Shown: positions 1 to 39,301 of the stretch, piece by piece
Layout: every line of letters starts with the position of its first letter
How positions within the stretch are numbered: position 1 is the first letter of the stretch
Assembly: GCA_021735645.1 (NCBI GenBank)
Contig: JAIPGP010000028.1
Location: 1-39,301, forward strand
Direction: 5' to 3'
Source: Candidatus Cloacimonadota bacterium
GTDB lineage: Bacteria > Cloacimonadota > Cloacimonadia > Cloacimonadales > TCS61
DNA length: 39,301 bases
Program-made: the position numbers and the translations under genes
The notes under the pieces: generated by a model
The model's input: the letters and a program-made list of their open reading frames with translations, nothing else
What the model was told of the DNA's origin: nothing
The model's database searches: none

Positions 1-9
1 GTACGGCAT
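1..9 (-). CDS. 5' tip of a minus-strand gene that runs off the left edge
   Basis: Only the first three codons (Met-Pro-Tyr) are inside the window. The start is supported by a purine-rich ribosome site, GAGGAG, at 15-20 on the minus strand, followed by TCAAG and ATG. The gene lies 112 bases downstream of the histidine kinase on the same strand, so it could be a partner response regulator. It could also be a REP-type or IS200-type transposase, since several such proteins begin MPY and are preceded by hairpins. Three residues cannot decide this. Confidence 0.4.
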
Positions 10-82
10 CTTGACTCCTCTTAATTTATTGTCCCGTAAGACGTTATGACAATAACAAATAGGTTAGGAGGTAGTCAAGATG
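7..82 (-). promoter_or_regulatory. Nested inverted repeat covering the ribosome site and start codon of the left-edge gene
   Basis: The outer arms are 7-20 and 68-82 (14 bp, one bulged base). The inner arms are TTATTGTC at 26-33 and GACAATAA at 48-55 (8 bp, perfect), with a further short GTAA/TTAT pairing inside. In the minus-strand RNA the 3' outer arm is exactly the ribosome site plus AUG of the gene starting at 9, so folding would hide its initiation region. The symmetry also creates a ribosome-site-plus-ATG on the plus strand at 67-82, which is probably a by-product. It could be a translational control hairpin, a protein-binding dyad or a transposon-end hairpin. The repeat is seen; the role is inferred. 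Confidence 0.5.
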
Positions 83-121
83 TTTCTTATAATTTTAACT
101 TATTTATTTGTAGTAAGTTAT

Positions 122-2320
122 CTAATGTGAAGAAGGCTTATATCTGATATCTAAAGGGAGTATGATCTTAAAGCGTGCTCCCTTTTCTGTATTTTTAACC
201 AGAATTTCTCCTTTCATGTGCTTCTCAATAATATTCTTGCTCATATATAATCCCAAGCCTGTGCCGTTTGCATCCTGTTTGGTTGTAAAATAGGGGTCGA
301 AAATCTTCTCCAGTATCTCAGGGTCAATACCTCCAGCATTATCCTGAACAGTTATTATCACTTTATCCTGCTCTAGCTGCAGATCGACCTGGATGACAGG
401 CTCCTTGATCTTTCTATCCTGAATTGCGTCTTTGGAATTATTCAGCACATTGATCAATACCTGTGAAAATTCCCGGGCATAGCTGGTGACTGTGCAATGC
501 TCCAGATTGGGAATAATTTCAATTCCCTGTTTACTATACATATCTTTGAGTATATTAATAGTTTTAACAATCTGATTATCAACTTCAAAAGGCATGGGCA
601 TATTATCTGGTGAAAAGAAATCGCGGAAATCATCTATTGTCTGGGACATGTGATTGATCACTGACATGCAAAGATTGATCTTGTCGGAGAGATATTCCCG
701 ATTAAATTCTCCAAAATCCCAGGCATCCATAAAGTCCTGGATAATCACGGCTATGGAATTAAGGGGTTGACGCCATTGGTGAGCTATATTACCAATCATT
801 TCACCCATTGCTGCCTGACGAGACTGACGGATCATCAAAAGGTCTTTATCACGCAATTCTGCCAGACGAACAACTACTTCTTTCTCCAGTTTATCCTTCA
901 AGTCAATTAATTCCTGGTTAGTTTGCTCCAGTTCCAGGGCAATAGTTTTCAAGCTGTTAATATTATAGATAATACCGATCATTTTCAGCGGTTTGCCTTC
1001 CTGGTCAGTTTCTTTGATCCTGCCCAGAATATTGTACCACACCCATTCACCCTGGCTGTTTTTAATCCTGGCTTCCACTGTAAGTTCTTTAAGCTTTCCC
1101 GCCATAATTGCTTTATACTGATTATAAAACATCTGCTGTTCGTTTTCATGCAGGAGTCCGGCAAGTTCATCAGGTGTCCATTTCTGCCTGGAAACATGAG
1201 AATAAAAAGCAGTTCTCTCAAGATTTATGAAATTATCAACTGCATTCCATTCCCAGCTTGACATATCACCTGCTTCCAGTGCCAGGTTCAGATGTTCCTG
1301 CTTCTTTTCCAGTTTATCCAACGCTGCTTTCCAATCAGTGAGATCATATACGGTGATCACCATACCTTTCAAGGTTTCCTGACTGGAATAAACCGGATTG
1401 GAATATATCTCCAGAAATTTGCCATTTTCTGTGAGCGTCTCTATTCTAGCTGCCTGATGAGAATCCAGGGTTGTATCAACCGGGCAATTATTACATTTCT
1501 CCCTATTTTGATACCAGGCATCAAAACATTTCTTGCCCAGTATTTCCTGTTCACTGTTTCCTATCAAACTCATTATTCGTTCATTTGCCCAGATTATCTG
1601 ACGATCTTCAGTGATAAAATATACACCTTCATTGATTGTATTCAGCAGAATGGATTTCAACTGGTTAGATTCCACCAGTTCATCTTCTATTTCCTTTTCT
1701 TTGGTAATATCTTCTATAAGAGTAGCAAACACATTTTCTTCATGTTGATAGGCAGTGATCCTTAGCGTCTTATTTAGGCCTTTTGCTTCGTGAATCTTAG
1801 TGAAAGAGCCACCATAACGGGCTATTTTATCATAATCTGCCAGCAGGTCTTCACTTACTTGAGTAAACACTTCCCGCACGCTTTTGCCACTCATCTCTAT
1901 ATTTCCCAGACCTGTATGCTGCCTGAAGGCAGGATTCACTTCCAGAAAACGGATGTCTTCAATATTACCTTCTTTGTCTCTGATGATTTTTCGGAGCGCA
2001 AATCCTGATTTCATCTCCATAAATAAAGAACGGTATTTAAGATCACTGGCAGTAAGCAGGTCTTTATAGCTGGTTAAGCGTTTAATGGATATAATCCCCA
2101 GTATCATACTGATAAGGATCAGTAGAGAAATCACAATCCGATAATACAAACTGATCAGGGGTTTATCTGCAAATACACGATATGCAAAAGAAGTGCTTTG
2201 ATTTGCGTAGGAATTGCTGTTAAGCAGATTACCATACTGTACATTTAGAAAGCCATCAAGCATCCACATGATGTCAAGCACTAGCAAAAGTACTATAAAT
2301 ATCACAAGCCAGAATCTCAT
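122..2320 (-). CDS. Membrane-bound multi-PAS sensor histidine kinase
   Basis: Protein of 732 residues. I chose the ATG at 2320, not the upstream alternative at 2365, because GGAGG sits 6-7 bases before it. Two hydrophobic segments (about residues 2-20 and 54-77) flank a short extracytoplasmic loop. Three PAS-like regions follow (about 90-205, 215-325 and 335-460). The second has a CxxCP element (KCNNCP) seen in some sensory PAS domains. A coiled linker leads to a phosphoacceptor region with IAHQWRQPLN. The ATPase domain shows NNSKDAI (N box), DNAGGID (G1) and GTGLGLYMSK (G2). No receiver domain is attached and the cognate regulator is not visible; the gene just off the left edge is a candidate. 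The signal sensed is unknown. It is transcribed divergently from the MutL-like gene. Confidence 0.9.
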   Translation of the reverse strand: MRFWLVIFIVLLLVLDIMWMLDGFLNVQYGNLLNSNSYANQSTSFAYRVFADKPLISLYYRIVISLLILISMILGIISIKRLTSYKDLLTASDLKYRSLFMEMKSGFALRKIIRDKEGNIEDIRFLEVNPAFRQHTGLGNIEMSGKSVREVFTQVSEDLLADYDKIARYGGSFTKIHEAKGLNKTLRITAYQHEENVFATLIEDITKEKEIEDELVESNQLKSILLNTINEGVYFITEDRQIIWANERIMSLIGNSEQEILGKKCFDAWYQNREKCNNCPVDTTLDSHQAARIETLTENGKFLEIYSNPVYSSQETLKGMVITVYDLTDWKAALDKLEKKQEHLNLALEAGDMSSWEWNAVDNFINLERTAFYSHVSRQKWTPDELAGLLHENEQQMFYNQYKAIMAGKLKELTVEARIKNSQGEWVWYNILGRIKETDQEGKPLKMIGIIYNINSLKTIALELEQTNQELIDLKDKLEKEVVVRLAELRDKDLLMIRQSRQAAMGEMIGNIAHQWRQPLNSIAVIIQDFMDAWDFGEFNREYLSDKINLCMSVINHMSQTIDDFRDFFSPDNMPMPFEVDNQIVKTINILKDMYSKQGIEIIPNLEHCTVTSYAREFSQVLINVLNNSKDAIQDRKIKEPVIQVDLQLEQDKVIITVQDNAGGIDPEILEKIFDPYFTTKQDANGTGLGLYMSKNIIEKHMKGEILVKNTEKGARFKIILPLDIRYKPSSH

Positions 2321-2392
2321 TTCTTGCCTCCATAATAATTTTTTATTTACCCTGATAAATAGCAAGAAAAAAATATTTCATTGACCGATACA

Positions 2393-2401
2393 TGCTATAC
2401 T
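2393..2401 (+). promoter_or_regulatory. Candidate extended -10 promoter for the MutL-like gene
   Basis: TGC-TATACT fits an extended -10 element (TGn followed by TATAAT with one mismatch) in the spacer between the divergent kinase and MutL-like genes. It would start transcription near 2408, about 29 bases before the chosen ATG. There is no good -35 box at standard spacing. Confidence 0.25.
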
Positions 2402-2436
2402 GATAATTGAAAAACATTATGGCTGGGGAGAAAATT

Positions 2437-5403
2437 ATGGAAAAATTGATGATTATTACAGATATTGGCAGTACGACAACCAAAGCTTTGCTTTTAAAAA
2501 AAGAAAACGATAATTATACGCAACTGGGACTAGTGCATGCACCAACCAGTGTGGAGAAACCACAGGAAGATGTAAATATTGGTATCATAAAAGCAATTAA
2601 ATTATTAGAGCAACAAACCGGCAGATCACTATTTTCTGAAAATAGTCAGGAATTCCTCCTGCCGGGTATCAGCTACTTGTGCACCAGCAGTGCCGGTGGA
2701 GGTTTACAGATATTAGTGATAGGGCTTACTACTTTTGATAGTGCTGCCAGTGCAAAACGCTGTGCTTTTGGTGCTGGTGCCGTAATTCTGGACACTTTTG
2801 CCGTTAACGATAAACGCTCAGCCGTTCAGCAGATGAAGGCAATGGCGATGCTGCACCCGGATATCATCCTGATGACCGGGGGAACTGATGGTGGAGCAGT
2901 AGCTCCGGTGCTGCGGCTGGCGGAGCTTATCCAGTTTGCCAATCCACGGGCAAAATTCACTGATGAGCCCATTCCCCTGATATTTGCAGGTAATATTGAA
3001 GCTCAAAAACTCATCTCAGGCATACTTGCTAAGCGGTTTACGCTTCATTTTGTGGATAATGTGAGACCGGATATGAGTACAGAAAACCCCGGACCCGCCC
3101 GTGATCTGATCCATCAGTTATTTATGGATTACGTGATGGAACAGGCACCCGGCTACGCAGAAGTGGTCAAAAAGGTTGACCATGATATTATTCCCACTCC
3201 CAAAGCTGTGTTAAATGCCATTGAATTGCTGCATGAAAATATGGATGGTGACGTGATAATGGTCGATATCGGTGGAGCTACTACGGATGTGTTTTCTAAT
3301 CTCAAAGGTAAATTCTATCGTACTGTATCTGCTAATTACGGGATGAGTTATAGTATTGCCAATGTACTCAAGGATGCAGGAATGGATTTTGTGAAACACT
3401 ATTTGCCTCCGGCTGCCGATCTCGACTATGTATTTGATTATTTAGCAGATAAGATGCTCTATCCCACTAGCAATCCGCAGGACGCAAGTCTGGTCTATGT
3501 TGAGCATATTATGGCAAGGGCAGCCCTTTTCCTGGCGAGAGAACAGCACCTGGAAATGAACTTCAATTCCGCCAGAATCGGCTATCTTGACCGCTTGACC
3601 AGCCATAAAAATATTGAAAATATGGTAGAGAAATTCTATTTCGTGGATGAAAAAAATAAAGAAAAATTCTTCCTGCATGATTATAAATATGCCATTGGTG
3701 CCGGCGGTGTAATCTCACATACCCAAAATGCTAACCAGGCTCTTATGCTGATCAGTGACGGTTTGCAGACTCAGGGGCTTACTCTTATTATGCGTGATAA
3801 AGATTTCATTTCTCCGCACCTGGGCAAGCTTTCTCAAATTGACCCTCAGGCTGCTGCCGGTTTGCTGCTGAATAATTGTCTGCAGGAACTGGGCTGGCAC
3901 ATAAGACCACAGGCAGCTAAATGGAAATCAGGAAAACAGGTGCTCACTCTTAGTTATGACAATGAGCAGCTGGAAGTACTTGCGGGGAAGAGATACTTTG
4001 TTCCTGCTGCTGAACACAAACGCCAGTTTGAGATCAAGTTAAATAAGGGTTTTTTCCTCAATGATAATGCTACAGAGCTTTCTTTTGAGTCTGCTTTGCC
4101 TTTCTATATAGATGCCACTTTCCCGGAAGCGGATAATGAGATAGATATCATCAGGCAGCAATATAAATTTGCTGCTGAGCCCGTTTCTTTGAGTGACGTT
4201 TTTCCGTTGCAGGTTATTCACAGTCCTATTGAACAGGGAGATTTCAGCCGCAGAGTTATTCTTCCCTATCTGGGTGATATTCTGGTGAAACCCCAGGATA
4301 AAGTGCTGCCAGGCATGGTAGTGGCACAAAACCTTAGTGACCCGCCCCGCCTGTATATTATCACTCTTATCGAAGGCGCCATGCCCGGTTTGGATAAAGA
4401 TAATCTGGCTGCCAGCCTGAAAGTAAAAGTTGGCGATATTGTGAAGATCGGACAAAAAATCGTCCAACGTGAAAAGCTCTCAGTCAAAGAACAGATGTAT
4501 GGTTATGCAGACCACTATTGCTCACCTGTACGCGGTATTATTGAAAACATTAATTATGAGTCGGGTACTCTCATTTTGCACGAAGTTCAAGATTATTCAG
4601 ATAAACCGGTAAAAGTTAAAATTTCCGACCGTCTGGGTATAAAACCTGCCCATTTGAAAGGCTACCTGAAAGTGCGGGAAGGCGATTTCGTCTATACCGG
4701 TGATCTGCTGGCTGCCTGCCGGCTGGATAGAGCAAACAGAATGAAAGCCATCATGGCTGATAAAATGAGCGCAGACAAAATGGCTGATCCTGTGGACAGA
4801 CAGGCTGATTCTGCCGGCTATAATTCCGTCCTGGCTCCGGCTACAGGCTCTATCACAGATATAAACCTCAAAAAAGGCACAATTACCATTCATTACGATA
4901 AAAATCCGCTCAAGCATTACGCCGGTATCTCCGGGGTGATTGAACAGGTTATTCCGCAGCGGGAAGTAAGCATTAAATATACCGGCTGCAAAATTCATGG
5001 CGTGGTGGGATTTGGCAGACAAGCGATCGGAAAATTAATTTTCTGTCCCAGCATTGACCTGATTGTGAGTCCCCAGGAGGATTCTATCCTTGTATTAAAA
5101 GAACAGATTGATTTCGCTGGACTAAAGAAGATTGCCGAACTCGGGTACAAAGGTTTAGTGGCACCCTCTATCCATTACCGTCAACTCACGCAGTTCACAG
5201 GTGAAGATATCGGGGTAGCGCTCACTGGCAATGAGAACATTCCTTTCCCAATTGTGATCACCCAGGGTTTTGGGAATTTCCCTCTACCCGAGGAATACTT
5301 CAAATTTTTCCAGCAAAAACACGGCAGCCACATCTTCATTGATGGTCACACCCAGATCCGGGCAGGTGTAATCCGTCCCCAGATCATCATCCAGACTCTA
5401 TAA
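2437..5403 (+). CDS. MutL-type (glutamate mutase L) ASKHA ATPase with a long C-terminal extension
   Basis: Protein of 988 residues. The ATG at 2437 is preceded by GGGGAG with a 6-base spacer, which is better than the in-frame TTG at 2407. The N-terminal half has the actin/Hsp70-type ATP-binding motifs of the MutL family: DIGSTTTKALL near residues 8-18 and VDIGGATTDVF near 276. Family members sit beside B12-dependent amino-acid mutases and are thought to act as mutase chaperones or reactivases. No mutase gene is in this window. The C-terminal part (about 600-900) repeats short glycine-rich segments such as VKVGDIVKIGQKI and APATGSITDINLKKG. These resemble biotinyl/lipoyl-like hammerhead or barrel-sandwich folds, and they make the protein roughly twice as long as a plain MutL. 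Family assignment is fairly firm; the partner is unknown. Confidence 0.8.
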   Translation: MEKLMIITDIGSTTTKALLLKKENDNYTQLGLVHAPTSVEKPQEDVNIGIIKAIKLLEQQTGRSLFSENSQEFLLPGISYLCTSSAGGGLQILVIGLTTFDSAASAKRCAFGAGAVILDTFAVNDKRSAVQQMKAMAMLHPDIILMTGGTDGGAVAPVLRLAELIQFANPRAKFTDEPIPLIFAGNIEAQKLISGILAKRFTLHFVDNVRPDMSTENPGPARDLIHQLFMDYVMEQAPGYAEVVKKVDHDIIPTPKAVLNAIELLHENMDGDVIMVDIGGATTDVFSNLKGKFYRTVSANYGMSYSIANVLKDAGMDFVKHYLPPAADLDYVFDYLADKMLYPTSNPQDASLVYVEHIMARAALFLAREQHLEMNFNSARIGYLDRLTSHKNIENMVEKFYFVDEKNKEKFFLHDYKYAIGAGGVISHTQNANQALMLISDGLQTQGLTLIMRDKDFISPHLGKLSQIDPQAAAGLLLNNCLQELGWHIRPQAAKWKSGKQVLTLSYDNEQLEVLAGKRYFVPAAEHKRQFEIKLNKGFFLNDNATELSFESALPFYIDATFPEADNEIDIIRQQYKFAAEPVSLSDVFPLQVIHSPIEQGDFSRRVILPYLGDILVKPQDKVLPGMVVAQNLSDPPRLYIITLIEGAMPGLDKDNLAASLKVKVGDIVKIGQKIVQREKLSVKEQMYGYADHYCSPVRGIIENINYESGTLILHEVQDYSDKPVKVKISDRLGIKPAHLKGYLKVREGDFVYTGDLLAACRLDRANRMKAIMADKMSADKMADPVDRQADSAGYNSVLAPATGSITDINLKKGTITIHYDKNPLKHYAGISGVIEQVIPQREVSIKYTGCKIHGVVGFGRQAIGKLIFCPSIDLIVSPQEDSILVLKEQIDFAGLKKIAELGYKGLVAPSIHYRQLTQFTGEDIGVALTGNENIPFPIVITQGFGNFPLPEEYFKFFQQKHGSHIFIDGHTQIRAGVIRPQIIIQTL

Positions 5404-5448
5404 GACCTATAAGAACATAGCTATATCCCATAAACTACCCGCCAGAGG

Positions 5449-5500
5449 AAACAACAAAGCACAATTCCACACTTTTTTTTGAGATTGTGCTTTGTTGTTT
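5449..5500. repeat. Perfect 17-bp palindromic element, copy 1 of 2
   Basis: The arms 5449-5465 and 5484-5500 are exact reverse complements (AAACAACAAAGCACAAT and its complement), with an 18-base spacer holding an eight-T run. The same arms and a T-rich spacer in the same orientation recur at 27693-27744. The T run lies in the loop and not after the stem, so this is not a textbook intrinsic terminator, although it does follow the MutL-like gene. It is best described as a dispersed palindromic repeat (REP-like). Confidence 0.8.
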
Positions 5501-5570
5501 TGGCAATAGTTGAGAAGTGAGATAAAAAACTTGCTTGACTATAATTGAACCTGTTAACTTTTTAACCTTT

Positions 5571-6350
5571 ATGAAAAGTCAACAGGTTGTAATTGACGTA
5601 GGTAACACGCATACAGTAGTGGGTGTATATACTGGAGCGAAGAAGTTGTTCTGGCGGATTGAGAGTCGCCGGAAGCGTACTGCTGATGAATACTGGAGTA
5701 TTCTGCAGAGTTTAGCAGGCGGCAGGGGCATTGATCTATCAGTTACAGAAATAGCAGCCATGTCCAGTGTAGTACCGAAGTTAACTGGTGTATTTCGGGA
5801 GTTGACGGAGCATCATTTAGGATGCAGATTGATCAATGTGACCTGTGAGACAGACTTGGGATTAACCTATCCGGTTTCAGATGCTTCTTATATAGGAGCA
5901 GATTTACTTGTTGACGCATTTGCAGCCTTAGAGAAATATAGGTGCAATTGTATTGTGTGTGATTTTGGTTCAGCGACGACGATTCAGTTGACGGGGGCTG
6001 ATGGTTATTTTTATGGGACAGTTATCTGTCCCGGTTTACAGACATCTGCCGAGGGACTTGTGAGTAAAGCCGCTCAATTGACTGGTGTAGATTTTGGCGG
6101 GGAGTTTGGTTTACTGGGCACAAGCACACGTGAGGCGATGTTATCGGGAATAATTCGGGGTCATGCCCTGATGATAGATGGGTTCATCTTGCAGTTGCGA
6201 GAAGAATTCAGCACACTAAATCCAATAAAGGTGGTAGCGACAGGCGGAATTGCTAAGTTAGTTTCCAGATTTTCGAAATTAATTGATGTAGTTGATGAGA
6301 CATTAACGCTGGACGGGTTGGCTCTAATCATAGGGCGAGTTTCGGATTGA
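5571..6350 (+). CDS. coaX: Type III pantothenate kinase
   Basis: Protein of 259 residues, the usual CoaX length. It phosphorylates pantothenate in the first step of coenzyme A synthesis. ASKHA-fold motifs are visible: VIDVGNTHTVVGVY at the N-terminus, GADLLVDAFAA in the middle, then CDFGSATTIQL, and VVATGGIAKL near the C-terminus. I chose the ATG at 5571 because the DVGNT motif normally lies within the first dozen residues; the in-frame TTG at 5535 would add 12 unconserved residues. No strong ribosome site precedes it. A TATAAT hexamer at 5540-5545 could be its -10 box, though no matching -35 is clear. It is followed by sprA after about 90 bases with no recognisable terminator. Confidence 0.93.
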   Translation: MKSQQVVIDVGNTHTVVGVYTGAKKLFWRIESRRKRTADEYWSILQSLAGGRGIDLSVTEIAAMSSVVPKLTGVFRELTEHHLGCRLINVTCETDLGLTYPVSDASYIGADLLVDAFAALEKYRCNCIVCDFGSATTIQLTGADGYFYGTVICPGLQTSAEGLVSKAAQLTGVDFGGEFGLLGTSTREAMLSGIIRGHALMIDGFILQLREEFSTLNPIKVVATGGIAKLVSRFSKLIDVVDETLTLDGLALIIGRVSD

Positions 6351-6442
6351 CCGGAACCGAAGAGTTAATGCAATTGGTCAGTGGCAAGAAATAGCCGCAT
6401 AAATTGGATAAAGGTGTGGGATTTTTGAGAGAAGCAAGCAAA

Positions 6443-9400
6443 ATGAATCATAGTCAGTCAGGCAAAAGAGCTCGCTGGTTTGTGGTCCGCAGTTCAATGT
6501 TATTGATAGCTATATTTCTGATGGGCAGTCTGAAAGCAAACACATTTCCAATCAAATATTATCTAACAGGTTTACCCAAAGTAGAGAATGCTGAATTAGA
6601 TTTATTAAAGATTCCCGCCGGTTTGAGTATGGTACGCAATCAGGCAATAATTTTCCGGGAGATGAAAACTAAAACAGAAGTGGAGATAGATCAGGAGCTC
6701 GAGAGGGTGTATTTTGTAGTAAGCTGGGGTTCAATAACGAATCTTTATCCGCGTTACAGCATGAGCTATAGTAGTTATTTTAAACAGGTATTCAGGAAGG
6801 TTTTTCGAGATGAGTTATTTACGAACAGCAAGGAATTACTGGCAGAGAAGGAGCGGAGCAGCGGACAGGGATTAATAGGAGATTTCACTTTTAAATTACC
6901 GGCAGCGGCACGGAAATCGAAGATAGTACGTGGAATTCTTGGGAATCAGGCAGGAAGTTTGAGTCTGGATGGTAGTGAGAAGATCACCATAGGCGGCAGC
7001 AGCAGCAAGAGCAATCGGACAACAGATGAGTCGGGTGATAACCGTGATTTTGATTTAACGATGAAGCAGGAGCTTAATCTGCGTTTGCGGGGGAAGATCG
7101 GGGAGAAGATCAGTGTGAATGTGAGTCATCAATCGAGCAGTGATGACAGTTTTACGCCGACAAATGATGTAGTGGAGATCAGCTATGAAGGAACAGAAGA
7201 TGAGGTGATCAAGAGCATAGAGGGTGGTAATATTGCCTTGGCGCTGACAGGTTCGCAGTATATAAGTTATTCAGCATCCTCGAAGGGATTATTTGGTGTG
7301 AAGACAGACATGGAGTTTGGTAATCTTCATGTAACAGCGATTTTAGGCAAGGATGAAGCACAGAAAGACCAGCAGAAGTGGAATGGCAACAGCAGACCGG
7401 ATTCGACGGCTTATGCGAGTGATAGATACGATAAATTCCGGTTTTATTTTATTACTGATCCGAGGTATTTATATACTTTGTATGGAGATGCTGGAGATAC
7501 TGAGGTAGCGGGAGTGGATTATCCTGCTGGCTGGGAAGGAAATGCCATCCGCACCAATGGTGGTAGATGGATAATGAAGGCTGGGGCTGATGACCTTTTG
7601 CCGGTAGGCGGAACGCTGCACGTATATTTTGATGATGGCACGAGTAACAATGAGGGTTTAACTCTGGATGGCATCAATCTTTATGATCCATCTGATGATA
7701 ATATATATAGTTTCACAGAATTAGTAGAGGGAACGGATTTCACTTTTGATTACAACATGGGACTGCTTTATATCAACCGGACAATAACAAAGCTGCATGC
7801 CCTGGGAGTAGCATATCAATTATCCGATGGCACTCTGGTGGGGCATCGCACCGCAGAATATAATCCCATCGAAGTGAAGATAATTAAGAAACATAATCAA
7901 TCGCTGGAAGAGGACCCTGATTATTGGAAACTTGAAGCGCGTAATATTTATAGTTTTGGAGAAGGAATTCAGAGTGAAGGATTTGAGCTTTATGTATATG
8001 ATGACCTCTCAGCGGACGGGACACAGACAATAACCTGTCCAGCTGAATATTCTACTCCGCTGCCGGCAGGAACCAGCTACAATGAATACTTGCGCTTAGA
8101 TACAAATGGAGATGGTGTGGTTAATGGAGAAGATGAGACAGTTTCACTGGCATCTGGCTATTTAACATTCGCATTTCTCGAGCCATTTAGAGGAGTGGGA
8201 GACGGGATAATCTATGAGAAGGATCGAGTGAATTATGATGAAATTCACCTCAAGATAGTTGTAAAGGGAAAGGTCAGTAATGACCAGATAACTCTGGTGC
8301 CGAATATATTGCCGGGCAGTGTAACAATAAAACTGGGAGAAGGAGCCACTGAGCGGGAATTGAAGGAAAATGTTGATTACATAGTAGATAATGAATTTGG
8401 GATAATCACGTTTATGATTGCTGAGGCAAGGGACCCTGATGCGGTATTGAATATCACATATAATTATAAATCAATTTTTACCGTGGACAGCAAGACTTTA
8501 GCAGGATTTCGGGCGGATTGGGATTACAGTGATAATTTTAATATAGGAGCTACGTTTGTCTATCAGGATGAGCAGGTGAAGGAGGATCATCCCAAGATAG
8601 GCAGTGAGAATAAAACCTTGATCCTGAGTGCGATAGATAGCCGTATGGAGTATGAACTGCCCTATTTAACGAAGTTTATTGACTGGCTGCCATTGATAGC
8701 CACTGATGAGGATTCAAAATTGACGATCAGCGGGGAAGCGGCAATGAGCTTACCAAAGGTATATGGTAATCCTGATAATCCTGAGGAAGCCTATTTAGAC
8801 GATATGGAAGCAATTCAGGAGAGCTTTCCTCTGGGAGTAGTGCGATCTGGCTGGTCTCCTGCTTCCAAACCTTATGACACCAATCTGGCAAAGGCATTGC
8901 CGAACTGGTATAATCCTCAGAATATTTATCGTAAGGATGTATATGACCCGGAATCATTAACGAGTGATGAAGAAGATGAAGAAATTCAGGTAATAGCCTT
9001 GAAACTTCGACCGCCCAATATACACAGCCCTGGAGTGAATAACCGTTATTGGGGTGGATTAATGAAGTATGTGGGCAATCAGATTGATTTTTCGACCAAG
9101 AAGTATCTGGAAGTACTGGTGAAGGTGGATAGTTTAAGTCAAAATCAGTCACCGGTAGTGATGCATATAGATATTGGAGACATCAATGAGGATTTTTATA
9201 CAGATTTTGGAGGAGAAGGGGTATTAAATACCGAAGATGGCAAGAATGGGGGAGTATCAGACGGTCAGCTTGACATTTATGATAATGTGGATGAAGATAT
9301 TGGTCTGGATGGCATAGCAGATGGTGAGCCGGGAGATGATCCTGAGGATAATTATGATGGTGATAAGGATGATGAGGAAGATTATCCCGAGATAAACGGC

Positions 9401-12400
9401 ACAGAAAATAATAAGAAACTGGATACAGAAGACCTTGATAACAATGGAGAATTGAACGATTCGGATGTGTATTTTGAGTATTCGGTAACCTTGGAGGATA
9501 CGGTATTTCTGGAGAATGTGTATAATGGCTGGTATTTATACCGGATACCCATTGATGACGAGGAAAATTTCCGGGAAGTGAGTAATAAGAATATATCACC
9601 TGATCTGGAACGGGTAAGTTTTGCGAGGGTATGGTTTGAAGTAGAAGAGGAAACTCGAATTAAGATAGTAAATGTAGATATGATAGGTAATAAATGGGAA
9701 TCAAACTTTATTCGTGATGACCAGGAGAATATCATCAGTGAATATGAACTGGAAAACAAACGTGAAAAGATGCAGGTGAGTATCATTGATAATCAAAAAA
9801 GTCTGCATTACACACCAGCACCGGGTTCTGTGATCAAACAAAGTGGTGAAGAGACGCTGGAGCAGTCCTTATATATAGATTTTACAAATCTTCAGTCGTC
9901 ACATCATGGTCTGGTTCGCCAGAAATTTCAGGATTCATACAATTTTCTGAATTATAATCGGATCAGGTTTTGGGTGTATTCCGAGAAGCCGGAAAATATG
10001 ACAGCAGATCAACCTCATGATCTGATAATTCGGATAGGAGCAGACTCAACGAATTATTATGAAGTGACTTATCCCTTAGACAGCAGTGATTATCAGGTAG
10101 AAATGGATAAAGACAGCTGGATCAACCTTGATCTTGATTTTGCCTTACTAACATATCTGAAGTCACCTGATCTGGAAGACAGCAGTTATGTGCAAGAAAG
10201 TGATTATCTGAGTTATTATTATCATGATGATATGCGGATAGAAATGCACAAGGAACCCACTTTGAGCAATATCAAAGAGGTTAGTCTGGGTGTGGAAAAT
10301 AATGGAGATGCACCATTCTCAGGTCGAGTATATTTTGATGATATCCGTGTCGCAGAACCATATAATGATGTTGGCTATGCCGCGAGAGGCACGGTGAATC
10401 TGCAAATGGCAGATTTTGCCAGTCTGGATATTAATACAGAATGGAAAACTGATAACTTTCAAAATAGTGCGACGCGACAAAGTACAGTACCTAATACGGA
10501 AAAAATTCAATCTTTAAATATAAATGGTAATGTAAATCTTCATAAATTCTTTCCCGCCCAGTGGGGAGTAAATCTGCCACTGGCTTTAAGTCGGCAGGAG
10601 AACCATAAAGTTGCCAGATTTATGAACAGAAGTGATATTTTATGGGAATATCTGAATGACGAGGACAAGGAACGGGAGCAGAGTCATTTCCTGAAATATC
10701 GGGCAGATTTGACACTGGGTCTGAATAAATCACCCAATACGAGCTGGAAGCTCTGGAACGGATTTGTGGATAAGACTTTTAAGGCAACAACTTTAAGCGG
10801 TTATATAGAGAAGAAATTTGATGTGAAGCCGGCGTCCGCGGATACTACCTTGACGTATCAGGTGAAACATGCCTATAAATTGACTATTCCCAAAGATAAA
10901 GTGGGGATAGGAATATTGAAAAATTATAAGTTCTATCTGATACCTCAATCATATACCAGCAGTTTGACTTATAAAGCGGAATTACCTGAGGGACGGCGTT
11001 GGAGCTGGAAAACTTATGGAGATAGTGCCCATTGGGAGTTGACTCCGAATGTGATCAATACCAAGACTTTAACCACCTCATCAAGCGTGAAGTATGATAT
11101 CCTGACTGATTTCACTTCGGATTACAGCTTAAAAACCACGCGGGATATGATGCTGGAGAAATATTGGCAGGACTATAATATAGGAACCGAAAAGACCCGT
11201 GACCAGACAATTAATCTCTCTTATAGTCCCAAGTATCTCAGTAATATTTTATCCTATAGTTCGACCTTAAAGATCAAATACAGCGATAAAACCAATAAAA
11301 GGACATATAATAGTGATGAAGATGATTATTACTATCAGGGTGGAGTAGATCGGGATTTTGGCACCAGGCTGACATTGAAGAACCATGATGTAATGATGAG
11401 TTTTGTGAACTGGGTCTGGAAAGATGCACCAGCCGGTAAAGACCAGGGTAGTGAAAAGCCAGGCAAGCCGGGAGCAGGAGCTGGGAAAACGGAGGAAGAT
11501 TCTAAAGGTGGATTAAATCCAGATAAGTTTGAGAATCCAGAAGAGAAATTTCATCCAGATGAGATGCGATTGCCTGAAAACGAGCTGCGTCAACCTGATG
11601 AGAATCAGCTAGCAGAAGATGAGAAGAGAAAAGAAGCTGAATTAACCGGTAGAGAACCGGAAAAGGGTGAAGCTGGCAGCGAAAAACAGGGTGAAGTAGC
11701 TGGTGAGGAAACCGAGCCCGTGGTAAAGGTGAATTTAATTAAAGCAGCGGTGGAATATATCAGCGGATTAGAGAATTTGAACATAGATTTTGATAACAGC
11801 TACAGTACAGATTATGACGATCTAAAACAGCGACCTTCGCTGGAATATCAGTTGGGATTTCCACATATACTCACGGAAGAAGACACTGAAGACAGCACAG
11901 GCGCTAATATAGAAAAAGAAATAACCATGCGTCAAGACATCAATGGTGTGAGTGTATCGACTGGCTTCCCGATCTGGCGTAATTTGACAACCAGCTTGAG
12001 CTTTGACTGGCAGATATCGCAGAAATACACTAGCTCTACAACCCAGACAATAACCACAAATTTTCCTAATGTGCGGGTAACATTGAGTGATTTCCAGAAT
12101 CTTCTGGGAATCAGCGAAATACTTAAAAGCAGTTCCTTAACTTCCAGTTATGCAGTTACCAATAAACAAACAGGAGTAGTGGACTGGGAGAAGCCCACTT
12201 CTGAAGAGCAATCGCTTAGTTTTAGTCCGCTTCTTTCGTGGCAGGGAAACTGGATAAAGGACATCACTTCCAGATTTAACCTGAATCATTCACAATCAGA
12301 AATTATCCAGTATCAGGAGCAGGGAAACATCGTTCGCAATTCTACGAATCAATCAGCGACAATGGATTTGAGCTGGTCATTTTCGGCTGAGAAGGGTTTG

Positions 12401-12682
12401 AAACTGCCCTTGATGAAGAAACGTTTTTATATCAAGAACGAAGCAACCTTGAGTTTGAATGCTACTTACAGTAAGAGCTGGAGTACACGTATTGGCTATG
12501 ATAATGAAACGCAGAAAGATGAAGATCAGATGAATTTCAGTTTGAGACCTCAGATTTCATATGATTTTTCTAAGAGCATTACTGCCGGTTTGACTAGTGA
12601 GTATAAAATAAATAACAATAATAAGGCAAACAATAAATTGACGACCTTCAGTTTATCGATGTGGGTAGAGATAATTTTTTAG
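6443..12682 (+). CDS. sprA: SprA-family giant outer-membrane protein (type IX secretion translocon type)
   Basis: Protein of about 2,079 residues. In Bacteroidota, SprA (SovP) is the very large outer-membrane barrel through which type IX secretion substrates leave the cell. The signature appears early, with GSLSLDGSEKITIGGS and KGLFGVKTDMEFGNLHVT, followed by thousands of residues of alternating beta-strand pattern. A basic n-region and hydrophobic stretch (MLLIAIFLMGSLKA) form the export signal. The ATG at 6443 is used; an internal ATG at 6497 is possible, and neither has a strong ribosome site. Distinctive features are a dockerin-like calcium loop (DTNGDGVVNGED) near residue 553, a very Asp/Glu/Gly/Asn-rich stretch around 912-1013, and a charged Pro/Glu/Lys linker around 1660-1762. 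No other type IX genes are in the window. Confidence 0.88.
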   Translation: MNHSQSGKRARWFVVRSSMLLIAIFLMGSLKANTFPIKYYLTGLPKVENAELDLLKIPAGLSMVRNQAIIFREMKTKTEVEIDQELERVYFVVSWGSITNLYPRYSMSYSSYFKQVFRKVFRDELFTNSKELLAEKERSSGQGLIGDFTFKLPAAARKSKIVRGILGNQAGSLSLDGSEKITIGGSSSKSNRTTDESGDNRDFDLTMKQELNLRLRGKIGEKISVNVSHQSSSDDSFTPTNDVVEISYEGTEDEVIKSIEGGNIALALTGSQYISYSASSKGLFGVKTDMEFGNLHVTAILGKDEAQKDQQKWNGNSRPDSTAYASDRYDKFRFYFITDPRYLYTLYGDAGDTEVAGVDYPAGWEGNAIRTNGGRWIMKAGADDLLPVGGTLHVYFDDGTSNNEGLTLDGINLYDPSDDNIYSFTELVEGTDFTFDYNMGLLYINRTITKLHALGVAYQLSDGTLVGHRTAEYNPIEVKIIKKHNQSLEEDPDYWKLEARNIYSFGEGIQSEGFELYVYDDLSADGTQTITCPAEYSTPLPAGTSYNEYLRLDTNGDGVVNGEDETVSLASGYLTFAFLEPFRGVGDGIIYEKDRVNYDEIHLKIVVKGKVSNDQITLVPNILPGSVTIKLGEGATERELKENVDYIVDNEFGIITFMIAEARDPDAVLNITYNYKSIFTVDSKTLAGFRADWDYSDNFNIGATFVYQDEQVKEDHPKIGSENKTLILSAIDSRMEYELPYLTKFIDWLPLIATDEDSKLTISGEAAMSLPKVYGNPDNPEEAYLDDMEAIQESFPLGVVRSGWSPASKPYDTNLAKALPNWYNPQNIYRKDVYDPESLTSDEEDEEIQVIALKLRPPNIHSPGVNNRYWGGLMKYVGNQIDFSTKKYLEVLVKVDSLSQNQSPVVMHIDIGDINEDFYTDFGGEGVLNTEDGKNGGVSDGQLDIYDNVDEDIGLDGIADGEPGDDPEDNYDGDKDDEEDYPEINGTENNKKLDTEDLDNNGELNDSDVYFEYSVTLEDTVFLENVYNGWYLYRIPIDDEENFREVSNKNISPDLERVSFARVWFEVEEETRIKIVNVDMIGNKWESNFIRDDQENIISEYELENKREKMQVSIIDNQKSLHYTPAPGSVIKQSGEETLEQSLYIDFTNLQSSHHGLVRQKFQDSYNFLNYNRIRFWVYSEKPENMTADQPHDLIIRIGADSTNYYEVTYPLDSSDYQVEMDKDSWINLDLDFALLTYLKSPDLEDSSYVQESDYLSYYYHDDMRIEMHKEPTLSNIKEVSLGVENNGDAPFSGRVYFDDIRVAEPYNDVGYAARGTVNLQMADFASLDINTEWKTDNFQNSATRQSTVPNTEKIQSLNINGNVNLHKFFPAQWGVNLPLALSRQENHKVARFMNRSDILWEYLNDEDKEREQSHFLKYRADLTLGLNKSPNTSWKLWNGFVDKTFKATTLSGYIEKKFDVKPASADTTLTYQVKHAYKLTIPKDKVGIGILKNYKFYLIPQSYTSSLTYKAELPEGRRWSWKTYGDSAHWELTPNVINTKTLTTSSSVKYDILTDFTSDYSLKTTRDMMLEKYWQDYNIGTEKTRDQTINLSYSPKYLSNILSYSSTLKIKYSDKTNKRTYNSDEDDYYYQGGVDRDFGTRLTLKNHDVMMSFVNWVWKDAPAGKDQGSEKPGKPGAGAGKTEEDSKGGLNPDKFENPEEKFHPDEMRLPENELRQPDENQLAEDEKRKEAELTGREPEKGEAGSEKQGEVAGEETEPVVKVNLIKAAVEYISGLENLNIDFDNSYSTDYDDLKQRPSLEYQLGFPHILTEEDTEDSTGANIEKEITMRQDINGVSVSTGFPIWRNLTTSLSFDWQISQKYTSSTTQTITTNFPNVRVTLSDFQNLLGISEILKSSSLTSSYAVTNKQTGVVDWEKPTSEEQSLSFSPLLSWQGNWIKDITSRFNLNHSQSEIIQYQEQGNIVRNSTNQSATMDLSWSFSAEKGLKLPLMKKRFYIKNEATLSLNATYSKSWSTRIGYDNETQKDEDQMNFSLRPQISYDFSKSITAGLTSEYKINNNNKANNKLTTFSLSMWVEIIF

Positions 12683-12709
12683 TTGGATAGCAGGAGAAAA
12701 ATCTTTTAC

Positions 12710-12738
12710 TTGACAACATGTGAAGAAAGCGCAATAAA
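12710..12738 (+). promoter_or_regulatory. Weak candidate promoter upstream of mlaD
   Basis: TTGACA at 12710-12715 is a perfect -35 hexamer. It is followed 17 bases later by AATAAA (four of six matches to TATAAT). It lies in the 103-base gap between sprA and mlaD and could give the lipid-transport genes their own start. Confidence 0.25.
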
Positions 12739-12785
12739 AAAAACTGGAAAGAAAAACCATCCCTGCGAAGGGAACTGGAGATATT

Positions 12786-13718
12786 ATGGTAGGACGAGCG
12801 CAAAAGATACGGTTAGGGATATTTGTTACTATCCTGTCGTTGCTATTGTTTGCTGCAATAGTGTTCATTGCCGGCGAAAAACTGATGGAGAAATGGGATT
12901 ACTACTATATAACCTATCTGGACGTTTCTGTCAATGGCTTGCAGGTGGGTGGTCAGGTACGGTATCATGGAATAGAGGTTGGTAAAGTTGAAGACATTAA
13001 AATTTCATCTGAAGACGTAACCAAAGTAAGAGTCAAGATCAGTATCACTGCCGGAACACCGATTAAAACTGATGTGGAAGCACATCTGGTGCTGGTGGGA
13101 ATTACTGGGCTAAAAATCGTGGAATTAACCGGTGGCAGCAATGAAGCCGCTTCTTTAAAACCTGGCAGCGAGATCACTCCGGGAATCTCTGTACTGGACA
13201 ATATTACAGGCAAGGCTGAGGTGATGGCAGAAAAGCTGGAAATGATTATGAATAATATCCTGGAGATCACCAATACAGAAAACCAGCAGAAATTATCCTC
13301 AATCCTTAGCAGTGTCGATACTATTTTAATCGCTAATCAGGAACCGATAGAACATATTGTAGTCAATCTTGACAGCACCACAGCCGAGTTAACCCAGATG
13401 CTGCATACTACTAATGAAGTTCTCCTTCGCATAAACTCGATAATTCAATCAGGTGAAGTGGATACCATGCTAAGCAACTTTGAGACGGTATCAGCACAAT
13501 TAGCAGAATTAAATTTAGTTGAATTAGTTAATGATACAAATATTATGATCAGTCAAATAAATCAGACAGTTAAAAAAATAGACCTCTCATTTGTAAAGAA
13601 TCAGCAGGATGTATTAGATATGATAGAATCTCTGCGAGAAGCAGCCAGTTATCTGGAAGATTTTTCCAGACGGATATCTGAAGACCCCACGTTGTTATTA
13701 AGAAACAGGCGAAATTAA
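12786..13718 (+). CDS. mlaD: MlaD/MCE-domain periplasmic lipid-binding protein
   Basis: Protein of 310 residues. One N-terminal membrane helix (about residues 10-32) anchors it in the inner membrane. An MCE domain (about 40-120) follows, recognisable from GLQVGGQVRYHGIEVGKV and the GLKIVELTGG segment. The long C-terminal part is helical and coiled-coil-like and ends in DPTLLLRNR, a tail common in FCB MlaD proteins. MCE proteins form hexameric rings that pass phospholipids to or from the MlaE-MlaF ABC complex. A GGAG ribosome site precedes the ATG. The mlaE and mlaF genes follow, which supports the assignment. Confidence 0.92.
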   Translation: MVGRAQKIRLGIFVTILSLLLFAAIVFIAGEKLMEKWDYYYITYLDVSVNGLQVGGQVRYHGIEVGKVEDIKISSEDVTKVRVKISITAGTPIKTDVEAHLVLVGITGLKIVELTGGSNEAASLKPGSEITPGISVLDNITGKAEVMAEKLEMIMNNILEITNTENQQKLSSILSSVDTILIANQEPIEHIVVNLDSTTAELTQMLHTTNEVLLRINSIIQSGEVDTMLSNFETVSAQLAELNLVELVNDTNIMISQINQTVKKIDLSFVKNQQDVLDMIESLREAASYLEDFSRRISEDPTLLLRNRRN

Positions 13719-13732
13719 GGCAGGATAGAATT

Positions 13733-15898
13733 ATGCGAATTAATAAGAAATATTTATCAGTAATTGTTTTATTAGTTTTTCTGGCAGGTTGCAGTGTGAG
13801 TGAGATGATGGAGAAGCAGTATTACATATTTGATTATAATAATCATGATGAAAGAACAGACTTGTTTCAGGATAACGCTCTGCCATATTCAGTGATCATC
13901 CAGGATGCTCGAATTTCTCAAACTTATACCCGTAAGCAGATAGTTAAAAGGCATTATGGACCTCAGATACGTTATATGGATTATCAACTGTGGGGGGTCA
14001 GATTGCAAGATGCTATTCCTGATCTAGTAACAAAGCGGATTAATAGATATAACATTTTTGACAGCGCAGATCGAACCATGACAGTTGATTACCCTGATTA
14101 TCAAATCAATATTGCCATAAATAATCTGGAAATTTATGAAACTGCCTATCTTTCGGAGGCACATCTGAATATTGAGTTTTCCTTTATGAAAATGAATGAA
14201 GCAGGTAAAGAAATTCCTGAAGCAGATATTACCTATAATATCGACCGAACTGCCCGAATTCAGAAGGATGATATAGAGGCATTCGTCCAGAAAGTGAATG
14301 AAATGATCCTCCATGAAACAGATAATTTTATTGTCCGGATTCTCAACAAATTTACCGGTTTTAAAGAACTGCAGGAGACCGAAAAAAGCGCAGTCTCAAG
14401 ATATGAGGAAGTAGATTATTCGGCAGAAGTAATCGGTGATACAATCTCAACTGATGAGCGGGGGATAGGTTTATTATATCTGCCAAATCTTTCCGGTGAA
14501 GAAAACGAACCTTATTATTATGTATATGGCAAAAATGGAGAAATGGCAGGAAGTGCCAGGATGGGTGAAGAATTACCCCTTAGGGAAGGAATATATAATG
14601 TGGAATATGGCTCAATGCGAGAGTCACGGATGATGTCAAAGAAAGTTGATATTAAGCCTCGCTGGCGCTATAATGTAGAACCTGACTGGGGTTGCCTGAT
14701 CGTGGATGTGATGGATGAACAGCGTAATTATGTAAAAGTAAGTTATACTATTTATGATAATGAAGATGGTTTTGATTATGGTATTGATTATCCGGCAGAT
14801 GTAAATCTGGGAGAAAAAACAAACATCTGGGTGCTGAAACCAGGCACATATAAGGTGACTTTAAACAGTGAATCCTTTAATTCATACAGGAACTTTACCA
14901 CTATTGAAGTAATGGAAAATGTCTGCCAGCGTCTGTCACTGGTGGTGGAAGAAGAAGAGAATACGGGGATTTACTCGCTCATAGGAGCCGGAGTGCTTAA
15001 TGAAGCAGATTCTAAAAAGAGGAATACTAACTGGGCTCTTGGCAGTGCCATTCACATGAATGTAAATTTAAATACGAATAACTCTGAGAATAGAGATGAA
15101 ACCAAGCTATCAATTAACGTAAATGCCCAGCTTGATAATTCTGCTTATTATAACAGGGAAAGATTACAGTATTCTCTTAAAAATCTGGTAGAACTTGGTA
15201 CTAATAAAGATGAAGATAATGCTCAGTTCCGGGTTGATCTGGATGATTTTGATCTCAAGAACACTGTAATTTTTAATGTGATCTCTGTTTTCGGATTTTA
15301 TGGCAGGTTTGATCTAAATACACATTTCTTCCCTGTTCAAGACTATGATGTTAATTATATAAAAATCTCTACAAGCGGCGATACTTTATCGATGGGAAAT
15401 TATGCCAGTACTATAGATACCAGTCCCTCCTTTTTCCCCATGATCCTCAAAGAAGGATTTGGTCTCAATTTCCAGTTCCTTAATACTGCCAGATCAAATA
15501 TGAATCTCCGGGTGGGTCTCGGTTCCCGACAGGACCTTCGGAATAATGTCTTTTCCAATTCTTCAGAATGGACGGATTCTCTTTCTGTTCCGGAAACAAC
15601 TTACCGGATATATACAGAGGAGGAATCGAGTTATTATGAAGGTATTGAAGCCTCGCTAGTGGGAGACCTTCAAATTCTCAGAAATGTCAATTATTCCCTT
15701 ACTGCTGATTTTCTTTTTCCATTTGATGCCGCTAAAAATTATACAATGGACCTGGAAAATATTTTCAATGTAAAGCTGTTTAAATATATTTCTCTTGATT
15801 ACCGGCTCAAGTTTTATTCAAAGGAATCGGAAGCTCAGGCAGATTATATTACAACCCAACAAAGTCTCTTTCTTAGATTCACTTATCTATTACGTTAA
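13733..15898 (+). CDS. Lipoprotein with PqiC-like (ABC auxiliary) N-terminus and predicted outer-membrane barrel C-terminus
   Basis: Protein of 721 residues. The signal peptide ends in the lipobox LAGC, so Cys20 would be acylated. Residues about 25-215 resemble the PqiC/ABC-transport auxiliary lipoprotein family: YYIFDY after the lipobox, then PYSVIIQDARIS, TYTRKQIVKRH and YMDYQLWGVRLQDAIP. Residues about 230-405 are beta-rich with PEGA-like turns (LKPGTYKVTLNS). Residues about 430-721 alternate polar and apolar strands with aromatic girdles and end in FLRFTYLLR, as expected for an outer-membrane barrel, possibly DUF3078-like. PqiC-type proteins normally stop near 190 residues, so this is a fusion. 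It lies 14 bases after mlaD and 5 before mlaE, so it probably is the outer-membrane end of this transporter. The N-terminal match is moderately sure; the barrel is inferred from pattern. Confidence 0.7.
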   Translation: MRINKKYLSVIVLLVFLAGCSVSEMMEKQYYIFDYNNHDERTDLFQDNALPYSVIIQDARISQTYTRKQIVKRHYGPQIRYMDYQLWGVRLQDAIPDLVTKRINRYNIFDSADRTMTVDYPDYQINIAINNLEIYETAYLSEAHLNIEFSFMKMNEAGKEIPEADITYNIDRTARIQKDDIEAFVQKVNEMILHETDNFIVRILNKFTGFKELQETEKSAVSRYEEVDYSAEVIGDTISTDERGIGLLYLPNLSGEENEPYYYVYGKNGEMAGSARMGEELPLREGIYNVEYGSMRESRMMSKKVDIKPRWRYNVEPDWGCLIVDVMDEQRNYVKVSYTIYDNEDGFDYGIDYPADVNLGEKTNIWVLKPGTYKVTLNSESFNSYRNFTTIEVMENVCQRLSLVVEEEENTGIYSLIGAGVLNEADSKKRNTNWALGSAIHMNVNLNTNNSENRDETKLSINVNAQLDNSAYYNRERLQYSLKNLVELGTNKDEDNAQFRVDLDDFDLKNTVIFNVISVFGFYGRFDLNTHFFPVQDYDVNYIKISTSGDTLSMGNYASTIDTSPSFFPMILKEGFGLNFQFLNTARSNMNLRVGLGSRQDLRNNVFSNSSEWTDSLSVPETTYRIYTEEESSYYEGIEASLVGDLQILRNVNYSLTADFLFPFDAAKNYTMDLENIFNVKLFKYISLDYRLKFYSKESEAQADYITTQQSLFLRFTYLLR

Positions 15899-15903
15899 GA
15901 ACA

Positions 15904-16968
15904 ATGATAATATCTGAATCCACATTAAGTTTTGAGGGAGCTCTTAATAAGGAATCCATTCCTGATATAATGAAGGAATTTGTAAAAGTCCCATTAAGTG
16001 GGATCAGAAATTTTGATCTCAAACTGGTGGACGAAATAGACAGCTCGGGAGTTGTTTTTATTGATTACCTGCGTACGCGGTTTCCCGATGCCAGCTTTGA
16101 AAATATATCGCCGGAGGTTGAGCATACCCTTAATGCTTTTCAAGGCGGATTAAAAGATGATATAAAACAGCCGGTAATACCGGGATATTTTGAAAGAACC
16201 GGAGAACTCATCTTCCAGACTTTGCAGCAATCCCGGAAAGTTATGTATTTGCTTTCAGATATATTATACTGGTCAGTAGTAGGGATTTTTAACCATAAAG
16301 GTCAAAGAAAGGATTCTGTAATTCAGCAGATGCTTCTCATTGGCATTGATGCTATTCCCATTATTGCCCTTCTATCTTTCATACTGGGTCTTATTCTGGC
16401 ACTGCAATCTGCTGCTCAACTTCACCAGTTCGGGGCAGATATATATCTGGCAGACCTTATTTCTGTTACTATGGTCTCAGAAATGGGACCAATTCTCACG
16501 GCAATAATGGTTTCCGGCAGAAGCGGTTCCGCTATTGCCTCGGAAATAGCTACAATGACAGTTACCGAAGAGATTGATGCGCTCAAAATGATGGCTCTCA
16601 ATCCTATCAGGTTTGTGGTTGTTCCCAAATTCCATGCTATGACGATCTGTATGCCATTACTTGTTACTTTATCAATGTTTGTGGGTATTCTGGGCGGTGC
16701 GATAATTGGTTTTTATTATCTTGATATTGCCCCGGGTTTATTCTGGTCTCGGGTTTTTAGCGTTATTTCGTTTCGCGATTTCTCCATTGCTTTGGGCAAG
16801 AGTATTGTTTTCTCCTGGGTCATTGTTATTATTGGTGTATATTATGGGCTAAACGTAAAAGGTGGGGCAGAAGGTGTAGGAAAAGTTACTACGGCTTCAG
16901 TAGTTGCCTCCATTTTCTGGATCATTGTTCTGGATGCTGTCAACAGTATGATTTTTTATTATAATTAA
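15904..16968 (+). CDS. mlaE: MlaE-type lipid ABC permease with an N-terminal STAS domain
   Basis: Protein of 354 residues against about 260 for stand-alone MlaE. The extra N-terminus (about residues 1-85) looks like a STAS domain, with VDEIDSSGVVFIDYL matching the STAS serine loop. In Escherichia coli this role is filled by the separate protein MlaB. The permease core is typical, with ALQSAAQLHQFGAD, the cytoplasmic coupling region MVSGRSGSAIASEIATM and EIDALKMMALNP, and about five membrane helices. It dimerises and works with MlaF. The start lies 5 bases after the preceding stop and the end 1 base before mlaF, so the genes are co-transcribed. Confidence 0.95.
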   Translation: MIISESTLSFEGALNKESIPDIMKEFVKVPLSGIRNFDLKLVDEIDSSGVVFIDYLRTRFPDASFENISPEVEHTLNAFQGGLKDDIKQPVIPGYFERTGELIFQTLQQSRKVMYLLSDILYWSVVGIFNHKGQRKDSVIQQMLLIGIDAIPIIALLSFILGLILALQSAAQLHQFGADIYLADLISVTMVSEMGPILTAIMVSGRSGSAIASEIATMTVTEEIDALKMMALNPIRFVVVPKFHAMTICMPLLVTLSMFVGILGGAIIGFYYLDIAPGLFWSRVFSVISFRDFSIALGKSIVFSWVIVIIGVYYGLNVKGGAEGVGKVTTASVVASIFWIIVLDAVNSMIFYYN

Positions 16969-16969
16969 G

Positions 16970-17713
16970 ATGAATAATAATATTATAGAAGTTCGCAATT
17001 TAATCGCCAGATATGGTGAGAAAGTCATTCTTGATAATATCAGTGTAGATATCAAAGCTGGTGAAATTACCGTGATTCTGGGTAGCAGTGGTTGTGGAAA
17101 AACCACACTTCTCAAGAATATCCTCAGGCTTTATGAACCTTATTCCGGCAGCGTGAAGATTTTTGATGAAGAAATAACCTCTATGGATGAGCTGGAATAT
17201 AATAAAGTACTCAAACGAATTGGTGTACTTTTCCAGGGTGGAGCTTTACTGAACTCTATTTCTGTTGCCGAAAACCTGGCAATTCCTCTGGAACAGCACA
17301 CCAAGTTACCTCCTGAGATCATGGAAAGGATAATAAATTTAAAACTTGACCTGGTTAACCTTGCTTATGCTAAATATCTAAGTCCTTCAGAGCTTTCTGG
17401 TGGGATGAAGAAGCGGGTTGCTCTAGCCCGGGCTATTACACTTGACCCTGAATTACTGTTTTGCGATGAACCTTCGGCGGGATTAGACCCCATCACCAGT
17501 GCCAGCCTGGATAAACTAATTCTTAATCTTAAACAGAAACTGAAGATGTCTATTGTCATAGTTACTCATGAACTTGCCAGCATTCATCGCATTGCCGATT
17601 CCATAATCTTTTTGCATAAAGGCAAACTGCTCTATCATGGCAGCCTTAAAGATGCCGGTAATGCCAATATTCCAGAAATAGATGAATTCTTTGAGACAGG
17701 GAAATTCGATTGA
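16970..17713 (+). CDS. mlaF: MlaF-type ABC transporter ATPase
   Basis: Protein of 247 residues with a complete ABC nucleotide-binding domain: Walker A GSSGCGKTT (residues 38-46), a Q-loop (LFQGGALL), signature LSGGMKKRVALARA, Walker B LLFCDEPSAGLDP and the H-loop VTHEL. It powers phospholipid movement through MlaE. It starts 1 base after mlaE and overlaps the next gene by 4 bases. Confidence 0.96.
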   Translation: MNNNIIEVRNLIARYGEKVILDNISVDIKAGEITVILGSSGCGKTTLLKNILRLYEPYSGSVKIFDEEITSMDELEYNKVLKRIGVLFQGGALLNSISVAENLAIPLEQHTKLPPEIMERIINLKLDLVNLAYAKYLSPSELSGGMKKRVALARAITLDPELLFCDEPSAGLDPITSASLDKLILNLKQKLKMSIVIVTHELASIHRIADSIIFLHKGKLLYHGSLKDAGNANIPEIDEFFETGKFD

Positions 17714-18192
17714 AACAAAAGCTGCTGCTGCCCCGTTTCCTGCTGCGTGAGAACCTGTCAAAACTGGCAAGAAATCTGCGGTTTCTAGGTTATGATAGTG
17801 CAATATATAAGCAGATCAGTTTCGATAATTTTAAACGGATTGCGGCCAGAGATAAGCGGATAATACTCACAAGATCTCATCAGGAAGCTCACGCAAAATC
17901 TGATCTTAAGATCATTCTGATAAATTCTGATCAGGTAGATGAACAAGTGCAGGAAATCAGCTCAATCCTGAAGTTTGATCCAGTATTTATTTTCTCCCGC
18001 TGCTCGCTCTGCAATAAAATACTTTACGAGATTGCTAAGGAAAAAATAATAAACTCCGTTCCTGAGTATGTACTGACACATCACTCCCATTTTCGGATTT
18101 GCCGCTTTTGCGGGCATATCTACTGGGAGGGAGATCATTATCAGGCGATACACAGGCGTATGAAAAATCTGGTTGAGGATGGAAAGTCATGA
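17710..18192 (+). CDS. Mut7-C domain protein with zinc ribbon, apparently missing catalytic acids
   Basis: Protein of 160 residues starting at a TTG that overlaps the mlaF stop (TTGA); no better start is present. The N-terminal part follows the Mut7-C (PIN-like RNase) pattern, with LSKLARNLRFLGYD and RIILTRS. The C-terminus carries two CxxC pairs (CSLCNK and CRFCGH) that would bind zinc. Usual family members have an Asp where this protein has Arg (RFLLREN in place of FLVDxxL) and another Asp at the end of LTRD, here Ser. The fold is probably kept but nuclease activity may be lost. It overlaps the next gene by 4 bases (ATGA). A role linked to the neighbouring lipid genes is not evident. Confidence 0.75.
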   Translation: MKQKLLLPRFLLRENLSKLARNLRFLGYDSAIYKQISFDNFKRIAARDKRIILTRSHQEAHAKSDLKIILINSDQVDEQVQEISSILKFDPVFIFSRCSLCNKILYEIAKEKIINSVPEYVLTHHSHFRICRFCGHIYWEGDHYQAIHRRMKNLVEDGKS

Positions 18193-19184
18193 AAAGATTT
18201 TGGATTTTGGTTTTATTTATTGTGCTGATATCATCGCTTTCTGCTGCGACTCGCTATCAAATGAAACAATATCCCTATTATTCCGGTTTAAATATCAATG
18301 TCTTCAGGCTGGCAGGAAACGGTGCCCCAGGTTCTCTGGCTAAATTTAATTTCGGCGCCAGACTAGGATATAACTATACTCCGTACTTTGCCTTTGAACT
18401 CGCTGGCAGCTATGGAAAAACCAGCCCCAGTGACCCGGAAGCAAGCGGTTTCTCTGCCTGGTCATCAGCTAAAGAAATTAATGCTGAAACCAAATTTATC
18501 AATATAGATTTTGCTCTTCGTTATAATTTCCTGCCTGACCTGGGCTCAAATCCTTATCTAAAAATAGGTCTGGGAAATATGCAATGGCAGGTTACAAATG
18601 AAGATGCTTTGCCTACAGATGTCTTTAACTATGATAAAAAATATAATAACCTCTATGCTTTTGCCGGATTAGGTCTGGAAAACCGGCTTAGTGAACACTT
18701 CTCTATTAATCTAAATTATAAACGCAGTCTGATCTTTGGCGAGACAGATAATATGCTGGCAGATTCGGAAGCTCCTGATTATGTTAATGAATTTGGTCTG
18801 GAGCTAGTATATAAATTTGGGCACGGGGTGATCGAAGCTGTGGATCTGGTAAATATTGAAGCTGTTACGTTTGAATTTAATAGTATAAAGCCAACTAAGA
18901 ACTCACTCAAGATTATTGAATACGTGGCAGAAGCAATGCAAAAGAATCCTGACCTGGTTCTGGAAGTGAGAGGATTCACTGATAACACAGGTTCTGATTC
19001 TGTTAATCTCAGAATGTCTAAAAAACGTTCCATGGCTGTTAAACAGATGCTGGTTGATAGAGGAATTTCGCCCTCCAGGTTGATTACTTCTGCAATGGGA
19101 CACCGCAACCCGGTCGCCACTAATTCTACTCCTGAAGGCAGAGCTTTGAACAGAAGGGTGGAATTCTACGAATTGCAAAAATAA
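18189..19184 (+). CDS. OmpA-family outer-membrane protein
   Basis: Protein of 331 residues. It has a signal peptide (residues 1-20, ending SLSAA) and an N-terminal eight-strand-type barrel (about 25-205). A C-terminal OmpA-like peptidoglycan-binding domain (about 222-331) shows VTFEFNSIKPTKNSL, VRGFTDNTGSD and NRRVEFY. It should link the outer membrane to the cell wall. It is translationally coupled (ATGA) to the Mut7-C gene and ends the lipid-transport operon. Confidence 0.92.
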   Translation: MKRFWILVLFIVLISSLSAATRYQMKQYPYYSGLNINVFRLAGNGAPGSLAKFNFGARLGYNYTPYFAFELAGSYGKTSPSDPEASGFSAWSSAKEINAETKFINIDFALRYNFLPDLGSNPYLKIGLGNMQWQVTNEDALPTDVFNYDKKYNNLYAFAGLGLENRLSEHFSINLNYKRSLIFGETDNMLADSEAPDYVNEFGLELVYKFGHGVIEAVDLVNIEAVTFEFNSIKPTKNSLKIIEYVAEAMQKNPDLVLEVRGFTDNTGSDSVNLRMSKKRSMAVKQMLVDRGISPSRLITSAMGHRNPVATNSTPEGRALNRRVEFYELQK

Positions 19185-19188
19185 CTCT

Positions 19189-19217
19189 CAGGCAGCAGTT
19201 TCCGCCTTTCCTGCCTG
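19189..19217 (+). other. Short hairpin after the OmpA gene
   Basis: CAGGCAG at 19189-19195 and CTGCCTG at 19211-19217 are 7-bp inverted repeats around a 15-base loop, just after the OmpA stop. There is no T run after it, so any terminator role would be weak or factor-dependent. Confidence 0.35.
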
Positions 19218-19234
19218 CAAAGATTAAGTTGATT

Positions 19235-20008
19235 ATGAAAATTCAGATTGCCTCAGATATTCATCTGGAATTTCCGCAAAATCGAAAATGGCTTAGTGAA
19301 AATCCGCTGATTCCCCAGGCTGACCTGCTTATCCTGGCAGGTGATACTGTGCCTTATGTGTATTCAAACTGGGCAGCAGAATTCTATGAAACTATCAATA
19401 AAGATTTTCAGCTGGTTTTTTCTATATTCGGCAATCATGAATTTTACCGCGGTGAGATCAATACCGCTTTCCCTGCTTACTACAAAAAGATCAATGATAA
19501 TATCACTCAGTTCAATAATACCAGCATCCTCTATAACGATGTCCGCTTTATATTCACTTCCCTCTGGACAGATGTCCCCCTCAGGCAGCGCTCAGAAGTG
19601 CAGGAAATGATGAATGACTATCGGCTTATTCAGAAAAGAACTATTTTCAAAGAACTGGTAAATATTCAGGTCGAAGATATGGTGAATTATCATCAGCAGT
19701 CACTGGAATTTCTTCAATCAGAACTCGAGCTGCATTATCATGAGAAAACTGTGGTTGTAACTCATCACGTACCTGTATATGAATCTCTGCCCGAAGTTTA
19801 TATGAAATCTGCTCTGCAATATTGCTATGGTAATAATCTAAATGATCTGATACTTGCTAACCCTCAAATATGTCTCTGGATTTGCGGGCATTGCCATAAA
19901 ACAGATCAGAGAAAAATCGGAGATACTGTTATTGTCCGAAACCCCCTGGGCTATGTAAGTAAAAACCAGCAGCTTGATTTCAATCGTGAAAAAATAATAG
20001 AAATCTAA
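19235..20008 (+). CDS. Calcineurin-type metallophosphoesterase
   Basis: Protein of 257 residues. The metal-ligand series of the family is complete: SDIH near the start (ASDIHLEF), GDT, GNHEF, HHVPV and CGHCH. Substrate is unknown. The ATG at 19235 gives the usual short lead (MKIQIASDIH); an in-frame TTG at 19229 adds only two residues. It is followed 18 bases later by the DUF432 gene, so the two may be co-transcribed. Confidence 0.88.
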   Translation: MKIQIASDIHLEFPQNRKWLSENPLIPQADLLILAGDTVPYVYSNWAAEFYETINKDFQLVFSIFGNHEFYRGEINTAFPAYYKKINDNITQFNNTSILYNDVRFIFTSLWTDVPLRQRSEVQEMMNDYRLIQKRTIFKELVNIQVEDMVNYHQQSLEFLQSELELHYHEKTVVVTHHVPVYESLPEVYMKSALQYCYGNNLNDLILANPQICLWICGHCHKTDQRKIGDTVIVRNPLGYVSKNQQLDFNREKIIEI

Positions 20009-20026
20009 AAAAAAATAGGAAGTTAC

Positions 20027-20737
20027 ATGATATTTGGAGAACATACAATACCTTGCGATATCAATCAATCCGACCTGCAAATTACAGTTTTGCAAGCCCA
20101 GAACAGCTTTTCATATTTGCGTAACTGTGCGGGAAATATTGTCGAAAAACTCATTTTAATGAATCTTTCTGATATTTTGATTGCTCCGGTAGAACCTATT
20201 AATCTACCCAGCCCGGTAGCTTCTTATCTGATGATCGAATTTGCTCGAGAGATTATGCTTGAGCCGGAAACTAAGCAAACCGTGTATCTGACTTTCCCGA
20301 TAGAGACCGGTGTTTTTGTCGGTAAAAAAGGGAAATTTGAACTTTTAGATGTTTTTACTTTCACTAAACCTCGGTACACACTGTATGGCGAACCCCGAAA
20401 TGGATTTATCTGCAAGTACTGGAAAAGCAGAATTTTTCTGGAAGAACCGGAAACTGATCCGATGGTTGAGGGAATAATAAAACTCGATATTGATAATGCC
20501 AGTCATGAATGGGTTACTGTGAACAAAGCCCTCTTTAATGGGGTTGGCATGAAAATTTATTACAATCAAAACTGCGTTTCCATGAAAGCTCAAATGAAAG
20601 TGCTGGAAGAAGAAGTTGCGGAAATTCAATTCCTTAGCTCAGCACTTCATAAAGAAATGAAGAAATCACCTGAACTTTATTCTCTTAAAAGACTATCTGT
20701 TGTTTCCAAAAAGGCTATCATGCTGGAGGGAATATGA
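20027..20737 (+). CDS. DUF432-family protein
   Basis: Protein of 236 residues of unknown function. It resembles DUF432 (COG2430), with FSYLRNCAG near the N-terminus, a segment VYLTFPIETGVFVG, and a later YTLYGEPRNGFICKYWKS. No signal peptide or membrane helix is seen. DUF432 genes are, as I recall, often found next to MscS-type channels in archaea, and here it overlaps the mscS start by 4 bases (ATGA). A channel-associated role is therefore plausible. An AGGAAG ribosome site precedes the ATG. Confidence 0.7.
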   Translation: MIFGEHTIPCDINQSDLQITVLQAQNSFSYLRNCAGNIVEKLILMNLSDILIAPVEPINLPSPVASYLMIEFAREIMLEPETKQTVYLTFPIETGVFVGKKGKFELLDVFTFTKPRYTLYGEPRNGFICKYWKSRIFLEEPETDPMVEGIIKLDIDNASHEWVTVNKALFNGVGMKIYYNQNCVSMKAQMKVLEEEVAEIQFLSSALHKEMKKSPELYSLKRLSVVSKKAIMLEGI

Positions 20738-21558
20738 ACCTTAACCACATAGTATATGGCAATCTTAAACTTTCCAATATTTTATTTGCTGTCCTGGTTA
20801 TGGTTCTGGGCTTGATCCTTGCCAAAATAATATCGAACTATCTACGCCGCTCACTGAAGACCAAAATGAATAAAGACCGGCTGGAACTTATCATCAAAAT
20901 CGTCTATTATCTCCTTGTATTGGTTACTGTGATCTGGGTACTTTCCGCTTTAGGTATCAAGCTCTCGGGCTTGATGGTTGCCGGTGGATTCCTGGGTATT
21001 ATTATTGGTTTTGCCAGTCAAAGTATTGTTGGAAACCTTGTTTCCGGGATATTTCTCACTATTGAACGCCCGATGAAAATCGGTAATGCGGTTAATATTG
21101 ACGGCACTGTAGGCATTGTAGAAGATATCAATATTATTTCCACACGGCTGCGCACTTTTGATGGCCTGGATATCAGGATCCCTAATGAAAAGGTATTTAC
21201 CACCAGTATCACTAATTACGTTAGCAATATTGCTCGCAGATTTGAATATTCCATTGGTATCAGATATGAAGATGATGCTCAAAAAGCTATTGATATTATC
21301 ATAAAATTCCTGAATACCGAATCTTTTGTGCTGGTTAATCCTGCTCCACTGGTCTTTGTGGCAAAACTTGACGACAGCTCTGTGAATATAGCTGTTAAAA
21401 TCTGGAGTCCTGTTAGTCAATGGTATTCGCTTTATATGCGTCTGCTCTGGGATATCAAGGTAATCCTCGAAGAAAACGATATCTGTGTTGCATTCCCCCA
21501 GCAGGTTATTCATTTTGCTGATAAAGAAAATGCCCCGACTATCAAGCCAGGGCAATAA
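20734..21558 (+). CDS. mscS: MscS-type mechanosensitive ion channel
   Basis: Protein of 274 residues, near the length of E. coli MscS. It has three N-terminal membrane helices. The pore-lining TM3 and start of the beta domain are typical: GFASQSIVGNLVSGIFLTIE, then RPMKIGNAVNIDGTVGIVEDI and IRIPNEKVFTTSITNYV. It releases solutes on hypo-osmotic shock. It is coupled to the DUF432 gene upstream. Confidence 0.94.
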   Translation: MNLNHIVYGNLKLSNILFAVLVMVLGLILAKIISNYLRRSLKTKMNKDRLELIIKIVYYLLVLVTVIWVLSALGIKLSGLMVAGGFLGIIIGFASQSIVGNLVSGIFLTIERPMKIGNAVNIDGTVGIVEDINIISTRLRTFDGLDIRIPNEKVFTTSITNYVSNIARRFEYSIGIRYEDDAQKAIDIIIKFLNTESFVLVNPAPLVFVAKLDDSSVNIAVKIWSPVSQWYSLYMRLLWDIKVILEENDICVAFPQQVIHFADKENAPTIKPGQ

Positions 21559-21566
21559 TATCCTTT

Positions 21567-21594
21567 ATGAAAAACTTCTTTTTTAGTTTTTCAT
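21567..21594. terminator. Possible bidirectional terminator between convergent genes
   Basis: ATGAAAAACT (21567-21576) and AGTTTTTCAT (21585-21594) are a perfect 10-bp inverted repeat around an eight-base T-rich loop, between the plus-strand mscS and the minus-strand lipoprotein gene. It overlaps the last codons of the latter. The stem is AT-rich and the trailing T tract is interrupted, so activity is uncertain. Confidence 0.4.
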
Positions 21595-22128
21595 TTCCTT
21601 TTCCAGTTCCTGGAACGCCTGTGAGGCTTTAAACTCATTATACATTGCCTCTTCATGGCTGATCTGATTATAGATGTTCTTGTTTATTGTCTGAGTGGGT
21701 ACAGAAAGACGTACATAAGCTTTGAATCTTGGTCCATTTTCTGTTTCTACCATGTAAATCTCGCGTTTGGTGATATTTGCTCCCGAAAATTCCGCCTCAG
21801 CAATCAGCTTCACTGCTTTATTGATGAAAGAATTAACTTCCGGGTTCTGGTAGCCGCTTTCAGAAGCAAACTTCTTGATCATACCTTCCACTTTAGTATT
21901 CACATTTAAGGCTGCATCATAGAAAGCATTAGTCTTGGCACCATCAATTGCCATTTCTTCACTCATCTTGGTATCCACTCCAAAAGTATGAACGTAATTG
22001 GGATCGTCCTGAATGTCATACCAGTCTGGGTAATCTACTCGGTTATTAAGTTTCTCTTTTCCTCCACCACAAGCGGTGAAAAGCATTGCTACTAAAACAG
22101 CAAGCAACAGGATTTGAATTTTCTTCAT
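21583..22128 (-). CDS. LPP20-like lipoprotein
   Basis: Protein of 181 residues. The ATG at 22128 is chosen because GGAGG lies just upstream and it starts the signal peptide (MKKIQILLLAVLVA); the longer frame to 22173 would overlap the preceding gene. The lipobox LFTAC puts the lipidated Cys at residue 20. The mature part, beginning PDWYDIQDDPNYVHTFG, with a later helical stretch, resembles LPP20/YcfL-like lipoproteins whose role is unknown. It lies 19 bases after the preceding gene and is probably co-transcribed with it. Confidence 0.75.
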   Translation of the reverse strand: MKKIQILLLAVLVAMLFTACGGGKEKLNNRVDYPDWYDIQDDPNYVHTFGVDTKMSEEMAIDGAKTNAFYDAALNVNTKVEGMIKKFASESGYQNPEVNSFINKAVKLIAEAEFSGANITKREIYMVETENGPRFKAYVRLSVPTQTINKNIYNQISHEEAMYNEFKASQAFQELEKEMKN

Positions 22129-22147
22129 TTTTTCCTCCAGATTATTT

Positions 22148-23314
22148 TTAGTTACTGTGTATCCGTTTGTCATCCCCTACGTAGTCAATTGTATTGACCG
22201 GGATGATATTATGACTATCATCAATTTTAAATACATGCCAGCAATCACCTCTGCCAGCAGGTATATTAAAGCTTTGTATTAACCGTTTCTCGCCATATAC
22301 TTCCACTCTGGCTCCGCTGCGTTCCAAGCCCCTGGAGTTCTTGCCTCCCCGGTTGGAATAATCAAACACAGAATACTGATATGTACCGCTTGCCGGTTTA
22401 TAGATAGTAATGGTTTCAGGACCATAAGAGCTGCGGTCATCGCGATCCAGAAAATCTTTACCACCCATTGGATAATGATCCTGCCACCAGATATGAAAAT
22501 TGCCACCATCTGGATTAGGACCACTCAAATGGGCATCTAGATCGCGTGGACGACTGCCCCAGGTCAATACTATACGATAATTTTTGATTTCTTCGCTCAT
22601 AGCTACCACTATTTCACGAGGTGCCTCATCTATGCCCATTTCTACAGGTGCTTCCAAACCTACATAACCCGGCTTGGAAAACGCCAGATTATATTTACCT
22701 ATCTCACAGGGATAAGTGAAAATACCACCATTCCCGGCTTTCAATATTTTTGACTTGCCCATATCATCCGTGATGCTCACACTCACATCTGATAAGGCTT
22801 CTCCACTCACGCAATCCACCACTATGCCGATGATCATCCTCGATTTGGGAAAATAACGCAATTCCTTGTCTATCTCGCCCGTTTCGATATCAAGATTAAA
22901 AACCTTACAGACCAGTCCTTCACCTGCAGGCACTGCTATTTGCTCGATCAGATTTCCGCCTTTCCAGATTTTTACTACCGGCTTCGCTTCTGCTAACCTC
23001 GTCATATCAGGATTCATATCATCATCAGAAAACTTGTCCCGTATCCAGAAGGAAAAATATCCAGCTTCAGAATCAATCTTAAATGTCTGCCCCGCATCAA
23101 AGCTCATGGCATTCTCGCCTAATGATCTAATGCTGCTGTTTAACGCCTTCTCCTCATTTATACCCTGTACCATCCCTGTCTGATTATTAATCGTTCCCGA
23201 TAAGATCCCATTACATTCTGCAGCAAATTGATCCCAGCTTAATTCTATTTTATATTCCACAGCAAACATCTGACAGACCATTACTAATAACACTATGATC
23301 ATTAATTTTTTCAT
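22148..23314 (-). CDS. Secreted protein with carboxypeptidase-regulatory-like and YfaP-like domains
   Basis: Protein of 388 residues with a signal peptide (residues 1-18). The middle (about 170-240) is a carboxypeptidase-regulatory-like beta sandwich (GIVVDCVSGEALSDVSVSI, YNLAFSKPGY). The C-terminal domain (about 245-375) has the pattern of the YfaP/DUF2135 group, with LTWGSRPRDLDAHLSGP, a DRDDRSSYGPETITIY segment and YQYSVFDYSN. Similar proteins are periplasmic or surface-exposed and uncharacterised. An AAGGAAG ribosome site precedes the ATG. It is probably the first gene of a pair with the lipoprotein. Confidence 0.75.
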   Translation of the reverse strand: MKKLMIIVLLVMVCQMFAVEYKIELSWDQFAAECNGILSGTINNQTGMVQGINEEKALNSSIRSLGENAMSFDAGQTFKIDSEAGYFSFWIRDKFSDDDMNPDMTRLAEAKPVVKIWKGGNLIEQIAVPAGEGLVCKVFNLDIETGEIDKELRYFPKSRMIIGIVVDCVSGEALSDVSVSITDDMGKSKILKAGNGGIFTYPCEIGKYNLAFSKPGYVGLEAPVEMGIDEAPREIVVAMSEEIKNYRIVLTWGSRPRDLDAHLSGPNPDGGNFHIWWQDHYPMGGKDFLDRDDRSSYGPETITIYKPASGTYQYSVFDYSNRGGKNSRGLERSGARVEVYGEKRLIQSFNIPAGRGDCWHVFKIDDSHNIIPVNTIDYVGDDKRIHSN

Positions 23315-23340
23315 TTCGCTTCCTTATAAATTTTACCAGA

Positions 23341-23372
23341 CAAATTTATTTAAACTCAACTTAAATTGTCAA
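23341..23372 (-). promoter_or_regulatory. Candidate promoter of the secreted-protein gene
   Basis: On the minus strand, TTGACA (23367-23372) is followed 18 bases after the hexamer by a TAAATT-like -10 box. The same stretch fits the Bacteroidota-type pair: a TTG near -33 and TAnnTTTG near -7 (TAAATTTG at 23341-23348), 21 bases apart. The predicted start would be about 20-30 bases before the ATG at 23314. Confidence 0.4.
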
Positions 23373-23462
23373 GCTCCAAAATAAATCAGTAGAATATACA
23401 ATACAAAATAGACTGAAATAACGAGGCTGGTATCGGGAATGATCAACAGGAATTATCTGCAT

Positions 23463-24203
23463 CTATCGTCCCGGCTCATCTAATATTTTTGTGTGTTTCT
23501 TCAATTTTCGTAAAATGAGCCAAATTAGAAAACTGATGCCTACCAGTAATATCCAGCCCAGATCAAAGTCAATTCTGCCCAAATAAAAAAAATCACCTGC
23601 TGTTTCCAGACAGAACAGTACAATTACTAAAGCAAAAAAACCATGATATTCGCGCTTTAAGGCATTTCTCAGACTAAATCGGAGATCTGATTTCTGAAAG
23701 TTCTTAAACCTTGGGATAAAGGCTGGTGTTTGTTCTGCCCATTCCAGATATTCTGCCCCGAATTTCCTGATTAAAAATGACTCTTCGGCATAAATGATCC
23801 GCTCATAATAAAGCCAGAATATCAGAATATAGATCAAAGCAATCCAAAAAGAATGAGCAAATAGTACTACTCCTGCATAAATTATGAAATTCCCCAAATA
23901 AAGCGGATTGCGCACTATTGAATAAATCCCTTTTGTATTTAGGCTGTCTGCTACCTGTTTCTTTGTATTTCTACCTGATGTCCCCTTAGGTATGTGTCCA
24001 ATTGTATAGATTCTGACCCCAAGACCAATAAAACATAACAGTAAGCAAAACAACTCCCAGTAAACATCTAATTTGTGACTCTTTCCTATATATTCAAATC
24101 TGTACATTGCCACTAAAATAAGACCGATCACAATAATGGGAAGATAGCTCCTCCATCTAAATAGCCAGATTCCAGATTTCTCTAAGTGTTCTTGTAATGT
24201 CAT
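23463..24203 (-). CDS. Membrane methyltransferase of the isoprenylcysteine/phospholipid methyltransferase type
   Basis: Protein of 246 residues with about five membrane helices. The core has the family motifs GIYSIVRNPLYLGN and the later EESFLIRKFGAEYLEW, which bind S-adenosylmethionine. Bacterial members methylate lipids or small molecules, and the substrate here is not known. An AAGGAG ribosome site precedes the start. It is the last gene of the ruvX-mltG-antiporter-EIIA operon, 18 bases after the regulator gene. Confidence 0.82.
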   Translation of the reverse strand: MTLQEHLEKSGIWLFRWRSYLPIIVIGLILVAMYRFEYIGKSHKLDVYWELFCLLLCFIGLGVRIYTIGHIPKGTSGRNTKKQVADSLNTKGIYSIVRNPLYLGNFIIYAGVVLFAHSFWIALIYILIFWLYYERIIYAEESFLIRKFGAEYLEWAEQTPAFIPRFKNFQKSDLRFSLRNALKREYHGFFALVIVLFCLETAGDFFYLGRIDFDLGWILLVGISFLIWLILRKLKKHTKILDEPGR

Positions 24204-24221
24204 TTGTACTCCTTATAGTAA

Positions 24222-25046
24222 TTAGATATCAATATCCTCTTCAGTATCACCTATAATATTAGCCAGTTTAATTGTCTGAATATAGCCCGTACCACGCTTA
24301 TTCAGGTCAATACCATTAGATTTCAGTATTTTAGCCAGCTTCTGCGGCGTCTCACGGCTCTTGATGTGGCAGAAGATCATGGTGGAGGTCTTGGAATTGC
24401 CCTGACCTATATAGCTCAATCCGGCAAATACCGGTATCTCATAAGCAAGCTTCCGCGCCATAGAAATAGAATCTACCAGTGAAGCATTATCGATACCCAG
24501 TTCCACCATGGCAGAAAGTACATCTGATACCAGATCTGGTTTATTTAAGACAAAGATCATCAGGTAATTATCATCATCCTCACTTTCCTGGTTTTCCGCA
24601 TCATAAGACAGCAGTATTTCTTCTACCTGCTCGGCACTTTTGGCATTCAGGAGTTGATTGCGAAACTTGCTGTTGCGCACCAGACGCGTTGTCTGTGCCA
24701 GCAGCCGTAAATACATCTGATTGCTGTCTTCAGGGCAGCCAAAAAAGAACACCAGCTTCACATCGCCCATCTCTCTATTGCCGTAATCAATGCCATCATT
24801 TAGGATAATTATGGAGACAAATACTTTGCCTGCTGCATTAGTGCGAGCATGGGGGAAGGCTACTCCCTGATATAATTCCGTGTTAGACAATTCTTCCCGC
24901 TCATGCAATGCCTGCAAAAATTTCTTCCGGTTTATGATATAGTCCTCAGAATAGACATGATTGACCATTTTTTCAAACAACTCTGCTTTGTCTGCTATCA
25001 TTGGATTGATTGCGATCAGCTTTTTGTCAATTACTTCTTTCCACAT
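24222..25046 (-). CDS. PTS EIIA-type regulator fused to a PII-like C-terminal domain
   Basis: Protein of 274 residues. The N-terminal domain (about 1-150) is a fructose/nitrogen-type EIIA with the active histidine in GVAFPHAR (His66). The C-terminal domain (about 158-270) has the ferredoxin-like spacing of PII-like regulators: YLMIFVLNKPDLVSDVLSAM, LGIDNASLVDS and the ending GTGYIQTIKLANIIG. No sugar permease, HPr or EI is nearby. It follows the antiporter gene by 14 bases and has its own GGAGG site, so control of ion exchange is likely. EIIA is secure; the PII-like call is from pattern. Confidence 0.82.
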   Translation of the reverse strand: MWKEVIDKKLIAINPMIADKAELFEKMVNHVYSEDYIINRKKFLQALHEREELSNTELYQGVAFPHARTNAAGKVFVSIIILNDGIDYGNREMGDVKLVFFFGCPEDSNQMYLRLLAQTTRLVRNSKFRNQLLNAKSAEQVEEILLSYDAENQESEDDDNYLMIFVLNKPDLVSDVLSAMVELGIDNASLVDSISMARKLAYEIPVFAGLSYIGQGNSKTSTMIFCHIKSRETPQKLAKILKSNGIDLNKRGTGYIQTIKLANIIGDTEEDIDI

Positions 25047-25060
25047 TTTTCCTCCAGCTG

Positions 25061-26233
25061 CTAATCGAGCAGTGTTTTGCCCTGTAGTTTTGTAAAACCA
25101 TGTTTTAACATTATTGGGGGTATTATGGCAGTGACAATTACCATTATTATTGATGCAGATAATATCTCTTGAGATATCAAATTCCGCGCCATTGCCATAT
25201 TTGCCACGATCAATGCCACTTCACCACGCGGTATCATACCCGAGCCTATGCGGTAGGCTCGTATATTATCAAGCCCCGTCAACCTTGCTCCAATCCCTGA
25301 ACCAAGCAGTTTACTGAAAATTGCCAGCACATTAAAGCCGATTAAAAACCAGATATTCAGGGTCATATCAAGCAGGTCAAATTTTAATCCGATGCCCACA
25401 AAAAATATATCAATGAATAATGCCTTGCCAATGATCTCAATATTTGAGTTTATTTTATGATGCTGAAGAGTTTGACCTAGAAATAACCCGGCAAAATAGG
25501 ATCCCGTAATAGCTGCCAGTTCGGCATATTCTGCTAGCCAGGCAAAGATAAAAATAAAGGCTATCGCTAAGGTGGTTACGGATTGCTCTAGTAATAACCT
25601 CTTTAAATTATTAAATACACCGGGTATAAGGTATCTCCCGGATAAATATGTTATGATAAAGAAACCGATAATTTTTACAAATGGTAGATATGCACTGCTC
25701 TCGCTTATTTCGTCCTTGGAGAATATCGCGAAAATTACTGTTATTAATAAAATGCCAATTACATCATCAATTATTGCCGCGTTTACTATGCAACGCCCTT
25801 CGATGCTCTTCATCTTTCCCAGATCATAGAGAGTCATCACGCTCACGCTCACGCTGGTAGCGGTCATGATCACACCTACTACCAGAGATTCTGCCACATC
25901 ACCCGTCATAAACATCACTAAGATGAACCCGGTTATCAATGGGAGTAATACACCACCCAGTGCGGGAGGAAATGCCTGCTTCGATTCATGGCGAATACGC
26001 TTTACATCTGTCTCCAAACCTGCCTGGAATAATAGTAATAGCACGCCAACTTCACCGATCCAGTGCAATATTTCATTATATTTCACCAGATTCAAAAAAG
26101 TAGGTCCCAATACTACTCCCAGTAGTAATAACCCTATAACAGGAGGAGTTTTATATTTCGTAGAAATCGCCCGGTTCAGGGCAGATAATATTAATATTAA
26201 ACCTAAGGAGAGTAAATTGTTATCTACTTGCAT
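25061..26233 (-). CDS. CPA2-type cation:proton antiporter
   Basis: Protein of 390 residues with about 12-13 membrane helices and no cytoplasmic nucleotide-binding tail. Motifs include PPVIGLLLLGVVLGPTF, FQAGLETD, TATSVSVSV and the paired acids IIDDVIG (Asp156-Asp157), which carry the cation and protons in this superfamily. IPRGEVALI is present near the C-terminus. It overlaps the mltG end by 14 bases and is followed directly by the EIIA/PII-like regulator. Ion specificity (Na+ or K+) cannot be read from the sequence. Confidence 0.9.
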   Translation of the reverse strand: MQVDNNLLSLGLILILSALNRAISTKYKTPPVIGLLLLGVVLGPTFLNLVKYNEILHWIGEVGVLLLLFQAGLETDVKRIRHESKQAFPPALGGVLLPLITGFILVMFMTGDVAESLVVGVIMTATSVSVSVMTLYDLGKMKSIEGRCIVNAAIIDDVIGILLITVIFAIFSKDEISESSAYLPFVKIIGFFIITYLSGRYLIPGVFNNLKRLLLEQSVTTLAIAFIFIFAWLAEYAELAAITGSYFAGLFLGQTLQHHKINSNIEIIGKALFIDIFFVGIGLKFDLLDMTLNIWFLIGFNVLAIFSKLLGSGIGARLTGLDNIRAYRIGSGMIPRGEVALIVANMAMARNLISQEILSASIIMVIVTAIIPPIMLKHGFTKLQGKTLLD

Positions 26234-27209
26234 TCTGTTTCTTTAACTCATTTTGCTTCCGTAAATGCTCCCGATAAGTACGCGAAAATTCATGCCTGCC
26301 ACCCGAGGATGCAAAAAAGAAATAATTATCTGTCTGCTGAGGCATGATAGCACTTTTTATAGCTGCTTTGCCCGGACTGCAGATCGGTGTGGGCGGCAGT
26401 CCTGTATATTTATAAGTATTATAAGGTGAGTCTATTTTTAGATCATTATAGTATATTTTCTTCCGGCGTTTCCCCTGCTCATCTAAGATATATGCCACGG
26501 TCGGGTCAGCCTGCAGTTTATGATTATCTTCCAGACGATTTAGATATACTCCCGCCACCATCGGCATTTCTTTCAGATAATTAGACTCCCGCTCTATTAT
26601 CGATGCCAGAATCAAACTGGAATACATGTCCAGGGGAGCTGTGCTGTAATCTAAATCTGCGGTTTGACGAAAATATTCTGATACTATCACGTTGATGATA
26701 TATTCCACAGAAGCTTCATCTGCTATCTGATACGTTTCCGGAAATAAGAACCCTTCCAGAGAACGCACTGGAAAACCAACTAATCGGCTGGCAAATACCG
26801 AGTCCTTGCAAACATTCAAGAAATTCTTATAAGAACCAAAACCCGAATTTGCCAGTATCCGGCAGGTCTTACGCAGGCTCAAACCCTCAGGTATCGTCAC
26901 AGGACGCAATACTATCTTTGCTGAGGTCAATATCTCGCTGACTTCCTTGAGATTAAGATTGCCCCTGAATAAATATTTACCATAACTCAAGTGTTTATCG
27001 ATCTTATGAAGACGGACATACACATTAAATAAAAACCGACTCTGGATTATTCCGTTATTATGCAGTATATTAGCTATCTGCTGGGCATTGCTGCCTTCTT
27101 TGATATTGATGATACGTTCCTCAATCTCATAAGAGCGAAAATAACTTATTATTGTCATAAATAATATTGAAAATATGAGAATCAGGATTATTACACCAAA
27201 TAACTTCAT
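26220..27209 (-). CDS. mltG: Endolytic murein transglycosylase MltG (YceG)
   Basis: Protein of 329 residues with one N-terminal membrane helix (about 4-22), a LysM-like region (EGSNAQQIANILHNNGII), and the YceG catalytic domain. The catalytic Glu is Glu206 in ASIIERES, followed by YLNRLE, LQADPTV and SPYNTYKYTGLPPTPI. It cuts nascent glycan strands in the periplasm. Its ATG shares a base with the ruvX stop (TAATG). The adjacency to ruvX is conserved in many bacteria. Confidence 0.96.
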   Translation of the reverse strand: MKLFGVIILILIFSILFMTIISYFRSYEIEERIINIKEGSNAQQIANILHNNGIIQSRFLFNVYVRLHKIDKHLSYGKYLFRGNLNLKEVSEILTSAKIVLRPVTIPEGLSLRKTCRILANSGFGSYKNFLNVCKDSVFASRLVGFPVRSLEGFLFPETYQIADEASVEYIINVIVSEYFRQTADLDYSTAPLDMYSSLILASIIERESNYLKEMPMVAGVYLNRLEDNHKLQADPTVAYILDEQGKRRKKIYYNDLKIDSPYNTYKYTGLPPTPICSPGKAAIKSAIMPQQTDNYFFFASSGGRHEFSRTYREHLRKQNELKKQNASR

Positions 27210-27619
27210 TATTGTTGTTCCAGATAATTCCGCAGTATAAGCGCTGCTGCTACTTTATCTATCACTTTCCGGCTTTCGCGAACATTATAACCCATACTCT
27301 TTAACGCTGCATTTGCATCTACAGAAGTAAAACTCTCATCCGCAAAATCCCAGGGGATGCTGATATGCTGCCTAAGCTCTTCACCAAATCTGCGAACTTC
27401 AGCCGTCTTTAAAGTGTCCTCGCCTTCAAAATTCAAAGGTAAGCCTAAAACCACTTTGCCTACCCGCTCAGATTCTATGATCTTTGATAGCTCTGACCAG
27501 AAACCCTCGGTGTTCGCAACTACCCGGTAAGGACGACCTATTGTACGCAACGGATCACTGAGCGCTAACCCGATTCGCTTCTCGCCATAATCTATCGCTA
27601 ATATCCTGTATATCTCCAT
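27209..27619 (-). CDS. ruvX: RuvX/YqgF RNase H-like protein
   Basis: Protein of 136 residues, the normal length. It begins MEIYRILAIDYGEKRIGLA, with the first catalytic Asp, followed by VVLGLPLNFEG and a C-terminal SRKVIDKVAAALILRNYL. It is involved in 16S rRNA 5' end processing or Holliday junction metabolism. I chose the ATG at 27619, which has AGGT 6-9 bases upstream. The ATG at 27625 adds two residues, and the TTG at 27655 adds 12 unconserved ones. It starts the operon that runs to the methyltransferase. Confidence 0.93.
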   Translation of the reverse strand: MEIYRILAIDYGEKRIGLALSDPLRTIGRPYRVVANTEGFWSELSKIIESERVGKVVLGLPLNFEGEDTLKTAEVRRFGEELRQHISIPWDFADESFTSVDANAALKSMGYNVRESRKVIDKVAAALILRNYLEQQ

Positions 27620-27692
27620 TTTCATACCTGCGGAAATATTTAATCTCTCCCTCAATATGTCAATTCATTTCAATTAAGGAAACCCTGAACCA

Positions 27693-27744
27693 GAACAACA
27701 AAGCACAATCTAACATTTTTTTGTGAGATTGTGCTTTGTTGTTC
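27693..27744. repeat. Perfect 19-bp palindromic element, copy 2 of 2
   Basis: The arms 27693-27711 and 27726-27744 are exact reverse complements and contain the 16-base core AACAACAAAGCACAAT shared with copy 1 at 5449-5500. The spacer is 14 bases and T-rich in the same orientation as in copy 1. It lies upstream of ruvX and downstream of the small four-cysteine gene. The rest of 27745-27871 shows no gene. Confidence 0.8.
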
Positions 27745-27871
27745 CAATAGATAGGCTGCTGATAGATGATGAGTGGAGTAAGATACTGCGAGACAGTGTT
27801 ATAGGTACTATATGTCCTATAGGATTTATATGTCAGCCTGATTTTCTGTAATCCAGATCAGAGAGAGCTTG

Positions 27872-28042
27872 TTATTCATACTCTTCACAGTACCAGACAC
27901 CGGATTCGGGGCGGGGTAGGGTGCAGGTGAATCTATGATCGCAATTTAGACATAGCCCTTTGAAGGTGCGAGTGGGCGGAGGAGTGGAAGATTTATCATC
28001 TTTATCCTTATCTTTTTCTTCTTTATTGGGGAGATTCTTCAT
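27872..28042 (-). CDS. 56-residue four-cysteine protein, probable zinc-binding
   Basis: This small gene overlaps the end of the large PPDK_N-like gene by 20 bases in another frame. The N-terminal 28 residues are charged and disordered-looking (Lys/Asp/Glu, then Pro-rich). The C-terminal half is compact: FKGLCLNCDHRFTC, then a PESGVWYCEEYE tail. Cysteines at 31, 34, 40 and 52 make a plausible zinc or metal site. The C-terminal pattern (C-x-N-C, TCTLP, GVW-x-C-EEYE) is one I associate with uncharacterised small conserved proteins. Its function is unknown. The overlap suggests translational coupling with the ATP-grasp genes. Confidence 0.7.
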   Translation of the reverse strand: MKNLPNKEEKDKDKDDKSSTPPPTRTFKGLCLNCDHRFTCTLPRPESGVWYCEEYE

Positions 28043-31000
28043 GATTCCCCATTTTCAGAGGTTTGGCAGCGTCAGTGATGGCATCTATTTTAGCAGCAAA
28101 ACTTGAGTTTCGGGCAATATCATCATCTGTGATCAGATGAATATCCAGTAGTCCTTCGGTTTGATAACCAGTGCGAAGATAGTTCAATTCCGAAAGGCAT
28201 AAGCTCCAGCCCTGCAGCCAGTTGAGCAGTTCTTTGCGTTGCTGGTCATTACCTGTGAAATGCAGCAGCAGGTCAATATCACTGGCGGGACCTGCATTGG
28301 CATTTTTCACGGAGCCAAAGATATACATAGCCTGTACAGCGAAGAGATCAGCTTTGATGAGGCTGGCAATTTTTTCAGCCATACGGAGCCGCCAGAGCCA
28401 GTGATTTTCCATAACCGGTTCTACCGGTATGATCACGTTTGAGGCAGCAGAGCTTTTATCGTCACGGCTGGCAAAATGAGCTAAGGCTTCATCCAGATCA
28501 GCATTCATGAGAATTCTCAGGACTTGATTTCTGCGAGCAGCGGGGATATCTATCACGCGGACGGTATCTGCCAGATGAGCAAATTCAGGAGCGATCTGGG
28601 GCAGGATATTTTCTGCTGAAAGGAGGAATTTTTCATTAAAGATAATGTTTTCTTCATCCGGGTAGAGTGGCAAATAGAGAATATTAGATTCCACCAGGTC
28701 TTGAAAGAAGTGAGTACCAAAGGAGAGATCGGAAGTGAAATGACCCTTTTTCCGGGCAATCTCAATTAATACTGCTGTGTTATTAATATCAGAATAAGTG
28801 ACGCTTACACCCAGCTTGATATCACCGCGACTGCCCCAGCGTCCGGGACCCATCAGAATGAATTTTCGTTTGGGCAGCAGTTTATTGATTTTTGCTACAG
28901 CCCGAGCCACGTTCTTCATTTCGTCCAGAGTCGCGAGGCTGCTGTAGCCTTCAGGAGTGACGTACACAATGTGTGTAATTTCGGGAAGATAGCCATTTGC
29001 GATGAAGCGATTTGCATTAAAAAGGATATCACTGCGAGGAATATCTTTGGGGATTACAGCGACCTGTTCAGAGACTTTGGAGCTTTGAGCGCGGCATTGC
29101 AGGAGATAGAAATCATCACCGTCGCAGGCAAACTCAATGTCCACAGGAGCATCAATTTTGCGTTTCAGCAGGGTAAGAATATCCCCGATCAGGCTCACAT
29201 AGTTTTTGGAAGTATGATTCAGACCATGAAAAGTGACAATCGGGTCAGCGTTTTTAAAGTCCATCTGGAATTTATTCAGGATACGGATATCACCGTTCTG
29301 GTAGAACGAGAGGATACGATCAGCCATGGGGTATTCATCACCGTGTTCTTTAAGCAGTTCACTGATCTCAATTGTCTCGAAAGTATTCTTTTTGAGGTTG
29401 ATAACATCAATTTTATGGGGTGAATAGCGGCATATTTCATCAGGAGTGACATTTACGCGCAGATCAGGCTGTCCGGGAGCGATGAGGATGGGATAATCGT
29501 CACTGAGCCGGTCAACGGCGCGGGTTCCTAAACCGGGAACTATGCGGATAAGCCCGTCATCCTGCTTGATGCGAGGTGACCAGCGGAATTCATTGTGACT
29601 GAAAGCCACTCCGGCAAAGGCAGGCAGGAAATAATCACCAACTTTTTTACCTACCACCTGCTGGATGATAATAGCCATTTCTTCGTGGAAATCCAGTAAC
29701 CCGCGTTCACGGCGGTATTCGATGGGATCAGGGGAGAATACTGAAGCATAAACTTCTGCTACAGCGTCTGCCAGGGCATTGATCTTTTCTAAGCGGGAGC
29801 CCTGGTTAGCGAGGAAGAGGCTTTTATATTTGCCGGAAAAAACAGCACCTACACGGTCTTCCAGCAGGCTTGAAGAGCGTACAATAATGGGATTATCGCC
29901 AAAATCTTCGATTGCCCGGTTAAATTCTTTGATAATTTCCGGTGGGAAATGAGAATTTTTAAAAAGCTGAATAATATTGGCATATTCGGAGCGAATCTGC
30001 TCAATGTCTTTATATTTCTGCTCGATGATCTCTTCCAGATTATTGTAATACAGGAAGCGGTGCATAGTATCAGAAGTAATGCACCATGTATTGGGGTAGC
30101 AGATATTGATGCCATGCAGTTTATTACCAAATAGAGAAGAAGTGATGCTCTTTGCCAGAAAGATACCGGCACTTTTGCCGCCCAGTTTACCATGGCTGTT
30201 TGCGGGGAAGATCATGCGTCTGGTGAGGTCACGGAAATAATTAATGTCCACAAAATGCTTGGCAATATTGATAAATTCCAGCTGGTCAGTAAAGAATCGG
30301 AGGATAAGTGAAACGCTAAGGTTCTTTTTCGTATAATTAGAAAGCTCAATTCTATCGAGATTGAGGTAGAAGAATCTTTCCAAAGCGTTCTGGATGTCAC
30401 TAAGCGAGGTAGCCATATCTTCTAGTGTTAGTGTAAGAAAGCTCAGTCTGTCTTCCTGCATCCATTTCTGGATATTCAAGAGTATTTCTTCGTCATCAAG
30501 ATTATTCTCAGCGAGTTGAAATATGTGCCTGCTCTGCTGAATAAGCGTTTCTTTATCCTGACGGTCGATAGGTTTATTTGTAAAAAGCAGACCTTCCGGC
30601 TCGATATCCTTAGTGCTGCATTCTTCCGCATCGGCAGGACACTCGGTTTCGGTTCTGCCAATCCAGAACAAATAGTTCATAAGTTTGCGGGCAATACGGA
30701 GATAATTATCAGAATCAGTCTGGCGTAATAATTCAATTATGGTTTTCCATTCGGGTTTTTGTTTTTGAGATATGGAAGCCTGTTCGAGTTCAGCCAGTAC
30801 TTTTTTCAGTTGTTTACGGTGCAGGAAGATAGAGATTTTTTCGGCGATAGTGTACAGGAGTCTCTGTTCTTCCTCCAGAAATTCGAGTTGATCATCATCA
30901 TAGAAAATTTTAACATTTCCGACAATTTTATCGTCAATGATCAGAGGGCTTTCCTGATAGTGATCATTTTTTTTGAGTTGAGGACTTTGGAAGATGATAT

Positions 31001-31199
31001 CTTCATAAATTACCTGAACGGAGCAGTTATCACTGAATTGCCAGCCATAGGGCATCAAAGAGATCACTTTTTTCAGCACGCTTTCCAGCGATTGATCTGC
31101 TTTATTCAGAGTTTCGCTGATCTGATAGATACAGTTCAGCTCTTTTTTACGTTCATTCAGGTTATTCAGGATGTTTTTAATATGCAGTTCATCAGTCAT
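28023..31199 (-). CDS. PPDK_N-type ATP-grasp protein with N-terminal GAF and C-terminal nucleotidyltransferase domains
   Basis: Protein of 1,058 residues. Residues about 15-140 are a GAF domain (ELNCIYQISETLN to EFLEEEQRLLYTIAEKI). A helical stretch follows. Residues about 335-735 are the pyruvate-phosphate-dikinase-type ATP-binding domain: KLGGKSAGIFLAK, IIVRSSSLLEDRVGAVFSGK, MAIIIQQVVG, GLGTRAVDR and VDIEFACDGDDFYLLQCRAQ. A block shared with the next protein follows (MGPGRWGSRGDIKLGVSVTY, SFGTHFFQDL). A MNT/Pol-beta-type domain ends the protein, with GS at 962-963, Asp974, Asp976 and probably Asp1019. The swivelling phosphohistidine domain (TSHAAI-like motif) and the PEP barrel of PEP synthase are missing. 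The chemistry is unknown. Its ATG overlaps the preceding stop (ATGA). Confidence 0.85.
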   Translation of the reverse strand: MTDELHIKNILNNLNERKKELNCIYQISETLNKADQSLESVLKKVISLMPYGWQFSDNCSVQVIYEDIIFQSPQLKKNDHYQESPLIIDDKIVGNVKIFYDDDQLEFLEEEQRLLYTIAEKISIFLHRKQLKKVLAELEQASISQKQKPEWKTIIELLRQTDSDNYLRIARKLMNYLFWIGRTETECPADAEECSTKDIEPEGLLFTNKPIDRQDKETLIQQSRHIFQLAENNLDDEEILLNIQKWMQEDRLSFLTLTLEDMATSLSDIQNALERFFYLNLDRIELSNYTKKNLSVSLILRFFTDQLEFINIAKHFVDINYFRDLTRRMIFPANSHGKLGGKSAGIFLAKSITSSLFGNKLHGINICYPNTWCITSDTMHRFLYYNNLEEIIEQKYKDIEQIRSEYANIIQLFKNSHFPPEIIKEFNRAIEDFGDNPIIVRSSSLLEDRVGAVFSGKYKSLFLANQGSRLEKINALADAVAEVYASVFSPDPIEYRRERGLLDFHEEMAIIIQQVVGKKVGDYFLPAFAGVAFSHNEFRWSPRIKQDDGLIRIVPGLGTRAVDRLSDDYPILIAPGQPDLRVNVTPDEICRYSPHKIDVINLKKNTFETIEISELLKEHGDEYPMADRILSFYQNGDIRILNKFQMDFKNADPIVTFHGLNHTSKNYVSLIGDILTLLKRKIDAPVDIEFACDGDDFYLLQCRAQSSKVSEQVAVIPKDIPRSDILFNANRFIANGYLPEITHIVYVTPEGYSSLATLDEMKNVARAVAKINKLLPKRKFILMGPGRWGSRGDIKLGVSVTYSDINNTAVLIEIARKKGHFTSDLSFGTHFFQDLVESNILYLPLYPDEENIIFNEKFLLSAENILPQIAPEFAHLADTVRVIDIPAARRNQVLRILMNADLDEALAHFASRDDKSSAASNVIIPVEPVMENHWLWRLRMAEKIASLIKADLFAVQAMYIFGSVKNANAGPASDIDLLLHFTGNDQQRKELLNWLQGWSLCLSELNYLRTGYQTEGLLDIHLITDDDIARNSSFAAKIDAITDAAKPLKMGNHEESPQ

Positions 31200-32935
31200 T
31201 TTACAATAACTCCTCTATTTGCCACGCAATCTACTATCACTTCCATATTTCGGGAGCAGCGTACCAGGCAGACATGGTCTGTTTCCCTGATAATTTTCTG
31301 TTCATTAAGCCAGTTCCAGTCAATAGTTTTCTTTTTATCTTCCTGGATAGAGAGATAAAAGATGCCAAAAGCGATCAGATTATGGAAGAAATGGGAGCCC
31401 TGGCTCAGGTCAGGTTTCATTTGGGGGAGCGTAGCTTCGATAATAGCTTTCGCACCGGAAATCATACTCCAGGTAACCGGGATTCCCAGCCAGGGGTCTG
31501 ATGAGCCCCACCTGCCAAAGCCGATCAGCAGATACGGTCTGTGCTCAGTAGTTAATTCGCGGTTTATTTCTGCTATTTCCCGGGCGATAGTGCGGCTGTT
31601 TATAGCCGAAAATGTATCCGGTTTCACAAAGACAACGTCATAAATATCATCTCTTCTGCCATTACCTAACACGGAGCTGCTTTCTGCTAAAAGAGCGGAG
31701 GGAAGATATTCCAGTTGCGATAGATTTCCATTATCAGCCAGAGTCTGCATGGTGCGAACCTGCAAAAAACCCAGATGATAGACAGATTCTCCGCTGGTTT
31801 CAGCGGTAATTTTTTCCAGAGCAAATTCAATTTCCACATCTGCCTGATATTGTTCGCGACAGATATGCAGCAGTTTTTTTAAGATATCATTGAGGGCGAT
31901 TTTTTTATATTTTAAAATAGGTGAGAAATCTAATAATCTGGCACCTTTTTCCTGGATGCCTGATATAAAGCGGTCATTTTGATAATCATAAGTGGAGCAT
32001 AAAAGAGAAAGCACACCATCATCTTCTGCTTTTTCTATAGATTGTTTCCGCATGAACTCCATTTCAGAGATAGGATTAAATTCTTTGATAACTTCCATCT
32101 TGATAGACCAGAACTCTCTCTGGCTGTTATCAAGCATGCTTTTATTGCTGTTGCAGGGTGGAGGTGATTGAGGAGACAGGGGTGAATATATCCAGGCAGA
32201 CCCGCCATCGACAATGGTTTTACCTAAGCCTAATGCCAGATTGATGACGCCATCTTCACGTTTGGAATCCTGGACAGGGTAATAGTTATAGGTGCGTCCC
32301 ACACCGGAGATAAGGGGATAGAAGTCTTCACCATAGTGGTTTCCGACAACATCCTGGATAATAACTGCCATTTTTTCTTCTTCCACTTTTCTGCCGATGC
32401 TGCGGAAATAATCCCGGGATTCTGAAAAGAACAGTGAAGAATAGATAAATTTAATTGCTTCGGTAAGTTTATGAAAGCGGGTTTCGATGTCTGGCTGATT
32501 ATTGGGCAGCATTTTAGTGGCATATACACCGGCAAAAGGTTCCGAAGAAGAATCTTCTAAAAGGCTGGAAGAACGCACAGCCAATGGGTTTTCTGCTTTA
32601 GTAATCAAGTCACGCAGGTCACCTACAATGGCTGGTGGTAAACTTGCTTTTTGAAAAGAGTGGGCGATAAAGACATCATCAGAAGAACTAAGAGCAATAG
32701 GGTAGAGGTCATTCTGTTTCATAAACTGGTCAAAAACCTCGGTGAGAATGACAGTCATTCCGGGAATAGAAACTGTGATCTCATTAATATCTGAGTGAAG
32801 GTTCTCATTTTCCAGGATTTTTTGAATCTGCATCAGTCCGGCAGCTTTTCCCCCGAGTTCACCCTTACCCAGATAATTAAATATGGAATTTCTATGATCT
32901 CTACTGTATTTTCTTTGATTGCCTGCGTTATTCAT
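31196..32935 (-). CDS. PPDK_N-type ATP-grasp protein, shorter partner
   Basis: Protein of 579 residues. It has the same ATP-grasp core as its neighbour: GELGGKAAGLMQIQ, PLAVRSSSLLEDSSSEPFAG, KMAVIIQDVVG, LALGLGKTIVDGG and the acidic VEIEFALEK followed by FLQVRTM. The shared C-terminal block is also present (GFGRWGSSDPWLGIPVTW, QGSHFFHNLIAFGI). It has no GAF, phosphohistidine, PEP-barrel or nucleotidyltransferase domain. It is coupled by ATGA to the larger protein, so the two probably work as a pair or complex. It is often labelled PEP synthase in annotations, but the missing catalytic domains argue against that. A GGAG site precedes the ATG. Confidence 0.85.
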   Translation of the reverse strand: MNNAGNQRKYSRDHRNSIFNYLGKGELGGKAAGLMQIQKILENENLHSDINEITVSIPGMTVILTEVFDQFMKQNDLYPIALSSSDDVFIAHSFQKASLPPAIVGDLRDLITKAENPLAVRSSSLLEDSSSEPFAGVYATKMLPNNQPDIETRFHKLTEAIKFIYSSLFFSESRDYFRSIGRKVEEEKMAVIIQDVVGNHYGEDFYPLISGVGRTYNYYPVQDSKREDGVINLALGLGKTIVDGGSAWIYSPLSPQSPPPCNSNKSMLDNSQREFWSIKMEVIKEFNPISEMEFMRKQSIEKAEDDGVLSLLCSTYDYQNDRFISGIQEKGARLLDFSPILKYKKIALNDILKKLLHICREQYQADVEIEFALEKITAETSGESVYHLGFLQVRTMQTLADNGNLSQLEYLPSALLAESSSVLGNGRRDDIYDVVFVKPDTFSAINSRTIAREIAEINRELTTEHRPYLLIGFGRWGSSDPWLGIPVTWSMISGAKAIIEATLPQMKPDLSQGSHFFHNLIAFGIFYLSIQEDKKKTIDWNWLNEQKIIRETDHVCLVRCSRNMEVIVDCVANRGVIVK

Positions 32936-32960
32936 TTTATCGTGCTCCGTTTTTTTTTGA

Positions 32961-32988
32961 ATGGAACCGGAAAAGAGTCCGGTTCCAT
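32961..32988 (-). other. Strong 11-bp hairpin between gdhA and the ATP-grasp pair
   Basis: ATGGAACCGGA (32961-32971) and TCCGGTTCCAT (32978-32988) pair perfectly around a six-base loop, about 36 bases after the gdhA stop. In the direction of transcription it is followed by a run of A, not T, so it lacks the U tract of an intrinsic terminator. It may stabilise or process the mRNA, or partly reduce read-through into the ATP-grasp genes. Confidence 0.6.
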
Positions 32989-33024
32989 CCCGTTAATATG
33001 AAGGTTTTGTTTTTATTGGGCAGC

Positions 33025-34311
33025 CTACACCCAACCTCTATCTTTACAAGCCTGAGCAACACGATTAATAGCTATTATATAAGCTGCGTCACGCATGTAG
33101 ATGTTTTTAGTTTGAGCCAGTCTGGAAACATCCAGAAATGCAGAAGTCATTTTGATATCAAGCTTGCTGAGCACTTCATCCTTTTCCCAGTAATAGTTCA
33201 TATTACATTGTACCTGTTCAAAGTAGCTGCAGGTAACTCCGCCGGCATTTGCCAGAAAATCCGGGATCATGAAAATACCGTTTTTTTGTATTACTACATC
33301 AGCTTCGGGAGTAGTGGGTCCATTAGCGCCTTCTGCAATAATTTTCACTTTGGTATTAATGCTGTTAACATTATCCTTACGTATCTGGTTTTCCATAGCA
33401 GCGGGGATAAGGATGTCCACTTCCTGAGAAATCCAGGCTTCGCCATCCAGTATTTCATAACCCAATTTTTGGGCTTTTACCAGATCAATTCCGCCAAATC
33501 TATCTGTAGCACTTCTCAATTCTTCCAGGTTAACTCCGGTTTCTTTTTTAAATGAGAATGCTTTTTGCTCTTTCTGATCCCAGCAGGCTACGCAGATTAC
33601 TTTTCCACCCATCTGGGTATAAAGTTCAATAGCGTATTGGGCTACATTTCCAAAGCCCTGCACACTGGCAGTGGTTTCTGCCGGATTGATAGCCAGTTCA
33701 CGCAATGCTTCTCTAATAGTGAATACTACACCATAACCGGTAGCTTCTGTTCTGCCTAATGAGCCGCCCATTCCTACTGGTTTCCCAGTGATGAATCCAG
33801 GGAATTTCTTACCGTGAATAGTCTCATATTCGTCCAGCATCCAGAGCATGTGCTGACCATTTGTCATCACATCAGGTGCCGGAATATCTCTCAGTGGACC
33901 AATGTTATAGGCAATCTGACGAACCCAGCCACGACATATTTGTTCCTGCTCACGCAGGCTAAGGTTATGAGGATCACAGATCACTCCGCCTTTACTTCCG
34001 CCCAGAGGGATATCTACAACGCTGCATTTCCAGGTCATCCAGGTTGACAAAGCTTTTACTGTGTCTATTGTTTCATGAGGATGAAACCTGATTCCGCCTT
34101 TGGCTGGTCCGCGAGCATCATTATGCTGAACGCGAAAACCTTTAAATACCTTAGTTGTGCCGTCATCCATGCGAACCGGAATACTAAAATGATACTCACG
34201 CATCGGGTTGCGAAGCAATTCGCGAGTTCCCTGATCAAGGTTCAGTATATCTGCAACCTTATCAAACTGTTCCTGTGCCATTCTAAATGGATTAAATGCT
34301 TTTGAATCCAT
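33025..34311 (-). CDS. gdhA: Glutamate dehydrogenase
   Basis: Protein of 428 residues. Glu/Leu/Phe/Val dehydrogenase motifs are complete: the substrate-binding KGGIRFHP, catalytic lysine in PLGGSKGGV, DIPAPDVMTN, and the cofactor fold GFGNVAQYAIELY. It interconverts glutamate and 2-oxoglutarate with ammonia. I set the start at 34311, where GGAGGT precedes the ATG by 5 bases. The longer frame to 34362 would run through the sigma-54 promoter described here. It is the first gene after a sigma-54 activator and lies in the same direction as the two ATP-grasp genes. Confidence 0.96.
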   Translation of the reverse strand: MDSKAFNPFRMAQEQFDKVADILNLDQGTRELLRNPMREYHFSIPVRMDDGTTKVFKGFRVQHNDARGPAKGGIRFHPHETIDTVKALSTWMTWKCSVVDIPLGGSKGGVICDPHNLSLREQEQICRGWVRQIAYNIGPLRDIPAPDVMTNGQHMLWMLDEYETIHGKKFPGFITGKPVGMGGSLGRTEATGYGVVFTIREALRELAINPAETTASVQGFGNVAQYAIELYTQMGGKVICVACWDQKEQKAFSFKKETGVNLEELRSATDRFGGIDLVKAQKLGYEILDGEAWISQEVDILIPAAMENQIRKDNVNSINTKVKIIAEGANGPTTPEADVVIQKNGIFMIPDFLANAGGVTCSYFEQVQCNMNYYWEKDEVLSKLDIKMTSAFLDVSRLAQTKNIYMRDAAYIIAINRVAQACKDRGWV

Positions 34312-34352
34312 CAATACCTCCAGTACTTTATTTTTCTGTTGACTAAACGGTA

Positions 34353-34368
34353 TGCACGTCATGTGCCA
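34353..34368 (-). promoter_or_regulatory. Sigma-54 (-24/-12) promoter of gdhA
   Basis: On the minus strand the sequence is TGGCACATGACGTGCA. TGGCAC is perfect, the -12 box is GTGCA against TTGCA, and GG and GC are separated by exactly 10 bases as sigma-54 requires. Transcription would start near 34342, about 30 bases before the gdhA ATG. The gene directly upstream encodes a sigma-54 activator. Confidence 0.72.
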
Positions 34369-34412
34369 ATTGAACTTAAATTTGTATCGGAAGTTGTAAT
34401 AATATATAATGC

Positions 34413-34424
34413 AGCTATATAGCT
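34413..34424. promoter_or_regulatory. 12-bp perfect palindrome upstream of the sigma-54 promoter
   Basis: AGCTATATAGCT is a perfect palindrome centred about 76 bases upstream of the predicted gdhA start, in an AT-rich, probably bendable stretch. It could be an activator or bending-protein site between the enhancer-like motif and the promoter. Confidence 0.35.
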
Positions 34425-34466
34425 AATCATATAATGACAGATGTAATACAGTGGTAGATGGGGGAA

Positions 34467-34487
34467 AGTGGGTAAATATTCCCCACT
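34467..34487 (-). promoter_or_regulatory. Candidate activator site (enhancer) upstream of gdhA, copy 1
   Basis: On the minus strand this reads AGTGGGGAATATTTACCCACT-like, with dyad arms AGTGGG (34467-34472) and CCCACT (34482-34487). Its centre is about 136 bases upstream of the predicted gdhA start, the usual range for sigma-54 enhancers. Eighteen of its bases recur with two changes at 37542-37559, upstream of the kinase gene. Confidence 0.5.
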
Positions 34488-34504
34488 GGTGATTTATGAA
34501 CCGG

Positions 34505-35827
34505 CTAATCCAGCTTACTGCGCAGCGTTTTGCGGTCGATTCCCAGTATCCTTGCTGCCTCTGATTTGTTATTGCCTGTTTGCTCCAGCACTTTTTTGAT
34601 ATAATCATTTTCCATTTCTGCCAGGGTTCTTTGCAGACTGTTTTGAGGCATATTACTGGTTTTCTTCATATATTCCGGCAGGTCAGCGGGTTTGATGCTT
34701 TCGCCGTTGTGCATCACAACCAGTCTTTGGATCAGGTTATCAAGTTCCCTCACGTTACCGGGCCAGGGATAGTTCTGCAATAAATTCAGGGTATTTTCCG
34801 GCAGGGCAGGCAGTTTAGTACCCATATCGAGTGAATGTTTTCGCAGAAAGTGGTTGATTAGCAGCAGAATATCATTGCCGCGTTTCCGCAGAGGCGGCAG
34901 CTCAATATTGATCACATTCAGGCGGTAATACAGGTCTTCCCGGAACAATCCGGCTTCCACCTGATTTCTCAGATTCTTATTTGTAGCAGAAATAATTCTG
35001 ACATTAACTGCTGCAGGTTTGCGTGAACCTACCATATAGACTTCTTTTTCCTGAATAACCCGCAGAAGTTTTGACTGCATCATCAGACTCATTTCAGCGA
35101 TTTCATCCAGGAAGATAGTACCGCCATCGGCAGTTTGAAAAAAACCAGCCCTGGAGGTTTCGGCACCTGTGAAAGCACCCTTCACGTAGCCAAAAAGCTC
35201 ACTTTCCAGCAGTTCCTGGGGGATAGCGGTGCAATTAATAGGCACAAATGGTGCTGAACTGCGTTTGCTCTGATAGTGGATTGCCCGGGTAACCAGTTCC
35301 TTGCCCGTACCGCTTTCGCCGGTAATTAAAACTGTTGCAGAGGTACGTGATGCTTTCTCAATAACCCGGAATATTTCCTGCAATGGCTCTGAGCAGCCTA
35401 TCAGACCATATTTCCCGCTGGCAGCAGTTTCACTTTCCAGACTTTGTCTTTTTTTAACTTTTTTGATTTCTTTGTCCACCAGAGAGAGGAGCTCTTCACC
35501 TGTAAACGGTTTGGGGAGATATTCCCCAACCCCCTGCTTCATCGCCTCTACTGCCCCTTCTATAGTGGCATATCCGGTAACCATCATCAATCCGGTATTA
35601 TGGAAATTCTCCCGCACATACTGCACTAATTCCAAGCCACTTGCTCCCGGCATTTTCAGGTCAGTTATCACCAGTTGAAACTCCTGATTCTGCAAAACCT
35701 CAATAGCGTCATCTACATTGCCTGCAGTCAGGACAACTGGATAATGCAGGGAAAGATGTCGTCGGATCATTTCTCTGGTATCCGGGGAATCATCGACAAT
35801 GAGGATAGCAGTTTTATCTTTGGTCAT
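34505..35827 (-). CDS. NtrC-family sigma-54-dependent response regulator
   Basis: Protein of 440 residues with the full three-domain layout. The receiver domain has the phosphoacceptor Asp56 in LVITDLKMP and a conserved Lys (YLPKPF). The AAA+ domain (about 143-370) has Walker A GESGTGKE (170-177), the sigma-54 contact loop GAFTGA (217-222) and Walker B GGTIFLDE. The Fis-type helix-turn-helix is at the C-terminus (NKSEAARILGIDRKTLRSKL). It should activate sigma-54 promoters when phosphorylated. Its start overlaps the kinase end by 14 bases, so the pair is co-translated. The nearest sigma-54 promoter is that of gdhA, just downstream. Confidence 0.96.
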   Translation of the reverse strand: MTKDKTAILIVDDSPDTREMIRRHLSLHYPVVLTAGNVDDAIEVLQNQEFQLVITDLKMPGASGLELVQYVRENFHNTGLMMVTGYATIEGAVEAMKQGVGEYLPKPFTGEELLSLVDKEIKKVKKRQSLESETAASGKYGLIGCSEPLQEIFRVIEKASRTSATVLITGESGTGKELVTRAIHYQSKRSSAPFVPINCTAIPQELLESELFGYVKGAFTGAETSRAGFFQTADGGTIFLDEIAEMSLMMQSKLLRVIQEKEVYMVGSRKPAAVNVRIISATNKNLRNQVEAGLFREDLYYRLNVINIELPPLRKRGNDILLLINHFLRKHSLDMGTKLPALPENTLNLLQNYPWPGNVRELDNLIQRLVVMHNGESIKPADLPEYMKKTSNMPQNSLQRTLAEMENDYIKKVLEQTGNNKSEAARILGIDRKTLRSKLD

Positions 35828-37481
35828 TTGCCTTCTCCCTGGCAGGGTTTACAGGAAAATTCAGGATAATTGTGGTTCCTTCATCAATGACCGATCTTAC
35901 TTTAATAGTACCGCCGTGGGCTTTCACGATGCCATGCACAACAGCCAGACCGAGTCCGGTGCCTTCTCCCAGTTTTTTAGTGGTAAAGAATGGTAGAAAA
36001 ATCTTTTTCAAGGTGCTGCGATTCATGCCCATGCCAGTATCCCTGATCTTGACCTTGATTTTATCCTGATTACCGGTTCGCGTGCTGATTTCCAGCAAGC
36101 CGCCGGACGGCATTGCCTGCTCCGCATTAACCAGCAGGTTGATAAAGACCTGTTTTAATTGAGAACTATCTGCCGTGATTTCGGGCAGGTCTTTTGCCAG
36201 GTCAAGTTTGAGGCTGATGGAATGTTTACGAATACGGCTTCCGACAATCTGCAGGCTCTCATGAAGAATTTCATTAATACTTACCTGGCTTTTCTGCAGG
36301 GGCATTTGTCTGGCAAACAGAAGTAGTTTACGTACTATTTCACGAGCGTGTAAGGACGAACTGATGATTTTATCCAGGTCCTGGCTCATCTCACTTCCTG
36401 ATTGCACATCTGCTGCCACGAGCTGAGCATAACCTAAAATATTGGAAAGCGGCTCATTTAGTTCGTGGGCAATGCCAGCTGCGAGTTGACCGATTGTTGC
36501 CATTCTATCTGCCAGACGCAGACGTTCTTCTATTTCCTGCTTTTCTTCTTCAGATTGCAGCTTGCGGTAGATTGCCCCTGTGGCTCCGGCAATAGAATTC
36601 AGAAGCTCATATTCTTCAGCCAGAAACTCCAGTTTAGTATCTAAAAGGCATACTATCACCTCACCGACAAGTTCACGACCGGAATATATCTTACAGCTCA
36701 GGTTCTTTTTACCTGCCAGATAGTCTAAGGATTGATATACCTGATCACCGATTTTGAGGCAGCAGCCGGTATCTGCCGGGTATTGAAAAGATTCCGGTAT
36801 CATCATCACCATTTTCCGAAAGGTTTCATCTTTATCGAGCTCCACATCATGCAAAAGTTTGCTAATGGAGTGCAGGCAGGTAAGCTCTTTCACCCGTTCT
36901 CCCAGAGCAAACTGCGAACGCCGGAAAGCAATGGCAATACCCAGGGTCTGAGCCAGATTCTCATAACTGGCTACTTCATCGCGATTGATAAGATGCTGAC
37001 TCTTTTTTTTGAAGACCAGTAAACCCGGCACTTCCTCATTTGTGGCAAAGGATAGATAGAACAGCGAATTGTATCCGGTAGTTTCACCCAGTGATCTGCC
37101 ATCTGCATCTAGATAGCGTTGATTATGCCAGGTGTCTGTTATCAATATACTTGGGGTATGATAGTAGTAATTAAGTTCCTGATTATAACGCTGTCTGAAT
37201 AAGTCGCGGCAGACCTGCTCATTGAGATTTTCATTATCAAGACAGGGAATAAGGCTGCCTTCGGGAGAAAGCTGAAAGCGGGTTTCTTCATATCTGGCTG
37301 GCTGGTTTAATTCTATCTGCCAGACATATTGCAGATTCTCATCAGCCAGTCGCAGCTCCAGGGCATCGCAGCCGGCATACTCCAGTAATTCTGCAGAAAT
37401 AGCTTCCAGAAATGCCCGGCGAGAAAGTCCCTGCTGGGCATATTGCAATATTCGACGGTTCAATTCATGCATTTTAGGCAT
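35814..37481 (-). CDS. Cytosolic GAF-domain sensor histidine kinase
   Basis: Protein of 555 residues. I chose the ATG at 37481, which follows AAGGAG by 6 bases; the upstream ATG at 37508 lacks this. There is no membrane helix. Two GAF-like regions precede the kinase core (about residues 10-190 and 198-310). The second resembles the GAF domain of the large ATP-grasp protein encoded about 5 kb downstream (ELTCLHSISKLLH here, ELNCIYQISETLN there, both ending EFLxEExxLLxxIA). The phosphoacceptor is His339 in AAGIAHELNEPLSN. ATPase motifs are NLLVNAEQAM, DTGMGM and GTGLGLAVVHGI. It resembles NtrB/ZraS-class partners of NtrC regulators. Confidence 0.95.
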   Translation of the reverse strand: MPKMHELNRRILQYAQQGLSRRAFLEAISAELLEYAGCDALELRLADENLQYVWQIELNQPARYEETRFQLSPEGSLIPCLDNENLNEQVCRDLFRQRYNQELNYYYHTPSILITDTWHNQRYLDADGRSLGETTGYNSLFYLSFATNEEVPGLLVFKKKSQHLINRDEVASYENLAQTLGIAIAFRRSQFALGERVKELTCLHSISKLLHDVELDKDETFRKMVMMIPESFQYPADTGCCLKIGDQVYQSLDYLAGKKNLSCKIYSGRELVGEVIVCLLDTKLEFLAEEYELLNSIAGATGAIYRKLQSEEEKQEIEERLRLADRMATIGQLAAGIAHELNEPLSNILGYAQLVAADVQSGSEMSQDLDKIISSSLHAREIVRKLLLFARQMPLQKSQVSINEILHESLQIVGSRIRKHSISLKLDLAKDLPEITADSSQLKQVFINLLVNAEQAMPSGGLLEISTRTGNQDKIKVKIRDTGMGMNRSTLKKIFLPFFTTKKLGEGTGLGLAVVHGIVKAHGGTIKVRSVIDEGTTIILNFPVNPAREKANDQR

Positions 37482-37541
37482 AAGTATCTCCTTTTCCAAA
37501 AGCATCAATCTTTCTGATGGTGATTATTGTAAAGAAAAATC

Positions 37542-37559
37542 GGGTAATAATTCCCCACT
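37542..37559 (-). promoter_or_regulatory. Candidate activator site upstream of the kinase gene, copy 2
   Basis: GGGTAATAATTCCCCACT on the plus strand matches 16 of 18 bases with the gdhA-upstream motif at 34470-34487, in the same orientation relative to the downstream gene. It lies about 60 bases before the kinase start, so it could mediate autoregulation of the two-component operon. Confidence 0.45.
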
Positions 37560-37565
37560 TTATTC

Positions 37566-37646
37566 GAGGGAAAGGGGGAACGAGGGAGAGAGGGAACGAA
37601 GGGGAGAGGGAACGAGGGGGAGAGGGAGGGCGAAAAGGGGAAGGGG
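37566..37646 (+). repeat. Purine-only tract with a 16-bp tandem repeat
   Basis: Almost every base on the plus strand is A or G (four Cs in 81). Three 16-base units start at 37576, 37592 and 37608, each beginning GGGAACGA and then G/A only; a fourth is degenerate. Such mirror-poor but strongly asymmetric polypurine DNA can form triplex or other non-B structures. Minus-strand open frames here are repeat artefacts. Confidence 0.75.
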
Positions 37647-37740
37647 TGAAAGTGTGAAAATGAGAAAGTGCTGGTTGACTCTTGACTCACTACCACACCA
37701 GGGACAGCCTGGTGAAAGTGTGAAAATGAGAAAGTGCTGG
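37645..37740 (+). repeat. Perfect 30-bp direct repeat with an internal hairpin
   Basis: Copies at 37645-37674 and 37711-37740 are identical and 66 bases apart. Between and into the second copy lies a hairpin, CACCAGG (37696-37702) with CCTGGTG (37708-37714) and a five-base loop. No gene overlaps it. Confidence 0.8.
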
Positions 37741-37848
37741 GTTTGAGAGTAATTGAAAATTGACTGTGATATAGTGTAAGAGTTTTTTTTACCACAGAAC
37801 CACAGAGAGAATGTGCTCAAGAACCCAGGCAAGCCAGGACTTCTGAAT

Positions 37849-37942
37849 GGTACTCCAGACAGGAGTTTTGAGCGACTTTGACTGACTGGGTCATAGGAGG
37901 GAATGGTCGAAGTCTTGTCCGGAGTACCGTTCAAAACTCCTG
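37849..37942. repeat. Interrupted inverted repeat element
   Basis: Two successive arm pairs face each other. GGTACTCC (37849-37856) pairs with GGAGTACC (37921-37928), and CAGGAGTTTTGA (37860-37871) with TCAAAACTCCTG (37931-37942). Because the two pairs are staggered (outer-outer and inner-outer), only one can form at a time unless the RNA or DNA makes a pseudoknot-like fold. It may be a decayed mobile element. The rest of 37741-38019 has only short AT/GC mixed text reminiscent of common intergenic repeats and no gene. Confidence 0.5.
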
Positions 37943-38019
37943 CCTTAGCTGGGAAATGTAAGATTTTCAACCGCGAAATGACACGAAAGAATGTAATATA
38001 AGAACTAAGGTAAGCCAAA

Positions 38020-38068
38020 CCCGATTATCGGGATGAACCGTACGCGGGACAGGGGTTTATGATACCCC
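38020..38068. other. Two small hairpins downstream of the radical SAM remnant
   Basis: CCCGATTATCGGG (38020-38032, five-base-pair stem) and GGGGT-N7-ACCCC (38052-38068) lie between the end of the minus-strand radical SAM gene and the repeat region. They may mark its transcript end, though no T run follows on the minus strand. Confidence 0.3.
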
Positions 38069-38084
38069 GGGTGGTGCAAATCTA

Positions 38085-39181
38085 TTACAGTACGACTTTT
38101 TGGGGCCAGGGGTTTTGTTTTGAGGTGCCCCAGAGGGTGCTGATGTAGTCAATGGAGAAGATATCTTCGAAGGCGTGCAGCCAGTAGGTGCCACGGTCTG
38201 TGAGAGTTATTTGGGAGCCGTCGTCTTGCAGGAAGCCAATAGCTGCGCAGAATTTAAGGTATTTTCCCAGGAGGTGATCGAGTTCTTTGCCGAATCTCTG
38301 CTGGAAATCTGTTTTATTAAAACTGGTTTCATAGATGCGCCAGTAGAGCCAGGCAGCCATTTGCATTTTCTCTCTGAGGTTGATCGACAGGGCAATGGGG
38401 CTGTTTCCTTTTTCCATTGCCTGAATGTAGTGAGAGACATTGAAAGTATTCAAGTAGAAGATATCATTAAGATAAGTGCCGCCGCTGGCTCCTAAACCGA
38501 AATAGGCGGGGACGGTAACGGAGCAGTATTTGGGTTGTCCCTGTTTTGTGAATGCCCAGACTGAGCTTCTGGCAAAGCCGGATGAATAAAAAATATTCTC
38601 CAGGATACCAATCATCTTGCGTCTTTTCAAGATTGTTGCTAATTTAAAATTACTCACTTCACCGGAGCTGCCCATTTTTGTGTAGGGAAAGCGGAAGAGG
38701 GGGTAGGCAGCCACTTGATTGGCACCCATTTCTACCAGAGTGCGACCTGCCAGCTCTACTTCACTGTAAGTTTGACCCGGCAGCTCAAAGATGAAATCCA
38801 GATTAAGGCATTTAAAGTTCATATCTACAGATCGCTGCACTGTTTCTGTAACTTCTTTCACGGAATATGGTCTATTGAGAAATTTCAGATACTTATCCTG
38901 CAGAGATTCCACACCAATGCTCAGGTTTTGCACACCTAAAGATTTGATCTTTTCCAGATTGACCTGGCTCAAATGGTTAGGATGGCTTTCCAGATGAATA
39001 TCGCACTGCATATTGAATTTCTTATAGATATGCTCCAGAATATCTTCCAGACCGTTATTAAGCATCGTAGTGGGTGTTCCGCCGCCGATATAAAAAGATG
39101 TAACCGGTATTTTACCTGTCAGAAAAGCGTATTGATCAATTTCTTTGATGATTGCCTGCACATATTTTTTAATGACTATCC
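38085..39181 (-). pseudogene. HemN/HemW-type radical SAM gene, 5' truncated
   Basis: The frame has an intact SAM-binding region (FYIGGGTPT), IGVESLQDKYLKFLNRPY, the substrate-side LDFIFELPGQTYSE and a C-terminal HemN-like domain (FGLGASGGTYLND and a winged-helix tail). The N-terminal CxxxCxxC motif that binds the iron-sulphur cluster should lie about 50 residues before GGGTPT. It is absent: upstream of IVIKKYVQAIIKEID the frame loses similarity near 39181 and meets a stop at 39239-39241 with no ATG. Only a GTG at 39161 could start it. The break coincides with the edge of an apparent insertion element, so the gene is probably inactivated. Homology to coproporphyrinogen oxidase-like enzymes is clear, but the exact substrate is not. 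Confidence 0.72.
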
Positions 39182-39301
39182 GGCTGTCTCCGTAAAACTT
39201 GACAATAAGATTACTCGGTGGAAATTTGCTATCAAATATTCAATGGAGGTCTATTAATGAAACATTATGAAACGATAAGTTTCTTTGAATTTCAGAAGCA
39301 A
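39182..39301 (+). mobile_element. Left end of a probable IS1595-type insertion sequence
   Basis: Similarity to the radical SAM gene stops at about 39181. From 39182 (GGCTGTCTCCGTAAAACTTG) the DNA leads in about 75 bases to a plus-strand gene that starts like an IS1595-family transposase. A terminal GG and a short leader fit an insertion-sequence end. The other end, the inverted repeat and the target duplication are outside the window. Confidence 0.5.
39257..39301 (+). CDS. N-terminus of a probable IS1595-family transposase, cut by the window edge
   Basis: GGAGG at 39245-39249 precedes an ATG that opens MKHYETISFFEFQKQ. The FFEFQ element is typical of the N-terminus of IS1595-type transposases, just before their zinc ribbon. 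Only 15 residues are visible, so the call rests on this motif and on the disrupted neighbour gene. Confidence 0.5.
   Translation, partial: MKHYETISFFEFQKQ

Follow-up and report, generated by a model that had tools for sequence, protein, structure and literature searches.

The window analyzed here is a 39,301-nucleotide stretch of DNA from a genome of Cloacimonadota, a little-studied phylum of bacteria with two membranes; the closest relative with a name is Candidatus Stygibacter frigidus, at 72% identity. The window contains an operon with the gene order mlaD-fusion-mlaE-mlaF and intergenic gaps of 14, 5, and 1 nucleotides (Table 1). The original prediction had placed a PqiC-like N terminus, a β-rich middle, and a C-terminal barrel together in one 721-residue lipoprotein between mlaD and mlaE, and all of these elements were confirmed. 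At the N terminus of mlaE there is a weak MlaB/STAS-like signal (STAS, 0.068; mlaB_1, 0.0076). Directly upstream of mlaD, at 6404 to 12682, lies a gene for Sov/SprA, the type IX secretion translocon (TIGR04189, 4.3e-135), which is also found upstream in at least one relative. A 160-amino-acid open reading frame at 17710 to 18192 overlaps the end of mlaF; homologues occur near the operon at two other loci, and it is outside the conserved set.

Table 1. Features of the mlaD-fusion-mlaE-mlaF operon, with positions in the window
Feature	Position	Strand	Basis and remarks
mlaD, MCE-domain protein, 310 aa	12786..13718	+	PF02470 1.3e-13; TIGR00996 5.4e-18
Fused PqiC-like lipoprotein/β-domain/outer-membrane barrel protein	13733..15898	+	721 aa, ATG start
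Lipoprotein signal peptide, residues 1-19, lipobox LAG-C20	13733..13789	+	Direct reading; LPAM_1 0.0048
PqiC-type (PF03886/DUF330 fold) domain, residues 20-210	13790..14362	+	Pfam, AlphaFold2, Foldseek
Disordered linker, residues 211-243	14363..14461	+	pLDDT <50 at 215-242; lowest conservation
Conserved β domain(s), residues 244-421	14462..14995	+	No Pfam name; weak PEGA/Fn3-like matches
Outer-membrane β-barrel, residues 434-721	15032..15895	+	~12 strands; DUF481/DUF3078, model, Foldseek, strand alternation
mlaE permease, 354 aa	15904..16968	+	PF02405 5.5e-75; TIGR00056 2e-71
mlaF ATPase, 247 aa	16970..17713	+	PF00005 4.9e-32; MlaF = best NCBIfam match, 1.2e-57, below cutoff

The N-terminal domain of the fused protein belongs to the PqiC/ABC_trans_aux (PF03886) lipoproteins by its lipobox, its profile matches, and its fold. 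The cysteine of the LAGC lipobox, Cys20, is invariant in 34 of 34 aligned relatives. With the window protein itself, PF03886 just missed its cutoff of 26 bits in the protein scan (23.9 bits, 3.5e-5) and exceeded it in the genome scan (27.5 bits). The same profile matches 33 of the 34 relatives, with a best value of 2.3e-12, which is not the behavior of a random score, and the separate PqiC-like genes of other phyla pass the curated cutoff in all six copies tested. An AlphaFold2 model of the full chain, computed from the window sequence and related loci, has a mean pLDDT of 89.2 and a pTM of 0.54, the latter as expected because the domains are joined by a flexible linker. When this model was compared with the PDB by Foldseek, it matched the solved XCC0632/PqiC structures (PqiC/DUF330) with TMt values of 0.73 to 0.82 (6osx, 0.82; 8q2d, 0.77 to 0.81; 2iqi, 0.73 to 0.75), and 8q2c was also matched; outer-membrane barrels were among the hits as well. 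At the sequence level the relationship is faint: a family profile aligns with Escherichia coli PqiC at only E = 0.33, by way of the motifs NYYxL and LWA, and besides this weak match a PDB sequence search with the family profiles returned chance matches only.

Between the PqiC fold and the barrel, the AlphaFold2 model has the linker that the original prediction had named as a point of support, and it is disordered. The β-rich middle was likewise borne out by the model and forms a single conserved family with a two-part domain. In the C-terminal part, DUF3078 is found in 26 and DUF481 in 24 of the 34 relatives, and a model of the barrel alone reached a pLDDT of 94.1 and a pTM of 0.86. Every one of the 50 Foldseek matches listed for this model is an outer-membrane barrel protein, mainly of what we take to be the 12- and 14-strand classes. 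Their TM scores do not exceed 0.49, and the barrel is therefore not close to any solved barrel. The model contains 16 strand elements, counted from secondary structure only and without a check of closure on the coordinates, from which we read a predicted 12-stranded transmembrane barrel that has two long, kinked hairpins. Positions along the strands alternate, one face being hydrophobic at a fraction of 0.60 and the other mostly polar (0.22 hydrophobic), and the most conserved positions, such as R525, D527, K573, and R593, are inward facing and polar. The final strand, LFLRFTYLLR, is conserved; the window protein ends in arginine, and other lineages end in FLY or LFY. What had been called a barrel-like C terminus with an aromatic-rich last strand is thus a barrel fold by family and by model. 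Its polar lumen does not indicate a direct hydrophobic channel for lipids, and roles as an anchor or a lateral gate remain.

The family is present in 98 of 104 Cloacimonadota genomes (E cutoff of 1e-4), a few of them through weak barrel-only matches. Conservation of the fusion with mlaDEF in related genomes, another point of support named by the original prediction, was found: the order-level relatives keep mlaD-fusion-mlaE-mlaF as far as their contigs extend, save for two families with split genes. An MCE transporter is encoded at nearly every locus with sufficient flanking sequence, and a same-strand operon with mlaD, mlaE, and mlaF, in three gene orders, is seen in the order-level relatives and at named loci of several phyla. 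If N denotes the PqiC-like part, M the β domain, and C the barrel, the 79 named loci comprise 34 with the order D-NMC-E-F, 14 with D-N-MC-E-F, 6 with E-F-D-NMC, 3 with E-F-D-N-MC, and 2 with MC-E-F-D-N, most others being cut by contig ends. At three loci neither a PqiC-like gene nor mlaD was detected beside the barrel gene, and for two of these no mlaD or N gene was found upstream on the contig. The fused form occurs in most Cloacimonadota and in Myxococcota-type genomes. Separate genes are found in KSB1, Calditrichota, Gemmatimonadota, Fibrobacterota, Electryoneota, some Myxococcota, and several Cloacimonadota families, so that Myxococcota have both forms. Of 121 Fibrobacterota and 117 Myxococcota genomes sampled, 50 and 14, respectively, have the β domain. 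In the tree, some loci with titles such as Armatimonadota, Neomarinimicrobiota, or Spirochaetaceae branch inside the Cloacimonadota clade; these record titles may be wrong, or the genes may have been transferred. Two loci titled Spirochaetaceae sit on a long branch (1.88) within that clade, by transfer or as mislabeled genomes.

The roles that had been assigned to one chain are therefore on one chain in the window and encoded by separate genes of the same operon elsewhere; the fused arrangement is one version of a broader system with five parts. In a tree of the β-domain/barrel part, the fused and split labels require 5 changes, versus 26 for shuffled labels, and 4 of the 5 are forced by well-supported branches. 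In the split lineages examined, the N gene has a lipobox, and the MC gene encodes a type I signal peptide of its own, after which comes a W..P...QL motif. A similar stretch, WLMSTPREQL, lies in the longer linker of the fused proteins of one family and is absent from the window's family. Our inference is an ancestral split state with repeated fusion, including an independent one in Myxococcota. That some lineages join the parts and others keep them apart is a classic sign of parts that act together. Metagenome-derived genomes can join genes falsely, and one relative has a stop inside the frame, but the reading of the fusion as an assembly error or a chance joining of unrelated neighbors is already refuted by the data: full-length open frames without stops occur in dozens of independent assemblies, and the same parts are adjacent, or apart within the same operon, in other phyla. 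In several class-level relatives the two halves seem to be separated by an in-frame stop; read-through of it was ruled out, as the gene downstream has a start and a type I signal peptide of its own.

MlaD consists of an MCE domain and a C-terminal region of variable length, which we read as helical, with a conserved tail of approximately EFSRxISExPSxLLR in several phyla. Alignment and a Pfam scan of 13 MlaD proteins showed no barrel; it is the PqiC-type partner, and not MlaD, that provides one. In a Cloacimonas-like family (six loci), mlaD encodes 399 to 449 amino acids with an insertion of some 100 residues or more in the C-terminal region; the length of the needle therefore differs considerably across the phylum. 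The window genome has no match to MlaA (PF04333) or MlaC (PF05494), for which the E. coli and Caulobacter controls did give matches, and no PF03886 protein other than the fused one.

The operon was compared with known systems. With the six-part Mla system of E. coli it shares MlaD, MlaE, and MlaF, and MlaA and MlaC are lacking. Brucella Mpc (MpcEFD with MpcA) is similar in that a single operon encodes a MlaE/F/D-type transporter with a long MlaD together with a lipoprotein homologous to PqiC, and no MlaC homologue is present, and the window operon qualifies as such a combination of MlaEFD with a PqiC-homologous lipoprotein; MpcA, however, is a plain PqiC-like lipoprotein for which no β domain or barrel is described (PMC12436622). 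E. coli PqiABC has the PqiC fold, the lipobox, an adjacent MCE protein, and a PqiC ring that caps the needle, but PqiA comes without an ATPase, PqiB has three MCE domains, and there is no barrel partner (PMC10897342). In Veillonella, too, a barrel belongs to a MlaEFD system that lacks MlaA and MlaC; it is carried by MlaD, and no lipoprotein is involved (PMC10665443), whereas in the window it is on the PqiC-type partner, and no barrel fused to MlaD was seen in the 13 MlaD proteins. Bacteroidota TamL is an N-terminally lipidated member of a barrel family that is required for outer-membrane homeostasis, but it is TamA-like with TamB as partner and has neither a PqiC domain nor an MCE operon (PMC12045153). 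Pseudomonas PelBC likewise mounts a ring of lipoproteins with a PqiC-like fold on an outer-membrane barrel, in contrast with a 12:1 ratio of ring to barrel, separate chains, a TPR domain, and a function in polysaccharide export (PMC12141448). PelC is a structural homologue of PqiC (PMC10897342, PMC12141448), and the substrate of the window operon is unknown, which leaves room for an operon that exports something else, such as a polysaccharide or an unusual lipid, through a PelBC-like ring-on-barrel exit. We consider this improbable: the inner-membrane part, MlaE, MlaF, and MlaD, is of the lipid-transporter type, and no Pel or polysaccharide synthesis genes are in the conserved set. A PelB barrel with TPR in a Pel operon was not recognized either, the fused protein having no TPR match and its neighbors being MlaD, MlaE, and MlaF.

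The architecture, namely, the domains and folds, the operon and its conservation, the split and fused versions, and the absence of MlaA and MlaC, is well supported. On this architecture we propose that the fused protein forms the outer-membrane terminus of an MCE lipid bridge across the envelope, its PqiC part capping the MlaD needle and its barrel anchoring or opening it in the outer membrane. We put the probability of this reading at roughly 70%, its function and stoichiometry being inferred. MlaE and MlaF, with the probable MlaB-like domain on MlaE, would power the system at the inner membrane, and MlaD would form the MCE ring and the long needle. The PqiC-type domain, lipid anchored in the inner leaflet of the outer membrane, may oligomerize to a ring that receives the conserved MlaD C terminus. 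Both the oligomeric state and the contact are inferred by analogy with PqiC, whose ring receives the PqiB C terminus at the outer membrane (PMC10897342), with MpcA, which copurifies with MpcEFD (PMC12436622), and with PelBC, where the PelC ring sits on the barrel (PMC12141448). The flexible linker and β domain would then connect the ring to the barrel, which would fix the bridge in the outer membrane and probably help lipids enter or leave it; movement of phospholipids, its direction, and this role of the barrel are inferences as well. It speaks against the bridge model that no interaction, localization, or phenotype data exist. The original idea that a single chain could connect the MCE ring to the outer membrane is supported with a refinement: the fusion is the end piece at the outer membrane, and the envelope-spanning element is more likely the long MlaD, with which contact of the fusion is inferred.

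It is quite possible, although we would not favor it, that the barrel is a mere outer-membrane anchor or stabilizer of the PqiC-type ring and that lipids pass between the ring and the inner leaflet without involving the lumen. OmpC may serve MlaA in such a capacity. The polar lumen and the flexible linker would fit, and Brucella MpcA works without a barrel (PMC12436622), and most long MlaD proteins lack one (PMC10665443). A lipoprotein is already anchored, however, and retention of a barrel in several phyla therefore suggests a role beyond anchoring; its most conserved positions also face inward.

How a bridge ending in PqiC-type domains and barrels would be built is constrained by the fusion, which limits the stoichiometry of ring subunit to barrel to 1:1 where the two are fused and so raises a geometric question: either there are several barrels per bridge or the ring is unlike that of PqiC. 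If the PqiC domain is octameric as in E. coli, eight barrels would surround one bridge, a geometry that is unproven; on the basis of prediction, the authors of the Veillonella study judged six barrels in a ring to be unlikely (PMC10665443). A pore or lateral gate made of several barrels on one PqiC-type ring, exchanging lipids with the outer membrane, would be a distinct translocon for MCE bridges, common in the FCB group and part of Myxococcota, where neither MlaA-porin nor MlaD-barrel applies; we regard this as speculative and rather unlikely.

It is still an open question how MCE bridges are joined to the outer membrane. A 2023 survey found the MlaD barrel in some phyla and completely absent from the FCB and PVC groups, and it noted that systems lacking a barrel may have proteins that are still unidentified (PMC10665443). 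For Cloacimonadota, Fibrobacterota, KSB1, Calditrichota, Gemmatimonadota, and some Myxococcota, the barrel proteins described here are candidates for what is missing: they are encoded by the operon of the transporter itself and in some cases are fused to the known PqiC-type ring protein. Such a fusion is direct evidence at the genome level that ring and barrel go together. What we rate as new with respect to known systems is an MCE transporter whose end at the outer membrane combines a PqiC-type part with a barrel. No description of the fused protein was found in the literature searched, which left bioRxiv and most subscription journals out of scope, so that an earlier description is not excluded; in NCBIfam there is no name for either half of the separate genes. 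Species with split genes would permit separate deletion of each half.

The window genome has a second MCE locus on another contig (C78, 4530 to 9182), with a mlaF-like ATPase gene, a mlaD-like gene (PF02470), and a gene for a 1,005-amino-acid protein with matches to Peptidase_MA-like domains, a PD40 propeller, and a C-terminal Omp85 barrel. Thus, a barrel gene lies beside mlaD at both MCE loci of the genome.
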